A stretch of 64,000 bases of DNA from Desulfuromonas sp. (GTDB taxonomy: Bacteria > Desulfobacterota > Desulfuromonadia > Desulfuromonadales > Geothermobacteraceae). The stretch is taken from positions 1 to 64,000 of the forward strand of contig PKUA01000009.1 of the NCBI GenBank assembly GCA_002868905.1, given 5' to 3'. Under the pieces are notes generated by a model that was not told the origin of the DNA, did not search any database, and worked only from the letters and a program-made list of their open reading frames with translations. The position numbers and the translations under genes are program-made. Positions 1 to 64,000 of the stretch are shown in pieces. Within the stretch, counting starts at the first letter, position 1, and the number at the start of each line of letters is the position of its first letter.

Positions 1-22
1 ATTTCGGTGGTGCACGCAAGTT

Positions 23-119
23 CTCGTCGCCGCCGGTTATCAGTAACCGTTGAGAGTGTGTCAGTCGCACTCCGGTGACGCACGAAAACAGGCGTGTCAG
101 CGACGAGGTCCTGACACTC
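23..119. repeat. Interleaved short inverted repeats
   Basis: No gene is visible in the first 170 bases. CTCGTCGC (23-30) pairs with GCGACGAG (100-107). GAGTGTGTCAG (54-64) nearly pairs with CTGACACTC (111-119). The order A-B-A'-B' is interleaved, so the two pairs cannot both form in a simple hairpin. A small CGGTTA/TAACCG hairpin sits at 34-49. Chance is possible at this GC content, and I assign no function. Confidence 0.3.
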
Positions 120-170
120 GCAACTCAAGATCTTAAACAATCTGCCGGGAGCCATTTGTTTGAAATCTCC

Positions 171-199
171 TTGTCCCTGTCTGGCATTATCGATATAAT
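171..199 (+). promoter_or_regulatory. Sigma-70-type promoter of the toxin-antitoxin operon
   Basis: TTGTCC (171-176) and a perfect TATAAT (194-199) are separated by 17 bases. Transcription would start near 206, inside the palindrome at 203-214 and about 24 bases before the antitoxin ATG. Confidence 0.7.
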
Positions 200-202
200 G
201 TA

Positions 203-214
203 TTGCAATTGCAA
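203..214. promoter_or_regulatory. Palindromic operator of the toxin-antitoxin operon
   Basis: TTGCAATTGCAA is a perfect 12-bp palindrome starting four bases after the -10 box, over the expected transcription start. Ribbon-helix-helix antitoxins of the ParD type typically repress their own operon from such palindromes, so this is the expected autoregulatory site. The binding is inferred. Confidence 0.6.
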
Positions 215-229
215 CGCAAAGGGGCCGTT

Positions 230-502
230 ATGAAAACAGCAAGCATGCCGTCACTGCGAGTAGACCCTGAACTACGCCATGATGCAGAAAGTGTCTTGCT
301 CGAGGGCGAAACACTATCGAGTTTCATGGAGCACGCTCTGCGCGCAAGCATTCAGTCGCGTCGGGCGCAAAAAGAATTTATCGCTCGCGGCCTCGCCTCT
401 CGTGATGAAGCGAAGCGCTCGGGGGAATACTTTTCCGCAGCTGATGTCTTGGCTGAAATGGAAGAGATGCTGTCTCAAGCAGATTCCAAGACTCGCAAGT
501 GA
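230..502 (+). CDS. ParD/RelB-like antitoxin (ribbon-helix-helix)
   Basis: This 90-residue protein starts at the ATG at 230. An in-frame TTG at 203 lies inside the operator palindrome and is unlikely to be used. The N-terminus (SMPSLRVDPELRHDAESVL) reads like a ribbon-helix-helix DNA-binding domain: a short strand followed by two helices. The C-terminal half is charged and helical (SAADVLAEMEEMLSQAD), as in antitoxin tails that wrap the toxin. It overlaps the downstream ParE-like toxin by four bases (GTGA), the normal layout of such operons. Its roles would be to neutralise the toxin and to repress the operon through the palindrome just upstream. Family assignment rests on pattern and context. 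Confidence 0.8.
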   Translation: MKTASMPSLRVDPELRHDAESVLLEGETLSSFMEHALRASIQSRRAQKEFIARGLASRDEAKRSGEYFSAADVLAEMEEMLSQADSKTRK

Positions 503-798
503 AGTACCAGGTCCAATACACGAAAGCGGCCAAAAAAGATCTGCTGCGGCGCCACGAGTTCCTGGTTGAGAACGATCCAGAGACCGCACGGCGGGCACTC
601 GATGCCGTACGAAAGAGTATGGACCTTCTTCAGGACTTTCCATTTACATGTCGAAAGGCGTCTCCCGACAACCCTTTCCTGAGGGAAATGGTGATCGGTT
701 TCGGTGCTGGCGGGTATGTTGCCCTGTTTGAGATTGAGGCTGAAAACAGGGTCACGGTTCTGGCGGTTCGAAACCAGAGAGAAGAGGACTACCATTAG
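499..798 (+). CDS. ParE/RelE-family toxin
   Basis: This 99-residue protein starts at GTG 499, overlapping the antitoxin stop. The opening (KYQVQYTKAAKKDLLRRHEFL) and the ending (RVTVLAVRNQREEDYH) match the ParE branch of the RelE/ParE superfamily, in which the final strand ends with a conserved R-x-x-x-E-x-Y/H pattern. Known ParE toxins poison DNA gyrase and RelE toxins cut mRNA on the ribosome. The sequence favours ParE, but the target cannot be read from sequence. It forms a two-gene type II module with the preceding antitoxin. The next 200 bases (799-999) hold no convincing gene. Confidence 0.82.
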   Translation: MKYQVQYTKAAKKDLLRRHEFLVENDPETARRALDAVRKSMDLLQDFPFTCRKASPDNPFLREMVIGFGAGGYVALFEIEAENRVTVLAVRNQREEDYH

Positions 799-999
799 TG
801 GGCTGTGTCAACACCCCCCCGACACATTCAATCTACAAATTTCAAACATATTGGCAACCCGGCAGAACTCCTAGAAACCTCGCCACTGAGACACTGGATG
901 CGAACATTCTTACAAGTTATGTCCGCAGCCGTTCCTAGATCATCTCAGGATTTCCAACATACCCATATCATCCCAAGGGCACGACTGCGGCAGTGCTCA

Positions 1000-1245
1000 T
1001 CAGCGGGTCGAGACGATATTCGCGCTCTGGGTTTTAACATCGAAAACGACTTTCGCCTGACCCGCACGGAGTTGTCGCAAGACCTGATCAACTTTTCCCG
1101 CCAGGTCCGCATGTGCATCGCCGAAATCAGACCAGTCGGCCGTGACGAACTCCTCGATCATGCGGCGCAGCGTCTGCGGGTCAATCTGTTCGAAGGGGAT
1201 ATCGACCAGGTTTTCGGGCTGTTCGGTCGGTTGTTGCTCGGACAT
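1000..1245 (-). CDS. yheU: YheU family (UPF0270) protein
   Basis: This 81-residue protein has the UPF0270 core: VDIPFEQIDPQTLRRMIEEF, then a TDYG-like turn (SDFGDA), then KVDQVLRQLRAGQAKVVFD. It carries about 13 extra polar N-terminal residues compared with the E. coli protein. Biochemical function is not established for the family. It lies 55 bases downstream of the ABC-F ATPase on the same strand. E. coli has the same neighbourhood (yheS-yheT-yheU), which supports both assignments. Confidence 0.85.
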   Translation of the reverse strand: MSEQQPTEQPENLVDIPFEQIDPQTLRRMIEEFVTADWSDFGDAHADLAGKVDQVLRQLRAGQAKVVFDVKTQSANIVSTR

Positions 1246-1300
1246 GTAAGGCCTCCTCAGCGGCTTGCCGCATTATAACACCCTCGGAGAGCAGACAGGC

Positions 1301-2929
1301 TCACCAATCCTCCCGCCCGGTTCTGGACAGGTAGTCGTCATATCCTCCCTCGAAGACCCGCATCGTCCCATGATCGATCTCAAACACCCGGTCGACAATG
1401 GCACGCAGAAAGTGGCGGTCGTGGCTGACCAGAACGATGGTGCCGGCAAATTGCCGCAACGCCTCAAGCAAGACCTCGCGTGACTGGATATCGAGATGGT
1501 TGGTCGGTTCGTCGAGGACCAGGACGTTGAGCGGCCGGGCCAGCAGCATCGCCAACACCACCCGGCTCTTTTCACCCCCGGAGAGCTTTTCGATCCGTTT
1601 GTAAACGTCATCCCCCTGAAACAGGAAGGCAGCGCAAAGATTACGGACCACGCCGACCGAGGCGTTGGGGAGGGCGTCCTGGACCGTTTCGTAAACCGTC
1701 TTACGCCGATCGAGCAGATCCATCGAGTGCTGGCTGAAATAACCGAGGTTCACGCTCGCGCCGATCGTCGCACTGCCGGACGTCGGCTCGGTCTGACCGG
1801 CCAGCACCTTGAGGAAGGTTGACTTACCCGCGCCGTTGACGCCGGCCACCGCAATCCGTTCCTGGCGGCGCACCATCCCCGACACTCCGCTGAAAACCGG
1901 TTTCCTCCCCCCTTCGGGAAGCTCCCAGCTCTTGGCCAGATCGTCAAAGACAAAAACGTCATCGCCGCTGCGCGGTGGCTCGGCGAATTCGAAGTGGATC
2001 CTTTTCTGCTCCGGTGGCAGATGAATCCGTTCGATCTTTTCCAGTTTTTTTACCCGCGACTGCACCTGGGAGGCATGGGAGGCACGGGCCGCGAAGCGGG
2101 CGATGAACTCCTCTTCCTTGGCCAGCATTTCCTGCTGGCGACGGTAGCTGGCGAGCAACTGTTCGCGGCGCACCTCACGCTCGCGCAGGTAGAAATCGTA
2201 ATTGCCACCGTAGGTGGTGATGCTCTGGTTAGCGACTTCGATAATCCTGGAGACGATCCGGTTCATGAAATCGTGGTCGTGGCTGGTCATCAGCAACGCC
2301 CCCTTGAAGTCATTCGCCAGCCACTTCTCCAGCCAGACGATCGACTCGACGTCGAGATGGTTGGTCGGCTCGTCGAGCAGCAGGACATCCGGATTGATGG
2401 TCAGGATCCGGGCGAGCGCGATACGCATCTTCCAGCCGCCGCTGAACGATTCGACCGGGCGGTCGTAATCCCCGGGGCCGATACCGAGGCCGGTCAGCAC
2501 CGCCTGGGCCCGACTCTCCAGGTCGTAACCACCGCGATGCTCGAATTCCGCCTGGCAATCGCCGTAACGTTCCAGCAGCTCGGCCAGCGCGTCATCGTCC
2601 ATCGGCTCGCACATCGCCGCCTCCATCTGGCTGATCTGTTCGCCGAGGGCGACCGTTTGCCGCGACGCAGCCATGACCTCTTCCAGCGCCGAGCGGCCGG
2701 ACATATCGCCCACATCCTGCGAGAAGTAACCGATGACCGTCTTTTTCCCGCAGATGATGTCGCCGCTGTCGGCCTGCTCCTCGCCGGTGATCAGGCGAAA
2801 GATGGTCGATTTTCCGGCCCCGTTGGGGCCGACCAGGCCACTGCGGCTCCCCGGGAGGACCTGCAGGCTGGCATTTTGAAACAGCACCTGGGAACCGTGC
2901 TGCTTGGTAATATTGGTCAAGTGAATCAT
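1301..2929 (-). CDS. yheS: ABC-F family ATPase (YheS-like)
   Basis: This soluble 542-residue protein carries two ABC ATPase domains and no membrane segments. The first domain has GPNGAGKST, SFSGGWKMRIALARIL and VLLLDEPTNHLD. The second has GVNGAGKST, LSGGEKSRVVLAMLL and VLVLDEPTNHLD. A charged helical linker of about 80 residues (from REREVRREQLLASYRRQQ) joins them, the P-site interaction motif region of ABC-F proteins. ABC-F proteins act on ribosomes, resolving stalled translation or protecting from antibiotics. The start at 2929 (MIHLTNITKQ) is preceded by GGGGAG and fits family N-termini; an upstream in-frame start at 2971 is less likely. It heads a short minus-strand unit with yheU. Confidence 0.92.
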   Translation of the reverse strand: MIHLTNITKQHGSQVLFQNASLQVLPGSRSGLVGPNGAGKSTIFRLITGEEQADSGDIICGKKTVIGYFSQDVGDMSGRSALEEVMAASRQTVALGEQISQMEAAMCEPMDDDALAELLERYGDCQAEFEHRGGYDLESRAQAVLTGLGIGPGDYDRPVESFSGGWKMRIALARILTINPDVLLLDEPTNHLDVESIVWLEKWLANDFKGALLMTSHDHDFMNRIVSRIIEVANQSITTYGGNYDFYLREREVRREQLLASYRRQQEMLAKEEEFIARFAARASHASQVQSRVKKLEKIERIHLPPEQKRIHFEFAEPPRSGDDVFVFDDLAKSWELPEGGRKPVFSGVSGMVRRQERIAVAGVNGAGKSTFLKVLAGQTEPTSGSATIGASVNLGYFSQHSMDLLDRRKTVYETVQDALPNASVGVVRNLCAAFLFQGDDVYKRIEKLSGGEKSRVVLAMLLARPLNVLVLDEPTNHLDIQSREVLLEALRQFAGTIVLVSHDRHFLRAIVDRVFEIDHGTMRVFEGGYDDYLSRTGREDW

Positions 2930-3085
2930 TGCTTTTATGTCTCCCCGGGAAAAGTGCCGAAGTGTTAGCACGCTGCGGGTACGGCCCGCAAGTCAATTTC
3001 CCCGTTTCCCTGATCCCGAATTCCTTGATACTCTTGATGGCGAGGGATTTCCGGACCCGAAATTGCGGCAAACGAGGAGATGACC

Positions 3086-3370
3086 ATGGCGGCGTATCTG
3101 ATTGGAAATATCACCATCAAGGATGCCGACCTCTGGCAGCAGTATGTGGCCGGGGTCAAGAGTTCACTCGTCCCGTTCGAAGCCAAGATCGTCTTTCGGG
3201 GAGATCGGCTCGAGGTTCTGGCCGGGAACCAACCCCACGACCGGGTGGTGGTGATCGAATTCCGCGACGAGGCGACGCTGAATGAGTGGTTCCACTCGAA
3301 GGACTACCAGGCGCTGATCCCCCTGCGCGAGCAGGCGGCTGACGTCGTTATCACGGCCTACCGGACCTGA
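3086..3370 (+). CDS. DUF1330 family protein
   Basis: This 94-residue protein has the DUF1330 pattern of a dimeric alpha-beta barrel: an N-terminal AAYLIGNITIKD strand, FEAKIVFRGD and RVVVIEFRDEATLNEWFHSKDYQAL. The fold resembles small monooxygenase-like and EthD-like proteins, but no activity is established. An ATG occurs at 3080, but GAGGAG at 3073-3078 is properly spaced only for the ATG at 3086, so that start is chosen. The TRIC-like channel gene follows after seven bases and is probably co-transcribed. Confidence 0.85.
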   Translation: MAAYLIGNITIKDADLWQQYVAGVKSSLVPFEAKIVFRGDRLEVLAGNQPHDRVVVIEFRDEATLNEWFHSKDYQALIPLREQAADVVITAYRT

Positions 3371-3377
3371 GGTTGCC

Positions 3378-3977
3378 ATGAATATGCTCTACCTGCTCGA
3401 TCTCATCGGCACCGCCGCATTCGCCGCCTCCGGCGCCTGGATGGGGGTACGTCGGCACATGGACTTGTTCGGGGTGCTGGTGCTCGGGGTAGTGACCGCC
3501 GTCGGCGGTGGCACCCTGCGTGACCTGCTGCTGGGTGATGTCCCGCCGTTCTGCCTGCAGGACGAGGCTTATATCTACATTGCCCTCGCCGCCGCACTGG
3601 TCGTGTTTGCCCGCCGCGAGGCGTTCAAGGCGTTTGAGCGACCGCTGCTCTACCTTGACGCCATCGGCCTCGGCACCTTCGTGGTGATCGGCACCACCAA
3701 GGCGCTCGATTTCCACCTCGGACTGCTCGGAGCAGTGCTGATGGGGGTGATGACCGGAACGGCCGGTGGCGTGGTCCGCGATGTGCTGGCCAACCAGGTG
3801 CCGCTGATCCTGCGCCGGGAGATTTATGCCTCGGCCTGCATCGCCGGCGGACTGCTGCTGGCGCTGCTCAACGAAACCGCTGTTCCGCGACCGGTGGCGG
3901 CCCTGATCGCCGCGGCGACGGTCATCGTGATACGGTTGCTTGCCATCCGCTTCGACTGGTCCCTGCCCCGCAGCTGA
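3378..3977 (+). CDS. TRIC-type channel protein (UPF0126, YadS/YicG family)
   Basis: This 199-residue integral membrane protein has about seven hydrophobic segments arranged as two related halves. Each half carries the UPF0126 glycine signature: GVVTAVGGGTLRDLLLGDVP (about residues 37-56) and MGVMTGTAGGVVRDVLANQVP (about 118-138). Bacterial members adopt the fold of trimeric intracellular cation channels, selective for monovalent cations. Location is the inner membrane. It follows the DUF1330 gene closely. The physiological role is unknown. Confidence 0.87.
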   Translation: MNMLYLLDLIGTAAFAASGAWMGVRRHMDLFGVLVLGVVTAVGGGTLRDLLLGDVPPFCLQDEAYIYIALAAALVVFARREAFKAFERPLLYLDAIGLGTFVVIGTTKALDFHLGLLGAVLMGVMTGTAGGVVRDVLANQVPLILRREIYASACIAGGLLLALLNETAVPRPVAALIAAATVIVIRLLAIRFDWSLPRS

Positions 3978-3992
3978 CAAGACAGGCACAAC

Positions 3993-4023
3993 AAAAGGGG
4001 ACGCCGACGTTCGCACCGTCCCC
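3993..4023 (-). terminator. Rho-independent terminator for the 54-residue protein gene
   Basis: GGGGACG (3997-4003) pairs with CGTCCCC (4017-4023). Read on the minus strand the stem is followed by TTTTGTTG (from 3996 downward). It lies 26 bases beyond the stop of the minus-strand gene at 4049 and may also help end the plus-strand TRIC transcript. Confidence 0.65.
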
Positions 4024-4048
4024 CACAACATCAATTCTGAGTCACTTC

Positions 4049-4213
4049 TCAGTCGTCCAGCGTCTCCGATCCGGAAGACTTGTCGGCATGATGCAAGGAC
4101 CAGTCCCAGCGTTCACGCTTCTGCTTCTGTTCTCGCAGGGCGAGGTTCTCGGCCGCAGAGAGGTCGCTACGCCCCATCTGTTTCAGCTCTTCCCATCTCT
4201 CTGTCCAGGTCAT
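4049..4213 (-). CDS. Small hypothetical protein, 54 residues
   Basis: I do not recognise this protein. It begins MTWTERWEELKQMGRSDLSA and is very rich in charged residues and tryptophan (four Trp), with a central REQKQKRERWDW stretch that should be helical. The start at 4213 is supported by a strong ribosome binding site (AGGGGGTGA, about five bases upstream). A minus-strand hairpin with U-run follows the stop. The frame stays open upstream to 4663, but that part lies opposite the DUF504 gene and reads as antisense noise. A real short gene is the best explanation. Confidence 0.6.
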   Translation of the reverse strand: MTWTERWEELKQMGRSDLSAAENLALREQKQKRERWDWSLHHADKSSGSETLDD

Positions 4214-4372
4214 CTCTTCACCCCCTTTCCTTCTTTGGCCTTCTTCCATTATATCGCGTGGAGGCTTGAAATGAGTTCGACGACCATTTAGATACGGCTC
4301 CGATTCATTATCGACTTCGACCCACATTTCCCACGGGAGTGCTAAACTGGAGTCTAACCTTGAGATCAAGCG

Positions 4373-4657
4373 ATGAAACCGATCCAGGAACTGCTTAGCC
4401 GCATCCACTGGGACGAGGATTTCGGCGACGCAGACTTTGTCCTCGGCTATTACGACCGGGTCAAGCGCCTGATTATACGGGTGCCGTTTGACGACCTCGA
4501 ATTCCCGCCGGAGGATCATTTCTGCTTCGAAGTCGTTGACGGAGCGGGCGACAGACACACAATCCCGTTTCACCGGGTTCGTGAAGTCTGGCGCAACGGC
4601 AGTTGCATCTGGCAGCGTCGGAACCCGCAGGCTCCTGGAGAGGGGGGAAATCAATGA
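4373..4657 (+). CDS. DUF504 (UPF0248) family protein
   Basis: This 94-residue protein carries the DUF504 pattern nearly end to end: an IQELLSRIHWDEDFGDADF opening, the LGYYDRVKRLIIRVPF strand pair, and the closing IPFHRVREVWRNGSCIWQRR. The family occurs in archaea and some bacteria, sometimes fused to nucleotidyltransferase or RNA-processing domains. That makes an RNA-related role plausible but unproven here. It stands alone, divergent from the 54-residue gene and upstream of the liv operon. Confidence 0.8.
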   Translation: MKPIQELLSRIHWDEDFGDADFVLGYYDRVKRLIIRVPFDDLEFPPEDHFCFEVVDGAGDRHTIPFHRVREVWRNGSCIWQRRNPQAPGEGGNQ

Positions 4658-4849
4658 TTGCAACCCAGATGAAGCATCTGCGACTCCTTAACTTATTAAA
4701 GTACTTGATCTTGCAATAAGATTTCAGGCAAACTAACTTTTTTATTGATGGGATGAACTCCACTGGAAGGCTGTATCGTTGCACTGCTTGTAGTTGTCGT
4801 TGGGCTTTTGACACCCTTTTTTTCACAACACATAACAAGGAGGAAGATG

Positions 4850-6013
4850 ATGAGAAGCACCCTGACCAGACTGCTGTTAACCTGTATCGCCCTGTCGCTC
4901 GCAGTTCCGGCTTTCGCGGCCGACACGATCAAGATCGGTTTCAACATCCCGCTGACCGGAGATATCCCCGAAGTGGGCGAAGGCTCCAAAAATGCCGCAG
5001 AAATGTACCTCGCCGACATCAACGGCGCCGGTGGCCTCGAAGTCGGCGGCAAGAAATACATGCTCGAGTTCATCTACATGGACAACGAGTCGAAGGCTGA
5101 ATCGGCCGTCAACGCTGCTCTCAAGCTGATCGAGCAGGAAGAGGTCGTGGCGATTATCGGCCCCAACTCTTCCAAGCAGGCCGTGCCGGGCGGCGGCACC
5201 GCCAACGATAACCGCGTGCCGATGATCAGCCCCTGGTCGACCAACCCGGACACGACCAAGGACCGTCCCTGGGTCTTCCGTGCTGCTTTCCTCGACCCGT
5301 TCCAGGGTCCGGTGGTGGCCGACTTTGCCGCCAAGAAGTTCGGCGCCAAGACCGCTGCGGTCATTTTCGACATCTCCAACGACTACTCCAAGGGTTTGGC
5401 GGAAATTTTCAAGTCCTCCTGGGAAGCCAAGGGCCTGGGACCGGTCGTGGCCTTCGAGTCACACGGCACCAAAGATCAGGATTTCTCGGCCCAGCTGACC
5501 ACCATCATCGCCGACAAGCCGGACTTTATCTTTGTCCCGGACAACTACAACCAGGTCGCCCTGATCGTGCAACAGGCGCGTGACCTCGGCTACAAAGGCC
5601 CCTTCATGGGTTCCGACGCATGGGGCACGCCTGACCTGATCAAGCTCTGCGGCGAACAGTGCTACGGCCAGTACTTCTCCACCCATTACGCCGCCGCCGG
5701 CGCCAAGGGCGCCACCAAGGTCTTTATCGACCGCTACATGAAGAAATATGGCGCCGAGCCCGCCGACTACGCCGCCCTGACCTGGGATTCCATCGGCCTG
5801 CTGGTAGAGGGGATCAAGAACGCGGGCAAAGTTGAATCCAACCCGCGAAAAATGCGCAAGGCGATCCGTGACGGCCTGGCCGCCATCAAATCGTTTGACG
5901 GCATCACCGGCTCGTCAAAGTTCGACAAGGAGGGCGACCCCATCAAGTGCGCCGTCGTCGTCAAGATCTCCGATGAAGGCAAATTTGTCTTCGAAGAATC
6001 TGTCTGCCCCTAA
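4850..6013 (+). CDS. livJ: Branched-chain amino acid ABC transporter, periplasmic binding protein
   Basis: This 387-residue periplasmic binding protein belongs to the LivJ/LivK (type I fold) family. A signal peptide (MRSTLTRLLLTCIALSLAVP, cleaved near AFAA-DT) is followed by IKIGFNIPLTGDIPEVGEGSKNAA, the usual family opening. IIGPNSSKQAV is in the ligand-contact region. A Cys pair (CGEQC) lies after the hinge. Two ATGs occur at 4847 and 4850; AAGGAGG at 4837-4843 is better spaced for 4850. The complete set livH, livM, livG, livF follows on the same strand. Ligand identity (leucine/isoleucine/valine or another amide or amino acid) cannot be fixed from sequence. Confidence 0.93.
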   Translation: MRSTLTRLLLTCIALSLAVPAFAADTIKIGFNIPLTGDIPEVGEGSKNAAEMYLADINGAGGLEVGGKKYMLEFIYMDNESKAESAVNAALKLIEQEEVVAIIGPNSSKQAVPGGGTANDNRVPMISPWSTNPDTTKDRPWVFRAAFLDPFQGPVVADFAAKKFGAKTAAVIFDISNDYSKGLAEIFKSSWEAKGLGPVVAFESHGTKDQDFSAQLTTIIADKPDFIFVPDNYNQVALIVQQARDLGYKGPFMGSDAWGTPDLIKLCGEQCYGQYFSTHYAAAGAKGATKVFIDRYMKKYGAEPADYAALTWDSIGLLVEGIKNAGKVESNPRKMRKAIRDGLAAIKSFDGITGSSKFDKEGDPIKCAVVVKISDEGKFVFEESVCP

Positions 6014-6034
6014 CCCATCAATCCCAAAGTCAAA

Positions 6035-6064
6035 CAAGGCGGGGGCCTACGAGCCCTCGCCTTG
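6035..6064 (+). terminator. Hairpin after livJ (attenuator or RNA-stabilising stem)
   Basis: CAAGGCGGGGGC pairs with GCCCTCGCCTTG through one mismatch, giving an 11-bp GC-rich stem 22 bases after the livJ stop. No U-run follows, so it more likely protects the 3' end of the livJ message or slows polymerase than terminates fully. Such hairpins commonly let binding proteins be made in excess over their permeases. Confidence 0.55.
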
Positions 6065-6126
6065 CAGTATTAAGGTGGATCGCCTGCTGCATTCATACTG
6101 GACCGCAATACACTGAAAATTGCATC

Positions 6127-6189
6127 CCTTCTCCCCGGAGGAGAAGGTGGCCAAAGGCCGGATGAGGGGGAACCGGTCCTGCCCCCTCA
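6127..6189. repeat. Palindromic intergenic repeat (CCTTCTCC/GGAGAAGG type)
   Basis: CCTTCTCC (6127-6134) pairs with GGAGAAGG (6140-6147), followed by TGAGGGGG (6163-6170) pairing with CCCCCTCA (6182-6189). The composition matches the repeat pair at 8227-8317 in the same operon. This family of dispersed repeats is widespread in Proteobacteria. It sits between livJ and livH. Confidence 0.7.
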
Positions 6190-6220
6190 CAATTTAATTC
6201 TTTCCGAGGAAGTACCTGAA

Positions 6221-7132
6221 GTGGATTTCATCATTCAGAATGTCTTAAACGCCCTGCAGTGGGGTAGTTTCTACGCTCTCATCGCTTTGGGCTACACCCT
6301 GGTCTACGGCGTGCTGCGCCTGATCAACTTCGCCCATGGTGACATCTTCATGGTCGGGGCCTACATCGCCTTTTTCGTGTCCGGTTTCCTGCTCGGACCC
6401 GTCATCGGGCTCTCACCGGCGATGGCTTTCGCCGTGACAGTCCCCCTGACCATGGCTCTGACCTCGCTGGTCGGCGTCACCCTGGAACGGATCGCCTACC
6501 GCCCCCTGCGGCGCAAGGGGGCACACCGGCTCTACGTGGTCATCACCGCCCTGATGTGCGGCCTGATCCTCGAATACTCCAACCTGGCCGTGCTCGGCGC
6601 CAGCCGCCTGAAATTCCCCGAACTGATCGAGAAACAGATCTGGCACCTGGGCGGCGTCACCCTGACCAACCTCAAGGTCCTGGTCATCGCGACGGCGATC
6701 GTGGTCTTCCTGTTTCTGCAATGGGTGGTAACCCGCACCCGGGTCGGGATGGCGATGCGGGCCATCTCCTACGACAAGTTCGCCATTCCGCTTATGGGGA
6801 TCCCGAGCGACAACATCATTGTCTTCACCTTTATCCTCGGTTCCGGCTTTGCCGGACTGGCCGGACTCCTGTTTGCCATGAGCTACCCGGTCCTGGAGCC
6901 GTTCATGGGGATGCTGATCGGCTGGAAGGCATTTATTGCCGCGGTGGTTGGTGGCATCGGTGACATCAAAGGGGCGTTCGTCGGCGGCTTCCTCCTCGGC
7001 TTCATTGAGGTCGGCGTGGTGACGGTCTTCCCCTCGACCTATCGTGACCTGTTCGCCTTCACCATCCTGCTGCTTATTTTGTGGATGAAACCCACGGGGC
7101 TGTTCGGCATGCCGCAGTCCACCAAGATTTAG
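6221..7132 (+). CDS. livH: Branched-chain amino acid ABC transporter permease LivH
   Basis: This 303-residue inner-membrane permease starts at GTG 6221 (MDFIIQNVLNALQWGSFYAL), with GAGGAAG upstream at 6206. It has about eight hydrophobic segments and the LivH hallmarks LGYTLVYGVLRLINFAHGD (residues about 23-41) and GLAGLLFAMSYPVLEPFMG. The coupling region AVVGGIGDIKGAFVGGFLLG contacts the ATPases. It pairs with LivM to form the translocation pore. Its end is separated from livM by 14 bases. Confidence 0.95.
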   Translation: MDFIIQNVLNALQWGSFYALIALGYTLVYGVLRLINFAHGDIFMVGAYIAFFVSGFLLGPVIGLSPAMAFAVTVPLTMALTSLVGVTLERIAYRPLRRKGAHRLYVVITALMCGLILEYSNLAVLGASRLKFPELIEKQIWHLGGVTLTNLKVLVIATAIVVFLFLQWVVTRTRVGMAMRAISYDKFAIPLMGIPSDNIIVFTFILGSGFAGLAGLLFAMSYPVLEPFMGMLIGWKAFIAAVVGGIGDIKGAFVGGFLLGFIEVGVVTVFPSTYRDLFAFTILLLILWMKPTGLFGMPQSTKI

Positions 7133-7146
7133 TTGGGAGGACAACT

Positions 7147-8217
7147 TTGAAAAAATATTCTCTCAACGTTCTGCTGGTTCTCTTTGCCGTCGGGCTGCTG
7201 TTTGCGGCGCATTACCGCGTTATCGACAGCTACATCCAGATTGTCGCCATGACTATCGGCATCAATATCATGATGTCGACCAGCCTCAACCTGGTCAACG
7301 GCAACATGGGCGAATTCACCTGTGGCCATGCCGCCTTCATGTGCGTGGGCGCCTATGTCTCGTCAATCCTCTCCGTGCTCTGCTTCGGCTCCAAGTTCGG
7401 CGATCCGCTGCTGCCGGCCGCCTCGGTCGTGCTCGTTTTTCCCCTCATCCTGCTGATCGGCGGGGTGGTGGCCGCGGTCTCCTCCCTGCTGGTGTCGGTC
7501 CCATCGTTCAAGACCCGCGATGACTACCTGGCGATCATCTCGATTGCGGTGAACTACATGATCATCTCGGCCCTTGAGAACATGGACTTCATCGGCGGGT
7601 CGCGCGGTTTCCAGGGAATGAAGGACACGGTCTGGTCGATGATCGACATCTTCGACGGTCCCTGGATGCTGTTCTGGGTCATTACCTTCACTTTTTTCAC
7701 GATCTGGGTCATCCGGCGCTTCATCAGCTCCACCTACGGTAAGGGGGTCAACGCCATCTGCCAGGACGAAGTGGCGGCCGAGATCATGAGTGTCAACACC
7801 AACAAGATCAAGATCATCAACTTCATGGTCGCCGCCGGCCTGGCGGGGTGTGCCGGAGGACTTTACGCCCACATCATCGGTTACGTAAACCCGCAGTCCT
7901 TCAACATCCTGAAATCGACCGAAGCGATGGTCATGGTCTATCTCGGCGGGATGGGCTCCCTGTCCGGCGCCGTCATTTCCGCCATCCTCTTCACCTGTCT
8001 GCTGGAAGTGCTTCGTTCCCAGGCGATCGTCGACGCCCTGCTCTCACCCGTCACCCTGATGTTCCCGGACTGGGAACCTTCGGCGGGCGTTATCAAATGG
8101 GTGATGATTCCGCTGCTGCTGGTGATCGTGATGCAGTTCCGGCCGGAAGGGATTATGGGGAACCGGGAGTTGAGTGACGTCTTCCCCTGGCTGAAGAAGT
8201 TTTACAGGTTTAAATAG
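7147..8217 (+). CDS. livM: Branched-chain amino acid ABC transporter permease LivM
   Basis: This 356-residue permease starts with TTG at 7147, giving KKYSLNVLLVLFAVGLLF; GGGAGG at 7135-7140 supports this start, whereas earlier in-frame starts lie inside livH. Features include NIMMSTSLNLVNGNMGEFTCGHAAFM, PSFKTRDDYLAIISIAVNYM (the conserved LivM cytoplasmic segment) and YLGGMGSLSGAVISAIL near the C-terminus. It forms the heteromeric membrane channel with LivH. Translation from TTG may keep it at lower levels than the binding protein. Confidence 0.94.
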   Translation: MKKYSLNVLLVLFAVGLLFAAHYRVIDSYIQIVAMTIGINIMMSTSLNLVNGNMGEFTCGHAAFMCVGAYVSSILSVLCFGSKFGDPLLPAASVVLVFPLILLIGGVVAAVSSLLVSVPSFKTRDDYLAIISIAVNYMIISALENMDFIGGSRGFQGMKDTVWSMIDIFDGPWMLFWVITFTFFTIWVIRRFISSTYGKGVNAICQDEVAAEIMSVNTNKIKIINFMVAAGLAGCAGGLYAHIIGYVNPQSFNILKSTEAMVMVYLGGMGSLSGAVISAILFTCLLEVLRSQAIVDALLSPVTLMFPDWEPSAGVIKWVMIPLLLVIVMQFRPEGIMGNRELSDVFPWLKKFYRFK

Positions 8218-8222
8218 AGGTT

Positions 8223-8317
8223 CACCCCCTCTCCCTTGAGGGAGAGGGCCGGGGTGAGGGGGACAGAACAAGCAGCCCTCACCCGCCCGTTGGGCACCCT
8301 CTCCCAGAAGGAGAGGG
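8223..8317. repeat. Paired palindromic intergenic repeats inside the liv operon
   Basis: CCCTCTCCC (8227-8235) pairs with GGGAGAGGG (8240-8248), with CACCCC/GGGGTG extending the stem. A second copy has CCCTCTCC (8297-8304) pairing with GGAGAGGG (8310-8317). They occupy the 120-bp gap between livM and livG and resemble the element at 6127-6189. Dispersed repeats of this look often act as transcript-stabilising stems in operon gaps. Confidence 0.75.
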
Positions 8318-8338
8318 ATCGATGAAAAAGGTTTAAAC

Positions 8339-9133
8339 ATGCAAACACAAGTACAAACCGAAACAACACCGGTTCTGGAAATCCGGAAACTGACACAGCG
8401 CTTCGGCGGATTGACTGCGGTCAACGACTTCAACGTCCGCCTCATGCCGGGCGAACTGACCGGGTTGATCGGTCCCAACGGCGCCGGCAAGACCACCGTC
8501 TTCAACCTGGTCAGCGGCTTTTACCAGCCGACCGAAGGAGAAATTCTGGTCGACGGAGTCCCAACAGCCGGTCTCCGGCCGCACAAGGTCACCGCCCTCG
8601 GCGCCGCACGCACCTTTCAGAATATCCGCCTCTGGAACGACATGACGGTGCTCGACAACATCCGGGTCGCCCAGCATTACCAGTTGGGATACGGCTTTTT
8701 CCACTCTGTTGTCCGCAGCAAACGCTATAAAGAGCGCGAAGCGGAAATCGCCAAAGAAGCCTCCGAACTGCTCGAGGTCTTCGACCTGCAGCGCTACGCA
8801 GAGGAATTGCCGAAAAATCTCCCTTACGGCACGCAACGCAAGTTGGAGATCGCCCGCGCCCTGTCGAGCCACCCGAAGCTGCTGTTGCTCGACGAACCAG
8901 CTGCCGGGCTCAACTCGTCTGACGTTCTGGAATTGATTCGACTGGTGCGCTGGATACACGAAAAATTTGATGTCACCATCTGGATGATCGAACACCACAT
9001 GGACGTGATGATGGAACTTGCGACGCAGATCAAGGTGATCGACTTCGGTGAAACCATCGCCGAAGGGACCCCGGACCACATCCGGAATCACCCGGCCGTC
9101 ATCACCGCCTACCTGGGAGACGATAATATCTGA
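8339..9133 (+). CDS. livG: Branched-chain amino acid ABC transporter ATPase LivG
   Basis: This 264-residue cytoplasmic ATPase has Walker A GPNGAGKTT (about residues 47-55), an ABC signature of the LivG variety (LPYGTQRKLEIARAL) and Walker B LLLLDEPAAGLN. The signature lacks the canonical LSGGQ, as is normal for LivG. The H-loop is in WMIEHHMDVMM. It powers transport with LivF. Its stop overlaps the livF start (TGATG), implying translational coupling. Confidence 0.95.
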   Translation: MQTQVQTETTPVLEIRKLTQRFGGLTAVNDFNVRLMPGELTGLIGPNGAGKTTVFNLVSGFYQPTEGEILVDGVPTAGLRPHKVTALGAARTFQNIRLWNDMTVLDNIRVAQHYQLGYGFFHSVVRSKRYKEREAEIAKEASELLEVFDLQRYAEELPKNLPYGTQRKLEIARALSSHPKLLLLDEPAAGLNSSDVLELIRLVRWIHEKFDVTIWMIEHHMDVMMELATQIKVIDFGETIAEGTPDHIRNHPAVITAYLGDDNI

Positions 9134-9858
9134 TGCTTCTGCAAGTCGAAAATCTCGAAGTCAAATACGGCAATATCCAGGCGCTGCACGGGATCAGCTT
9201 CCATGTCAATGAGGGCGAGATCGTCACCCTGATCGGCGCCAACGGAGCTGGCAAGACCACCAGCCTCTACTCCATCACCCGTCTGCCGCCACCGGAAGCG
9301 CCGCGCGTGATCGGCGGGGACATCAAGTTCAGGGGGGAGTCGATCCTCAAGACCCGTCCAAGCGACGTCGTGAGGAAACTTCACCTCGCCCTCTCCCCAG
9401 AAGGGCGGCGGATCTTCGGCAACCTGTCGGTGATGGAGAATCTGAAACTGGCCACCTATTCACGCGCGAAAAATGCCGATCTCGACCACGAATACGAGCG
9501 GATTTTCGAGCTGTTCCCGCGGCTCAAAGAGCGCCGCAACCAGCGGAGCGAATCCCTCTCGGGTGGAGAACAGCAGATGCTGGCGGTCGGCCGGGCACTG
9601 ATGACAGGCTGCAAGCTGCTCCTGCTCGACGAGCCGAGCATGGGCCTGGCCCCGGTGCTCAAGTACGAACTTTTTCGGAAGTTGAAACAACTCAACGAAG
9701 AGGGGATGACCATCCTGCTGGTGGAGCAGAACGCCAATCTTGCCCTGCACCTGGCCCACCGCGGCTATGTTCTCGATACCGGGAACATAGCCGCAGCCGG
9801 GACGAGTGAAGAGCTGTTGGGGAATCCGGAGGTCAAGAAAGCCTACCTCGGCGGCTAA
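9133..9858 (+). CDS. livF: Branched-chain amino acid ABC transporter ATPase LivF
   Basis: This 241-residue ATPase has Walker A GANGAGKTT, signature LSGGEQQMLAVGRAL, Walker B LLLLDEPSMGLAP and an H-loop region LLVEQNANLAL. The opening LLQVENLEVKYGNIQALHGISF is typical of LivF. It is the last gene of the liv operon and overlaps livG by one base. No classical terminator follows; instead the transcript would run into the palindromic repeats beginning at 9868. Confidence 0.95.
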   Translation: MLLQVENLEVKYGNIQALHGISFHVNEGEIVTLIGANGAGKTTSLYSITRLPPPEAPRVIGGDIKFRGESILKTRPSDVVRKLHLALSPEGRRIFGNLSVMENLKLATYSRAKNADLDHEYERIFELFPRLKERRNQRSESLSGGEQQMLAVGRALMTGCKLLLLDEPSMGLAPVLKYELFRKLKQLNEEGMTILLVEQNANLALHLAHRGYVLDTGNIAAAGTSEELLGNPEVKKAYLGG

Positions 9859-9867
9859 CGCTTCCAG

Positions 9868-10024
9868 GGCTGATGAAAAGACGTCATCTGCGGCGTTCCC
9901 CTTGCCCTCGTCGCTGCGACGTAGCTGCCGCTACGACTCGCTTGCTCGGCCTACGGCCGCCTTGCATCTGACGCCTTTTGATCAGCCTTTTTATGTCCAA
10001 CGTTGATAATTGACAGATGTGCTC
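9868..10024. repeat. 157-bp dispersed palindromic repeat, copy 1
   Basis: The element runs from GGCTGATG to ATGTGCTC and is about 95% identical to the copy at 10042-10198. Its first part (GCTGATGAAAAGACGTCATC) is nearly the reverse complement of a later part (TGACGCCTTTTGATCAGC), giving imperfect terminal inverted repeats around a 120-bp core. Inside, CGTAGCTGCCGCTACG forms a six-bp hairpin with a four-base loop. It resembles the palindromic intergenic elements scattered through Geobacter-type genomes. No open frame is present. Confidence 0.85.
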
Positions 10025-10041
10025 CGAATGCAGCATTGGCG

Positions 10042-10198
10042 GGCTGATGGGCAAATCAACGCCTGCGGCGTTCCCCTTGCCCTCGTCGCTGCGACGTAGC
10101 TGCCGCTACGACTCGCTTGCTCGGCCTACGGGCGCCTTGCATCTGATGCCTTTTGATCAGCTTTTTTTGTCCAACGTTGATAATTGACAGATGTGCTC
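10042..10198. repeat. 157-bp dispersed palindromic repeat, copy 2 (tandem)
   Basis: This is the second direct copy, 17 bases after copy 1. Differences from copy 1 are few and lie mostly at the start (GGGCAAATCAAC against AAAAGACGTCAT). The spacer (GAATGCAGCATTGGCG) recurs in diverged form after copy 2 (GGATGTAACATCGGCG), followed by another GGCTGATG at 10217. A third copy may therefore have begun here and been truncated. Confidence 0.85.
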
Positions 10199-10253
10199 TG
10201 GATGTAACATCGGCGGGCTGATGAGAAGGTCCCCGTTGGGGTGTCCCACCCCC

Positions 10254-10429
10254 AAAAAAATCAACAGTGACGAAACGGCCTCTGGTGCGCCCCTGAATCG
10301 TCTCTCTCTTTACGAAAGACGTGCTGCTTTTTCAGGTCCGGCCGGTGCATTTCTGCTTGACCCGTGGTTATTCACGGGTTGCCCGCCGGTGCTTTACGCG
10401 CTCTCAGATGACTGATTTCGTCACTGTTT
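10254..10429 (-). ncRNA. Candidate structured RNA, about 176 nt, unidentified
   Basis: On the minus strand the predicted 5' end (about 10429) pairs with the 3' end: AACAGTGACGAAA at 10263-10275 is the exact reverse complement of TTTCGTCACTGTT at 10416-10428. Inside this lie a second stem (TCTG..GCGC at 10281-10290 with GCGC...CAGA at 10398-10408) and two hairpins. Hairpin A spans 10338-10389 (CCGGC/GCCGG, then ACCCGTG/CACGGGT). Hairpin B spans 10292-10336 (CCTGAA/TTCAGG, then CGTCT/AGACG). All helices are nested and nearly abut, making a three-way junction. Seven U residues (10254-10260) follow the closing stem, and a TTGACA promoter precedes it. Size and paired ends recall 6S RNA, but the branching does not. 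No Rfam family is recognised. Confidence 0.7.
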
Positions 10430-10435
10430 GATTCT

Positions 10436-10463
10436 ATCTTATCCCTTCACTTTGCAATGTCAA
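10436..10463 (-). promoter_or_regulatory. Promoter of the structured RNA
   Basis: Reading on the minus strand, a perfect TTGACA (10463-10458) and TAAGAT (10441-10436) are separated by 16 bases. The predicted start, six to seven bases on, falls at 10429, exactly where the closing stem of the RNA begins. Confidence 0.7.
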
Positions 10464-10476
10464 CGAGATAACACAT

Positions 10477-10628
10477 TATAATTTCGCAGTTTTTCACTCA
10501 TGAAAAAAGCAACATTCGAACAGACCTCCGGCTGGACAAGCCGGAACGGATGGTCTAAAAATAACCGCAATGAGGACGGTTGGTATTTGCGCGGCCTCTG
10601 AAACTTTGGGGAGACAAGGATCGTAGTG
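10477..10628 (+). promoter_or_regulatory. greB upstream region with leader hairpin
   Basis: TATAAT at 10477-10482 could be a -10 box for greB, although the nearest -35-like TTGCAA (10452-10457) is 19 bases away. The leader would then hold a hairpin: AGACC/GGTCT closing at 10522-10556 around TCCGGCT/AGCCGGA (10527-10545). The ribosome site is AAGGA at 10616-10620. The region also carries the divergent promoter of the minus-strand RNA. Confidence 0.4.
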
Positions 10629-11126
10629 ATGGCGCAGGAACAGAGGATTTACATGACCCCAGGCTGCGCCGCCCGTTTCAGGGCGGAACTGAAGGAGCTG
10701 CTTTACCGGGAGCGCCCCGCCATGGTCGAGACCGTCGCCTGGGCCGCCAGTAACGGCGACCGTTCGGAGAACGCCGATTACCAGTATGGCAAGCGGCGCT
10801 TGAGACAGATCGACGGCCGCATCCGCTTTCTGCAGAAAAGACTCGAAGCAGCTGACGTGGTTGATCCGGTCTCCCAGAAAACCGTGGCCGGTGAGCGAGT
10901 CCTGTTCGGCTGCACGGTCACGGTGGAAGATGAAGAGGGAGATGAGAAAGTTTACAGCATTGTCGGCGTGGACGAGATCGAGTTGAAACGGGGGCGGGTC
11001 AGCTGGAGGTCGCCGCTCGGCAAGGCTTTGCTAGGACGTAAACTCGGTGATGTCGTCTCGTTTAAAGCACCGGCCGGGACCGTCGAGCTTGAAATCGTCG
11101 ACGTCGACTACAAAGCCCTTGATTAA
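10629..11126 (+). CDS. greB: Transcript cleavage/elongation factor GreB
   Basis: This 165-residue protein is of Gre length. The N-terminal coiled coil carries the catalytic acidic tip (ASNGDRSENADYQYGKRRL, about residues 37-56); the D and E there position Mg2+ in the RNA polymerase active site. The signature RIRFLQKRLEAADVVDP favours GreB over GreA. The C-terminal FKBP-like domain has PLGKALLGRKLGDVVSFKAP. The factor rescues backtracked RNA polymerase. The start at ATG 10629 is preferred to GTG 10626 because AAGGA is eight bases upstream of it. Confidence 0.93.
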   Translation: MAQEQRIYMTPGCAARFRAELKELLYRERPAMVETVAWAASNGDRSENADYQYGKRRLRQIDGRIRFLQKRLEAADVVDPVSQKTVAGERVLFGCTVTVEDEEGDEKVYSIVGVDEIELKRGRVSWRSPLGKALLGRKLGDVVSFKAPAGTVELEIVDVDYKALD

Positions 11127-11156
11127 AAACGCCCCCCGTGAAAGCTGGGGGACGTT
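11125..11156 (-). terminator. Terminator between greB and ychJ
   Basis: AACGCCCCCC (11128-11137) pairs with GGGGGACGTT (11147-11156). On the minus strand the stem is followed by TTTTTAATC, so it terminates the ychJ transcript coming from the right. It can also close greB from the left, although no U-run follows on that strand. Confidence 0.75.
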
Positions 11157-11191
11157 CCAGGCTGTCGGACTCAGGCAGGAGTTCCTTCAGG

Positions 11192-11674
11192 CTACTTCCC
11201 GCAGCATTTCTTGTACTTGAGGCCACTGCCGCAATGGCAGGGGTCGTTCCGACCGATCTTGGTCGACGTCAGCGGTTTCGGCTTGACCATCTCCCCCTCG
11301 GTGAAACGCCAGTTCCCCTTGTAACGAGTGAATCGTCCCCGCTCATGATGGGTGCGCCTCCCCTCCTTGTCGCGAAACCTGGCGGTGAAAACAACCTCTC
11401 CCTCTTTGTCCTTCGGCCCACCCTGGTTGGTTTCGATGATTTCGAGACCGTACCACTCGGAGTTCTCGGCCCAGGTCTGCGTCGCCTTATGGTCATACCC
11501 TTCGCGGTGATCCGGGTGGGTGCTTTCGTAGAGGAAGTCGATCTCGACTTTGACGTGGGCACTGTAGCGCGCCCGCATCATCTGCTCGGCGGTCTCGGCC
11601 GACTTCCTCCCCTTGATAATCGGTTCGCAGCAAGTGGCGTACTCGTTGCCGCTTCCGCATGGACAGTTGTTCAT
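11192..11674 (-). CDS. ychJ: YchJ family (UPF0225) protein with two SEC-C motifs
   Basis: This 160-residue protein opens with a zinc-type SEC-C motif ([15 protein letters not shown]) and closes with a second ([17 protein letters not shown]). A central NTF2-like domain lies between them, with [20 protein letters not shown] and [13 protein letters not shown] motifs bind zinc; in SecA they contact SecB and ribosomes. The cellular role of YchJ is unknown. It is a single gene, convergent with greB. Confidence 0.93.
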
Positions 11675-11811
11675 GGTTCTATCTCCTGTCTCCGGTTTAT
11701 GATGAAGGGGCCTATCATACCGATTTTTGAAAAAAAGGCCACGATCTCCTTCACAGCGCCCCCCCCTCTATGTTAATCAAAGGCATCTTTCATCGTGACA
11801 AAGGAGACGAC

Positions 11812-12240
11812 ATGTCTGAGAATCAGAGTAACAAGACGGCCAAAGTTCATTACACCGGAACCCTTGCGGACGGAACCGTATTCGACAGTTCGCGTGAACG
11901 GGAGCCGTTCGAATTCGTTGTCGGTGCCCAGCAAGTGATCAAAGGTTTTGACGATGCGGTCGATAGCATGGCGATTGGCGAGACCAAAACTGTGATCATC
12001 CCGAGCGAAGAGGCTTACGGGCCCCATCAGGAACAACTGGTGATTTCGGTCGGGCACGACCAGTTCGCCGAAGGGACCACCCCCCAGGTCGGCATGCAGC
12101 TGCAGGCCCAGGGCGGTGAGGGCCCGCCGATGGTTGCGACCATCACCGAGGTCACCGAAGAGCAGGTAACCCTGGATGCCAACCACCCGCTGGCCGGCAA
12201 AGACCTGACCTTTGAAATCGAACTGCTGGAGATGGTCTGA
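11812..12240 (+). CDS. FKBP-type peptidyl-prolyl isomerase (SlyD-like)
   Basis: This 142-residue protein starts at ATG 11812 behind AAAGGAGACG. FKBP elements are AKVHYTGTLADGTVFDSS, EPFEFVVGAQQVIKGFDDAV and TVIIPSEEAYGPHQEQLV, with an insert-in-flap domain (about residues 72-118) as in SlyD. The ending LTFEIELLEMV is the last FKBP strand. The His/Cys-rich metal-binding tail of E. coli SlyD is absent, so nickel delivery is unlikely. It is probably a cytoplasmic folding catalyst and chaperone. A strong hairpin follows. Confidence 0.92.
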   Translation: MSENQSNKTAKVHYTGTLADGTVFDSSREREPFEFVVGAQQVIKGFDDAVDSMAIGETKTVIIPSEEAYGPHQEQLVISVGHDQFAEGTTPQVGMQLQAQGGEGPPMVATITEVTEEQVTLDANHPLAGKDLTFEIELLEMV

Positions 12241-12271
12241 GGCCTCTTCGAACGTTCATCACGAATCTCGC

Positions 12272-12303
12272 AAGGGCCGGGCGATGAAAATCGCCCGGCC
12301 CTT
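12272..12303 (+). terminator. Strong hairpin after the FKBP gene
   Basis: AAGGGCCGGGCGAT and ATCGCCCGGCCCTT form a perfect 14-bp stem with a GAAA tetraloop, 31 bases after the stop codon. There is no long U-run, so termination may be partial or Rho-assisted, but the stability is striking. Confidence 0.75.
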
Positions 12304-12370
12304 GACGTGAAAGGCGGCGTGGGGCGATTCTTGAGTATGACCAACAATCCGAAAGCGTCGAAGTAATCCA

Positions 12371-14212
12371 GTGAAATATCCACCCCTCCCCAGCGACACC
12401 AATCCACCGCCGAGGCGTTTTTTCGACGTTTTCCGTTACAGTCGGCGCGCCCTGGAACTGGTCTGGTCGACCAGCCCGAAGCTGGCGTTGATCTTCGCGG
12501 TTTTGACCCTGGTCGCCGGGGTGCTGCCGGCGGCGGTTGCCTGGATCGGGAAGTTAATCGTCGACGGGGTGGTCGCCGCGATTGCCTTGAATCAGCAGGC
12601 CGGCGGTGCCGATGTCGCCGCCGTTCTCTGGTTCGTCGCAGCCGAAGCGGGAGTGGTGACCCTGATCGCCGGAGCCCAACGCGGCATCTCCACCTGCCAG
12701 GCGTTGCTGCGCGCCCTGATGGGACAACGGATCAACGTCATGATCCTCGAAAAGGCCCTGACCCTGAAGCTGGCCCACTTCGAGGATTCGGAATTTTACG
12801 ACAAGTTGACCCGGGCGCGGCGCGAGGCTTCGACCCGGCCTCTCTCCCTGGTCACCCGGACCTTCGGCCTGGTGCAGAACGGCATCTCCCTGACCAGCTA
12901 CGGTCTGCTGCTGGTGCAGTTTTCCCCCTGGACCGTCCTGATCCTGGTCGTGGGTGGCATCCCGGAGTTCCTCGCCGAAGCGAAATTCTCCGGGGACAAG
13001 TTCCGCCTGTTCCGCTGGCGGTCGCCGGAAACACGCATGCAGATGTACCTGGAGACCGTGCTGGCCCGCGAAGATTATGCCAAAGAGGTGAAGTTGTTCC
13101 GCCTCGGGCCGAAACTGCTCGAACGGTATCGGGAGATTTTTGTCCGGCTGTTCGCCGAAGACCGCCGCCTCACCCTGCGTCGCGACAGTTGGGGATTCGT
13201 CCTCGGGCTGCTCGGCACCGCCGCATTTTACGGCGCCTACGCCTGGATCGCGGTCTCCGCCATCCGCGGCGCCATCAGCCTCGGACAGATGACCATGTAC
13301 CTGCTGCTGTTCAAGCAGGGACAATCGGCGGTTTCAGCAAGCCTGAGCGCCATCAGCGGCATGTACGAGGACAACCTCTACCTGTCGAACCTCTACGAGT
13401 ACCTCGAGCAACCGGTGCCGGAGGTGCGGGGGAAACTGCCGCAGGGGCCGACACCCGGCGACGGCGTTCGTTTCGAACAGGTCAGCTTCAGCTATCCCGG
13501 CAGCGAGGAACCGGCGCTGCAGGATGTCGACCTGCACCTGAAGCCGGGGGAGAGCCTCGCCCTGGTCGGTGAGAACGGCAGCGGCAAGACCACCCTGATC
13601 AAGCTGCTGACCCGGCTCTACCGTCCCGACCGCGGGAGAATCCTGCTCGACGGCCTCGATCTGCAGCAGTGGGAAGGCGCCGCCCTGCGATCGCGCATCG
13701 GGGTCATCTTTCAGGATTTCGGTCGCTACCAGTTCCTGGTCGGTGAAAACATCGGCGCCGGCGATATACACCACTTCGAAGACCGCCAACGGTGGGAACA
13801 GGCGGCCGAAATGGGGATGGCGAAAGAGTTCATCGACAAGCTGCCGCAACGTTACGACACTCAGCTCGGCAAGTGGTTCAAAGGAGGGCGCGAACTCTCC
13901 GGAGGCCAGTGGCAAAAGATCGCGCTGGCCCGCGCCTTCATGCGGACCCAGGCCGACCTGCTGGTGCTCGACGAACCGACCGCCACCATGGATGCCGCAG
14001 CCGAGGCGACGATTTTCGAGCATTTTCGCGATCTGAGCCAGGGGAAGATGACCATCCTGATCTCGCACCGCTTCTCCACGGTGCGGATGGCCGATCAGAT
14101 CCTCGTCATCGACCGGGGACGGGTCATTGAGCGAGGGAGCCATGAAGAACTGATGGAGCGCGGTGGTCGCTATGCCTCCCTGTTTCAGCTGCAAGCCAGG
14201 GGATATCGCTGA
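12371..14212 (+). CDS. ABC transporter, fused permease and ATPase
   Basis: This 613-residue half-transporter of the exporter type has a membrane domain with about six segments in residues 30-330 and an ATPase domain after about residue 360. The ATPase has Walker A GENGSGKTT, signature LSGGQWQKIALARAF, Walker B LLVLDEPTATMD and switch ISHRFSTV. The WQK after LSGGQ is typical of the HlyB/MsbA-like exporter group often annotated as multidrug or lipid exporters. It would act as a homodimer in the inner membrane. Start is GTG 12371 with a weak ribosome site. Substrate is unknown. Confidence 0.9.
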   Translation: MKYPPLPSDTNPPPRRFFDVFRYSRRALELVWSTSPKLALIFAVLTLVAGVLPAAVAWIGKLIVDGVVAAIALNQQAGGADVAAVLWFVAAEAGVVTLIAGAQRGISTCQALLRALMGQRINVMILEKALTLKLAHFEDSEFYDKLTRARREASTRPLSLVTRTFGLVQNGISLTSYGLLLVQFSPWTVLILVVGGIPEFLAEAKFSGDKFRLFRWRSPETRMQMYLETVLAREDYAKEVKLFRLGPKLLERYREIFVRLFAEDRRLTLRRDSWGFVLGLLGTAAFYGAYAWIAVSAIRGAISLGQMTMYLLLFKQGQSAVSASLSAISGMYEDNLYLSNLYEYLEQPVPEVRGKLPQGPTPGDGVRFEQVSFSYPGSEEPALQDVDLHLKPGESLALVGENGSGKTTLIKLLTRLYRPDRGRILLDGLDLQQWEGAALRSRIGVIFQDFGRYQFLVGENIGAGDIHHFEDRQRWEQAAEMGMAKEFIDKLPQRYDTQLGKWFKGGRELSGGQWQKIALARAFMRTQADLLVLDEPTATMDAAAEATIFEHFRDLSQGKMTILISHRFSTVRMADQILVIDRGRVIERGSHEELMERGGRYASLFQLQARGYR

Positions 14213-14283
14213 TTCTCGGTGATATGATTGATAATGAGCAACAACAAGATTTTTCACAACAGATCGGTACGGAACACTGACCC

Positions 14284-15084
14284 ATGACCATATTACAGAT
14301 ACTCATCCTGATTCTCACTGCCGTTCTGGGATTGATCGCCGCACTGATCGTGAGGAAACGACTCCGGCGAAGCCAGGCCCTGGCCCAACCGTTTCTCGAA
14401 CAGTGGAAAGTGGTCCTGCGCCAGAACGTCCCGGTCTACGGCCGGTTGTCCCCGGCCGAGCAGCAACAGCTCCGAAGTCTTATCCAGCAGTTTTTGTACG
14501 ATAAGTCTTTCGAGGGGTGCGGCGGTCTGGAGCTGACCGACGAGATTCGGGTCACCATCGCCGGACAGGCCTGCCTGCTGCTGCTCAACCGTCCTGTCTC
14601 GTGCTACCCGAAGCTCTCCTCGGTTCTGGTCTACCCGAGCACCTACGTGGCACGTGACCCGAACGGCGACGAATCGGTCCGTCTCGGCGAATCGTGGCAG
14701 ACCGGCGCGGTGGTCCTGGCCTGGGACAGCGCCCGCCGCGGCGCGGCCAATTTTGCCGACGGGAGAAACGTGGTCCTGCACGAATTCGCCCACCAGCTCG
14801 ACCAGGAGGACGGCAGCGGAGACGGGGCACCGATTCTCGGTTCCGCGTCGAGCTACGCCCCGTGGGCCCAGGTCTTCTCAAAGGAGTTTGTCCGGCACTG
14901 CGAACGTGTGGCGCGGGGGAAGAAAACCGTCCTGGATGACTACGGCGCGACCAATCCGGCCGAGTTCTTCGCGGTCGCGACCGAAACCTTTTTCGAAAAA
15001 CCGCGACAGCTCAGCACCCATCACTACACCCTCTATGCCGAACTCCGCGCCTTTTACCGGGTCGATCCCCTCGACTGGACCTAG
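14284..15084 (+). CDS. mtfA: MtfA family zinc peptidase (M90)
   Basis: This 266-residue protein has an N-terminal membrane anchor (residues 3-23) and the M90 metalloprotease motif HEFAHQLD (about residue 167) with the downstream glutamate in NPAEFFAVATETFFE. Other family blocks are PVYGRLSPAEQQQL and VLVYPSTYVA. In E. coli, MtfA binds the repressor Mlc and has aminopeptidase activity; whether there is an Mlc here is unknown. The N-terminal helix tethers it to the inner membrane, unlike the soluble E. coli protein. Its stop codon lies in the left arm of an inverted repeat. Confidence 0.9.
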   Translation: MTILQILILILTAVLGLIAALIVRKRLRRSQALAQPFLEQWKVVLRQNVPVYGRLSPAEQQQLRSLIQQFLYDKSFEGCGGLELTDEIRVTIAGQACLLLLNRPVSCYPKLSSVLVYPSTYVARDPNGDESVRLGESWQTGAVVLAWDSARRGAANFADGRNVVLHEFAHQLDQEDGSGDGAPILGSASSYAPWAQVFSKEFVRHCERVARGKKTVLDDYGATNPAEFFAVATETFFEKPRQLSTHHYTLYAELRAFYRVDPLDWT

Positions 15085-15251
15085 GAGTCTGTCGAACTAT
15101 CCATGAGCCGGCTGCAAATCAGGCTGTTTGAGACCAGGTTTCCGCTCCTTTTTTGCTCATAGCCATAGCCATGAGCCTTCAAACGAACAAAAACCTGGTC
15201 TCAAACTTCCGAATTTTCGCATCGACCCGTATAGACCAACAGAGTCCTAGG
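15080..15251. repeat. Nested inverted-repeat element between convergent genes
   Basis: Outer arms CCTAGGAGTCTGT (15080-15092) and ACAGAGTCCTAGG (15239-15251) pair with one mismatch. A second pair is GTTTGAGACCAGGTTT (15126-15141) with AAACCTGGTCTCAAAC (15191-15206), perfect over 16 bases. A third is GCTCAT (15155-15160) with ATGAGC (15171-15176). The TAG stops of mtfA and of the GIY-YIG gene both lie in the outer arms. The element looks like a small non-autonomous palindromic insertion or a large bidirectional terminator; no open frame is inside. Confidence 0.75.
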
Positions 15252-15507
15252 ATTGACCCTCATGCGCCGCGTCGATAAGCCGCCGCTTATCGCGCGGACA
15301 AAGCCGCTTGATCTCGTATTCGCGGCGACTGGCGCTGCTTCGCGTATGTCCACCCTCCCGGTAAACGACCCGCTCCGGGGTGCGCCCGCGAAAATATTTG
15401 GCCCCGGTCCCGGCGGCATGCTGAGCCAGGCGTCGTTCCACATCGGTGGTAATGCCGGTGTATAGAGAGCGGTCCGAACAGAGAATGATGTAAACCTGCC
15501 AGTTCAT
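15247..15507 (-). CDS. GIY-YIG nuclease domain protein (UPF0213/YhbQ-like)
   Basis: This 86-residue stand-alone GIY-YIG domain starts MNWQVYIILCSDRSLYTGIT, where YII and YTG are the paired motif strands. The conserved arginine is in DVERRLAQH and the catalytic glutamate region is REYEIKRL. The length matches UrbU/YhbQ-type single-domain proteins, which are proposed to cut DNA or branched DNA. Its last codons lie in the inverted repeat shared with mtfA. Confidence 0.88.
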   Translation of the reverse strand: MNWQVYIILCSDRSLYTGITTDVERRLAQHAAGTGAKYFRGRTPERVVYREGGHTRSSASRREYEIKRLCPRDKRRLIDAAHEGQS

Positions 15508-15543
15508 GGCGTCAACCCCATGGATCTCGGCAGTTTAAGGAGA

Positions 15544-17259
15544 TCAACTGGTCACCGCACCGCTGGAAGCCGACGAAACCAGCCGGGCGTATTTCGCCAG
15601 AACGCCGCGCTTGTAGCGCGGGGCGGGAGCACGCCACTGTGACAGGCGGTCACTGATGACGTCCGGTGTGAGCAGGAGGTTGACCTCGCCCCGCTCCAGG
15701 TCGATCTCGACGGGATCACCCTCGCGCACGACGGCCAGTGCCCCCCCGGCCTGCGCTTCGGGAGCGACATGGCCGATCATGATACCGTGGGTTCCCCCTG
15801 AAAAACGGCCGTCGGTGATGAGCGCCACCTCCCTGCCGAGACCCGCCCCCATCAGGGCCGAAGAGGGGGAGAGCATCTCCCGCATGCCGGGGCCACCCTT
15901 TGGACCCTCGTAGCGGATGACCATCACGTCCCCGGCTTGAATCCCACCCGACAGAATCGCCGCGGTCGCATCCTCCTCCCTTTCGAACACCCTGGCCGGT
16001 CCGGCGAAACGCTGCATCTCCTTACCGCTCAATTTGATGACGCACCCCTCTGCGGCGAGGTTGCCATGCAGCACCCTGATATGCTGGCCGGGCGGGGCGT
16101 AGGGCTGATCGGGGCTGAACAAGACATCCTGCCCCTCCGGCCGGCCGGGGACCTCGGTGAGATTCTCGGCCAGGGTGCGACCGGTCACCGTCAAACAGTC
16201 TCCGTGCAGGTAACCGGCGTCGAGCAGGGTCTTCATCACCATCGGCAGACCGCCGATGGCGTGGAGGTCGTTCATCACGTAGCGACCGTACGGCTTGAAA
16301 TTCCCAAGCAGCGGAACCCGGGCAGTGATCCGACCGATCTCATCCAGGGACAAATCGACCCCTGCCTCGTGGGCCAGGGCCAGCAAGTGCAGCACGGCGT
16401 TAGTCGACCCTCCGAGGGCCCAGGCAACGGTCAGGGCGTTCTCGAAGGCCGCGCGCGTCATGATGTCACGCGCCGTAACTCCGGAGCGCACCAGCTCAAG
16501 AACCGCCTGAGCGGTGCACACAGCGTCGTTCCGCTTCTCCGGCGAAAGGTCATTGTCACGCCCCACGGCCAGGTTGGAGGCGGCACCGGGCAGGCTCATG
16601 CCGAGGGCCTCGATGGCGGATGACATGGTGTTGGCGGTGTACATCCCGGCGCAGCTACCGGCGCCGGGGCAAGCGTTGCATTCGATGGCATGCAGCTGCC
16701 CGGCATCGATTTTCCCGGCGCAATGGGCGCCGATCGCTTCGAAGGCGCTGACGATATTCAACGCTTCCCCTTGGTAATCTCCCGGCAGGATACTCCCACC
16801 ATACAGGGTGAGCCCGATCAGATCGTTGCGCGCAATCGGCATCAATGCTGCGGGGATTGTCTTGTCGCAACCGGACAGGGTGACGACCGCATCGACCCGG
16901 TAACCTTCCGTCATCAACTCGATACTGTCGGCGATGACTTCGCGGCTGACCAGGGAATATTTCATCGCCTCGGTCCCCATCGAGATACCGTCGGAGACAA
17001 CCGGGGTGCCGAATACGATCGCCTTGCCGCCCGCTTCCTCGATCGCCTGTTGCAGAACGTCGCCAAGATCGCGCAGGTGATCGTTGCACGGGGTGCCGTT
17101 GCTGTAGGGAACGGCCAGGGCGATAAGGGGTTTGTCGAAATCGTCGTCGGAAAAACGGACCGCCCGCAACATGGCCCGGGCCGCCGTCCTTTCGACCCAG
17201 GTCCCGCTCGTCCTGCGGCCGGTGATCTCACTGCTCCGTCGTTTCATCCCCCGTCTCAT
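15544..17259 (-). CDS. ilvD: Dihydroxy-acid dehydratase
   Basis: The enzyme converts 2,3-dihydroxy-isovalerate and 2,3-dihydroxy-3-methylvalerate to the 2-keto acids of valine and isoleucine. This 571-residue protein carries the IlvD/Edd Fe-S cysteines and blocks: [36 protein letters not shown] and the catalytic-serine region [13 protein letters not shown] near the C-terminus. The start at 17259 overlaps the ilvN stop (ATGA); a second ATG at 17247 is also possible, since GGGGG lies directly against it. It is the last gene of leuCD-ilvBND. Confidence 0.95.
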
Positions 17260-17741
17260 TTCTCCAGCGCCGTCACGCCGGTGCGGGCGATCTCAATCAG
17301 GTGCTCGGAGCCGAGATCCTGCAGGAAGCCGTCGAGCCGATCGGTCGGCCCGGCGATCTGGACGATCCAGATGTCATGCGGCTGACGATCGAGAACCTCA
17401 AGCTGATACCGCTGTTGCAATTTCTTGAACTGTTTTTCCTCGAGTTCGAATTTGACGATGGCGACCTCCCGCCAATAACTGTGGTCGCGTTCGAGCTCCT
17501 TGGCGCGAATCACTTCAGTAAACTTCTCGACCTGCCGAAGCACCTGGGTCACCTTCGCTTCGTCGTCCTCACGCAGGGTAATGGTCATACGGCTGACGCC
17601 GGGCACCTTGGCCTTGCAGACGGTCAGGGTGTCCACGTTGTACATTTTGCGCCGGACCAGGCTGGATATTTTGTTGAGAGTTCCCGGCTTGTCCTGCACG
17701 AAGGCGAGGATGGCGCGTCGTTTCATCGGTTTGGCTGTCAT
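17256..17741 (-). CDS. ilvN: Acetolactate synthase small (regulatory) subunit
   Basis: This 161-residue protein has an N-terminal ACT domain ([20 protein letters not shown], then [22 protein letters not shown]) and the C-terminal domain typical of the long IlvN/IlvH type. It activates the catalytic subunit and confers feedback inhibition by branched-chain amino acids, usually valine, at the ACT dimer interface. It lies 62 bases downstream of ilvB and overlaps ilvD by four bases. Confidence 0.95.
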
Positions 17742-17803
17742 CGCTCTTTTCCCGTTTCAGTTGAGTGTGTTGCTGTAAAGCATCACGTTGCACTGGAGGT
17801 GAA

Positions 17804-19534
17804 TCATTCGGCCTGGTTCGAAACGATCATGTCGCCGAACCCTCCTCCTGCCGGGATCATCGGCAGAACGATCTCCGAAGGGTCGCAAATAAATTCGAGG
17901 ATGCAGGGGCCCTGGTGGTCGATGGCGAAGCGCAGCGCCTCCTCCACCTCGTCGAGCAGCGTGACTTTCCGGTAAGGGATCCCGTAGGCTTTGGCGATCA
18001 ACTCATAATCAGGACTCTGCATCGGCGTTCCCGCGTAGCGCCCGTCGAAAAACAGGGTCTGCCACTGGCGGACCATGCCGAGATAGCCGTTATTGAGAAT
18101 CATGATCTTGACGTCGACCTGCAGTTGCATGACGGTCCCGAGTTCCTGGATGTTCATCTGGAATCCGCCGTCACCGCTGATCGACCAGACCCGCTCGTCG
18201 GGACGTGCCAGCTTGGCGCCGATGGCCATCGGCAAGGAGCAGCCCATGGTGCCGGCACCGCCGGAGGCAAACCAGCTGTTCGCGGTCTGGAAGTTATAAA
18301 AGCGGGCGGCGATCATCTGGTGCTGTCCGACGTCCGGGACGACGATATCTCGACCCTCCGTCAAGTCCGAGAGTCGGCTGACGATGCTCTTCATCAGGAG
18401 CTTCCCCTCCTGCCCGACTCCCTTCTCCAATTCGGTCGCCATCGACTCCTGCATGGTCCGCCGATTGGCCTCGACTTCTTTCAGCCAGCGGCGGCGTGGC
18501 TTGCACACCAGTTCCGGATCGCTGAGCATGACGTGCAAAGTGCGATAAACGTCGGCATTGATGGCGACAGTCGTCGCCACGTTCTTATCGAGTTCCGAGG
18601 GGTCGATCTCGACGTGGATTACATCGGCGTTGCGGGCATATTCGTTCAGTTTACCGGTCACCCGGTCATCAAAGCGCATGCCGAAGCTGATGATCAAATC
18701 GGCGTTCATCACCGCCCGGTTCGCTTCGATGGTTCCGTGCATCCCCATCATGCCGAGACTCAGAGGATGATCCGCCGGCATCGCCGAAAGCCCGTGCAGG
18801 GTGAAGGCGACCGGTATGTTGGTCTTCTCGGCGAACTCCTGCAGCATCGCACCGGCGTTGCTGGCAATCACGCCGTGTCCGCAGAACATCACCGGCCGTT
18901 CGCTGCGGTTGATCATGCCGATCGCCCGATGAAGCACGTCCCGTTCCGGCGATGGGTGGTAATAGAAGCCGGGGAGCCGCGGTCGGAAGCTGCGCGGGTT
19001 GAACTGATAGTCGGGAGCCGTTTGCTGGAGCTGAACATCCTTGGGAATATCGATGACCACCGGTCCGAAGCGGCCGGTGGTCGCGACATAGAACGCTTCA
19101 TGAATCGTTTTCTCGACTTCCTCGGCAGCGAGCGGCATATAAGTCTGCTTGCAAATCGGCATCATGACGCCAACCACGTCGCTCTCCTGGAACGCATCGG
19201 TAGCGATGACACCGGTCGCGACCTGCCCGGTAATGGCGATGATCGGAACCGAGTCCATGTGCGCGTCGGCAATCCCGGTCACCAGGTTCATCGCGCCCGG
19301 ACCGGAGGTCGACATGCAGACGCCGACCTGGGGATGCTCAGTCGACAGTGATGCCCGCGACAACCCCTGGGCCATGAAAGCCGCCCCCTGCTCATGGCGC
19401 GGCATGACGAATGAAAAATGTTGCTGCTTTTCCATTTCATCGAAAACCGGCATGATCGCTCCGCCGGTATAGCCGAAGATGTATTTGACCCCCTTGGCCT
19501 GCAGGGCTTTTAAAACCAGTTCTGTTCCTTGCAT
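17804..19534 (-). CDS. ilvB: Acetolactate synthase large (catalytic) subunit
   Basis: This 576-residue thiamine diphosphate enzyme condenses two pyruvates to acetolactate, or pyruvate and 2-ketobutyrate to acetohydroxybutyrate. The catalytic glutamate is in MPRHEQGAAFMAQG. The thiamine-binding motif is GDGGFQMNIQELGT...NNGYLGMVRQW. The FAD-binding middle domain (residues 190-340) holds GMMGMHGTIEANRAV and GMRFDDRVTGK. Start ATG 19534 is preceded by AGAGGAGACG. It lies 41 bases after leuD. Confidence 0.96.
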   Translation of the reverse strand: MQGTELVLKALQAKGVKYIFGYTGGAIMPVFDEMEKQQHFSFVMPRHEQGAAFMAQGLSRASLSTEHPQVGVCMSTSGPGAMNLVTGIADAHMDSVPIIAITGQVATGVIATDAFQESDVVGVMMPICKQTYMPLAAEEVEKTIHEAFYVATTGRFGPVVIDIPKDVQLQQTAPDYQFNPRSFRPRLPGFYYHPSPERDVLHRAIGMINRSERPVMFCGHGVIASNAGAMLQEFAEKTNIPVAFTLHGLSAMPADHPLSLGMMGMHGTIEANRAVMNADLIISFGMRFDDRVTGKLNEYARNADVIHVEIDPSELDKNVATTVAINADVYRTLHVMLSDPELVCKPRRRWLKEVEANRRTMQESMATELEKGVGQEGKLLMKSIVSRLSDLTEGRDIVVPDVGQHQMIAARFYNFQTANSWFASGGAGTMGCSLPMAIGAKLARPDERVWSISGDGGFQMNIQELGTVMQLQVDVKIMILNNGYLGMVRQWQTLFFDGRYAGTPMQSPDYELIAKAYGIPYRKVTLLDEVEEALRFAIDHQGPCILEFICDPSEIVLPMIPAGGGFGDMIVSNQAE

Positions 19535-19575
19535 CGTCTCCTCTTCCTCATGGTCGGTTGAAGGTTCGGTCGGTT

Positions 19576-20214
19576 TCAGCTGAACAGCCAGGGTTCTTCC
19601 TGCCTGCGGCGAGCCTCGAAAGCCCTTATCTCATCGGCGTGCTGCAGGGTCAGGCCGACTTCGTCGATCCCCTGCAACAGGCAGTTCCTGCCAAACGGGT
19701 CGATTTCGAACTTCAGGGATTCGCCCCCGGGGGTGATCACCTGTTGCCGCTCCAGATCGATGGTGACCCGGTATCCGGAAGAGGCCGCGACTTCGCCGAA
19801 CAACCGGTCGACCGTCTCTCCGGGCAGGCAGGCCGGAACGATTCCGTTCTTGGTGCAATTGTTCGCGAAGATATCGGCAAAACTGGGCGCGATGATCGCC
19901 CGAAACCCGAAATCGAACAGGGCCCAGGGAGCATGCTCCCGCGACGAACCGCAACCGAAATTGTCCCGCGCCAACAGGATCTGTGCCCCGTGGTAACGCC
20001 CTTGATTCAGGACAAAATCAGGATTGAGCGGGCGTCGGCTGCAGTCCATCCCGATCTCGCCATGATCAAGATAGCGCCATTCGTCGAACAAAAACGGTCC
20101 GAATCCGCTGCGCTGGATCGACTTGAGAAACTGCTTGGGGATAATGGCGTCGGTATCAACGTTCGAGCGATCGAGAGGTGCGACCAGGCCGGTCAGGGTA
20201 CGAAACTCCTGCAT
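19576..20214 (-). CDS. leuD: 3-Isopropylmalate dehydratase small subunit
   Basis: This 212-residue LeuD is of the bacterial long type. It begins [20 protein letters not shown], has [20 protein letters not shown], and the swivel-domain signature [20 protein letters not shown]. It completes the aconitase-like enzyme with LeuC, isomerising isopropylmalate in leucine synthesis. The start at 20214 lies two bases after the leuC stop, with GGGAG in leuC as ribosome site; the frame upstream of it lies within leuC. Confidence 0.95.
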
Positions 20215-20216
20215 GC

Positions 20217-21623
20217 TCAATTCTCCCACTGGCGGACATCGACGAAATGCCCTGCAATAGCGGCAGCCGCCGCCATGGTCGGGCTGACCAGGTGGGTGCG
20301 ACCACCCGGACCCTGGCGCCCTTCGAAGTTCCGGTTCGAGGTCGAGGCGCAACGTTCCTGCGGGTCAAGCCGATCCTCGTTCATGCCGAGGCACATGGAG
20401 CAACCGGGCTCACGCCACTCGAATCCTGCCGCCTTAAATATCCGGTCGAGCCCTTCCTCCTCGGCCTGCCGCTTGACCAGGCCGGAGCCCGGCACAACCA
20501 GGGCGCGTTTAATGCCTGCGGCGATCTTGTGTCCGTTGAGCACTGCGGCCGCGGCGCGCAGGTCTTCGATGCGACCATTGGTGCAGGACCCGAGAAAAAT
20601 GGTATCGGGGCGGATCTCGCTGATCGGTGTACCGGGCGCCAGCCCCATGTAGGCAAGTGCCCGCTGCATCCCCTCACGCTTGACGGGGTCCTCTTCCCGG
20701 GCGGGGTCGGGGACGCGCCCATCGATCGGGGCGACCATTTCCGGGGAAGTCCCCCAGGTGACCTGGGGCCGGATCGTCGCGGCATCGAGGCGAACGACCC
20801 GGTCATAGACCGCCCCTTCGTCGCTGTGCAGGGTCTGCCAAAAGCGAACGGCCTGCTCCCACTCCGCGCCGCGCGGGGCGAACGGACGTCCCTGGACGTA
20901 ATCGATGGTGGTTCCGTCGACGGCGACCATGCCGGCCCGCGCTCCGGCCTCGATCGACATATTGCAGATCGTCATCCGCCCTTCCATCGAAAGGGCTCGG
21001 ATCGCCTCGCCCCCGTATTCGATGACGTAACCGGTGCCGCCCGCCGTACCAATGGCGCCGATGATCGCCAGCATAATATCCTTCGCAGCGATCCCCGAAC
21101 CGGTCTGTCCGTCGACACTGACCAACATATTGCGCGCTTTTTTCTGGACCAGACACTGGGTCGCCAGCACATGTTCGACTTCCGAGGTCCCGATACCGAA
21201 CGCGAGGGCTCCGAGGGCTCCGTGCGTCGAGGTGTGGGAATCCCCGCAGACCACCGTAGTGCCGGGCAGGGTCACCCCCTGTTCCGGACCGATGATGTGG
21301 ACAATCCCCTGGCGGACATCGTTCATGGCAAACTCGGTGATGCCGAACTCCGCGCAGTTGGCGTCGAGAGTCTCGACTTGAAGCCGTGACAGCGGATCGC
21401 CAATTCCTTTCCCGCGATCTGTGGTCGGTACATTGTGGTCCGGAACACCGAGGGCCGCATCGACCCGCCATGGTTTTCGCCCGGCAAGACGCAACCCCTC
21501 GAACGCCTGGGGAGAGGTCACTTCATGCACCAGGTGGCGATCGATATAAAGCAGACAGGTTCCGTCCGCATCGCAGCGAACCAGGTGGCTTTCCCATAGT
21601 TTGTCGTAAAGTGTTTTTGGCAT
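20217..21623 (-). CDS. leuC: 3-Isopropylmalate dehydratase large subunit
   Basis: This 468-residue protein is the [4Fe-4S]-bearing subunit. Cluster cysteines are visible in the [15 protein letters not shown] region, in FLGSCTNGR and in [12 protein letters not shown]. It matches the bacterial LeuC of about 465 residues, not the shorter archaeal type. It is the first gene of leuCD-ilvBND. leuA, leuB, ilvC and ilvE are not in the window. Confidence 0.96.
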
Positions 21624-21703
21624 TATGTTCCCGGAGCTTTTTATCGAGACAACATGTCTTGGTTTCGAGCGGCAAAAACCGTTTGCGCCGCCAAAGAACT
21701 GTA

Positions 21704-21731
21704 ATTATGCGGGATGTCCGTAATATGTCAA
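21704..21731 (-). promoter_or_regulatory. Promoter of the leuCD-ilvBND operon
   Basis: On the minus strand, perfect TTGACA (21731-21726) and CATAAT (21709-21704) are 16 bases apart. Transcription would start near 21697, leaving a leader of about 75 bases before leuC. The leader contains GCGGC/GCCGC and AGACA/TGTCT short stems. I see no leucine codon run or clear attenuator. Confidence 0.65.
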
Positions 21732-21764
21732 ACTGAAAGCTATTGTTTGAACCACTCCATCCCC

Positions 21765-21794
21765 TTGCCAAGCGCCTCACTCATCCCGTATAAC
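21765..21794 (+). promoter_or_regulatory. Promoter abutting the DnaQ-like gene (possibly leaderless)
   Basis: TTGCCA (21765-21770) and TATAAC (21789-21794) are separated by 18 bases. The ATG at 21802 begins eight bases after the -10 box, where transcription itself should start. No Shine-Dalgarno sequence precedes the ATG, so the message may be leaderless. Confidence 0.5.
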
Positions 21795-21801
21795 AATCGC
21801 C

Positions 21802-22443
21802 ATGCCATCCAAAATCCATGAAACCGTCATCGTCCTCGATTTTGAAACCACCGGCGTCTCCCCCGACAGGGGCGACCGTGCCATTGAAATTGGTGCGGTG
21901 ATGCTGCAGCAGGGGACGATCGTCGACCGTTTTCAGAGTCTGATGAACCCGGGTATCCCGATCAACTCCTTCATCGAAGCCTATACCGGCATCACCAACC
22001 GGATGGTCAGTTCCGCCCCCGGGGTGGAAGAGGTGATGGAAAAATTCGCGGAGTTTATCGGCGACACCCCGCTCGTCGCCCATAATGCCTCCTTCGACCG
22101 ACGTTTCCTCGACGCTGAGTTCGGACGGATCCGCCGGCCGCGCAACAATGAATTCGGATGTTCTTTGCTGGCGGCACGCAGAATTTACCCCGAGGCCCCC
22201 AACCACAAGCTGGAAACCCTGGTGCACTTCAAGAACCTGCAAACGGACGGAACCTTCCACCGCGCCCTGGCCGATGCCGAGATGACGGCCCACCTCTGGT
22301 CAAGGATGCTCGAAGACCTGCAACAGAGTTACGGTCTCGAACATGTCAGTTTCGACCTGATGTGTGCCCTGTGCAAAGTCCCCAAGCGCAAAACAGCAGA
22401 TTTCCTCAATCGCCATTTCCACCGCGACCGGCGGACCGGCTGA
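21802..22443 (+). CDS. DnaQ-like 3'-5' exonuclease
   Basis: This 213-residue protein belongs to the DEDDh exonuclease family. Exo I is VLDFETTG (residues about 11-18), Exo II contains LVAHNASFDRRFL, and Exo III is HRALADAEMTAHL. These contribute the four acidic residues and the general-base histidine. It is similar in length to PolC/epsilon-type exonucleases, but short single-domain homologues also act in repair or RNA decay. The C-terminal 50 residues include a Cys pair (MCALCKVPK). yaeQ follows 26 bases later and may be co-transcribed. Confidence 0.88.
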   Translation: MPSKIHETVIVLDFETTGVSPDRGDRAIEIGAVMLQQGTIVDRFQSLMNPGIPINSFIEAYTGITNRMVSSAPGVEEVMEKFAEFIGDTPLVAHNASFDRRFLDAEFGRIRRPRNNEFGCSLLAARRIYPEAPNHKLETLVHFKNLQTDGTFHRALADAEMTAHLWSRMLEDLQQSYGLEHVSFDLMCALCKVPKRKTADFLNRHFHRDRRTG

Positions 22444-22469
22444 GCCGAAAACCAGCCAGAAAGATCCAC

Positions 22470-23015
22470 ATGGCCCTCTCCGCCACAATTTTCAAAGTTC
22501 AACTGCAGGTTTCCGACCTGGACCGCCAGTACTACGCCGACCACCAACTCACCCTGGCGCGCCACCCCTCGGAGACCGATGAGCGGATGATGGTACGACT
22601 GCTCGCCTTTGCCCTGCACGCTGATGAGCGACTCGGTTTCACCAAGGGACTCTGCGTCGATGACGAGCCTGATCTCTGGCAGAAGGGTTTAAGCGGCGAG
22701 ATCGATCTCTGGATCGACGTCGGGCTACCGGACGAGCGGCGGGTACGGAAGGCATCTGGTCGTGCCAGACAGGTTGTACTTTACATCTACGGAGGACGGA
22801 CTGCTGACCTCTGGTGGCAGAGAAACAGCTCAGCCTTAGGCCGCTTGAGCAATCTTGACGTGATTGAAATATCCGAAGAAACCAGCCGGGGAATGGCTGA
22901 AATTGCCAAACGGAGCATGCAGGTGCAATGCACGATACAGGACGGCGAGGCGTGGCTCAGCTGCGGGGACCAAACCCTCCACTTCACTCCCCGTCACCGC
23001 ACAAATCAGGAGTAA
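22470..23015 (+). CDS. yaeQ: YaeQ family protein
   Basis: This 181-residue protein has the YaeQ blocks MALSATIFKVQLQVSDLDR, YADHQLTLARHPSETDERMMVRLLAFAL, PDLWQKGLSGEIDLWIDVGLPDERRVRKAS and VVLYIYGG. Structures of this family show a PD-(D/E)XK nuclease-like fold; the conserved GEIDLWIDVG corresponds to the acidic active-site strand. No substrate is known. The E. coli homologue was once linked to suppression of an rfaH defect. Confidence 0.93.
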   Translation: MALSATIFKVQLQVSDLDRQYYADHQLTLARHPSETDERMMVRLLAFALHADERLGFTKGLCVDDEPDLWQKGLSGEIDLWIDVGLPDERRVRKASGRARQVVLYIYGGRTADLWWQRNSSALGRLSNLDVIEISEETSRGMAEIAKRSMQVQCTIQDGEAWLSCGDQTLHFTPRHRTNQE

Positions 23016-23062
23016 ACAGACTTCATAAGCGGGAGAGATCTGATTCTGTCTTAAATCATGTC

Positions 23063-23091
23063 CGGGGAAGCGGTCCGCACCTTGTTCCCCG
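23063..23091. terminator. Hairpin between convergent genes
   Basis: CGGGGAA (23063-23069) pairs with TTCCCCG (23085-23091) in the 128-bp gap between yaeQ and the minus-strand methyltransferase. The 15-base loop is long and no U-run follows, so its termination strength is doubtful. Confidence 0.35.
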
Positions 23092-23143
23092 ACCTGCCTG
23101 AAAAGCGTTCGCTCAGACTCTGCTCCTACCGTAGGAAAACTAT

Positions 23144-24115
23144 TTACGCTTCGCCACCATTCCCGTTAAAGCGTTTTTCGCAGGCCCGGGATATCGCTTC
23201 GATATGCCGGGTATCGGTCCCGCAGCACCCCCCGAGGACATTCAATCGCGGCAGACGCCTGAGTAACTCGGCGTAGCTTTCTCCAAGCTCTTCGGGGTTG
23301 CCGTCGTCAAGCTCTTCGGCCTGATCAAGTTCGGTGTGGCTCAGGGCCGAGGCGTTGGCCCGCATACCGCCAATTCTTTCCAACCAGCCGCGACCATTCG
23401 AAAAGAGGTGTTTGAAATGACTTGGATGCGCACAGTTGATCATGTAGTAGGCCGGGCCATGGTCCGTCGCGATATCAACGGCCGATATCGCCTCCTCCAG
23501 GCTCTCCCCGGAAGGAAGAGAACCGTCGGTTTCGAGCGTAAAAGAGATCACCACCGGAATCCCGACGGACTGTGCAGCGCGGGTCAAGCCGACAGCTTCG
23601 GAGCTGTAATTCATGGTAAATGCGCTCACCATGTCAGCATCCGAATCGGCCAGAACTTGAACCTGCGGGCGATGATACTCTTCTGCCTCACCACGTGACA
23701 TCATGTTGTCCGACACATAACCGTCCCCGCGCGGCCCCATACAGCCGCTGATGACCATGGTCACACCGGCGTTATCGGCCCGGGATCGTAACTCCTTGAG
23801 AAGCTCGATCGCACGACGGTTGCAGAGATCGACCTGTTCGGGGGAATAACCGATTTTCCTCCCCCAGTCATAGCTTGCCCGCCAGGTACAGCTCTCGAGA
23901 ATAAAGCCTGTCCCCTGACGCACCGCGATGTCGATGTAAGACTGGAAATAACGGCTCAGTCGTGTTCGTCCCTCATCATGATCGAGCAGGGTGAAGGCTG
24001 CAAATTCAGGCAGATCCATGCCATCGTGAAACACCAGGGTGGTTTCAAGCCCACCGTCCGTCAAAAAAAGACCGCCGCTCAACTGTGGCAGTCGCTCTCT
24101 GTAGAAGCTCATCAT
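23144..24115 (-). CDS. Homocysteine S-methyltransferase family protein
   Basis: This 323-residue stand-alone homocysteine-methyltransferase (BHMT/MmuM) barrel opens with LTDGGLETTLVF. Zinc ligands are expected in MINCAHPSHF and NVLGGCCGTDTRHI. It lacks pterin- and B12-binding domains, so the methyl donor is probably a small molecule such as S-methylmethionine. The window also has a full B12-dependent methionine synthase, making this a second route or a salvage enzyme. The start MMSFY is preceded by GGAG. Confidence 0.88.
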   Translation of the reverse strand: MMSFYRERLPQLSGGLFLTDGGLETTLVFHDGMDLPEFAAFTLLDHDEGRTRLSRYFQSYIDIAVRQGTGFILESCTWRASYDWGRKIGYSPEQVDLCNRRAIELLKELRSRADNAGVTMVISGCMGPRGDGYVSDNMMSRGEAEEYHRPQVQVLADSDADMVSAFTMNYSSEAVGLTRAAQSVGIPVVISFTLETDGSLPSGESLEEAISAVDIATDHGPAYYMINCAHPSHFKHLFSNGRGWLERIGGMRANASALSHTELDQAEELDDGNPEELGESYAELLRRLPRLNVLGGCCGTDTRHIEAISRACEKRFNGNGGEA

Positions 24116-24303
24116 CCTTCTCCATCACCAGAGTTGTTTAGCAAGATGACTGACAAGGTCATATTTTACCATGCGACAATGAATTGTCATGCCGGCTCGA
24201 TAGAAAATTTTTTCCGTTCCAGGCGGCCTGATCCGAAGGACATGGTATTCTTTTCAAAACGAAAAAAGCCGGACCCACAGAGATCTTACAACAGGAGAGG
24301 GTT

Positions 24304-24981
24304 ATGAAAATCCTGATGGTTTTGACATCCCACGAAGAACTCGGCGAAAGCGGAGAAAAAACCGGCTTCTGGCTCGAGGAGTTCGCTGCACCCTACTATG
24401 TGTTCAAGGACTCAGGAGCTGATATCACCCTTGCATCACCGCGCGGTGGACAGCCCCCAATGGATCCCAAAAGCGGACTCGCAGAGTTTCAGACCGAAGC
24501 GACCGAGCGGTTCCAGGGGGATAAGGCTGCGCAAGCAGCCCTGGCGAACACGCTCCCCCTCGCCGGCATCGACCCGGCAGAGTTCGACGCTGTCTTTTAC
24601 CCGGGTGGACATGGCCCGTTGTGGGATCTGACCGAAGATGCCGATTCCATTCGTCTCATCGAAACGATGCATGCCGCCGGCAAGCCGGTCGCCGCAGTCT
24701 GTCACGCACCCGCCGTGCTACGCCACGCCAGGCGACCCGATGGCAATCTCCTGGTCGACGGCAAGGACGTGACCGGCTTCTCCGACTCCGAAGAGGCGGC
24801 GGTCGGGTTAAGTGAAGTAGTCCCTTTCCTGCTCGAGTCAGAGCTTAGAGCGCGCGGAGGAAAGTATTCCAAGGGGGATGACTGGATGTCGCATACGGTC
24901 GTAGATGGGAACCTTGTGACCGGACAAAACCCGGCGAGTTCGATGGACGCAGCTCGCAAGGTTTTGGAGCTGTTGCCCTGA
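24304..24981 (+). CDS. DJ-1/PfpI family protein (Hsp31-like)
   Basis: This 225-residue protein of the type 1 glutamine amidotransferase-like fold has a nucleophile elbow AAVCHAPAVL (Cys about residue 137), an upstream FYPGGHGPLWDL and the early glutamate-rich ESGEKTGFWLEEFAAPYYVF. This arrangement matches the Hsp31/YajL-like glyoxalase III and deglycase group, which handles methylglyoxal damage or acts as a chaperone. GGAGAGGG precedes the ATG. It is a single gene, divergent from the homocysteine methyltransferase. Confidence 0.88.
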   Translation: MKILMVLTSHEELGESGEKTGFWLEEFAAPYYVFKDSGADITLASPRGGQPPMDPKSGLAEFQTEATERFQGDKAAQAALANTLPLAGIDPAEFDAVFYPGGHGPLWDLTEDADSIRLIETMHAAGKPVAAVCHAPAVLRHARRPDGNLLVDGKDVTGFSDSEEAAVGLSEVVPFLLESELRARGGKYSKGDDWMSHTVVDGNLVTGQNPASSMDAARKVLELLP

Positions 24982-25151
24982 CAAATTACCGGATTGATTT
25001 TTCACCAGACAAAACAATTTATGTAATTATGGCCCCTTAACAAGCCTGCGAGTTTGACTTCACCAAAAACGAGCTTGACCCTCTCTGCGGTTGTCCCGTA
25101 TTCTTCCGTAATTCAATCTCGAACTTCATTTGAGCTTATGGAGGAGTCGCC

Positions 25152-26192
25152 GTGAAAAAGTTTGCCGTTCTTTTCTGTCTTGCCTGCGTGTTGATATCTG
25201 TTCAAGGGATCCCCGCCCTGGCCAAGGAAGACCCGCTGGCCAGATGGAAGCCTGCGTTCGATCCTTCCGGCGCCCGTTTCACCTATCTCCTCTCCTGCGT
25301 CGGCCACCCCGCTATCGAGGGGGTCGCGGTCGGCTTCCGGATTCGCGACCGGGTCTGGGAATTGACCGAAGGGGAACTCTATGTCGATTTCCGCCCCCTG
25401 AGCCAACTCGGCGGTGAAAAAGATGTCATCAACAAACTGAAATTCGGGGCGGTCCAGGGGATGATGAGTTCATCGGTCGCCGCGGCCAACATCGCCCCGC
25501 GCCTCGGTATCGTCAACCTGCCGTTTGTCATTGACAGCTTCGACAAGCTCGATGCCTTCCGTAATGATTCGGAGCTCTGGGGGCCTTTCCGTGATGCCGC
25601 CCGCAAGCAGAACCTGAGCGTGGTCGACTTCACCGGCTATGGCAGCTATGGCTGGGCGACCACCTCACCGGTCGACACACTCGAAGATGCAAAACGGATC
25701 AATTTCCGCATTGCCCAGGCGCCAGTCAACATCGACGCCTATAAAGGGTGGGGTCTGCAATTTACCGTTATGCCGTGGCCGGACGTCCCTCAGGCGCTGC
25801 AAACCGGGGTCATCTCAGGTCTCGACCATACGCCGATCGTCTGCAACATTTCGAAAAAATTCACCGTGGCCCGTCACTACACCCTGCTCGACTACGCCCA
25901 GGGGCTTTACGTGCATATCATCAACCAGCGCTGGCTTGACAAGCTGCCGAACCAACTGCGCGACACCCTGCTTAAAGTGATCGCCGAGGAGAGCGCCGAG
26001 GCTCGCAAGCAGACCCGCCGCCAGCAGGAGGAGCAGATCGCGGCGGCTCGCCGGGACGGCGTCACCTTCCATACCCTGCAACCAGGGGAACGCCAGTTCT
26101 TGACCACCCAAGCCAGGAAGCTCGATGCGACCTGGGGTGAAAAAATCGGCCAGGACTATCTGGACCTGGTACGTAACCGGCTGAACCAGTAA
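25152..26192 (+). CDS. TRAP transporter periplasmic binding protein (DctP family), orphan
   Basis: This 346-residue secreted protein begins at GTG 25152 behind GGAGGAG. The signal peptide is MKKFAVLFCLACVLISVQGI, cleaved near PALA-KE. DctP features are NKLKFGAVQGMM, LGIVNLPFVIDSFDKLDAFRND, the helix-strand connection INFRIAQAPVNIDAYKGWG and GLQFTVMPWPDVPQALQTGVISGLD. TRAP systems need DctQ and DctM membrane subunits, and neither is nearby. It may serve a permease encoded elsewhere or act as a periplasmic sensor protein. Ligand unknown, usually an organic acid. Confidence 0.88.
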   Translation: MKKFAVLFCLACVLISVQGIPALAKEDPLARWKPAFDPSGARFTYLLSCVGHPAIEGVAVGFRIRDRVWELTEGELYVDFRPLSQLGGEKDVINKLKFGAVQGMMSSSVAAANIAPRLGIVNLPFVIDSFDKLDAFRNDSELWGPFRDAARKQNLSVVDFTGYGSYGWATTSPVDTLEDAKRINFRIAQAPVNIDAYKGWGLQFTVMPWPDVPQALQTGVISGLDHTPIVCNISKKFTVARHYTLLDYAQGLYVHIINQRWLDKLPNQLRDTLLKVIAEESAEARKQTRRQQEEQIAAARRDGVTFHTLQPGERQFLTTQARKLDATWGEKIGQDYLDLVRNRLNQ

Positions 26193-26242
26193 TTCGGACC
26201 GAAGACTCGTTCATCTTCCGGCCAGACCGGAGGGAGAAAAGA

Positions 26243-26285
26243 GTTGACAAAAACGGTGCAGCAATATATAACCTTTTTTGTCAAC
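26243..26285 (+). promoter_or_regulatory. Promoter enclosed in an 11-bp inverted repeat
   Basis: TTGACA (26244-26249) and TATAAC (26267-26272) have the optimal 17-base spacing. GTTGACAAAAA (26243-26253), which includes the -35 box, is the exact reverse complement of TTTTTGTCAAC (26275-26285), which lies over the transcription start. The two half-sites are 32 bases apart centre to centre, suiting a repressor that binds both sides of the -10 region. Confidence 0.7.
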
Positions 26286-26306
26286 TATTCAAGCCGGAGG
26301 TGAACG

Positions 26307-26534
26307 ATGCGCATTTTTCCGATGACAGTCCTGCTCTCCCTGATTGCCGCGCCAGCGATGGCGATGCCCGATATGATGTTGGCCACTCCGAAGATGAGGC
26401 TGTTGTTCGGCTTTAACCTGGTCGTGGTCGCCCTGATCGTTTTTTGCCTGGGCGTAATGCTCTCGGCCTGGATCGACCGGCGCCGCATGCAACGTCAAGC
26501 GGTTCATGTTCCCATCAAAACGGACCGGAAATAA
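26307..26534 (+). CDS. Small secreted or inner-membrane protein, 75 residues
   Basis: I do not recognise this protein. An N-terminal signal-like stretch (MRIFPMTVLLSLIAAPAMAM) is followed by a short polar segment, one membrane helix (LLFGFNLVVVALIVFCLGVMLSA, residues about 32-54) and a basic tail (WIDRRRMQRQ). GGAGGTGA precedes the ATG at good distance. A strong promoter lies upstream and a perfect terminator downstream, so it is an independently transcribed single gene. High expression from the promoter sequence is an inference. Confidence 0.75.
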   Translation: MRIFPMTVLLSLIAAPAMAMPDMMLATPKMRLLFGFNLVVVALIVFCLGVMLSAWIDRRRMQRQAVHVPIKTDRK

Positions 26535-26560
26535 TCGGGGCAGAATAAAACCATAATCAA

Positions 26561-26592
26561 AAAAAACGGACGCCGATCGGCGTCCGTTTTTT
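26561..26592. terminator. Perfect 32-bp palindromic bidirectional terminator
   Basis: AAAAAACGGACGCCGA joins TCGGCGTCCGTTTTTT with no mismatch. U-runs follow the stem on both strands, so it ends both the small plus-strand gene and the minus-strand SHOCT gene. Confidence 0.92.
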
Positions 26593-26627
26593 GTTGCGCA
26601 CCTCAAACGACTTCAACCATTCCCGGC

Positions 26628-27266
26628 CTACCGCTCCAGCTCTTCCTTCCTCAGCCTGAACTCCTGTTCGCTCAGCGAGCCACTCTCTTTCAACTTGACC
26701 AACCGCGCCAGGTTGCGCAGCCGCTCTGTCTCGGCATCCGCCATCGGTTCAACGGCAGGAGCGACAGGAGGCTCCTCATCCGCGACCGTTTCAGCCTCCA
26801 GATCGATAACCCGTTCTGCTGCCTGGGGAGGGGACGGATCTGGTTCAACTTGTGGAGGCCGGGAGCCAACGTCATCGACATTTGCCGGCCCTGACAACTC
26901 CAACCGTTGTTCCGCCTGGTAATCGAGAGCAGGCCCTGCCGCGCGATGCTGAATAGTCGGTTCACCGAGCTTGACCGAAGCGAGACCTCCGAGAAACTTC
27001 AACTCGACCGAGCGGTCCTGCAGCAGGGGGCTTTGCAACAGTTCGGAAATTTCCCGGCGACTGCGCCGGATACGGAGCCAAATCAGGATGCCGATCAGGA
27101 TGAAGATGGCGAATCCGCCCCCGACGATCCAGGCCATGTACTCGACCACTCCACGGAAAAACACGACCAGCAGGGCGAGCAGCACGATCACCAGCGCGTG
27201 CAGTACCAGCACCAGGTGGGTGAAAAAGATGCTTCCGAACAGGCTGCGTCCTTCCGATTCGCTCAC
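26628..27266 (-). CDS. Membrane protein with C-terminal SHOCT domain
   Basis: This 212-residue protein starts at GTG 27266 (MSESEGRSLFGSIFF), chosen because AAGGA lies eight bases upstream; the frame stays open to 27377. Two membrane helices occupy residues about 16-65 (THLVLVLHALVIVLLALLVV and VEYMAWIVGGGFAIFILIGI), followed by a basic cytoplasmic stretch (RIRRSRREISELL). A Pro/Glu-rich linker leads to a SHOCT module at the end (RLARLVKLKESGSLSEQEFRLRKEELER, given here in spirit of the motif LxxLxxLxxxGxLTxxEFxxxKxxLL). SHOCT domains are found in many unrelated proteins and likely mediate oligomerisation. Function unknown. Confidence 0.78.
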   Translation of the reverse strand: MSESEGRSLFGSIFFTHLVLVLHALVIVLLALLVVFFRGVVEYMAWIVGGGFAIFILIGILIWLRIRRSRREISELLQSPLLQDRSVELKFLGGLASVKLGEPTIQHRAAGPALDYQAEQRLELSGPANVDDVGSRPPQVEPDPSPPQAAERVIDLEAETVADEEPPVAPAVEPMADAETERLRNLARLVKLKESGSLSEQEFRLRKEELER

Positions 27267-27306
27267 GTTTGAATCCTTAAGAGGGATAGTCAGCGTTATC
27301 AATTCA

Positions 27307-27322
27307 TTTTGGCTAGCCAAAA
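27307..27322. promoter_or_regulatory. 16-bp perfect palindrome in a divergent intergenic region
   Basis: TTTTGGCTAGCCAAAA lies 40 bases upstream of the SHOCT-protein start and 105 bases upstream of the cbpA promoter. A perfect eight-base half-site is typical of an operator for a dimeric regulator. The regulator is not identifiable. Confidence 0.55.
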
Positions 27323-27426
27323 GTCTATCACAAAGCATCATCCGTCCGCAGAAGAAACCATACAAACAAGACAACACCTTTTATCATCTTCCAGCGTCCC
27401 CTCAGAAGCTATTTCGATGCGACTCC

Positions 27427-27455
27427 TTGACGATTATCCGACGGCTCCCTATATT
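27427..27455 (+). promoter_or_regulatory. Promoter of cbpA
   Basis: TTGACG (27427-27432) and TATATT (27450-27455) are 17 bases apart, a fair sigma-70 match. The sequence also partly fits a heat-shock promoter (CTTGA ... CCTATATT). A leader of about 66 bases holds the hairpin ACACCG/CGGTGT at 27495-27512. Confidence 0.5.
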
Positions 27456-27527
27456 GAACCGCGAAAGTCCTCCTTTCCGGACGGACCTGATTTCACACCG
27501 TCAATCCGGTGTCGACCAGGAGACACA

Positions 27528-28415
27528 ATGGCCAACGATTATTACGCCGTACTCGGCGTTGCCAAAACCGCCAGCCAGGACGAGATCAAGAAAGCGTATC
27601 GCAAGCTGGCAATCAAGTACCACCCTGATAAAAACCCGGACGACAAGCCGGCCGAGGAAAAGTTCAAGCAGATTTCCGAAGCGTATGCCGTTCTCTCGGA
27701 CAAGGAGAAACGCCAGCAGTATGACCAGTTTGGCGATACTGGCTTCAACCAGCGATTCAGCCAGGAGGACATCTTCCGCAACGTCGATTTCGGTGACCTG
27801 TTCCGGGAATTCGGCGTCGGTGGCGATGATCTGTTCGGCTCCATCTTCGGTGGCGGACGACGGTCCCATTTTCACCCCGGCGGTGGAGCACGGCGACCGG
27901 TCAAGGGGCAAGACTATGTCATGAAGCTCAATGTCCCGTTCCGGACCGCCGTCCTGGGGGGCGAACGCCGCGTCCAGTTTCAGGGCGATCATGGGCTGGA
28001 GCAGCTCCAGGTCAGGATTCCCGCCGGAGTCGAGATCGGTCAGCGTCTGCGGGTCGCCGGCAAAGGGGGACCGAGTCCGGCCGGAGGTCCACGCGGTGAC
28101 CTGTTTCTCGAAATCCTGGTCGACCGGGATAATCAGTTCAGCCGCGAAGGGAACGACCTGACGGTCAAGATCAAGGTGCCGTTCTCCGGCGCCTGTCTCG
28201 GCACTAGCGTCGAGGTGCCGACCCTCGAAGGGGCAAAGAAGGTCAAGGTTCGCGCCGGGACCCAGAACGGCAGCCGCATCAGGCTCAAAGGGTATGGCGT
28301 CAAAGTCCGGGGGAAAGAGGGGGATCTCTACGCTGTGGTCGACATTGCCGTCCCCGACAGCTTGACAGACGACCAGCAGCAGCTGTTGCGTCAGCTGGAG
28401 GAAACCGGCCTTTAA
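27528..28415 (+). CDS. cbpA: Curved-DNA-binding/DnaJ-class co-chaperone CbpA
   Basis: This 295-residue class II DnaJ protein has a J domain (residues 4-70) with the HPD motif in [12 protein letters not shown], then a Gly/Phe-rich segment ([18 protein letters not shown]). Two C-terminal substrate-binding domains follow, with [25 protein letters not shown] and [17 protein letters not shown]. The DnaJ zinc-finger CxxCxGxG repeats are absent, which separates it from DnaJ. It stimulates DnaK ATPase and in E. coli also binds curved DNA. AGGAGACACA precedes the ATG. It stands alone without its inhibitor cbpM, which is not visible nearby. Confidence 0.92.
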
Positions 28416-28442
28416 GAGTCCCTCGGATTATGCGAAGGGCTC
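28416..28442. terminator. Short hairpin between convergent cbpA and znuB
   Basis: GAGTCCCTCG (28416-28425) pairs with CGAAGGGCTC (28433-28442) with one mismatch and a seven-base loop. It fills the whole 27-base gap between the two stop codons. No U-run is present. Confidence 0.45.
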
Positions 28443-29249
28443 CTAGCGCGAATCGGAAGCGGAACGCCTGAAGCGGGCGAGCAGGCTCATCAGCAGAAAC
28501 AGCAGCGCGGCGGCCACGACGATCGACGGACCGGCAGGCGAATCCCAACGCCATGAGCCCCAGAGGCCGCCACCGACCGCCACCGCACCACAGACCACGG
28601 CGAGCAGGGCCATACCTTCCGGTGAGCGGGCAACGACCCGGGCCGTTGCCGCAGGAATGATCAGCAGAGACGTCACCAGGATCAACCCCACCACCTTCAT
28701 CATCAGGGCGACGACCAGGGCGAGCAGGGTAGCAAACAGCAGTTGCGTGCGACCCACGTTGACACCGTCAATCTGGGCCATGTCCCGATTCACGGCAATG
28801 GCCAGCAGGTCGCGCCATTTGATCACCAGCACCAGTAAGGCCACCGGGCCTCCGAGATAAATCCAGACCAGGTCCCGGTTGCCGACCGCCAAAATATCGC
28901 CGAACAGGTAGCCGAGCAAGTCAACCCGCACCTGCTCCATAAAGGCGATGGAGACCAGGCCGAGAGCAAGCGCGGTGTGGGAGAGGATGCCGAGCACCGT
29001 GTCGCTGGCGAGTTGGCCCCGCTGCTCAGAGGCATGCAGCAACAGGGCGACGCAAAGCCCCACCCCCACCACCCCGACAATCGGGTCGAGCTTCAGCCAG
29101 AGGCCAAGAGTGATCCCGAGCAGCGCAGCATGGGAAAGCGTATCACCGAAGTAAGCGAGCCGGCGCCAGACGATAAAACAACCGAACGGACCCGCCACCA
29201 GGGCCACGCCGATTCCTCCGATCAATGCGCGCAACAGAAAATCGTCCAT
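28443..29249 (-). CDS. znuB: Zinc ABC transporter permease ZnuB
   Basis: This 268-residue inner-membrane permease of the ABC-3 (metal uptake) family opens DDFLLRALIGGIGVALVAGP and has FGDTLSHAALLGITLG, the conserved GDxLSHA signature. About eight membrane helices are present. The late block VVGLILVTSLLIIPAATARVVA is also typical. It imports Zn2+ with ZnuC and ZnuA. It starts five bases after znuC and is the last gene of zur-znuC-znuB. Confidence 0.93.
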   Translation of the reverse strand: MDDFLLRALIGGIGVALVAGPFGCFIVWRRLAYFGDTLSHAALLGITLGLWLKLDPIVGVVGVGLCVALLLHASEQRGQLASDTVLGILSHTALALGLVSIAFMEQVRVDLLGYLFGDILAVGNRDLVWIYLGGPVALLVLVIKWRDLLAIAVNRDMAQIDGVNVGRTQLLFATLLALVVALMMKVVGLILVTSLLIIPAATARVVARSPEGMALLAVVCGAVAVGGGLWGSWRWDSPAGPSIVVAAALLFLLMSLLARFRRSASDSR

Positions 29250-29254
29250 GGTCC

Positions 29255-29980
29255 TCAGTGCTGATGTCGGTGGGTGGTCGAGTGACTGTAAAAAGCGAGG
29301 CTTTCGACCACCTTCGCCCCGAAAAGATGAAGAAACGCCGGATTGTTGGCGACACTCTCCGGTGAACCGGTGCAGCAGACATGATGGTTGAGACAGACCA
29401 CCCGGTCGGTCGAAGCCATCACCAGGTGCAGGTCGTGGGAGACCATCAGGATGGCGCAGCCCCGGCGGTCGCGCAGCTCCGTCAACAGTCTGTATAACTC
29501 GGCCTGGCCGTGAATGTCGACCCCCTGGATCGGCTCGTCCAGAACCAGCAGTTCGGGGTTGCCCATTAACGCCCGCGCGAGCAGCACGCGCTGTAACTCC
29601 CCACCCGACAATTCCTGAATCCGCGCGTTACAAAGCTTCTCCGCACCGACCTCCTGCAGGCAGGGCAGGCAGAGTTCACCCGAATACCGTTTGGTCAAGC
29701 GCAGGAACCTCTCCACCGTCAACGGCAGGGTCTGGTCGAGATGAAGCCGCTGCGGCATATATCCGACCCGGACACCGGACTGCTTGATGACCTTACCCGA
29801 CGTGGCGGCGAGCAGACCGAGAGCCTCCCTGAGCAGGGTGGTTTTCCCGGCGCCGTTGGGTCCGACGATGGTGACGATTTCACCCGGTTCGATCTCCAGG
29901 GTGATGTTGTCGAGGATAGCGCGCTGGCCACGTACGAGGCTGAGTTCGTGAATAGAGAGGAGCGGATCGGTCTGTTTCAT
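29255..29980 (-). CDS. znuC: Zinc ABC transporter ATPase ZnuC
   Basis: This 241-residue ATPase has Walker A GPNGAGKTTLLREA, signature LSGGELQRVLLARAL, Walker B LLVLDEPIQGVD and H-loop MVSHDLHLVMA. The start at 29980 (MKQTDPLLSI) overlaps the zur stop by four bases (ATGA) and has GGGGGAGGG upstream. The short C-terminus includes CLNHHVCCTGSPE, typical of ZnuC and related manganese/zinc ATPases. Confidence 0.94.
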   Translation of the reverse strand: MKQTDPLLSIHELSLVRGQRAILDNITLEIEPGEIVTIVGPNGAGKTTLLREALGLLAATSGKVIKQSGVRVGYMPQRLHLDQTLPLTVERFLRLTKRYSGELCLPCLQEVGAEKLCNARIQELSGGELQRVLLARALMGNPELLVLDEPIQGVDIHGQAELYRLLTELRDRRGCAILMVSHDLHLVMASTDRVVCLNHHVCCTGSPESVANNPAFLHLFGAKVVESLAFYSHSTTHRHQH

Positions 29981-30477
29981 CCCTCCCCCTTGCGGCGGCA
30001 CGGCTCGCACAGTCCGACGATCTCCACCATCTGCTCCTCGGCCTGGAAACCGACCGTACGGGCCGAGGCGGCGACCGCGTTGCTCAGGCCGTCGTCCGCC
30101 AGTTCGGCCAGGTTGCGGCAGCGACGACAGATCAGAAATTGCGCGGTGTGCTCAGCCTGGGGATGGCTGCAACCGATAAATGCATTGAGGGAGGCAAGGC
30201 GATGGACCAGCCCCTGGGTCTGGAGAAAATCAAGGGCCCGGTAAACCGTGGGCGGTGCCGCCGGGCCACAGGACTTCAATTGCTCGAGCAGCTCATAGGC
30301 ACCGACCGGCCGGTGATTCGACCAGACCAGCTCGAGCACTTTTCGGCGCAGCCTGGTCAGGCGAACGCCCCGTTCGGCGCAGAGCCTTTCAGCCGTCGCC
30401 AGGGCTGAGGCGATGCAGTGCTCGTGGTCGTCACGTTTGCAGGCAAATGACGCCGATTGGGTGGCAGTCTCCAGCAT
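29977..30477 (-). CDS. zur: Zinc uptake regulator Zur (Fur family)
   Basis: This 166-residue Fur-family repressor has a winged-helix N-terminus (ERGVRLTRLRRKVLELVW, then PPTVYRALDFLQTQGLVHRL) and metal sites with CRRC (about residue 128) and CEPC near the end, forming the structural zinc site. HTAQFLICRRC resembles the regulatory site region. Its position at the head of znuCB and opposite znuA across a Zur box marks it as Zur, not Fur or PerR. It represses zinc uptake when zinc is sufficient. Confidence 0.92.
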   Translation of the reverse strand: MLETATQSASFACKRDDHEHCIASALATAERLCAERGVRLTRLRRKVLELVWSNHRPVGAYELLEQLKSCGPAAPPTVYRALDFLQTQGLVHRLASLNAFIGCSHPQAEHTAQFLICRRCRNLAELADDGLSNAVAASARTVGFQAEEQMVEIVGLCEPCRRKGEG

Positions 30478-30499
30478 AGTCTTCCCTTGATGGCTATTG

Positions 30500-30516
30500 A
30501 TGTTATACTATAACAT
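30500..30516. promoter_or_regulatory. Zur box in the zur/znuA intergenic region
   Basis: ATGTTATACTATAACAT is a perfect eight-bp inverted repeat with one central base. It matches the core of the enterobacterial Zur consensus (AATGTTATANTATAACATT). It lies 23 bases before the zur start and 62 before znuA, so one site can control both directions. Confidence 0.88.
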
Positions 30517-30578
30517 AACATTGAAACGGTTCGACACTTATCTGCCACCCAATCCTGCATGGGACGACTCGCCAGAAC

Positions 30579-31526
30579 ATGATCGACATGCCCTCATTGT
30601 TACGCCGGACCGTACCGGCCCTGTTGTTTCTGTTGGTCTGCTGGCCGACACACGCCGCCGAGCCCCCGCGTGTCGTGGTGAGCATCAAACCGTTGCACGA
30701 CATTGTCTCCGGCCTGCTGGAGGGGGTCGCCGAGCCGGAGCTGCTGCTGCCGACGGGAGCATCCCCTCACCAGCAATCCCTGCGCCCCTCCCAAATGCGA
30801 GTCCTGCAACAGGCCGATTTGGTGATCTGGGTCGGGCCGGAGCTGGAGAGCTTCCTGGTGCGCCCCCTGGCGGCTCAGCATAACAAGCAAAGCTTCCCGC
30901 TTCTCACCCTGTCCGGCATCAACCGTCTCTCCGCCCGTAGCGGTGGTGCCTGGAGCGATTCCGCGAGCGACCCGCACGAACACCATGCCGGCCCTGACCA
31001 CGTCGACCGGGACCCGCACCTCTGGCTCGACCCGGAGAACGCCCGGATCATCGTCAGTGCCGTTGCGGAAAAGCTTTGTCAACTCGACCCCGGGCGCACA
31101 TCGTATTATCGGCAGCAGGCCGAAGTGTTGAAAAAACGTCTGGCGGAGCTCGATCAGTCCCTGCGTCGGCGCCTGGCGTCACTCCCTTCAGGGCGACACC
31201 TGGTGTTTCACGACTCCTACCAGTATTTCGAATCCCGTTACGGCCTGAAACCGGCCGGTGCCTTGAGCATACATCCGGAGCGAAGCCCCGGAGCGCGCCG
31301 CATCACCGAACTGCGGGATCTCATCCGCCGCAACCAGGTTGTCTGCGTCTTTACCGAGCCGCAGTTCGAACCCCGCCTGGTTCGCACATTGGTCGAGGGA
31401 ACATCGGCCCGCAGCGGCGTGCTCGATCCGCTCGGCACGACACTGCCGAAAGGGGCCGACAGCTATTTCCGCCTGTTGGAGGACCTGGCTGCCAATCTTT
31501 CCAGCTGTCTGCAGCAGAATCGCTAA
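30579..31526 (+). CDS. znuA: Zinc ABC transporter periplasmic binding protein ZnuA
   Basis: This 315-residue protein has a signal peptide (PSLLRRTVPALLFLLVCWP, cleaved after THA) and a cluster A-I metal-binding fold: SIKPLHDIVSGLLEGV, PTGASPHQQSLRP (first His ligand), the His-rich loop DPHEHHAGPDHVDRDPHLWLDPEN, and FHDSYQYFESRYGL. The charged His loop near residue 130 is the zinc-capture loop typical of ZnuA. Two starts are possible at 30579 and 30588; both have weak ribosome sites. It is divergent from zur. Confidence 0.93.
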   Translation: MIDMPSLLRRTVPALLFLLVCWPTHAAEPPRVVVSIKPLHDIVSGLLEGVAEPELLLPTGASPHQQSLRPSQMRVLQQADLVIWVGPELESFLVRPLAAQHNKQSFPLLTLSGINRLSARSGGAWSDSASDPHEHHAGPDHVDRDPHLWLDPENARIIVSAVAEKLCQLDPGRTSYYRQQAEVLKKRLAELDQSLRRRLASLPSGRHLVFHDSYQYFESRYGLKPAGALSIHPERSPGARRITELRDLIRRNQVVCVFTEPQFEPRLVRTLVEGTSARSGVLDPLGTTLPKGADSYFRLLEDLAANLSSCLQQNR

Positions 31527-31596
31527 TATGGTGTAGAATTTAAAAAACTTCTTCCTCCGGATCAAACGGCGGGAGCAAACATCAAAGGGGTTATCT

Positions 31597-32229
31597 ATGC
31601 GGATTTTAGTGATTGTTCTGCTCGTCGTCGGGCTGTTCTGCAGCCCCGTTTTAGCTGCTGAGCGGATAGCGGTTTCCCCGGCAACGTTCGTCGAATTGAC
31701 TCTGCCGGCAGGATGGGTCCTCCTGCAGGAACCGCCGACGGCGATGGTTGAGGAGATGGCCGAACACCTCGGTCACGACGCCGAGGCGAAGGGACATGAC
31801 CCGTCTCCTGAGCAGTTAATCGCCATGGCACGTAAACACCTTGCCGCCAACGAGGCGATCATCTATCACGAGCAAACCGGGGCCAATCTGACCATCGACT
31901 TCAGCCCCCTGCATGATGACGAGTCTCCCCCAGGCGCAAAAACCGTCAAGACCTCTGCCGAATATGCTCTGCAGAGCCTTGAGACTGAAGAAGGGGTTAC
32001 CGAGTTTACTGCATCGCAGCATGACATCCGCATCCCGGGGGCGAAACATGCAGCCCGGATCGATTCATCCTACAAACAACATGACGAGGCGATCGATTTT
32101 ACCGGGATCGTCGGTTACGCCGCCGAGAACTGGTTTTTCCTCTACTTCACCAATCCTGGGCGAAGCGACACGGTTCACCAGGAATTCGAGCAGCTGCTGG
32201 CAGAGCTGAAAATTGTTCCGAAAATGTAG
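31597..32229 (+). CDS. Secreted hypothetical protein, 210 residues
   Basis: I do not recognise a family. A signal peptide (MRILVIVLLVVGLFCSPVLA) is followed by a periplasmic or outer-face domain with SPATFVELTLPAGWVLLQEPP at the start and GIVGYAAENWFFLYFTNPGRS near the end. A His/Asp-bearing stretch (HLGHDAEAKGHD, about residues 57-68) could bind metal. It begins 70 bases after znuA on the same strand, so it may belong to the zinc regulon, but the gap has no clear terminator or promoter to settle this. Confidence 0.65.
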   Translation: MRILVIVLLVVGLFCSPVLAAERIAVSPATFVELTLPAGWVLLQEPPTAMVEEMAEHLGHDAEAKGHDPSPEQLIAMARKHLAANEAIIYHEQTGANLTIDFSPLHDDESPPGAKTVKTSAEYALQSLETEEGVTEFTASQHDIRIPGAKHAARIDSSYKQHDEAIDFTGIVGYAAENWFFLYFTNPGRSDTVHQEFEQLLAELKIVPKM

Positions 32230-32235
32230 TTTCGG

Positions 32236-33024
32236 TCAACGGGGCAGGATCAACCGGTGATCGCGGGTGAAGTAGCAGCGGAATCCCTGCATCAGGATCA
32301 GCAGCGAGGTCAGCGCCACGGAACCGGTAATGGCGCACATGATAGCAATCTGGTAACGGACCGCGATCATCGGTTCGGTCCCGGAGAGGATCTGTCCGGT
32401 CATCATCCCCGGCAGGGCGACGATCCCCATCGCCGCCATGGTGTTGGTCGCCGGGATCAGGGCGGCGCGAAAGGCGCTGCGCAATGCTTCCCGGGCCGCC
32501 TGCCGGCTGCTGGCACCGAGTGAGAGAGCCGTTTCGATCTCGTCCTGGCGCTCGGTAACTTCGGCGGCGAAGCGCTCCGCCGCCAGGGCGGCACCATTCA
32601 TCGAATTACCGATGATCATCCCGGCCAGGGGAATGAGGTAGCGGGGATGATACCAGGGAGAGAATCCAACCACCGCGGAGCAGAAGAAGAAGGCGACCAG
32701 GCCGCAACCGACCAGTAAAGAGATGGCCATCACCCGGTAAAAACGGGGCATTTTTTTCTCAATCCGACTACCGATGACCTGCAGGGCGAATAAACCCATG
32801 GCGACCAGGATCGCCAAAACCGGCAACGGATGCCGCAGGGCGAACACCCCTTCGAGCAGGTAGCCAATCGCAAGCAGTTGCACCACCATCCGCACCGAAG
32901 CCCAGAGGAACTTCCCCTCCCCGCCGAAACGCTGCCAACGCGCCAGTCCCGCCGTCAGCAGAATCAACCCGTATGCGAGTCCAAGGTCGACAAAGTCGAG
33001 GGGGATGATGCTCGTGGTGTCCAT
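32236..33024 (-). CDS. fetB: FetB-type ABC permease (UPF0014)
   Basis: This 262-residue membrane protein has about seven hydrophobic helices and the UPF0014 signature GMIIGNSMNGAALAAERFAAEV, followed by ALSLGASSRQAAREALRSAFRAALIPATNTMAAMGIVALPGMM (two adjacent conserved blocks). E. coli FetAB (YbbLM) is proposed to export iron. Its ATG at 33024 directly follows the fetA stop, so the two are translationally linked. Confidence 0.92.
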   Translation of the reverse strand: MDTTSIIPLDFVDLGLAYGLILLTAGLARWQRFGGEGKFLWASVRMVVQLLAIGYLLEGVFALRHPLPVLAILVAMGLFALQVIGSRIEKKMPRFYRVMAISLLVGCGLVAFFFCSAVVGFSPWYHPRYLIPLAGMIIGNSMNGAALAAERFAAEVTERQDEIETALSLGASSRQAAREALRSAFRAALIPATNTMAAMGIVALPGMMTGQILSGTEPMIAVRYQIAIMCAITGSVALTSLLILMQGFRCYFTRDHRLILPR

Positions 33025-33783
33025 CTAGACCACCTCCGGATGTCGCATGAAATCCCGAATCATAGTCTCCTCCGGTTGGTCGAGGATTTCACGGACCGAA
33101 CCGCTCGCCACGATCCGCCCGGCAGCGACGAATACCACCCGGTCGGCTATCCTCCGCACCAGGTCGAGATCGTGGCTGACCAGGACCACGGCCAGCTCCA
33201 GCCGCGACCCGATCTCCTGCAACTGCAGGGCAAACCGCTCCGCCGTCGGCCGATCGAGGGCGCTGGTCGGCTCATCCAGAAGCAGGGCCTGCGGCTCGAG
33301 CATCAGGGCACGGGCAATGGCAAGCCGTTGTTGCTGGCCGATGGAGAGATGGCGGGCATCCCGTTTCAGCATTTCGGGATCAAACTGACAGATCTGCAGG
33401 TTTCTGCGTACGATATCGGAGTCGGCTCCGGGGAGTTGGTCGCCCAGCCAGCGGAACGGCTGCTGCAGATTCTCGAGAGCGCTGCCCGGGAACATGAACG
33501 GCGTCTGTGGCACCAGCGCGATCCGGCGGCGAAGTTGCAGTGGTTCGGAATCCGCAATGTCCTTGCCATCGAACCGGATGGTGCCGGAATCGGGTGCGTC
33601 AAGCCGGTTGCATAGCCGCAACAGGGTGCTCTTGCCGCCGCCCGACGGTCCGATCAGGGCATGGATTGCGTTCTCCGGTAACTCCAGGTCAATGTTTTTC
33701 AACAGCGAGACAACCTGACCGTCGGAGTCGGTCGCCGATTTGCAAACATTGTCGAATTGAAACCCCGGCATGGGGTTCAACAT
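33025..33783 (-). CDS. fetA: FetA-type ABC ATPase
   Basis: This 252-residue ATPase has Walker A GPSGGGKST, Walker B ALLLDEPTSALD, H-loop LVSHDLDLVRR and a signature reading LSIGQQQRLAIARAL, where the second signature position is I in place of G, as in the YbbL/FetA group. The regulatory N-terminal block VSLLKNIDLELPENAIHALIG is standard. It pairs with the immediately following UPF0014 permease. Confidence 0.91.
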   Translation of the reverse strand: MLNPMPGFQFDNVCKSATDSDGQVVSLLKNIDLELPENAIHALIGPSGGGKSTLLRLCNRLDAPDSGTIRFDGKDIADSEPLQLRRRIALVPQTPFMFPGSALENLQQPFRWLGDQLPGADSDIVRRNLQICQFDPEMLKRDARHLSIGQQQRLAIARALMLEPQALLLDEPTSALDRPTAERFALQLQEIGSRLELAVVLVSHDLDLVRRIADRVVFVAAGRIVASGSVREILDQPEETMIRDFMRHPEVV

Positions 33784-33824
33784 AGCAGATTAATCCTCAT
33801 GCGCCAATGAAGAGAAGCGGCCTC

Positions 33825-35558
33825 TCATCCGTCCCCGACGAACCGGTCCCCGTCCTCGGGATGGTCGGCGGCGGCAAGCGGCAAAGTAAAATATACCGTC
33901 GTCCCCTTCTCTTCACGGCTGTCGAGCCAGATACGCCCCCCGTGGGCCTCGACGATATAGCGGACAATCGTCAGACCAAGGCCGGTCCCCCGTATCGCGG
34001 TGTTGGCATTGTTCGCCCGATAAAATTTGTCAAAAACCCGCTCGAGGTCGTCCTGGGGCATGCCAAGGCCCTGGTCCGAGATCGAGATACTGCAGAATTG
34101 CTTATCTTGCCGGCACGAAATGCTGATTTCTCCGCCGTCCGGAGAATATTTCGCCGCATTACTAAGAATATTTTCGAAAACCTCGACTACGCTGTCGAGA
34201 TCGACGCAGACATGGATCGGTTCTTCGGGAAGTGACAGGACGAAGTCGTGAATTGTATTTTGTTTGACATATGAGGGGACAACGAGGTCGAGAATACTCT
34301 GCAACGAACAATCATGCGGATCGATCGGCAGCTCCTCGCCCGATTCGATCCGGCTGATATCGAGCAGGTTGTTGACGATACGGGAGAGCGCACCCGCCTT
34401 CTCATGGATCAACTGGAGAAACTCCCGTCTATCCTCCTCCGGCAGCTCCCCATTATCGAGCATCAACTCGGAAAACCCGAGAATGGTGGTCAGCGGTGTA
34501 CGGAATTCATGGGCGGCGGTCGCCACGAACTCGGTCTTCATCCTTTCGACGGCCCGCTCCTGGGTGACGTCGTGCATGATCAACACCAGACCGGCCGGGT
34601 CCCCCTCGACACCACGCAGCAGGGAGATTCTCCCTTCGAAGATCGAATTTTCGAACAGAGGCGAGGTGAAATCGGCCCTGGTCGGTTCACCGCTTGTGAC
34701 CGTTTCCTGAATCGCCCGGCGCAGCCCGACATCGCCAATGACCTCGGTCAAGCTTCGCCCTTCGAGCTTCCCGGCCTTACCGAACAGCCGCCGGGCTTGC
34801 GGGTTGGTCAGGATGATGCGCTGCTCAAGATCGGTCACCAGCAGACCATCGGCGACCGAGTGGAGAATCCCGTTGACCTGATCACGCGCTTCCCTGGCAT
34901 TGGCCAGGGCCTGGCGTAGCTGCTCTTCGTAGCGAATCCGTTCGGTGATCTCCGCATAAACGATGACGACGTGGGAGATATCGCCGATACCGTTGCGCAA
35001 CGGCCGGCCCACCACCTCGAAATGGCGATCGTTCCAGACCCACTCGTTACGACACTCATCGTTCTTGTCTTGAAGAACCATCTGCAGGACACACCCTTTG
35101 GGTGGAGCCCCGGCACAGCAGATCGCCTGATGACAGGGGCGGCCGACGGCGGCATCCCGGCGGATGGAAAACAGCTCCGTCGCCTTGTCGTTCAATGTCG
35201 TAACCCGGGCCTCCCGGTCGACCACCAGGATCCCGGCACCCGCGGTGTCGAGAATGGCGCCGATCTCGCTGTTGGCCAGTCGCAGCTTGTCATTGGTCTT
35301 GTGCAGATGGCCCAGGATCAGGCGGAATGAATCGGCCACCGTCCCGATCGGGTCGGTTTCCAGCAGGGACTTGTCGTCAAGCTCCCCCTGCTTCAGAGGT
35401 AGGGTTCCCATGACCTCAAGCAGCTGATCGACCTTGTTCCTGATATAGGAAAAGGTTTCCCTCTCCCGCTGTTTCAGGCCCAGGTTTTCGGCCTTCAGCC
35501 TTGCGATCTCGTCTGATTGGTTGCCCGGAATCAAGACACCGCCCCCTTCGTCACTCAT
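33825..35558 (-). CDS. PAS-domain sensor histidine kinase
   Basis: This 577-residue soluble kinase has no membrane helix. An N-terminal coiled coil (residues 15-60) is followed by PAS 1 (about 95-215), PAS 2 (about 225-335), HisKA with phospho-acceptor in AAHEFRTPLT (His350), and HATPase with ENILSNAAKYSPDGG, SDQGLGMPQDDLERVFDKFY and GTGLGLTIVRY. PAS 1 contains a cysteine cluster, PCHQAICC...PPKGC (Cys142, 147, 148, 156) plus Cys169, suggesting a redox, metal or thiol sensor. No response regulator is nearby. It overlaps the upstream TusA-like gene by eight bases and is therefore made with sulfur-uptake proteins. Confidence 0.9.
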   Translation of the reverse strand: MSDEGGGVLIPGNQSDEIARLKAENLGLKQRERETFSYIRNKVDQLLEVMGTLPLKQGELDDKSLLETDPIGTVADSFRLILGHLHKTNDKLRLANSEIGAILDTAGAGILVVDREARVTTLNDKATELFSIRRDAAVGRPCHQAICCAGAPPKGCVLQMVLQDKNDECRNEWVWNDRHFEVVGRPLRNGIGDISHVVIVYAEITERIRYEEQLRQALANAREARDQVNGILHSVADGLLVTDLEQRIILTNPQARRLFGKAGKLEGRSLTEVIGDVGLRRAIQETVTSGEPTRADFTSPLFENSIFEGRISLLRGVEGDPAGLVLIMHDVTQERAVERMKTEFVATAAHEFRTPLTTILGFSELMLDNGELPEEDRREFLQLIHEKAGALSRIVNNLLDISRIESGEELPIDPHDCSLQSILDLVVPSYVKQNTIHDFVLSLPEEPIHVCVDLDSVVEVFENILSNAAKYSPDGGEISISCRQDKQFCSISISDQGLGMPQDDLERVFDKFYRANNANTAIRGTGLGLTIVRYIVEAHGGRIWLDSREEKGTTVYFTLPLAAADHPEDGDRFVGDG

Positions 35559-35823
35559 GGGAAGGAACCCCCTCTTCGGCCTCGGCGCAAACCAGGATCC
35601 TGTAGCTGCCCCCCTCCTTGGTGATATGCACCTCCAATCCCATATTCTCCAGCGCTTGCGGCACGGTCACTGTCGCATGCCGGTTATCCGTGCGGATCAA
35701 CACCTGCTTTGAGCCGGAGAGGATCTCCTCCTGGAGCCGGGTGACCTCGCGCAGGGTGGTGAGAAGAGTCGACGGACAGACCTGCCCGCGAATATCGAGT
35801 TCTATGGTCTCCGTGGTGTTCAT
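35551..35823 (-). CDS. TusA/SirA-like sulfur carrier
   Basis: This 90-residue protein has the TusA fold signature near its start, LDIRGQVCPSTLLTTLREV. The Cys in CPxxLL is the persulfide-carrying residue of TusA and YeeD/TsuB. The rest (SKQVLIRTDNRHATVTVPQALENMG) matches the second helix and strand. It overlaps the transporter gene by four bases upstream and the kinase by eight bases downstream. In YeeE-YeeD (TsuA-TsuB) pairs such a protein receives thiosulfate-derived sulfur on the cytoplasmic side; the same is inferred here. Confidence 0.85.
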   Translation of the reverse strand: MNTTETIELDIRGQVCPSTLLTTLREVTRLQEEILSGSKQVLIRTDNRHATVTVPQALENMGLEVHITKEGGSYRILVCAEAEEGVPSHE

Positions 35824-37025
35824 GGCTTCAACCCTTCAAGGTGTGGCTGGTTAATGCCTCGGGCCCGGGAAAATACCAGCTTCTCCAGCAAGCGACAACC
35901 GACCCAGGTCCCGGGGAGAAGGCCGACGACAAACAACAGGCTCTGCAAAGCCAGAATCGGCACCCCGCCCCAGAGATGCCAGACATTGCAACCGGGAGTC
36001 ATGCGTGACGCAAGTCCCATCAACACCCCTCCGCACCCGGCAAAAACCGCCTGCCGCAGCGGAAGTTTCCCCTTGAGACGCCATTCACGCAGGAGCCCGG
36101 CCGACAGGGCCGAACCGAGAACGATGCCAATGATCAACGGATACTGAACTGCGGCGATCCCGTCGAAAGCTGGCCCCGGGCTCCCCGCCAATTGAACTTC
36201 GCCGAGCGGGATATGAAATGAGTGGGGGGGCAGGTTGAAAAATTCGAGGGAGGCGACGTGCTGTGGCCAGACCAGTCGTTCAAACCAGGCTGCGACCTTG
36301 GCATACGAGGTCGTGACCCCCATCGGCATGCCGATGACCAGGGCAGAGACGAGTCCGATTCCAGCCAGGACCAGGGCCGCCAGCCACGGCTGCAGGTAAC
36401 CATCGACCGGAGAGCGCTGTCGCCACTCCCCCTTGCGTAACCCTTCCCGGGAAAACCACCCTGCCAGCAGTACCAGGGGAAGGATCACGACCCAGTCCGC
36501 CCATCCGAGCAGTTGCGGCAGGGTGACACTCCCGGCTGAAAAACTTGTCTTTTTCGCTAGTTGCACCCACCAGGGATGAATTTCAGCATACAAGCCGCTA
36601 CCGACCAAGAGGCCGAGCAGACCAATGCCCGCCACCCGACTCCCGGCTCCGAGCTTGTAGAGGATACCGACGACACACCCTCCGGCCAGCACCATGCCGA
36701 TGCCGAATAGAAAACCGCCGATCGCATTGACCAGGGATGGCGGTCCGAAAAACGGGTAAGGGAAGACTTTGAACAGACCGAAAGCACGCGCCAGGAAAGC
36801 CAGCACCATGCCGCAGGAAATCAACAGCAGCAGAGCACGGAGCAGCACAACGCTACGGAACATGATCCAGTCTCGAAATGCACTGACCATGCAGAAATCC
36901 GAACGGTGCATTACGAATCCGGCCATGCAGCCAAGCAGTAGCGAAACTGTTATCACTGGGAGAAATCCGTCGAAAACTGCACCTCCCTCTGCAAGAACCG
37001 GCAGAACCTTAGCCGTCTTTAACAA
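35820..37025 (-). CDS. YeeE/YedE family sulfur (thiosulfate) transporter
   Basis: This inner-membrane protein of about 401 residues has nine or more hydrophobic segments. Family cysteine motifs are visible: HRSDFCMVSAFRDW (residues about 40-53), GMVLAGGCVVGILYKLGAG and SRMTPGCNVWHLWGG near the C-terminus. In TsuA these cysteines pass thiosulfate across the membrane. The start is a TTG at 37025 with no clear ribosome site. A GTG further in (VITVSLLLGC) is an alternative, so the N-terminus is uncertain. It overlaps the TusA-like gene by four bases. Confidence 0.87.
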   Translation of the reverse strand: MLKTAKVLPVLAEGGAVFDGFLPVITVSLLLGCMAGFVMHRSDFCMVSAFRDWIMFRSVVLLRALLLLISCGMVLAFLARAFGLFKVFPYPFFGPPSLVNAIGGFLFGIGMVLAGGCVVGILYKLGAGSRVAGIGLLGLLVGSGLYAEIHPWWVQLAKKTSFSAGSVTLPQLLGWADWVVILPLVLLAGWFSREGLRKGEWRQRSPVDGYLQPWLAALVLAGIGLVSALVIGMPMGVTTSYAKVAAWFERLVWPQHVASLEFFNLPPHSFHIPLGEVQLAGSPGPAFDGIAAVQYPLIIGIVLGSALSAGLLREWRLKGKLPLRQAVFAGCGGVLMGLASRMTPGCNVWHLWGGVPILALQSLLFVVGLLPGTWVGCRLLEKLVFSRARGINQPHLEGLKP

Positions 37026-37169
37026 TACGGTGTAGACAGGCTCAACGCAAGGGAAAGTTTCAACAGGGAAAGGTTCAAGATTCCGAAGTTAAAAAAATCT
37101 CTTGATCCACCTGAATAATCGATCTCGTTCGCTATACTTGAACGCTGTAAAACCGATTGGGACGAATGA

Positions 37170-39398
<2,229 letters not shown>

Positions 39399-39450
39399 GA
39401 TTGAACAGACTGTGAAGAGTTGTGCCACCTCAATGAGGTAGCAGTAAAGC

Positions 39451-39484
39451 AAGAGCCCCCACGATCGGTATCGTGGGGGCTCTT
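39451..39484. terminator. Terminator between katG and the DsbA-like gene
   Basis: AAGAGCCCCCACGAT and ATCGTGGGGGCTCTT form a perfect 15-bp stem with a CGGT loop, 53 bases after the katG stop. It is also 23 bases past the minus-strand gene end, where a short GCTTTACT follows on that strand, so it serves both directions. Confidence 0.88.
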
Positions 39485-39507
39485 ATTTCTTGCCTGATTT
39501 TCAGAAC

Positions 39508-40347
39508 TTACTTGTTCAACTCCATCTGGATTTCTCGCAGAAGCCCCTGGGCGGTCCGTTCGCCCTGGAACTGACGTCCATTAATATAAACGGCAGGGGT
39601 GCCACGTACACCGGCCTTCACACCCTCCTGCTGTTCCAGGACAACCCTGTTCACCACCAGGGGACTCTTCCGGTCCAACTCGAATTTTGCCATGTCGAGC
39701 TTGAGCTGCTTGGCAAAATCGACCAGTTTCTCATCGGTCAACCTGTTGTAATTTTCGAACACCAGGTCGTGATACTCCCAGAATTTCCCCTGCTGCTGGG
39801 CGGCGATGGATGCTTCCGCAGCCGTTTTTGCCAACTTGTGCATCTGCAGCGGGAAGTGCTTGAACACCAGGGAAGCCTGCCCGCCGGCCTGCTTGACAGC
39901 CTCCTTCAAATGCGGCGCCAACTTGGCGCAGTAGGGGCATTGGAAATCATCGAACACGACGATCTCGACCGGGGCATCCGCCCTGCCGAGACGGGGCGAA
40001 CCATCGGTCTTGATCTGCTGAACCACATCGATCAGGAGGTACTCCACCTCTTTTTTGCCTTTACGGGTCAGGAGCAGCAGGGTCTCCCCCTGGGCGGAGA
40101 TGTTGGTCACATCTTTGCCGACGGCGATCGTCCCCTGCTTTTCTCCCTGGATCGAAAAGATCTCCAGATTCCCGTCGTCCTGCAGGACGAACACCCGCTT
40201 TCCATCGGCGCTGACTGTAAGGTCGACCGCCTCGGCACTTAACGGCAATTGGTTGATCTGCCGGGTCTGAACTTCAGCCATGGACTGCCCGGTCCAGAAC
40301 AGCACCAGGCCAACGGCCAACAGAAGACTCCATTTTGAAAATGACAT
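39508..40347 (-). CDS. DsbA-family thioredoxin-fold disulfide protein
   Basis: This secreted protein of 279 residues has a signal peptide (MSFSKWSLLLAVGLVLFWTG, cleavage near SMA). A beta-rich segment of about 90 residues (DLTVSADGKRVFVLQDDGNLEIFS, NISAQGETLLLL) resembles beta-propeller blades. The DsbA/thioredoxin-like domain carries the CPYC active site in FDDFQCPYCAKLAPHL and the cis-Pro loop RGTPAVYINGR. CPYC suggests an isomerase or reductase/oxidase. The start at 40347 has AAGGAGTGACC upstream. It lies 26 bases downstream of lspA in the same operon. Confidence 0.88.
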   Translation of the reverse strand: MSFSKWSLLLAVGLVLFWTGQSMAEVQTRQINQLPLSAEAVDLTVSADGKRVFVLQDDGNLEIFSIQGEKQGTIAVGKDVTNISAQGETLLLLTRKGKKEVEYLLIDVVQQIKTDGSPRLGRADAPVEIVVFDDFQCPYCAKLAPHLKEAVKQAGGQASLVFKHFPLQMHKLAKTAAEASIAAQQQGKFWEYHDLVFENYNRLTDEKLVDFAKQLKLDMAKFELDRKSPLVVNRVVLEQQEGVKAGVRGTPAVYINGRQFQGERTAQGLLREIQMELNK

Positions 40348-40373
40348 GGTCACTCCTTTTTTCAGGTTCAAAG

Positions 40374-40874
40374 TTACTTTGTGTCCCGCCCTTCCGGCAG
40401 GAAGAGGCTGGCCAGCAGAAGACAGCCGACTCCGATGGTGATAGCCGAGTCGGCGACATTGAACGCCGGCCAGTGATATTGATACCAGTGGGCGTCGATA
40501 AAGTCGATGACTTCCCCCATCCGGATCCGGTCGATCAGGTTGCCGACAGCGCCCGGAAGAATCAACGCCAGACCGAACCGGGTGAAGCGGTGGTCCATGG
40601 CGGTTTTATGATAAAACACCAGAATCACCACAACGGCCACCAGGCCGATTCCGATAAAGAACGGGATACGCCAGGAGCTGTCGGAAAGAATGCCGAAAGC
40701 CGCCCCCTTGTTGCGGACGTAGGTGAACGCCAGAAAGTTTTCAATCAATGGGATTGACTCGTACAGGCGAAAACTGCCGACGACCCAGAGTTTTGTCACC
40801 TGATCGAAAACCAGCACTGCCACGGTCGAAAACAACAGCAGGCGGTAACGGAGCCACAAACCGGTTTCAGTCAT
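40374..40874 (-). CDS. lspA: Lipoprotein signal peptidase
   Basis: This 166-residue inner-membrane aspartyl peptidase has four hydrophobic helices. Catalytic blocks are LILPGAVGNLIDRIRMGEVIDFIDAH (first Asp in NLIDR) and FNVADSAITIGVGCL (second Asp in NVADS). It removes signal peptides from prolipoproteins, for example the one encoded at 62598. The start at 40874 overlaps the ileS end by eight bases. The ileS-lspA pairing is common in bacteria. Confidence 0.96.
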   Translation of the reverse strand: MTETGLWLRYRLLLFSTVAVLVFDQVTKLWVVGSFRLYESIPLIENFLAFTYVRNKGAAFGILSDSSWRIPFFIGIGLVAVVVILVFYHKTAMDHRFTRFGLALILPGAVGNLIDRIRMGEVIDFIDAHWYQYHWPAFNVADSAITIGVGCLLLASLFLPEGRDTK

Positions 40875-43650
40875 TGAGGGCCTGCACGCAGCGGTCGCAG
40901 ATGCTCGGCTGCGCGCTGTCTTCGCCGACGCTCTGACTGTAATTCCAGCATCGCTCGCATTTCTCACCTGCCGCCTTGGCGATCCTGATTTTCACTCCCG
41001 GCATGCCGTCGACCTCCTTGGCCTCGTCAATCCCGTCAACAACTTCGGCCTGGGAAACAATAAACAGGGTCGCAAGTTGGGAGGAATACTCGGTGAGGAC
41101 CTCCTTCCAAGGAGAAGACTCGGCCGAAATCTGCACCAGGGCATCAAGGGAGTGCCCGATGGTCTTGGCATTACGGGCACCCTCCAGCGCCTTGGCAACA
41201 GCACTGCGTAACTGCAATAACTGGCTGTAGCGCTCTTCCAGGGCGGCGTCCCGCAGGGAAGGGTCGTGGTCCGGGAAAGTCGCCAGGTGCACGCTCGCGT
41301 CCCGCTTCCCCGGCATGGCCAACCAGATTTCATCAGCGGTAAAGGTAAGGACCGGCGCGATCAAGCGGGTGATGGCGTCGAGGATACGGTACATCACGGT
41401 CTGGGCGCTGCGTCGCTCCAACGATCCGGCCGGCGCCGTATAGAGCCGATCCTTGAGGACGTCGAGGTAGAAAGAGCTCATCTCCACGGTGCAAAAGTTG
41501 TGCACGGCATGGTAGAGCACATGAAACTGGTAGTCATCGTAGGCCTTGCGCAGGCGCTCGACCAGGGACTGCAGGCGGCTCAATGCCCAGCGGTCGACCT
41601 CCAGCAATTCGGCGGGAGTGACCTGGTCCTTTGCCGGATCGAACCCGTGCAGGTTCCCCAGGATGTAACGCGCCGTGTTCCGGATACGGCGATACGACTC
41701 GGAGACCTGTTTCAGGATCCCATCACCGACCCGGTTGTCGTCGCGATAATCCTGGGTCGCCACCCAGAGCCGCAGGATCTCGGCGCCGTATTTCTTGATA
41801 ACCTCTTCCGGCGCGACCACGTTCCCCATCGATTTGGACATGGGGCGGCCTTTCTGGTCGAGAACGAACCCATGGGTCAGAACCGCCTTGTACGGAGCCT
41901 CGTCGCGCACGCCGACGGCCGCCAACAGGCTCGAATGGAACCAACCACGATGCTGGTCGGAGCCTTCGAGATACAGGTCGGCCGGATAGCTCAGCTCCGG
42001 ATGCGGCTCAACCACCGCCGCCTGCGAGACGCCGGAGTCGAACCAGACATCGAGGATGTCCATCTCCTTGGTGAAACCGTCATGGCCGCACTCGGAACAG
42101 ACTGTCCCGGCCGGCAGCAGTTCGGCCGCCTCTTTTTCGAACCAGACGTCGCTCCCGTCCTCTTCGAACTGGTCGGCGACATGGTGCATGGTCTTGCCGT
42201 CAGCCAGGGCATGGTTGCACTTGGCACAATAGAAGACCGTGATCGGAACCCCCCAGGTCCGCTGGCGGCTGATGCACCAGTCGGGACGGTTCTCGATCAT
42301 GTTGTAGATCCGGTCCCGTCCCCAGTGAGGGATCCAATTCACCTCGTTGATGTGCGCCAGTGATTTCTGACGCAGGTCGTTGGCCGCCATGGAGATGAAC
42401 CACTGCTCGGTGGCCCGGAAGATAATCGGTTTCTTGCAACGCCAGCAGTGCGGGTAGCTGTGGGAGACCTCGGACGCCTGCAACAGGGCACCGACTTCCC
42501 GCAGTTTGTCGTTGACCAACGGGTTGGCGTCCTTGACCTTTATCCCACCGAACAGCTCCAGGTCCTTCCGATAACGTCCGTAGTCGTCAACCGGGTTATA
42601 GACTTCGAGTCCATATTTGAGTCCGACGACGTAGTCGTCCTGTCCATGCCCCGGAGCGGTATGCACGCAGCCGGTACCGGCCTCAAGGGTGACATGATCC
42701 CCGAGCATGATCAGGGAATCGCGCTCATAGAACGGATGCTTGCAGACCTTGCGTTCGAACGGCTCAGCATTGAATGTCGCCAGCACTTCACCGTCGGACC
42801 GCTCCAGGGCCTGCATGACCTGTTCGCGCAACCCTTCGGCCATCACCAGGACTTCACCACCTGTCTCGACTGCAACGTACTCGAGTGAGGGATTCAGGCA
42901 GATACCGAGGTTGGCCGGAATCGTCCAGGGGGTGGTGGTCCAGATGACGAAATAGATTTGTTTACCGCCGAGTGTCGCCTGCAGCGACTCCGGCAGCTCA
43001 TCGGTGAACGGGAACTTGACGTAGATGGACGGGGAGGTGTGATCGTCATACTCCACTTCGGCTTCGGCCAGGGCCGTCACGCAGGAGGAGCACCAGTGCA
43101 CCGGCTTCTTTCCTTTGAACAGGGCGCCCCTCTCGGCAAAGCGGGCCAACTCGCGTGCGGTAGCCGCTTCGTAGTCGGGCGTCATGGTCAGGTAGGGGTG
43201 GTCCCAGTCCCCGAACACACCGAGCCGTTGGAACTCCTCGCTCTGGATGTCGACCCACTTCTGGGCGTAACTACGGCATTCGCGGCGAATGTCGGCCTTG
43301 CTCATCTCACGTTTTTTCTTGCCAAGCTTTTGGTCAACCTTCAATTCGATCGGCAGACCGTGGCAGTCCCACCCGGGCACATACGGGGTGAAAAAACCCT
43401 GCATCCGCTTGCTCTTGATGATGATGTCTTTGAGGATCTTGTTGAGCGCATGGCCGATATGAATGTGACCGTTGGCATACGGAGGTCCGTCATGCAGGGT
43501 GAAATTCGGCTTCCCCTGACCGGCGGCCTTGATCTGGCCTTCGAGATCGATCTCTTTCCAATGCCGAATCATCTCCGGTTCGCGTACAGGCAGGTTCCCC
43601 CGCATGGGGAATTCGGTATCCGGCAGATTCAGGGTCTGTTTGTAATCCAT
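40867..43650 (-). CDS. ileS: Isoleucyl-tRNA synthetase
   Basis: This class I synthetase has 927 residues. HIGH is in NGHIHIGHALNKI and KMSKS in KGRPMSKSMGNVV. The large editing domain (CP1, about residues 200-400) includes TAPGHGQDDYVVG. The C-terminal zinc site uses CERCWNYSQ and CDRCVQALND, as in bacterial type IleRS. The start at 43650 (MDYKQTLNLPDTEFPMRGNL) has GGAG upstream; the frame remains open to 43722. Confidence 0.97.
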   Translation of the reverse strand: MDYKQTLNLPDTEFPMRGNLPVREPEMIRHWKEIDLEGQIKAAGQGKPNFTLHDGPPYANGHIHIGHALNKILKDIIIKSKRMQGFFTPYVPGWDCHGLPIELKVDQKLGKKKREMSKADIRRECRSYAQKWVDIQSEEFQRLGVFGDWDHPYLTMTPDYEAATARELARFAERGALFKGKKPVHWCSSCVTALAEAEVEYDDHTSPSIYVKFPFTDELPESLQATLGGKQIYFVIWTTTPWTIPANLGICLNPSLEYVAVETGGEVLVMAEGLREQVMQALERSDGEVLATFNAEPFERKVCKHPFYERDSLIMLGDHVTLEAGTGCVHTAPGHGQDDYVVGLKYGLEVYNPVDDYGRYRKDLELFGGIKVKDANPLVNDKLREVGALLQASEVSHSYPHCWRCKKPIIFRATEQWFISMAANDLRQKSLAHINEVNWIPHWGRDRIYNMIENRPDWCISRQRTWGVPITVFYCAKCNHALADGKTMHHVADQFEEDGSDVWFEKEAAELLPAGTVCSECGHDGFTKEMDILDVWFDSGVSQAAVVEPHPELSYPADLYLEGSDQHRGWFHSSLLAAVGVRDEAPYKAVLTHGFVLDQKGRPMSKSMGNVVAPEEVIKKYGAEILRLWVATQDYRDDNRVGDGILKQVSESYRRIRNTARYILGNLHGFDPAKDQVTPAELLEVDRWALSRLQSLVERLRKAYDDYQFHVLYHAVHNFCTVEMSSFYLDVLKDRLYTAPAGSLERRSAQTVMYRILDAITRLIAPVLTFTADEIWLAMPGKRDASVHLATFPDHDPSLRDAALEERYSQLLQLRSAVAKALEGARNAKTIGHSLDALVQISAESSPWKEVLTEYSSQLATLFIVSQAEVVDGIDEAKEVDGMPGVKIRIAKAAGEKCERCWNYSQSVGEDSAQPSICDRCVQALND

Positions 43651-43974
43651 GGCAAGCTCCGGTAACTGGTACTCCGCCTTCAATGAAACCAAGGAATAAA
43701 CCGCGTCCTCAACATGTTTCAACCGGCAGGAAATTAGCCTGATAACTTAACAGATTCGCCGCTATGGACGCAAGGGAGTAAATCCGGCACAGGCCAAGGG
43801 ATGAGGGGCCGGCGGGAGTACCTGAACACGCCTCTGTCACACCATGACAGAGGCGTGTTTGGCAGATTTCTTGACCGATTGAGCGGCGGGCAAATCACAC
43901 TGACGTCATCAAGTCTCTGGCAGGACAAAATGACGTAGCGGCCCAGGAGAAAAACGTATGCTGACAGGCAGGTC
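43651..43974. other. Intergenic region with a 15-bp terminator hairpin
   Basis: No gene is apparent in these 324 bases. At 43825-43859, AACACGCCTCTGTCA and TGACAGAGGCGTGTT form a perfect 15-bp stem with a CACCA loop. It is 115 bases past the end of the small minus-strand gene and could terminate it, although no U-run follows on that strand; on the plus strand TTT follows. The ileS promoter must lie in the left part, but I cannot place it with confidence. I see no T-box. Confidence 0.6.
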
Positions 43975-44142
43975 TCAGCTTGCCATTTGCTGGTTGGCCG
44001 AATTTATATCGAGACTGAGTCGAAGCAGGTTGGAGATATTGGTGCCTGCTTCCTTGGCGCGCTCCTGCAGGACCGCCATTTCTTCATCACTCACACGACA
44101 GGAGATGATAAACCGTTTCGGATCTTTGACACTTTTTCCCAT
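43975..44142 (-). CDS. Small CopG/ribbon-helix-helix-like protein
   Basis: This 55-residue protein starts at ATG 44142, behind GAGGAG with seven-base spacing. RFIISCRVSDEEMAVLQERAKEAG and TNISNLLRLSLDI fit a ribbon-helix-helix domain: a strand for the major groove followed by two helices. No toxin gene is adjacent, so it may be a solitary regulator. A large inverted repeat lies 163 bases upstream and is a candidate target. Confidence 0.7.
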   Translation of the reverse strand: MGKSVKDPKRFIISCRVSDEEMAVLQERAKEAGTNISNLLRLSLDINSANQQMAS

Positions 44143-44304
44143 TGCGGAACTCCTCATTGAAATGTAGTGGAAACAATCACTGAAAAAACATTGCAAAGAC
44201 GGGGCCATTTATGGAAGGTGGATGAACAAAACATAATCCTCAATATTTTCGGCAACTTAACCAGAAACAACTGCAATTTTAGCGGAAATCACACCGCGGG
44301 CCCA

Positions 44305-44351
44305 TGTGTCACTTTGGCGCAATATTGATGGCATTGCGTCAAAGTGACACA
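44305..44351. repeat. 18-bp inverted repeat with 11-base loop
   Basis: TGTGTCACTTTGGCGCAA (44305-44322) pairs with TTGCGTCAAAGTGACACA (44334-44351), with a single mismatch that can form G-U. It lies between the endonuclease gene and the small RHH gene. TTTTGTTTG follows on the plus strand, which would make it a terminator in that direction, but no plus-strand gene reads into it. Confidence 0.75.
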
Positions 44352-44364
44352 TTTTGTTTGCCGT

Positions 44365-45057
44365 CTACGGCACACCCTGCCAGGCGTCGATGGCACACAA
44401 GCCGGTCGGACACTCTTTGCGCAAGGGGCACTCCGGGCAGACCGGCTTATTCTTGCGACAATAATGTTTTCCAAGGGCAACCAGCAAGGCATGATACTCG
44501 TTGAAAAGCGCCGGATCGGAGGGGAGATTGGCCAGGAAAAAGGATCGAACTCCCTCATAGCCCGAATGCGGCACATCAAGTCCGACGCGACCCAGCCAAC
44601 GAATTGCATAGGCATCGACCACGAAGGTCGGATGGTTCATGGCGTAGAGCAAAATAGCATCCGCAGTTTCCGGTCCGATACCCCGACGACCGAGCAACTC
44701 GGCTCGCGCCAACGCCAGCGGTTGCCGCAACAGGCTTTCCAGGCTCCCGGCATGGGCTTGCTGCAGATAGAGGGAAAACTCCTTGAGATAAAGCGACTTC
44801 TGGCGGAAGTATCCCGCCGGACGGATCAGATCCTGCAACTCGTCAAGATCGATGTCGGCCACCCTAGGGACCGAGATCGGGCCACCTTCGCGCAGACGCT
44901 CCAGGGCTCGCTCAACATTGATCCAGGCGGTGTTTTGGGTGAGAATGGCGCCGACAGCCATCGGAAACCCGGGCTCCCCCGGCCACCAGCCCTGGGGGCC
45001 GAAATGCTCCAACAGCAGCTCGTAGCAGAGCAGCAACCTGGCGGAGGCCCCTCCCAT
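44365..45057 (-). CDS. Endonuclease III-like HhH-GPD DNA glycosylase
   Basis: This 230-residue protein has a helix-hairpin-helix (ARAELLGRRGIGPETADAILLYAM), the catalytic Asp in FVVDAYAIRWL, and a four-cysteine iron-sulfur loop (CRKNKPVCPECPLRKEC, spacing C-x6-C-x2-C-x5-C). In bifunctional endonuclease III a lysine follows GVGR; here the sequence is GIGPETAD without it. A monofunctional glycosylase of the MagIII/3-methyladenine type is therefore more likely. It starts two bases past the rnd stop. Confidence 0.88.
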   Translation of the reverse strand: MGGASARLLLCYELLLEHFGPQGWWPGEPGFPMAVGAILTQNTAWINVERALERLREGGPISVPRVADIDLDELQDLIRPAGYFRQKSLYLKEFSLYLQQAHAGSLESLLRQPLALARAELLGRRGIGPETADAILLYAMNHPTFVVDAYAIRWLGRVGLDVPHSGYEGVRSFFLANLPSDPALFNEYHALLVALGKHYCRKNKPVCPECPLRKECPTGLCAIDAWQGVP

Positions 45058-45059
45058 TG

Positions 45060-46184
45060 TCAGCCATTCGCTACCGAGATCAGGTCGTCACCGAACTCCC
45101 GCCTCTGCCAGTCGCGCATGAAGTGAATCTCTTCCAGGTCTTCCCGGGTCCGCGGTACGCAACGGGCAACTGCCTCCAACAGCGCGTTGTTCACCATCAC
45201 TCCCGGATCGAGCTGGAGCTCTTCCGCTTTCTTCACACGCCAGCGCTTCAGCCGCTCCATCCGAACGGCTTCCTCCGGGTCCTTACGGCGGCGTTCTCCC
45301 CGCGGGAAAACCGGCAACTCGCCCTCCGGCACCCCCTCCCCCTTCGCCACACAATCGAGCAGTTGCGCCGTGTAGCGCTGGACCAGCTTTGACGGAACCC
45401 CCGGAACAGCAAAGAGCGCCCGCTTGGTGGCCGGTGCGACCTGAATCACTTCCAGCAGATGCTTGTTGCCGAAGATCTTGAAAGGGGGCACATCGCGCCG
45501 TTGCGCTTCCCGGTCACGCCACCGCAACAACTCTTCGAGGATGGCTAGCTGCCGCCGGCCGAGACGCCCCGCACCCTTAAAACGGAGAAACATCGGTCCT
45601 GAACCCTGGTCGAAGCTGACCTCTTCGAGCAGAGCACACTCCTCTTCGAGCCATGACATGCGCCCCAGGTTGGCCAGACGGTCCCGCAACAGTTCGGCAA
45701 GCCGGTGCAGGTGGCGGGTATCCTCGGCGGCGTAATGCACCATCCCATCCGGCAACGGACGGATACTCCAGTCGGCCCGCTGAAATTTCTTGTCGAGTTC
45801 GACGGAAAAATACTTGTTCAACAGGTCAGCCAGCCCGATCCGTGCCTCGCCGCAAAACTGGGCCGCCAGCATGGTGTCGACCAGCCCCCGCACCTGCAGG
45901 TTGAAATCTCGGCGCAGAGAGCGGAGATCGTAATCCCCGGCGTGGAACAGTTTCTCGATGGTGGGATTCTCGAACAGCGAACGGAGCGGTTCCAGATCGG
46001 GCAGGGCGAGGGGATCGACCAGGCAGGTCTCCTCCGGTGAAGAGAACTGCAACAGGCAGACCTTGTCGGTGTAATGGTGCATGCTGTCGGCCTCGAGGTC
46101 AACAGCCACCCGCTCGTGCTGTTGCAAACGCGCTGCCAGGGCGGACAAGTCGGACTGTTCGGTGATCATCGGAACGTTATTCAT
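45060..46184 (-). CDS. rnd: Ribonuclease D
   Basis: This 374-residue 3'-5' exoribonuclease of the DEDDy family has Exo I VAVDLEADSMHHY, Exo II FHAGDYDLRSLRRDF with GLVDTMLAAQFCG, and Exo III HYAAEDTRHLHRLA (the Tyr general base). HRDC-like regions follow, LRWRDREAQRRDVPPFKIFGNKHL among them. It trims tRNA and other stable RNA 3' ends. It overlaps mutY by four bases (ATGA). Confidence 0.93.
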   Translation of the reverse strand: MNNVPMITEQSDLSALAARLQQHERVAVDLEADSMHHYTDKVCLLQFSSPEETCLVDPLALPDLEPLRSLFENPTIEKLFHAGDYDLRSLRRDFNLQVRGLVDTMLAAQFCGEARIGLADLLNKYFSVELDKKFQRADWSIRPLPDGMVHYAAEDTRHLHRLAELLRDRLANLGRMSWLEEECALLEEVSFDQGSGPMFLRFKGAGRLGRRQLAILEELLRWRDREAQRRDVPPFKIFGNKHLLEVIQVAPATKRALFAVPGVPSKLVQRYTAQLLDCVAKGEGVPEGELPVFPRGERRRKDPEEAVRMERLKRWRVKKAEELQLDPGVMVNNALLEAVARCVPRTREDLEEIHFMRDWQRREFGDDLISVANG

Positions 46185-47272
46185 ACAGACTCCGTGTTTG
46201 GAATGTTTATCGACACATCGAAATGGGCAAGCGCTTTTTTATGCGCGCCATGCAGCGCGCGGTCGGCAAGATCTTCGACCGGGACCCACTCGTTCTCCCC
46301 CTCGCTCACGACGGCCGGACGACTTACCTCCGTTCGGAACAGGTACAGGTCGAGCTTGAAGTGGGAATAGGCATGGCGCACCCGACCGGCTGCCACAGGT
46401 GTTCCCTGCACCACCATATCCGTCAGCAACCTGCTCGCAGCAGTTTCGGGCTTTTCTTCAGGGAGCATTTCACTCGTGGGAAACTCCCAGAGCCCGCCGA
46501 GCATCCCCTCCAGCGGTCGCCGTAACAGCAAGACCTTACCGGAGCAGCTGATCGCCACGGCGACCTGGCCAACCGTCGGCACCGGTTTTTTCGTCCCGCT
46601 GACAGGTATCTCTTCCTGCAGGCCGAGACAGAATCCCTGGCAAAGCCTGCTCAAAGGGCATTCCTGGCAGCGCGGGCGGCTCGGGATACAAACGGTCGCA
46701 CCGAGGTCCATGATCGCCTGGGCGTAATCGTGCGCCTGCTCCTCTGGCGTCAATGCCCCGGCCCACGACCAGAGCTTTTTCTCCGCGGCGCTGCAGCGCG
46801 CCGGTTGCCGCAGAGCGAAGAGACGGCAGAGCACGCGACGCACGTTGCCGTCGAGGATCGGCGCCGGCTTATCGAAAGCGATCGAGAGGATGGCGCCGGC
46901 GGTGGACCGGCCGACCCCAGGCAGCGCCTGCAGCCCCTCAAGGGTGTCGGGGAATGTGCCGTTGCATTGCTCGACGATTATTCGCGCCGCCGCGTGCAGG
47001 TTGCGGGCGCGCCGGTAGTAGCCGAGCCCGGCCCACTCTTCAATGACGGCTTCGACCTCGGCCGCAGCCAGGGCGTTGACATCGGGGAACCGCTCGAGCA
47101 AGCGCAGGTAATGAGGAACCACCGCCGCGACAGTCGTCTGCTGCAACAGGATTTCCGAAAGCCAGATCCGGTACGGGTCGCGAGTCTGCCGCCACGGCAG
47201 ATCCCGCCCCTCGCGGCCATACCAGTCGAGCAACAGGCGGGAAACATCTTGTGGGTCGAAGGGGATGTCCAT
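46181..47272 (-). CDS. mutY: A/G-specific adenine DNA glycosylase
   Basis: The enzyme removes adenine mispaired with 8-oxoguanine. This 363-residue protein has the N-terminal HhH-GPD domain (LPWRQTRDPYRIWLSEILLQQT, catalytic Glu; LQALPGVGRSTAGAIL; catalytic Asp in PILDGNVRRVL), the iron-sulfur loop (CIPSRPRCQECPLSRLC) and a C-terminal NUDIX-like 8-oxoG recognition domain (RRPLEGMLGGLWEFP). The start at 47272 is the first ATG; a TTG at 47308 is possible. Confidence 0.95.
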   Translation of the reverse strand: MDIPFDPQDVSRLLLDWYGREGRDLPWRQTRDPYRIWLSEILLQQTTVAAVVPHYLRLLERFPDVNALAAAEVEAVIEEWAGLGYYRRARNLHAAARIIVEQCNGTFPDTLEGLQALPGVGRSTAGAILSIAFDKPAPILDGNVRRVLCRLFALRQPARCSAAEKKLWSWAGALTPEEQAHDYAQAIMDLGATVCIPSRPRCQECPLSRLCQGFCLGLQEEIPVSGTKKPVPTVGQVAVAISCSGKVLLLRRPLEGMLGGLWEFPTSEMLPEEKPETAASRLLTDMVVQGTPVAAGRVRHAYSHFKLDLYLFRTEVSRPAVVSEGENEWVPVEDLADRALHGAHKKALAHFDVSINIPNTESV

Positions 47273-47327
47273 AACAGGTCGTCGGCAAGCGGGCGGGACA
47301 GAGTTCAATTCTGTCCCCAGCTACCCT

Positions 47328-48377
47328 TCAACCAATCTCCTTGAGGGCCGCAAGTGTGGCGTCCATCTCAGCATCGGTGCCGATGGAGATGCGCAGCCCG
47401 TGGGAGAGCAGCGGATCGGAGAAATACCGGACCAGGATTTTCCGTTTGAACAGGCTGTCATAGACCCGCTTGCCGTTGCCGTCCGGCGGCGAAGCGAAAA
47501 CGTAATTGGCGTGGGACGGGGTGACCCGATAACCGAGCTGGGCCAGCCCGGAACTGAACCGCTCGCGGGTGGCGCAGATCTTTTGCACCGTCTGACGCAG
47601 ATACTCCTGGTCCTGCAACGCGGCGGCGGCCGCCACCAGGGCGAGCCGGTCAAGGTGGTAGTGGTCGCGGATCTTGTCGAGGGCCGCCACCGCCTCGGGC
47701 CGCGCCACCGCCAGGCCGAGACGCATACCGGCCAGGGAGTAGCTCTTGGAGAAGGTCCGGGTCACCACGACGTTCTCATGCTCCCTGACCAGCTCCAGGG
47801 CGTTGGTATCGGTAAAGTCGACGTAGGCCTCGTCCACCACCAACATGCCGGCGCAGCGCCGCGCCAATTCGGCAATGTAAGCGTTGTCGAACGCGCATCC
47901 CAACGGAGCGTTCGGGCTGGTCAGAAAAAACAGTTTGCCGTCGTACTTCTCCGGAAAATCGGCAACGCGGAAATCGTCGGTCAGACCGAAGGTCCTCACC
48001 TTCGCGCCCTGGATTTCAGCCAGGGTCGCGTAGTAGGAGTAAGAGGGGTGGACGTACGCAATCTCTTCCCCGGCGTCGGCAAAGGCACGAATCAGGTTGT
48101 TAAGCAGCTCGTCCGAGCCGTTCGCCGTAATCACCCAGGACGGATCGAAACCATAGAGTTCAGCGGCGATGCGGCGCACCTCACGGCTGGCGGCGTCGGG
48201 ATACTTACGCAAGCTGGCGCCATCCTGCCCGACCTCAGCCAGGATGGATGCCGCCACCCCCGGAGCCGGCGGATAGGGATTCTCGTTGGTGTTGAGCTTG
48301 AGCCAGCCCGACTCCTGCGGCTGAAAACCGGGAATATACCCGGCCATCTCGGCGATATTTTTTCTCAGTGGCAACAT
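47328..48377 (-). CDS. hisC: Histidinol-phosphate aminotransferase
   Basis: This 349-residue PLP enzyme (fold type I) acts in histidine synthesis. Family marks are [49 protein letters not shown] and the PLP lysine in [15 protein letters not shown]. The length is typical of HisC. The start at 48377 has AAGGA upstream. It lies 28 bases after mqnC; no other his genes are nearby. Related aminotransferases with tyrosine or phenylalanine activity cannot be fully excluded. Confidence 0.9.
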
Positions 48378-48405
48378 GACACGTTCCTTTTTCGGGATGG
48401 ACCCG

Positions 48406-49488
48406 TCAATATTCCTCCAGGATTTCGTACCTGGTGTTTCGTTTGGCCGGGATGAACCCGGCACCCCGGGCCAGCTCGACTACCTCGTCCCGCGACATGC
48501 GGAACGAACAGCCGGCCGCCGCCACCACGTTCTCCTCGAGCATGGTGCCGCCGAGGTCGTTGGCGCCGAAGAACAGCGCCACCTGGGCCATCATCGCTCC
48601 CTGGGTGACCCAGCTCGCCTGGATATTGGCGACGTTGTCGAGCACGATACGCGACAGGGCGAGGACCTTCAGGTAATCAATGCCGCTGGCGGTTTCTCCG
48701 CCGAGCTCCGTATTATCCGGCTGGAAGGTCCAGGGGATAAAGGCGGTGAAGCCGCCGGTTTCCGCCTGGATTTGCCGTACCCGAAACAGGTGTTCGACGA
48801 TGTCCTCCGGTCGTTCCTTCGAACCGAACATCATGGTCGCGGTGGTCCGCATCCCGAGGGCATGCGCCGCCTCCATCACTGAGGCCCAGTCGCGCCAGCC
48901 GATCTTGTTGGGTGAGATCTCCTGCCGGACCTCGTCGACCAACACCTCGGCGCCGCCGCCGGGGACCGAATCGAGGCCGGCCGCCTGCAGCCGCCGCAGG
49001 CAATCCTGCATACCGATTCCGGAGAGCCGGGCGACGTGGATCACCTCGGCCGGCGACAGGGAATGAATCTGCACCTGTGGAAACCTTGTCTTGAGCTCCC
49101 GGAACAAACTTTCGAACCAGTCGATTTTCAACTCGGGGTGCAGCCCCCCCTGCATCAGCAGCTGGGTACCGCCATGCTCCACCAGCTCCTGGACCTTGGC
49201 GTATATCTCGTCGCAGGAGAGAAGATATGCGTCCGGCGCCCCGGGCTTGCGGTAGAACGCGCAGAACCGGCACTGTGACTCACAGACGTTGGTGTAATTG
49301 ACGTTGCGGTCGACGACGAAGGTGACCCGATTGTGCGGGTGCTTGCGGCGGCGGATAGCGTCGGCCAGGCGACCGACCGCGAGCAGGTCGTCCTCTGTCA
49401 GCAGGAACAGCGCCTCCTGCCGGTCCAGCCGATCCCCCCGCGTCAATTTTCCCTGAATCTGTCGCAGCATCTCTGGTTGACCCTTCAT
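48406..49488 (-). CDS. mqnC: Cyclic dehypoxanthine futalosine synthase
   Basis: This 360-residue radical SAM enzyme of the futalosine menaquinone pathway cyclises dehypoxanthine futalosine. The cluster motif is [15 protein letters not shown] (C-x3-C-x2-C). Further marks are [28 protein letters not shown] and the MqnC-type ending [14 protein letters not shown]. It overlaps mqnE by four bases. MqnA, MqnB and MqnD are not in the window. Confidence 0.94.
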
Positions 49489-50567
49489 CCGATGGTGCGT
49501 AATTCGTTGTAAAGGGTGTCCCGCTCAACCGGCACGCGGCCCGCGTTGCGGATCAGGCCGCAGAGCTGCTCCTTCCCCATCGCCTGGGGAGAATCGGCTC
49601 CGGCGTCGTGCCCGATCTTCTCTTCAACCACCGTCCCGTCCAGGTCGTTGACGCCGAATGCGAGGCTGACCTGGGCGATCTTCAAACCGAGCATCACCCA
49701 ATACGCCTTGATATGCCGGATGTTGTCGAGAAAGATCCGGCTGATCGCCAGGGTCTTGAGAGCATCGACGCCACCAACCCCTTTCGCCCCCGGTACCCGG
49801 GTGTTGTCCGGTTGAAATGCAAGGGGAATGAACGCCTGGAAACCGCCGGTTCGATCCTGCAGGTCCCGCAGGTGGGACAGATGCTCGACCCTGTCTGCAT
49901 AAGTCTCGAGATGGCCGAACAGCATGGTGCAATTGGTTTTCAGGCCGGCACGATGGATTTGCCCGATCACCTCGAGCCAGCGGGCACCGCTGATTTTTTC
50001 CGGGCAGATCTTGTCGCGGACCTCCTGGCCTAGAATCTCCGCGCCGCCACCCGGCATCGAGCCGAGCCCGGCCTCCCGCAGCCTGGCCACGACATCGGCG
50101 ACCGAGAGCCCGGACAGCTTGGCGAAATAATCGATCTCCACCGCGGTGAACGCCTTAATGTGCAGCTCCGGGCAGGCGGACTTAATCCGTCCGAGCAACT
50201 CGGGGTAAAATTCGAACGGCAGGTCGGGGTGCAGCCCTCCCACCATATGGATCTCAGTCGCCCCGCACCCGGCCGCTTCCCGGGCACGCTCCACCATTTC
50301 GTCAATTGCCAGGGTGTAGGCCCCCTCTTCCGGCCCCTCTTTGCTGAAAGCGCAGAAGGTACAGCGATTGACACAGATGTTGGTGTAGTTGATGTGCCGG
50401 TTGACGTTGAAATAGACTTTATCGCCATTCAGGCGTCGGTTGGCGATAACGGCCAGCTCGCCGATGGCGAGCAGGTCACGGCACTCGAACAGCTGCAACG
50501 CCTCGGCGTTATCGATCCGTTCACCCCGCTCGACTTTGGCGCGGATAGCGGCAAGTTGATCCGTCAT
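49485..50567 (-). CDS. mqnE: Aminofutalosine synthase
   Basis: This 360-residue radical SAM enzyme joins SAM-derived adenosyl to 3-(1-carboxyvinyloxy)benzoate, the first committed futalosine step. The cluster is CVNRCTFCAFSKEGP. Other blocks are VGGLHPDLPFEFYPELL, AGLGSMPGGGAEIL and the characteristic MqnE ending AGRVPVERDTLYNEL. The YTNICVNRC segment distinguishes it from MqnC. The pair mqnE-mqnC is transcribed together, starting 10 bases after the small YHS-like gene. Confidence 0.94.
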   Translation of the reverse strand: MTDQLAAIRAKVERGERIDNAEALQLFECRDLLAIGELAVIANRRLNGDKVYFNVNRHINYTNICVNRCTFCAFSKEGPEEGAYTLAIDEMVERAREAAGCGATEIHMVGGLHPDLPFEFYPELLGRIKSACPELHIKAFTAVEIDYFAKLSGLSVADVVARLREAGLGSMPGGGAEILGQEVRDKICPEKISGARWLEVIGQIHRAGLKTNCTMLFGHLETYADRVEHLSHLRDLQDRTGGFQAFIPLAFQPDNTRVPGAKGVGGVDALKTLAISRIFLDNIRHIKAYWVMLGLKIAQVSLAFGVNDLDGTVVEEKIGHDAGADSPQAMGKEQLCGLIRNAGRVPVERDTLYNELRTIG

Positions 50568-50577
50568 GGCTTTTGAC

Positions 50578-50835
50578 TCAATGCTCCTGTTTGAAACGGT
50601 CGCGACACTCGGCTGAACAGAAAGAGTGATCGACTCCCCCGTGTCTCAGGGAGACGGCGTCCCTCTGTGGCAGGTAGGTTCCGCAAACCGGGTCCTTGAC
50701 CATCGATTCTCCGCTCTCCCGCGAGGTGGGATGAGATGATGAAGTCCCCCGGGGCGGCCTGAACAGCCTGAGAACCGTCGATACGACGGTATAGAACAGG
50801 AAGGCGAAAATGGCAAACAGTAACAAGCGAATCAT
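50578..50835 (-). CDS. PP0621-like small membrane protein with YHS/TRASH-type cysteines
   Basis: This 85-residue protein has one N-terminal membrane helix (MIRLLLFAIFAFLFYTVVST). After a polar linker it has a C-terminal metal-binding-like module: VKDPVCGTYLPQRDAV, then FCSAECRDRFKQ. The spacing C...FCSxxCRxxF matches YHS/TRASH domains that bind metal ions. Function unknown. It sits between folK and mqnE in the operon. Confidence 0.83.
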   Translation of the reverse strand: MIRLLLFAIFAFLFYTVVSTVLRLFRPPRGTSSSHPTSRESGESMVKDPVCGTYLPQRDAVSLRHGGVDHSFCSAECRDRFKQEH

Positions 50836-50844
50836 GTCGGGATT

Positions 50845-51351
50845 CTACCAGTCTTTCTCCAGCAGGGTGGATAATTCAGCCCTCGGCAACCTCTTTAGCA
50901 GATCAACAAACTTCATTCCGCTGACCGGATCGCGCCCTGACGGCAACAGATCGATCAGCGGTTGCAGCACAAAAGCACGTTGTGCAAGTCGCGGGTGCGG
51001 CACGGTGAGATCCGGCGTTTTCACCTGTTCCTCGGCGTAGAGCAACAAATCGACATCGAGCGTGCGCGCGCCGTGCCTGGCCCGCCGAATCCGACCGAAT
51101 TGCTCTTCGATCCTCAGGCAGACACGCAACAGCTCGTGCGGACCCAACCCGATTTCAACGGCCAGGACCGCGTTGAGAAAGGCCGGTTGCCCGACCGCCC
51201 CTTCGGCCGCCATCGATTCGTAAACCCCCGAACGGGCGCAGACACTGATCCCGGTCTCGCGATCAAGCGCCTCGCGCGCCATTCGCAGGGTTGTCCAACG
51301 ATCTCCGAGGTTGCTCCCGAGTCCAAGATAAGCCTTTGCTGGTGTCTCCAT
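50845..51351 (-). CDS. folK: 6-Hydroxymethyl-dihydropterin pyrophosphokinase
   Basis: This 168-residue HPPK transfers pyrophosphate from ATP to the pterin in folate synthesis. Family motifs are YLGLGSNLGDRWTTLRMA, QPAFLNAVLAVEI, the ATP/Mg2+ loop RRARHGARTLDVDLLLY with its two aspartates, and VPHPRLAQRAFVLQPL. It is the first gene of the long minus-strand cluster running to 44365. Confidence 0.96.
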   Translation of the reverse strand: METPAKAYLGLGSNLGDRWTTLRMAREALDRETGISVCARSGVYESMAAEGAVGQPAFLNAVLAVEIGLGPHELLRVCLRIEEQFGRIRRARHGARTLDVDLLLYAEEQVKTPDLTVPHPRLAQRAFVLQPLIDLLPSGRDPVSGMKFVDLLKRLPRAELSTLLEKDW

Positions 51352-51435
51352 GGCAGGGGAGATTAAACCATAGCGATTCGGAAACGGTCAACGCGCCTCT
51401 TGCCTGGATGAGACGGCCATGCTACAAGCCTAGCC

Positions 51436-51831
51436 ATGGAACTGCAACTCACCCTCGCCATCAACGACCTGGAGCGGACCGAGCTCTTTTACCGGGAGGT
51501 CGTCGGCCTGCGCCTGGAACGGGTATCTCCGGGCGACAATTTCCCCGGATTTCTGCTGTTACGGGGATCGACTTCAGTCCTGTTCCGCCAAGAGGGTGAT
51601 TTGGAGGCGAGCCACCCGGCGCTGTTCCAGAACCTCGAACGGCATCCGAAAGGGGTCGGGGTGACCATCGAGCTGATGCTCCCCGATCTCGACCCGGTGT
51701 TTCGGGCAGTGGCGCGCCGGCAGCTGCATACCCTCTACGAAATCGAAGACCGCCAGCATGCCCGCAGGGAACTCTGGCTGCACGACCCGGACGGCTACCT
51801 GCTGATCCTGGTCGAAGAACAGGAGTCTTGA
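51436..51831 (+). CDS. VOC family (glyoxalase/bleomycin resistance-type) protein
   Basis: This 131-residue protein has two beta-alpha-beta-beta-beta modules. QLTLAINDLERTELFYREVVGLRLERV is the classic VOC opening, and HARRELWLHDPDGYLLILVE is the second module with the ending metal glutamate. No clear substrate can be named. The next gene starts directly after its stop (51832), so the two are co-translated. Confidence 0.88.
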   Translation: MELQLTLAINDLERTELFYREVVGLRLERVSPGDNFPGFLLLRGSTSVLFRQEGDLEASHPALFQNLERHPKGVGVTIELMLPDLDPVFRAVARRQLHTLYEIEDRQHARRELWLHDPDGYLLILVEEQES

Positions 51832-52572
51832 ATGAGTCAACTCGCCATTGAGCTGGTACCGCGCAACCGGGAGGTCCTGGAACGGGACATGGCGTTGGTC
51901 CGTGAACACTTTCCGCATGTCGACACCATCAACATCCCCGACCTGCTGCAGTTCGATTTGCGGAGTTGGGATGCCGGGGACATTGTCTCGACTCAGTTCC
52001 CGAACGTGATTCCCCACCTTCGCGCGATCGATTTCGACCTGCGCTGCGACTGGCCGTTCCTGGAAACGATCCGCAACACCGGCTGCCCGGCGCTGCTCGC
52101 CATCTCCGGCGACCCGCCGCAGGACATGCTGCATCGCACCTACCGCACGCCGATTACCGGCTTCATCGCGCGCCTCAAGCAGGAGCTGCCGGGGGTCAAG
52201 GTCTATGCCGGACTCGACCCTTACCGCAGTGGCATCAAGGAAGAACTCGACTACGTCGCCGCCAAGCTCGACGCCGGGGCGGACGGGCTGTTCACCCAAC
52301 CGTTTTTCGATCTGCGCTTCATGGAGATCTGGGCCGACCTGCTGCCGGGGATCGATGTCTGGTGGGGTATCGCGCCGGTCCTGACCGAAAAGAGCCAGGC
52401 CTATTGGGAGAACAAGAATAACGGTTTCTTCCCTCCTGATTTCAAGCCAACCCTCGACTGGAACCGGGAGTTCGCGCGTCGCGCCCTCGAATTCACTCGC
52501 GGCCGCGACGCCAGCGCTTACATCATGCCGATCCGCGCCGACATTCGAAAGTACCTGGAAGGGATTGTCTGA
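51832..52572 (+). CDS. MetF-like methylenetetrahydrofolate reductase family protein
   Basis: This 246-residue single TIM-barrel protein resembles Met[17 protein letters not shown] is the folate/flavin region, and [16 protein letters not shown] and [25 protein letters not shown] are the MetF core blocks (the ADFIxTQxFFD-like segment). The ending [21 protein letters not shown] is less usual. It lies with rubredoxin and opposite the split methionine synthase, so a role in making methyl-THF is likely. E. coli MetF is 296 residues, so this is short; a dedicated NADH domain is not expected. Confidence 0.72.
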
Positions 52573-52588
52573 TCAAATGGGACAAACG

Positions 52589-52747
52589 ATGCGCTACATC
52601 TGCAGCAACTGCGGCTACATCTACGACCCGGCGGTCGGCGATGCGATGAACGACATCCCGCCGGGGACGGAATTTGCCGACCTCCCCGACGACTGGGTCT
52701 GCCCCTTGTGCTATGTCGGCAAGGAGCTGTTCGACCCCCTCGACTGA
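52589..52747 (+). CDS. Rubredoxin
   Basis: This 52-residue protein has two CxxC knuckles ([11 protein letters not shown] and [11 protein letters not shown]) that bind one iron, separated by the usual [22 protein letters not shown] loop with its conserved aromatic and glycine residues. GGGAC just upstream serves the ATG at 52589; an in-frame ATG at 52577 would add four residues. It is an electron carrier, likely co-transcribed with the MetF-like gene (16-base gap). Confidence 0.93.
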
Positions 52748-52761
52748 TTCGTTATCCAAAG

Positions 52762-52795
52762 AAAAAAGGGCCGACATTTTTTACCGTCAGCCCTT
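52762..52795 (-). terminator. Terminator of the metH operon
   Basis: AAGGGC..GAC (52766-52775) pairs with GTC..GCCCTT (52786-52795), with one mismatch in the stem. On the minus strand TTTTTTC follows the stem at once (52767-52761). It is placed six bases past the metH stop and can also cap the convergent rubredoxin message. Confidence 0.85.
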
Positions 52796-52800
52796 CGAAG

Positions 52801-55245
52801 TTAAACCGCGAAATACTTTGCCTGCGGGTGGTGGGCCACCAGGGCCGAGGTCGTCATCTCCGGCACCATCTCGCAGGTCTCGGTCAGGCTGACACCGATG
52901 GTTTCGGCCTGCACCAGTTCGCATAACGGACGCTGCAAATCGAGATCGGGGCAGGCGGGGTAGCCGAAGCCGAAGCGGGAGCCGCGGTAGCGCTGTACCA
53001 CATATCCCTCCATGTCAGCCGGTTCGTCAGCCGCGATCCCGAGTTCCTGGCGCATCTTTTTGTGCCAATACTCGGCCAGGGCGTCGGTCAGTTCGACACC
53101 GAAGCCGTGCCAGAGCAGGTAGTCCTTGTACTGGTCTCCGGCATAAAGTTCCCTGGTTTTTTCAGCCAATTTCGGACCGAGCGTCGCGACAAACAATCCG
53201 GCGACATCCCCCCCCTCTTCGGCGCCGCGGAAAAAATCACTGATGCAGAGGTGGGGCGCGAATCCCTGGCGGGGGAAACCGAAGCGGTATTCCTTGTCGT
53301 CATGTCCCAGGACCAGGTCGTCCGCATCGCTGTGGCAGTCGAAATAACCGTAGGCGACGCGTGGCTGCAACAACCCTTCGGCCAGCGCCTGCTGCAGAAT
53401 CTGCGCAAATGCCGGCTCCACTTCGTTGGCCACAAGGTCGGCATACTCTTCGGCCGAAAGCTTTCCGCGCCGGTACCCCCAGCGTCCACGGAAAAGGGCC
53501 TGGCGATTCAGGAATGCGAGCAGGTTTTCGACATCGATGTCCGAAGCGGCTCGTGAACCGAGAAATGGCGCGGTCGGGATTTCTGCCAACCGCTCAATCT
53601 CCGTAGCCCGTGGACCCGGCTTGGCACCAGCCGTCTGCTTCACCTCGACCCGGGTCGAGACAAGGGTACCGGCCTCGAACTCCCGCACCGCCTTCAGTCC
53701 GGCAAAAGCATCGGAACAGTAGACCACCGGAGCCGCGTAACGCGGTGCACACTCCTCGGCCACGAATCGTGGTGTCAGAGCCGCACCACCGAGCAGAATC
53801 GGCTGGGTCAACCCTGCATCACGGAACTGGGCGAGGTCGTCTTTCATCAACAGCGCCGACTTGACCAACAGGCCGGAGAGGCCTATAACGTCAGGCTGCA
53901 ACTCCTTCGCCTTGGCAATAATCTCCTCGGCCGGCACCTTGATCCCGATGTTATGCACCTTGTATCCGTTGTTGGAGAGAATGATGTCGACCAGGTTCTT
54001 GCCGATGTCATGTACGTCCCCGGCGACGGTGGCGATCAGCACGCTGGTCTGGCTGCCATCGGCCTGCTTCTCCATGAAAGGTTCGAGCAGAGCGACGCTC
54101 TGCTTCATCACTTCGGCCGACTGCAACACGAACGGGAGCAGTAGCTCTCCCCGCCCGAACAGCTCCCCGACCTCGCGCATCGACGGCACCAGCAGTTCGT
54201 TGATGATGTCTAGGGGCCGCCAACGACCGCGTAGCTCGCTGAGGATATCCTCCAGCCCTTCCTTGTCCCCCTTGAGAACCCTGCGTCGCAGTTCCTCCTC
54301 GGGCAGGAGCCCGGTATTATCATCCTCTTCGCTCTCCTCGACCGCCTGCTCGAAGTGGGCGATGAAGCGCATCAGCGGCGTCTCCTCGAGGTCTTTGTCA
54401 CGGTTGTAGAGCAGATCGAGGCAGACCTCGCGGTCCTCCTCGTTGATGGTCGCCAGCGGGATGATCTTGGCTGCGTCGACGATGGCGGTATCAAGACCGG
54501 CCTCGACCGCCTCGTGCAGGAAGACCGAGTTGAGCACTTTGCGGGCAGCCGGGCGCAGGCCGAAGGAGATGTTGCTGACGCCGAGGGTAAACCCGACACC
54601 CGGCAACTCCTGCTTGACCCGGCGAATCGCCTCGAGCGTATCGATCGCCGCCGTGCGCATCTTCTCGTCGCCGGAGCCGACGGTGAAGGTCAACAGGTCG
54701 AACAGGATATCCTGGGGACGCAACCCGTAAGCGTTGACGGCCAGGTCGTGAATCCGTTTCGCCGCAGCCACCTTATCCTCGCAGGTCAGGGCCATCCCCT
54801 CCTCGGTGATGGTGAGGGCGACCACGGCGGCGCCGTATTTCTTCGCCAGGCGGCAGATCCGGTCGAGGTTCTTCCCGCCGTCCTCGAGGTTGATGGAGTT
54901 GATGATCGCCCGTCCCGGATAGAGCGGCAGAGCGGCAGCGATGGTGTCGGGGCTGGTCGAGTCGAGCATCAGCGGTGCCTTGCAGGAGCCGGCCAGCAGC
55001 TTGACCAGGCGACACATGTCGCTCTGCTCGTCCCGCCCGGCATAGGCGACCGAGAGATCGATGACCTGCGCTCCCCGTCCTTCCTGGGCGAGAGCTATCG
55101 CCAGACAGGCGTCCCAATCCTCGGCGAGCAGCGCTTCGCGAAACGCCTTGGAGCCGTTCGGGTTGCAGCGCTCACCGAGCAGCAGCGGCGGGATCTCCTG
55201 GCGGAGTTCGACTGCCTGGTAGAGACTTGATACGGACGGTTTCAT
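52801..55245 (-). CDS. metH: Methionine synthase, folate/B12/activation part (split MetH)
   Basis: This 814-residue protein carries the last three modules of MetH. The pterin-binding barrel (residues about 15-290) has LLLGERCNPNGSKAF and LMLDSTSPDTI. The cobalamin domain has the four-helix cap (about 320-400) and the B12-binding motif DVHDIGKNLVD (Asp410, His412, Gly415; His412 is the lower cobalt ligand). The SAM-dependent activation domain (about 560-814) has YRGSRFGFGYPACPD and the terminal MTTSALVAHHPQAKYF. A strong ribosome site (GGGAGGTGA) inside the preceding gene drives its translation. Confidence 0.93.
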   Translation of the reverse strand: MKPSVSSLYQAVELRQEIPPLLLGERCNPNGSKAFREALLAEDWDACLAIALAQEGRGAQVIDLSVAYAGRDEQSDMCRLVKLLAGSCKAPLMLDSTSPDTIAAALPLYPGRAIINSINLEDGGKNLDRICRLAKKYGAAVVALTITEEGMALTCEDKVAAAKRIHDLAVNAYGLRPQDILFDLLTFTVGSGDEKMRTAAIDTLEAIRRVKQELPGVGFTLGVSNISFGLRPAARKVLNSVFLHEAVEAGLDTAIVDAAKIIPLATINEEDREVCLDLLYNRDKDLEETPLMRFIAHFEQAVEESEEDDNTGLLPEEELRRRVLKGDKEGLEDILSELRGRWRPLDIINELLVPSMREVGELFGRGELLLPFVLQSAEVMKQSVALLEPFMEKQADGSQTSVLIATVAGDVHDIGKNLVDIILSNNGYKVHNIGIKVPAEEIIAKAKELQPDVIGLSGLLVKSALLMKDDLAQFRDAGLTQPILLGGAALTPRFVAEECAPRYAAPVVYCSDAFAGLKAVREFEAGTLVSTRVEVKQTAGAKPGPRATEIERLAEIPTAPFLGSRAASDIDVENLLAFLNRQALFRGRWGYRRGKLSAEEYADLVANEVEPAFAQILQQALAEGLLQPRVAYGYFDCHSDADDLVLGHDDKEYRFGFPRQGFAPHLCISDFFRGAEEGGDVAGLFVATLGPKLAEKTRELYAGDQYKDYLLWHGFGVELTDALAEYWHKKMRQELGIAADEPADMEGYVVQRYRGSRFGFGYPACPDLDLQRPLCELVQAETIGVSLTETCEMVPEMTTSALVAHHPQAKYFAV

Positions 55246-56165
55246 CGGCTCACCTCCCGTTGTCTCGGCTCGACTCCGGCCAGTTTCTCAGCCAGGGCCT
55301 TGATGTGGGCCGGACTGGTACCGCAGCACCCCCCCACGACACTGACACCCTCCTCGGTGCAGAAGCGGTGCATCTGCGTGGCGAAGTCGTTCGGAGAAAG
55401 CGGATAGACCGTCTCGCCGTCGACCACCTCCGGCAACCCCTGGTTCGGGATACAGGAAATACGCTGCGGCCAGTGCTGTCCCAGATAGCGGACGTGGCTC
55501 GCCATGTCCTGCGGCCCGGTGGCGCAGTTGAGACCGAGGGAGAAGAGCGGAAACGGCTCCAGGGTCGCCACCACGGCACCGATATCGCTGCCGACCAGCA
55601 TGGTCCCCTGCTGCTCGATGGTCACCGAGGCGAGCACCGGCAGTTCCAGATTGGCCGATTCCAGCACTTCGAATGTGGTGATCAGCGCGGTCTTGGTCTG
55701 CAGCAGGTCCTGGCAGGTCTCGACGATGAGGCAGTCGACCCCCCCCTCGAGCAGCGCCTCGACCTGTTGCCGGGTCGCATCGGCCAGTTCCTCGACTTCG
55801 ATATGCCCGAGGCTCGGCAACTTGGTCCCCGGGCCGACGGAACCGGCGATGTACCTGTTCTCCCGGCCGCCAATCGCCTTGCGCGCGTGGTCAATTGCCA
55901 GGTGATTGATCTCCCGCACCTTCTCCTGCAGACCATATTCGGCCAGCACGATCCGCGAGGCGCCGAAGGTGTCGGTCTCGACCACCATCGCACCGGCATC
56001 GAGCATGCTGCGATGCAGGTCGACGATAAATTCCGGACCGTAAAGGTTGAGCGCCTCGTTGCAGCCGTCACAACCGCCCCAGGCCTGGTCGGGGATCGCC
56101 ATCTGCTGCAGGTTGGTCCCGCAGGCTCCGTCAAAAATCAGTATGGGATGGTCCTGAAAAGTCAT
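55242..56165 (-). CDS. metH: Methionine synthase, homocysteine-binding part (split MetH)
   Basis: This 307-residue homocysteine-binding barrel is the first module of MetH. It opens HPILIFDGACGTNLQQMAI. Zinc ligands are in LGLNCATGPQDM and SVVGGCCGTSPAHIKAL. It overlaps the 814-residue partner by four bases (ATGA) with that partner's own ribosome site inside it, so the split is stable and not a recent frameshift. Start at ATG 56165 has AAGGGAG upstream. Confidence 0.92.
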   Translation of the reverse strand: MTFQDHPILIFDGACGTNLQQMAIPDQAWGGCDGCNEALNLYGPEFIVDLHRSMLDAGAMVVETDTFGASRIVLAEYGLQEKVREINHLAIDHARKAIGGRENRYIAGSVGPGTKLPSLGHIEVEELADATRQQVEALLEGGVDCLIVETCQDLLQTKTALITTFEVLESANLELPVLASVTIEQQGTMLVGSDIGAVVATLEPFPLFSLGLNCATGPQDMASHVRYLGQHWPQRISCIPNQGLPEVVDGETVYPLSPNDFATQMHRFCTEEGVSVVGGCCGTSPAHIKALAEKLAGVEPRQREVSR

Positions 56166-56365
56166 ATTGACTCCCTTGTCGCGAAAATGAGCCGCGAAGT
56201 ATAGCTTAAGCATGAAAAAAATGCGAGTTTCCAGGGAACCAACCGGTAAAAACAACATGGTGAACAAAACGAACTGAGAATCCCCCGAAATGCGTTAAAC
56301 TGTTAAAGGTTAGGAGGATCTCATCGCGACCAATCACACCAAGAGTCCACACCGTAATCAGCTGG

Positions 56366-59023
56366 ATGTTATGTATGAAGGAATTCTACCAGCAATCGAT
56401 CGAAACCGTATTTGCCGAACTGCATTCCAGCGATAAAGGACTAATCCAGGTCGAAGTCGAGGAACGACTGGCCCGATACGGCCCGAATACCCTGGAGACG
56501 TCGGTCCCGATCAATCCCCTGCTGATTTTCATTGACCAGTTCAAGAGCTTTATCATCTACATCCTGCTGTTTGCGGTCGCCTTTTCCCTGTTGATTGGCG
56601 AGTGGGTCGATTCGGTCATTATCCTGGCAATCCTGCTGATGAACGCCATCATCGGTTTCTTCCAGGAGCTCAGCGCCCATAAATCACTCGAAGCACTGAA
56701 ACAATTCAACCCAACCTGGGCGACCGCCCTGCGCGACGGCAAGCCGAAATCGCTCGAAGCAAAACATCTTGTTCCCGGCGACGTTGTCCTGCTCGAAGCG
56801 GGGGACAAGATTCCAGCCGATGTTCGCCTGCTGGAGACGGTCCGGCTTAAAATCGATGAATCGATCCTGACCGGCGAGAGCGTGCCGGTCGAGAAACAAC
56901 CCGGCACCATCGAAGGCAAAGTCTCCCTCGGTGACCGGCTCAACATGCTCTTCGCCGGCACCTCGGTGGCGACCGGCCATGCCCGGGGGGTGGTGGTGGC
57001 AACCGGCATGCAGACCGAGCTTGGCTGCATCACCGAGCTGATCAAGAGCACCGGCGAGGAGATGACGCCCCTGCAACGTCGGCTTGACCGCTTCGGCAAA
57101 CAGCTCGGCTATGCCATCATCTCCATCTGCCTCATCATCTTCACCCTCTGCCTGGCCAAGGCGCACATGGCAGGCAATCTCTCCATGCATATCCTGGTCG
57201 ATCTCGCTTTCATCGCCATCAGCCTAGCTGTTGCCGCCGTGCCGACCGCCCTGCCTGCGGTGGTCACCATCGCACTGAGCATCGGAACCAAGCGCCTGCT
57301 GGGTAAAAAAGCGTTGGTGCGCAACCTCTCCTCGGTGGAAACTCTCGGCAGTTGCGATGTTATCTGCACCGACAAAACAGGCACCCTGACCGCCAACCAG
57401 ATGACCGTGCGCTTTGCCTGGAGTCTCGACGGCGAAACGGCTTTGACCGGTGTCGGTTATGCTCCGGAAGGAGAGGTTACCGGACCGCTGGTCGAGCCGC
57501 TGTTCGACTGCGGAATTCTCTGCAACAATGCCGCCCTGCACGCCGAAGACGGCAGCTGGCGGATTTCCGGAGACCCGACCGAAGCCGCCCTGTTGACCAG
57601 CGCCGCCAAGGCTGGCGTCAATACAACCGGCAGGCGACTCGACGAGATCCCCTTCGACTCGGAACGCAAGCTGATGAGCGTTCGCATCGCGATCGACAAC
57701 CAGGAATGGGTCTACAGCAAAGGGGCACTCGACAGTCTGCTTCACCATTGCGACAAGGTCCTGGACAACGGAACGGACATCCCCCTGGACAACCAACTGG
57801 CCAAACGCATCAAGAATCGTCACGACGCATATGCCGACCAGGCGATGCGGGTGCTCGCCTTTGCCAGGAAGCAAGTCCGTGGCGACGATGATTTCACCGA
57901 GGACGGCCTGACGTTTCTCGGCCTGCAGGCGATGGTCGATCCACCCCGCCCCGACGTAGTCGATTCGATCCGTCGGACCCGGCAGGCCGGGATCAGGGTG
58001 ATCATGATTACGGGCGATTACGGTGCCACGGCGACTGCGATCGGCCGGGAGATCGGCATCGAGGGGAAACTCCTCGACGGTGAGGCCGTGAGCGGTATGG
58101 AGCCGGAATCTCTTCAGCAGGCGTTGCGGGACGGGACCAATATCTTTTCGCGGGTCGCACCTGAACATAAACAGCGGATCATCGATGCGTTACAGCGGAT
58201 GAACTATACCGTTGCGATGACCGGCGACGGTGTCAATGACGCGCCGGCATTGAAAAAAGCGAATATCGGCGTCGCCGTCGGCAGCGGCACCGATGTTGCT
58301 AAAGAGGCGGCCGATTTCGTACTGCTCGACAACAGCTTCACCCATATCGTCAACGCGATCGAGGAGGGCCGCGGTATTTACGACAACATCCAGAAATCGA
58401 TCATGCTGCTGCTGTCCGGGAACCTCGGAGAAGTCCTGATTATTTTCCTTGCCGTCATCATCGGCCTGAACCTCCCGCTGACGGCAATCCTCCTGCTCTG
58501 GATCAACATGGTGACCGACGGAGCGCCGGCCCTTGCCTACAGCGTCGACCCCTACGGCCGTGACATCATGAGGCGCCAACCGAAACCGCATGCCGAGGGA
58601 ATCCTTCCCGGACCGAAGCTCGCCCTGCTTTGCGTCCTCGGCTGCGTCGGCACCGCCATTGCCCTGATCCTGTTTTACTGGTATGGAGGATCCTCCAGCG
58701 ATGAAGCGGTTCTGATCCGCGCCCAGACCATGGTCTTCAACTTCGTGGTGCTTTACGAGGTGATCCTGACGTTCGTGATCCGGAAAGGCTATCAGGTCCC
58801 GCTGCTCGCCAACAAGTGGGTCTGGGGAGCGACAGGTTTGGCCGTCGGCCTGCAGGGGCTGTTGATGTACACCTCGCTCGCCAAGGTTTTCCGGATTGTC
58901 CCACTCGGTTGGACCGACCTCGGAGTCCTCGCCGGAGCGGGGATGCTGTTCGCCATCGCCAGTCTGCTCTATCAGCGCTTCGCGGACCGGGGTGTAACGT
59001 TGCCTCGCACCGAGCAGGCGTGA
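56366..59023 (+). CDS. P-type cation-transporting ATPase (P2-like)
   Basis: This 885-residue ion pump has an actuator motif DESILTGES (about 164-172) and a phosphorylation site CTDKTGT (Asp336). The nucleotide domain is typical, and the hinge reads MTGDGVNDAPALKKANIGVAVG. Membrane helix 4 has VPTALPAVV where Ca2+ pumps have PEGLP. M5 keeps NLGEVL and M6 has INMVTDGAPALAYS. Ca2+, other divalent ions or protons remain possible. The start at 56366 has no good ribosome site; TAGGAGGA lies 48 bases upstream at 56311-56318, which is odd. Confidence 0.85.
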   Translation: MLCMKEFYQQSIETVFAELHSSDKGLIQVEVEERLARYGPNTLETSVPINPLLIFIDQFKSFIIYILLFAVAFSLLIGEWVDSVIILAILLMNAIIGFFQELSAHKSLEALKQFNPTWATALRDGKPKSLEAKHLVPGDVVLLEAGDKIPADVRLLETVRLKIDESILTGESVPVEKQPGTIEGKVSLGDRLNMLFAGTSVATGHARGVVVATGMQTELGCITELIKSTGEEMTPLQRRLDRFGKQLGYAIISICLIIFTLCLAKAHMAGNLSMHILVDLAFIAISLAVAAVPTALPAVVTIALSIGTKRLLGKKALVRNLSSVETLGSCDVICTDKTGTLTANQMTVRFAWSLDGETALTGVGYAPEGEVTGPLVEPLFDCGILCNNAALHAEDGSWRISGDPTEAALLTSAAKAGVNTTGRRLDEIPFDSERKLMSVRIAIDNQEWVYSKGALDSLLHHCDKVLDNGTDIPLDNQLAKRIKNRHDAYADQAMRVLAFARKQVRGDDDFTEDGLTFLGLQAMVDPPRPDVVDSIRRTRQAGIRVIMITGDYGATATAIGREIGIEGKLLDGEAVSGMEPESLQQALRDGTNIFSRVAPEHKQRIIDALQRMNYTVAMTGDGVNDAPALKKANIGVAVGSGTDVAKEAADFVLLDNSFTHIVNAIEEGRGIYDNIQKSIMLLLSGNLGEVLIIFLAVIIGLNLPLTAILLLWINMVTDGAPALAYSVDPYGRDIMRRQPKPHAEGILPGPKLALLCVLGCVGTAIALILFYWYGGSSSDEAVLIRAQTMVFNFVVLYEVILTFVIRKGYQVPLLANKWVWGATGLAVGLQGLLMYTSLAKVFRIVPLGWTDLGVLAGAGMLFAIASLLYQRFADRGVTLPRTEQA

Positions 59024-59076
59024 TATTGTCCAAAGGGAAGAAAACTCTTCTTAATTATTGAAGGAAACCGAACAAC

Positions 59077-61461
59077 TTGAAACCATCGACAACCCGGAAC
59101 CGGCCCGAACTGCTGGCGCCTGCAGGAAGCCTCGAATCCCTGTTCGCCGCCAGCGACAACGGCGCGAACGCCGTCTATATCGGCCTGCAAAGCTTCTCCG
59201 CCCGCGCCAAAGCCCAGAATTTCAATCTTGAAGACCTCTCCCAGTTGACCCGCTACCTCCATGGGAAGGGACAAAAGCTCTACGTCGCTCTGAACACCCT
59301 GGTCAAGGAGAAGGAGCTTCCGGAACTGATTGACATCCTCGCGGCAACGGAAGAAGCCGGCGTGGATGCCATCATCCTGCAGGATCTGGCGGTTTGGCGA
59401 CTCGCCCGGGAATATTTCCCAGGGCTGGAGCTGCACGCGTCGACCCAGTTGACCATTCACAATACGGCCGGCTGCCGGCAACTTGCCGACATGGGCTTTA
59501 AGCGCGCGGTTCTCGCCCGCGAGTTGAACCTCGAACAGATCGCTCACATCCATGCCCATACCGACATAGAGCTGGAACACTTCGTCCACGGTGCTCACTG
59601 CTTTTCCTTCTCCGGGCAGTGCTTCTTCTCTTCTTTCCTCGGTGGACAAAGCGGTAACAGGGGGCGCTGCACCCAGCCTTGCCGACGCCGTTACCGATCC
59701 GGCAACCGGCAGGGGTATTATTTCTCACCGAACGACCTCTCGGCCATCGAGCTCCTGCCGGAGTTGACCGCTGCCGGCGTCCGCTGCCTGAAGATCGAGG
59801 GGCGGATGAAAAGCGCCGAGTATGTTGGCAAGGTCGTCGAAGCTTACCGCACGGTTCTCGATGCCGCCGATGCCGAACGGCCCGCGGCGGTCGCAAACGC
59901 CAAGGAATTGCTGAAACAGTCCTTCGGCCGCCAGCCGACCAGCGGCTTCCTGCCCGGCGGGCCGCCCCAGAACCTGGTCGCCCCCCACACCCTCGGCGCC
60001 ACCGGGCGCTATCTCGGCCAAATCGAACAGGTACAGAAGGGCTTCATTCTCCTGAAACCGCGGGCTGAGCTGGAAATTGCCGACCGCATCCGGATTCAAC
60101 CTGCGACAGATCAGCCCGGCACCGCCTTCAGCATCCGACGCCTGGAACTCGGGCACAAACGGGTCCTGCAGGTCCCAGCCGATCAATCAGTCAAAGTAGC
60201 CCTGCCACCCGACGTGCGACCGACTGTCGGGGACGCAGTCTTCAAGGTCGCCTCAGGGAAGAAGCGTAACGTCGATATCGCCGTTCTGCGCAAGCGGCTG
60301 CGAGCAGCCGAAGACCCGCAGCAACCGGTCAAGCTGCATTTTTCCATGCCCGACAATGGCCACTTTACTGTTGACGTCATTTCCGGGCGGGACACGTTGA
60401 GCCGGACCTTCGAGGTCGAAAGTTTTCCCGCCGAGCGGCAACCGTTGAGCGGCGAAACCGTCGCCAAGGTCTTCGCTCAATGCGGCGGCACACCATTCCG
60501 CCTCGACAGTTGGGGCGCCGACCCGCTACCGCCGGTCGTCATCCCTCCGAGCCGGCTCAAAGCGATCCGCCGCGAATTTTTCCAGTGGTTGGAAGGCGAA
60601 GCATCTCGGCCGTCAAAGCCGGACAGCCCGGAGCAGCGACGCCTCGCGCTCAACTCATTATTGCCGGAGACAAAGTTCCAAGGCGAAAACCAGGCCCAGC
60701 TGATTGTCGCGTGCCCAAACACCAAGCCCTTGCAACTGCTGCAAAATCACCAGGCAGGGCGGTTGTTGATCCCCCTGCGACAAACCAACGTCGACTCAGC
60801 ACTCAAATCGCAACGAGCCCTGAAGCTGGCAGCGCGGATCTGCTGGGACCTCCCTGTCATTGCTTTCGATCAGGATTGGGTGGAGCTCGAAACAATGGTC
60901 GAGCAAGTCGTGGCCGCCGGTTTCACCCGGTTCCGGCTGCACAATCTTGGGCACCTCCCCCTGTTCAAGGCAACACCCCAAGCCAAGCTGACCGCCAGCT
61001 ACCGGCTTTTCATCCTCAACAGCCAGGCAGCCCTCGCCTGGAAGGGACTCGGTTTTACCGAGGGAACCTGTTACCTGGAAGACGATCGTGACAACCTTGC
61101 CGATTTGTTGCAACGGAACACCGGTCTGCCGCTGCATGTGACCATTTATACACAGGTTCCGTTGCTGATCAGCCGCATGCCGCTGGTCGGTCTTCGCTCA
61201 GGCGACCAACTCACCTCCGACCGCGATGAGAGGTTACGCGTTGAGCAGCAGGGAGAGCTGATGACCCTGACCGCTGAGCGCCGTTTTTCCCTCAGCGGGC
61301 ACCTGGATGAGGTCGCCAAGCTCGGCTTTTCCGGCTGGGTCGCCGAACTCGGCCCTGTTGAAACCTCCGATCGACAGGGGCGCCAGATCATCAACGCAAT
61401 CCAACAGGACCAGACGCTTCCGGGGACCAGTCAGTTCAATTTCATGCTTGGACTCGCTTGA
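59077..61461 (+). CDS. Peptidase U32 family protein, RlhA-like
   Basis: This 794-residue protein starts with TTG at 59077. The N-terminal barrel opens RPELLAPAGSLESLFAASDNGANAVYIG. The U32 signature HFVHGAHCFSFSGQCFFSS (about residues 170-190) supplies cysteines, with GRCTQPCRRR completing a four-cysteine set likely binding Fe-S. A DUF3656-type middle and a C-terminal domain follow. E. coli RlhA (YdcP), with the same layout, is needed to hydroxylate C2501 of 23S rRNA; the same role is suggested here. Peptidase activity is unproven for this group. Confidence 0.85.
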   Translation: MKPSTTRNRPELLAPAGSLESLFAASDNGANAVYIGLQSFSARAKAQNFNLEDLSQLTRYLHGKGQKLYVALNTLVKEKELPELIDILAATEEAGVDAIILQDLAVWRLAREYFPGLELHASTQLTIHNTAGCRQLADMGFKRAVLARELNLEQIAHIHAHTDIELEHFVHGAHCFSFSGQCFFSSFLGGQSGNRGRCTQPCRRRYRSGNRQGYYFSPNDLSAIELLPELTAAGVRCLKIEGRMKSAEYVGKVVEAYRTVLDAADAERPAAVANAKELLKQSFGRQPTSGFLPGGPPQNLVAPHTLGATGRYLGQIEQVQKGFILLKPRAELEIADRIRIQPATDQPGTAFSIRRLELGHKRVLQVPADQSVKVALPPDVRPTVGDAVFKVASGKKRNVDIAVLRKRLRAAEDPQQPVKLHFSMPDNGHFTVDVISGRDTLSRTFEVESFPAERQPLSGETVAKVFAQCGGTPFRLDSWGADPLPPVVIPPSRLKAIRREFFQWLEGEASRPSKPDSPEQRRLALNSLLPETKFQGENQAQLIVACPNTKPLQLLQNHQAGRLLIPLRQTNVDSALKSQRALKLAARICWDLPVIAFDQDWVELETMVEQVVAAGFTRFRLHNLGHLPLFKATPQAKLTASYRLFILNSQAALAWKGLGFTEGTCYLEDDRDNLADLLQRNTGLPLHVTIYTQVPLLISRMPLVGLRSGDQLTSDRDERLRVEQQGELMTLTAERRFSLSGHLDEVAKLGFSGWVAELGPVETSDRQGRQIINAIQQDQTLPGTSQFNFMLGLA

Positions 61462-61749
61462 TTCTTTGGAACCTGCGACAAAATGGGAATGGTTTTTGCT
61501 GCTTTACGTCAGTGACTGTTTCTTGTCCGTCTGGGTTGTCGCATCTTGTCTTGAGAAAAGTAACAACCAACATTCGGATTGGAGATATCCATTGAAGCAA
61601 AACGAGACAAGGGAATTTTAAACCCGAAACATCCCGAAAACAGAACGTTTGAAAGAATGTTTTTTCAGCTAATTCGGTTGCTTAACCGATATAACTGTGT
61701 TATTAAGGTGAGCATTCTTTCACATTCAATTACTAAAGGAGTGGATACA
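61462..61749. other. Intergenic region with inverted repeats upstream of the outer-membrane gene
   Basis: No gene is convincing here. TGAAAGAATG (61650-61659) pairs exactly with CATTCTTTCA (61713-61722). Inside it, CGGTT (61675-61679) pairs with AACCG (61684-61688). The structure ends 27 bases before the next start codon and could be an operator pair or a leader stem. The AT content is higher than in neighbouring genes. I find no recognised riboswitch. Confidence 0.45.
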
Positions 61750-62538
61750 ATGAAACGGCACCTGATTCTTGTTGTGTGCTTGACCCTTTTCTTGGCATCC
61801 CAGGCATGGGCAGGACAATTCGGCCCGATCACTTCACGCGTTCAATCCGGTCAGTTTTATCTCGGCGGTGGTTATATGAACCTGACCGAGAAACTCGACG
61901 CCGGCGATAATGCCTATAATCTCGATGGCAAAGAACCCCTTGAAACCAGGCAGAACAGTCTTTATCTGCAAGCGGGTGTTGGAATCGGTCGTGGTTGGGA
62001 GGGTTACATCCGTGGCGGTGTTTCCGATTTCCAAGTGGAATCCCTCGACTATCAATGGACCAATCAATCAAGCGAATCGAGCAGTGAACTACGTCCGTTC
62101 TTTTCAGCCGGGATCGGCGGCCCTGCCTTTTCCGGTCCAACGTTATCTGTCGGGCCGTTTGTCCAGGTCAGCTACTACTCCGATTACGAAGATGAAAAAA
62201 GTGGCTCCTTCAGTGGGAATCCCGGAAAAGAGAAGTTCTTTTTCGACAACGCGATCAATGTTGATCTCGGCTTTACATTCGAAACAGTCCTGGAGGGCGC
62301 CGTTCTTTATGGAGGCCCTATCGTCTCCTTTTACGACTCCAAAATCAAAAGTGCCTTCTACGCGTCCGACAGTAATCTGGGGACTGCCACAGAGGGTTGG
62401 CACGATCTCAAGCTTGATTCCTCCTACGGCGGGTTCTTTGGGATCAACTGGCCCCTGAATGAGAGCTTGCAGCTCAACGCCGAGGGCCAATATCGCAGCG
62501 GCCTCGGAATTGGCGGCAACCTGATTTACACCTTTTAA
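61750..62538 (+). CDS. Predicted outer-membrane beta-barrel protein
   Basis: This 262-residue protein begins at ATG 61750 behind AAAGGAGTG. The signal peptide is MKRHLILVVCLTLFLASQAWA. The mature part alternates Gly- and aromatic-rich strands, for example SGQFYLGGGYMNLTEKLD, NSLYLQAGVGIGRGWEGYIRGG, VSYYSDYEDEKSG and QLNAEGQYRSGLGIGGNLIYTF. The final residue is Phe, the usual C-terminal signal for barrel assembly. No specific family is recognised; size and pattern fit an eight- to ten-stranded barrel. A lipoprotein gene follows. Confidence 0.78.
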   Translation: MKRHLILVVCLTLFLASQAWAGQFGPITSRVQSGQFYLGGGYMNLTEKLDAGDNAYNLDGKEPLETRQNSLYLQAGVGIGRGWEGYIRGGVSDFQVESLDYQWTNQSSESSSELRPFFSAGIGGPAFSGPTLSVGPFVQVSYYSDYEDEKSGSFSGNPGKEKFFFDNAINVDLGFTFETVLEGAVLYGGPIVSFYDSKIKSAFYASDSNLGTATEGWHDLKLDSSYGGFFGINWPLNESLQLNAEGQYRSGLGIGGNLIYTF

Positions 62539-62597
62539 ACTTCGCTAAAACGCTTTACGCAGTGCCGGGAAATGGCACTTGGCCAAGGAGAAGTTTT

Positions 62598-64000
62598 ATG
62601 AAAAGAGGCTTGGCGTGGCTCTGTACAGCACTTACGGTTCTTCTATTGCTGACAGCATGCAGCAGCAACGGTGGTGATGATGTCAAAAACGACAACGATT
62701 TCCCAAAACTGGCCGGCCCACCGGCCAACCTGGAGATTTCCAGTCAGAACCTCATCGCTGGTGAGTCATACACAATTACCGCTTACGTGACGGACAGTTC
62801 GGGCGATCCGGTCAATGACGGTATTCTGGTCAATTTTTCAGCAATTGGAGGCGAGGTTACCCCCATCCAATCAAGCACCGTCGATGGCGAAGCCGAAACA
62901 ACCTTCAATATTGACAACAACGCCACAAGTGCCGAGATCACGGCCGCCTTCTCCAGCAGCGTTTCGGACGACCTGACGTTGAACATCGTCGGTTCGCCCG
63001 CAAACATTGTCATGACCAACGGGTTGACACCCGGCACCTCCCTCGCGCCGGGCGGAGAGACAAACATCACCGCCTATGTAACAGACTCCGTCGGCCAGGC
63101 AGTGGATGACGGGACCACCATCTACTTCTTCACCTCCGGTTTCGGTGCAGAAGTCGACGCTACTGCCCCGACAAAGAGCGGCATTGCTACCGCTCATTTC
63201 GTGGGCGGAATCGCCTCCGGCACGACAACCGTCAACGCGGCCACTGCTGTCAATGTTCAGACCGGCACCAACGTCACCGCCTCGGTAGATGTCCCGATCA
63301 CCAACGGCGATGCGGCGGCTATTTCATTCATCTCCTCTTCCCCCGACAGCTTCATCGGCATCAAGGGGAGCGGGCAGAATCAGTTCGCCGAATTGACCTT
63401 CCAGGTTCTGGATGTCGGAGGGAACCCGGTCCCGGACGGCACCGAGATCAAATTCGACCTGACGCTCTCCCTGCACGGCGGGGAGAGCCTGCTGGCTGAT
63501 ACCGGCTTCACCATCGGCGGTCTGGTCGTTGCCAGGGTTCAGGCCGGCTTTGTCGCCGGTCCGCTGCGTGTCCAGGCAAGCTACACCGACTCTTTGGGCA
63601 ATGTCATTTCAACCCAGGGTGTCGTTTCGGTCGTCAGCGGGCCCCCCGCTATGGAGCATCTGACGATTTCGCAAGAGCTCTTCAACCAGGCCGTTTTCGT
63701 TTACGAGGGGCTACTGAACAAATACTACGCTATTCTGGCCGACCGTTACGGGAATGTCGTCAAGGACGGCACCCCTGTCAGCTTCATAACCGATTGCGGC
63801 CGCATCGGCACCAACGCAGACGGCGTCGATGCCCTCGAATCCTTCCAGGTCTCGACATTCGAAGGGCGGGCCACCGCAGAGTGGCGCAGCTCCAACCCCA
63901 TCAAAACGTTGTGCAATATCGTCGCCTACACCCCCGGACAGGAGTCCTACGACGACCTCAACGGCAACGGACAGTTCGACGAAGGAATCGACGTCTGCAC
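62598..64000 (+). CDS. Big-1 (invasin-like Ig) repeat lipoprotein, partial
   Basis: The open frame runs from ATG 62598 to the window end (468 codons) and continues beyond. A lipoprotein signal has the lipobox LLLLTAC (Cys about residue 21). GGTGGTGAT gives a Gly/Asp tether. The rest contains at least three bacterial Ig-like (Big-1) repeats with the SITAYVTDSxGxPVxDGxxVxF pattern: SYTITAYVTDSSGDPVNDGI, TNITAYVTDSVGQAVDDGTT and LTFQVLDVGGNPVPDGTEI, and a fourth partial one (YAILADRYGNVVKDGTPV). It ends near DDLNGNGQFDEG, an EF-hand-like calcium motif. It is probably a surface adhesin or cell-envelope protein. Confidence 0.85.
   Translation, partial: MKRGLAWLCTALTVLLLLTACSSNGGDDVKNDNDFPKLAGPPANLEISSQNLIAGESYTITAYVTDSSGDPVNDGILVNFSAIGGEVTPIQSSTVDGEAETTFNIDNNATSAEITAAFSSSVSDDLTLNIVGSPANIVMTNGLTPGTSLAPGGETNITAYVTDSVGQAVDDGTTIYFFTSGFGAEVDATAPTKSGIATAHFVGGIASGTTTVNAATAVNVQTGTNVTASVDVPITNGDAAAISFISSSPDSFIGIKGSGQNQFAELTFQVLDVGGNPVPDGTEIKFDLTLSLHGGESLLADTGFTIGGLVVARVQAGFVAGPLRVQASYTDSLGNVISTQGVVSVVSGPPAMEHLTISQELFNQAVFVYEGLLNKYYAILADRYGNVVKDGTPVSFITDCGRIGTNADGVDALESFQVSTFEGRATAEWRSSNPIKTLCNIVAYTPGQESYDDLNGNGQFDEGIDVC

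Follow-up and report, generated by a model that had tools for sequence, protein, structure and literature searches.

The 64,000-nucleotide window (the whole stretch of Desulfuromonas sp. DNA that was analysed) carries on its minus strand a gene for a structured, trans-encoded non-coding RNA of about 176 nt, with covarying helices, its own promoter, no conserved open reading frame and no fixed neighbour. Homologues occur in other families of the same order, and we have very high confidence that together they form a real RNA gene family. Support for the family is good, whereas its function is an inference. The first-pass annotation had proposed a free-standing structured RNA of this size, running from 10429 to 10254 with its own promoter and terminator. 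Those coordinates are correct, and the fold, the promoter, the U-run and covariation in relatives all support the proposal. The window copy has the following parts.

10254..10429, minus strand: structured non-coding RNA, about 176 nt, from the fold and from homologues with covariation
10458..10463, minus strand: -35 box TTGACA, at a position shared by the family
10436..10441, minus strand: -10 box TAAGAT, spacer 16
10464..10509, minus strand: AT-rich upstream region starting with TCATGA (10498-10503), from the upstream alignment
10254..10260, minus strand: run of seven U after helix P1; a U-rich tail lies here in nearly all members
10416..10428, minus strand: P1 5' strand, AACAGUGACGAAA, near-invariant family-wide
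10263..10275, minus strand: P1 3' strand, UUUCGUCACUGUU
10398..10412, minus strand: 5' strand of P2, an irregular helix, from covariation
10277..10291, minus strand: 3' strand of P2
10390..10397, minus strand: unpaired A-rich junction segment, from fold and alignment; GUAAAAA in most copies of family f12
10338..10389, minus strand: arm P3, from the minimum free energy (MFE) fold; its sequence differs between lineages
10292..10336, minus strand: arm P4, CCUGAA/UUCAGG plus an apical hairpin, from the MFE fold and alignment

The 177-nt strand folds with an MFE of -76.5 kcal/mol, against -47.1 ± 4.0 kcal/mol for dinucleotide shuffles (z = -7.4), and none of the 200 shuffles folded as well. P1 is the 13-bp stem with halves 140 bases apart that had been read from the letters: AACAGTGACGAAA (10428-10416) pairs with TTTCGTCACTGTT (10275-10263). 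A G and an A separate its 3' strand from the seven U (10260-10254) that had been described behind the closing stem. The interior had been drawn too simply. The two hairpins reported there correspond to two arms, and in the window copy P3 contains a pair of small hairpins, P4 a single one. The junction, said to be almost without unpaired bases, in fact leaves 8 nt unpaired (10397-10390, GUAAAGCA). This stretch, GUAAAAA in relatives, is among the best conserved unpaired pieces.

A blastn search over 136 genomes of the order, which the first-pass annotation took for Desulfuromonadales, gave partial matches, mostly in family f12, and these were aligned over the whole element. A covariance model built from 15 sequences (R1) found 18 strong copies as well as weak matches in other families. 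On inspection the weak matches, with the exception of L143, were judged to be real: they have the closing helix, the P2 helix and the U-run, with TTGACA in front at an unchanged distance, the promoter having been left out of all covariance models. A second model of P1 and P2 only (R2) and its extension (R3) both enlarged the set. Following manual checking, the covariance models give 35 copies in 28 of the 136 genomes, distributed over 11 families (f1, f2, f5, f7, f8, f9, f11, f12, f16, f17 and f20), and the compensatory changes among them provide the covariation in related genomes that had been set beforehand as a test of the RNA. Inspection removed L205 (a plain terminator), L206 and L207 (chance matches) and L143; L204 is kept as a doubtful member, with a fold z of -0.7, yet a recognisable promoter and P1. 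A pattern search with the 3' half of P1 confirmed the copies in f12, f8 and f16, and its hit L179 in f7 was dropped for having no 5' partner. Scanning genome contigs via GreB reached only distant phyla and was uninformative. Across the family the RNA ranges from 137 to 230 nt in length, and the mean fold z is -5.4 over 29 members.

The RNA is single-copy in its own genome, as judged by genome searches with covariance models, and elsewhere there are up to three copies per genome (three in G054 and G019; two in G014, G048 and G050). Its distribution is patchy, covering about one-fifth of the order's genomes. In family f1, it was found in the window's genome and in none of the four others, and the covariance model found no credible copy outside the order among about 390 (395) other sampled genomes of the phylum; these absences are not firm, because the genome searches score few candidates per genome. 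A housekeeping RNA would not usually be so patchy; the pattern fits either an accessory role or loss and transfer.

The closing helix P1 is near-constant in sequence, as AACRRUGACGRAA/UUYCGUCAYYGUU, that is, AAC(A/G)(G/A)UGACG(A/G)AA and its complement. Its variable positions form compensatory series (CAGUG/CACUG, CGGUG/CACCG, CGAUG/CAUCG), as does its inner end, where GACGAAA/UUUCGUC becomes GACGGAA/UUCCGUC. Over 30 aligned rows of P1 and P2, 92.6% of cells are paired and 13 of 25 pairs have changed on both sides, with 64 such cells against 21 in shuffles. The covariation score of these two helices is 0.357, compared to 0.189 for shuffles and at most 0.133 for structures slid by 1-3 columns; these figures lean upward, as the structure guided the alignment and one of its rows is a member's antisense strand, but the slid controls still separate clearly. 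For f12 together with the window copy, the full 65-pair structure beats controls on most measures.

The outer arms differ between lineages while the sequence of P1 stays, and three types can be told apart. Type A, comprising most of f12 and the window copy, has a GCRCGUAAAAA junction and arms CCUG/CAGG and CCUGAAUC/GAUUCAGG. Type B (f2, f5, f7, f9, f11, f16, f17, f20 and one f12 genome) has the interior AAACGGUGACGGAAACGCCGACGAGG...AAGUAGAGCGGACGAC... with arms GAGCG/CGCUC and UCCGG/CCGGA, and type C (f8, one f16 copy and one f12 copy) has other interiors. At one locus (L142, genome G014) two type B copies, 1501-1651 and 2718-2870, lie on the same strand, separated by 1.2 kb that includes a predicted membrane-protein gene.

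The minus-strand promoter TTGACA-16-TAAGAT is present as first read (10463-10458 and 10441-10436) and matches 10 of the 12 consensus positions; two promoter-like sites are seen in the 800-base region, where 0.5 are expected. Where the upstream sequence is long enough, in 33 copies, a -35 box (5 or 6 of 6 bases) is seen at -34 ± 1 in 32, compared to 6.5% of random windows of the same loci, and most copies share the spacer of 16. Farther upstream, type A copies (upstream regions of L125-L147) have in common an AT-rich stretch that reaches to about -76 and begins with TCATGA at a sharp edge. The f12 copies keep this same edge in differing neighbourhoods and show no similarity past it. Many type B copies have GTTGTAA near -70 instead. 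These stretches, different in the two types, are possible activator sites or UP elements, and the AT-rich region of the window copy may be one of them. At the other end, most f12 copies carry a further terminator of the ordinary kind (GGCGACC-GAAU-GGUCGCC-UUUU) 20-30 nt past the U-run. The window copy has none, so its 3' end likely falls after P1; that of the f12 RNAs may lie there or at the second terminator.

The surroundings of the gene are not fixed. No gene is common to the neighbourhoods of all copies, from which we conclude that the RNA most likely acts in trans; the varying identity and orientation of the flanking genes speak against a cis-acting leader, and cis-regulation was rejected. 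A small protein was likewise rejected: no reading frame is conserved among the copies, open reading frame starts differ, frameshifts separate close relatives and there is no obvious ribosome site. Some neighbours do recur between families, which supports common descent of the types. A HemG-like flavodoxin gene lies beside one f12 copy of type A and one f7 copy of type B (L157 and L201), and an AMP-nucleosidase-like gene lies near one type C and one type B copy (both genes named by eye). The greB-like neighbour in the window (10626-11126) is 58-71% identical to genes of f10 and f12, and 42-46% identical to the best match in the rest of its own family, four genomes in which the RNA is missing too; the segment may have been transferred, or gene and RNA may have been lost together. 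At another locus (L158, 5287-7012, genome G050), DarT-like and macro-domain (DarG-like) genes, recognised by eye, directly adjoin one copy, and defence cassettes may insert at the RNA gene. The window also holds a repeat element between the gene for the LIV transporter ATPase and that for the RNA: two direct repeats, almost identical and spaced about 175 bp (9870-10220, plus strand), with GC-rich cores at 9914 and 10089 that each end in ...TCCAACGTTGATAATTGACAGATGTGCTC; these were not seen elsewhere in the window.

How might such an RNA act? The sequence of P1 is kept across families and that of the arms is not, which points to recognition of P1 itself. In the predicted fold of the window copy, long unpaired stretches are few and the ends are buried in P1, an arrangement better suited to binding a protein than to base-pairing with other RNAs. 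On these two grounds we favour a protein that recognises P1, P2 and the junction, and we give an RNA-protein mode of action, in trans, a little less than even confidence. A need at the level of the DNA or the terminator could instead have conserved the sequence of P1. More specifically, and only tentatively, we propose a new functional class of ribonucleoprotein RNA, specific to the order, in which a candidate protein binds a constant helix and core, the arms diverge freely, each genome that carries it has one to three copies and the promoter is conserved and regulated. The main rival is a base-pairing small RNA, with a U-rich tail bound by Hfq or a chaperone like it, while the GUAAAAA junction or the apical loops pair with target mRNAs. 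This is possible but rather unlikely. It would account for the 3' U-run of nearly all copies, for the good conservation of GUAAAAA and some loops within f12 and for the one to three dispersed paralogues per genome; however, the 5' end is buried in P1, the window copy has little single-stranded sequence, and the unpaired sequences are not kept between types A and B, whereas the P1 helix is.

Known RNAs and elements offer further comparisons. Rfam 15 gave nothing at or above the gathering threshold over the whole window, and more permissive scans, run on the region of the RNA and on 12 relatives, gave no relevant match to any family, in agreement with the first-pass annotation, which had recognised none. 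Like 6S RNA (RF00013), the RNA has paired ends, a similar size, a stand-alone gene, a strong promoter and paralogues in one genome. However, the window has no sequence or covariance match to RF00013, two other loci of this genome account for 6S (80.7 and 50.7 bits, on contigs C53 and C64 of G000), and the fold has a multi-way junction with two arms instead of the large central bubble by which 6S resembles an open promoter. In line with the first-pass annotation, the RNA is not 6S, and it is very unlikely to bind RNA polymerase in the manner of 6S. Many genomes of the order also have two 6S matches. Bacterial Y RNAs such as YrlA have a closed 5'-3' helix of conserved sequence, a U tail and a variable interior. 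The same layout is found here, but no Rfam Y RNA model matches and no TROVE-domain protein (PF05731) was found in 39 relatives, the window's own genome included, by a search that does find the Deinobacterium control; a partner of Ro/Rsr is hardly credible. A CsrB/RsmZ-type sponge for CsrA would likewise be a free-standing, trans-acting small RNA with several copies in some genomes. Some members have 4-7 GGA motifs, and for Geobacter, which has CsrA, a CsrB is not proven (PMC11934962). The GGA motifs, however, are not enriched in loops: the window copy has one, paired, they lie in stems in nearly all members, and ANGGA motifs (0-5 per copy) are almost never unpaired. This makes a sponge a remote prospect. 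A miniature transposable element, with terminal inverted repeats that mimic P1, is also highly improbable. One would expect it to end in inverted repeats, to be multicopy in some genomes, to sit in varied surroundings and to be distributed patchily, all of which is seen here, but the conserved unit does not stop at the repeats, as it takes in the fixed promoter, the upstream element to about -76 and the f12 downstream terminator. In addition, P2 and the inner helices covary, and some copies share neighbours between families. A phage or plasmid origin was rejected, and this too counts against such an element: neither blastn nor a specific pattern gave a match. With a less strict 15-base pattern there were hits in at least 120 viral stretches, but of 80 loci compared with the RNA model none matched. 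Candidate structured RNAs from comparative-genomics surveys (PMC2864571, PMC6429828) are similar in being conserved intergenic RNAs of unknown function found by covariation; the RNA described here is covered by no Rfam 15 model. We found no description of it in the titles and abstracts of open-access papers.

On the ribonucleoprotein reading, a free-standing, non-coding RNA of a family outside Rfam would be transcribed from a promoter of sigma-70-type signature and would act in trans. P1, which pairs the 5' and 3' ends, would with the U-run that follows both terminate transcription and protect the two ends. The near-constant P1/P2 core and the A-rich junction form a putative binding site for an order-wide protein, which the ribonucleoprotein would sequester or guide, while the variable arms would adapt the RNA to each lineage. 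Starting from one small region, the search has uncovered an RNA gene family present in 11 families of one order. An RNA family this large, with covariation and a promoter at a fixed place, is a good candidate for a new RNA-protein machine or a global regulator, and the models and alignment provide direct probes for RNA-seq and pull-down.
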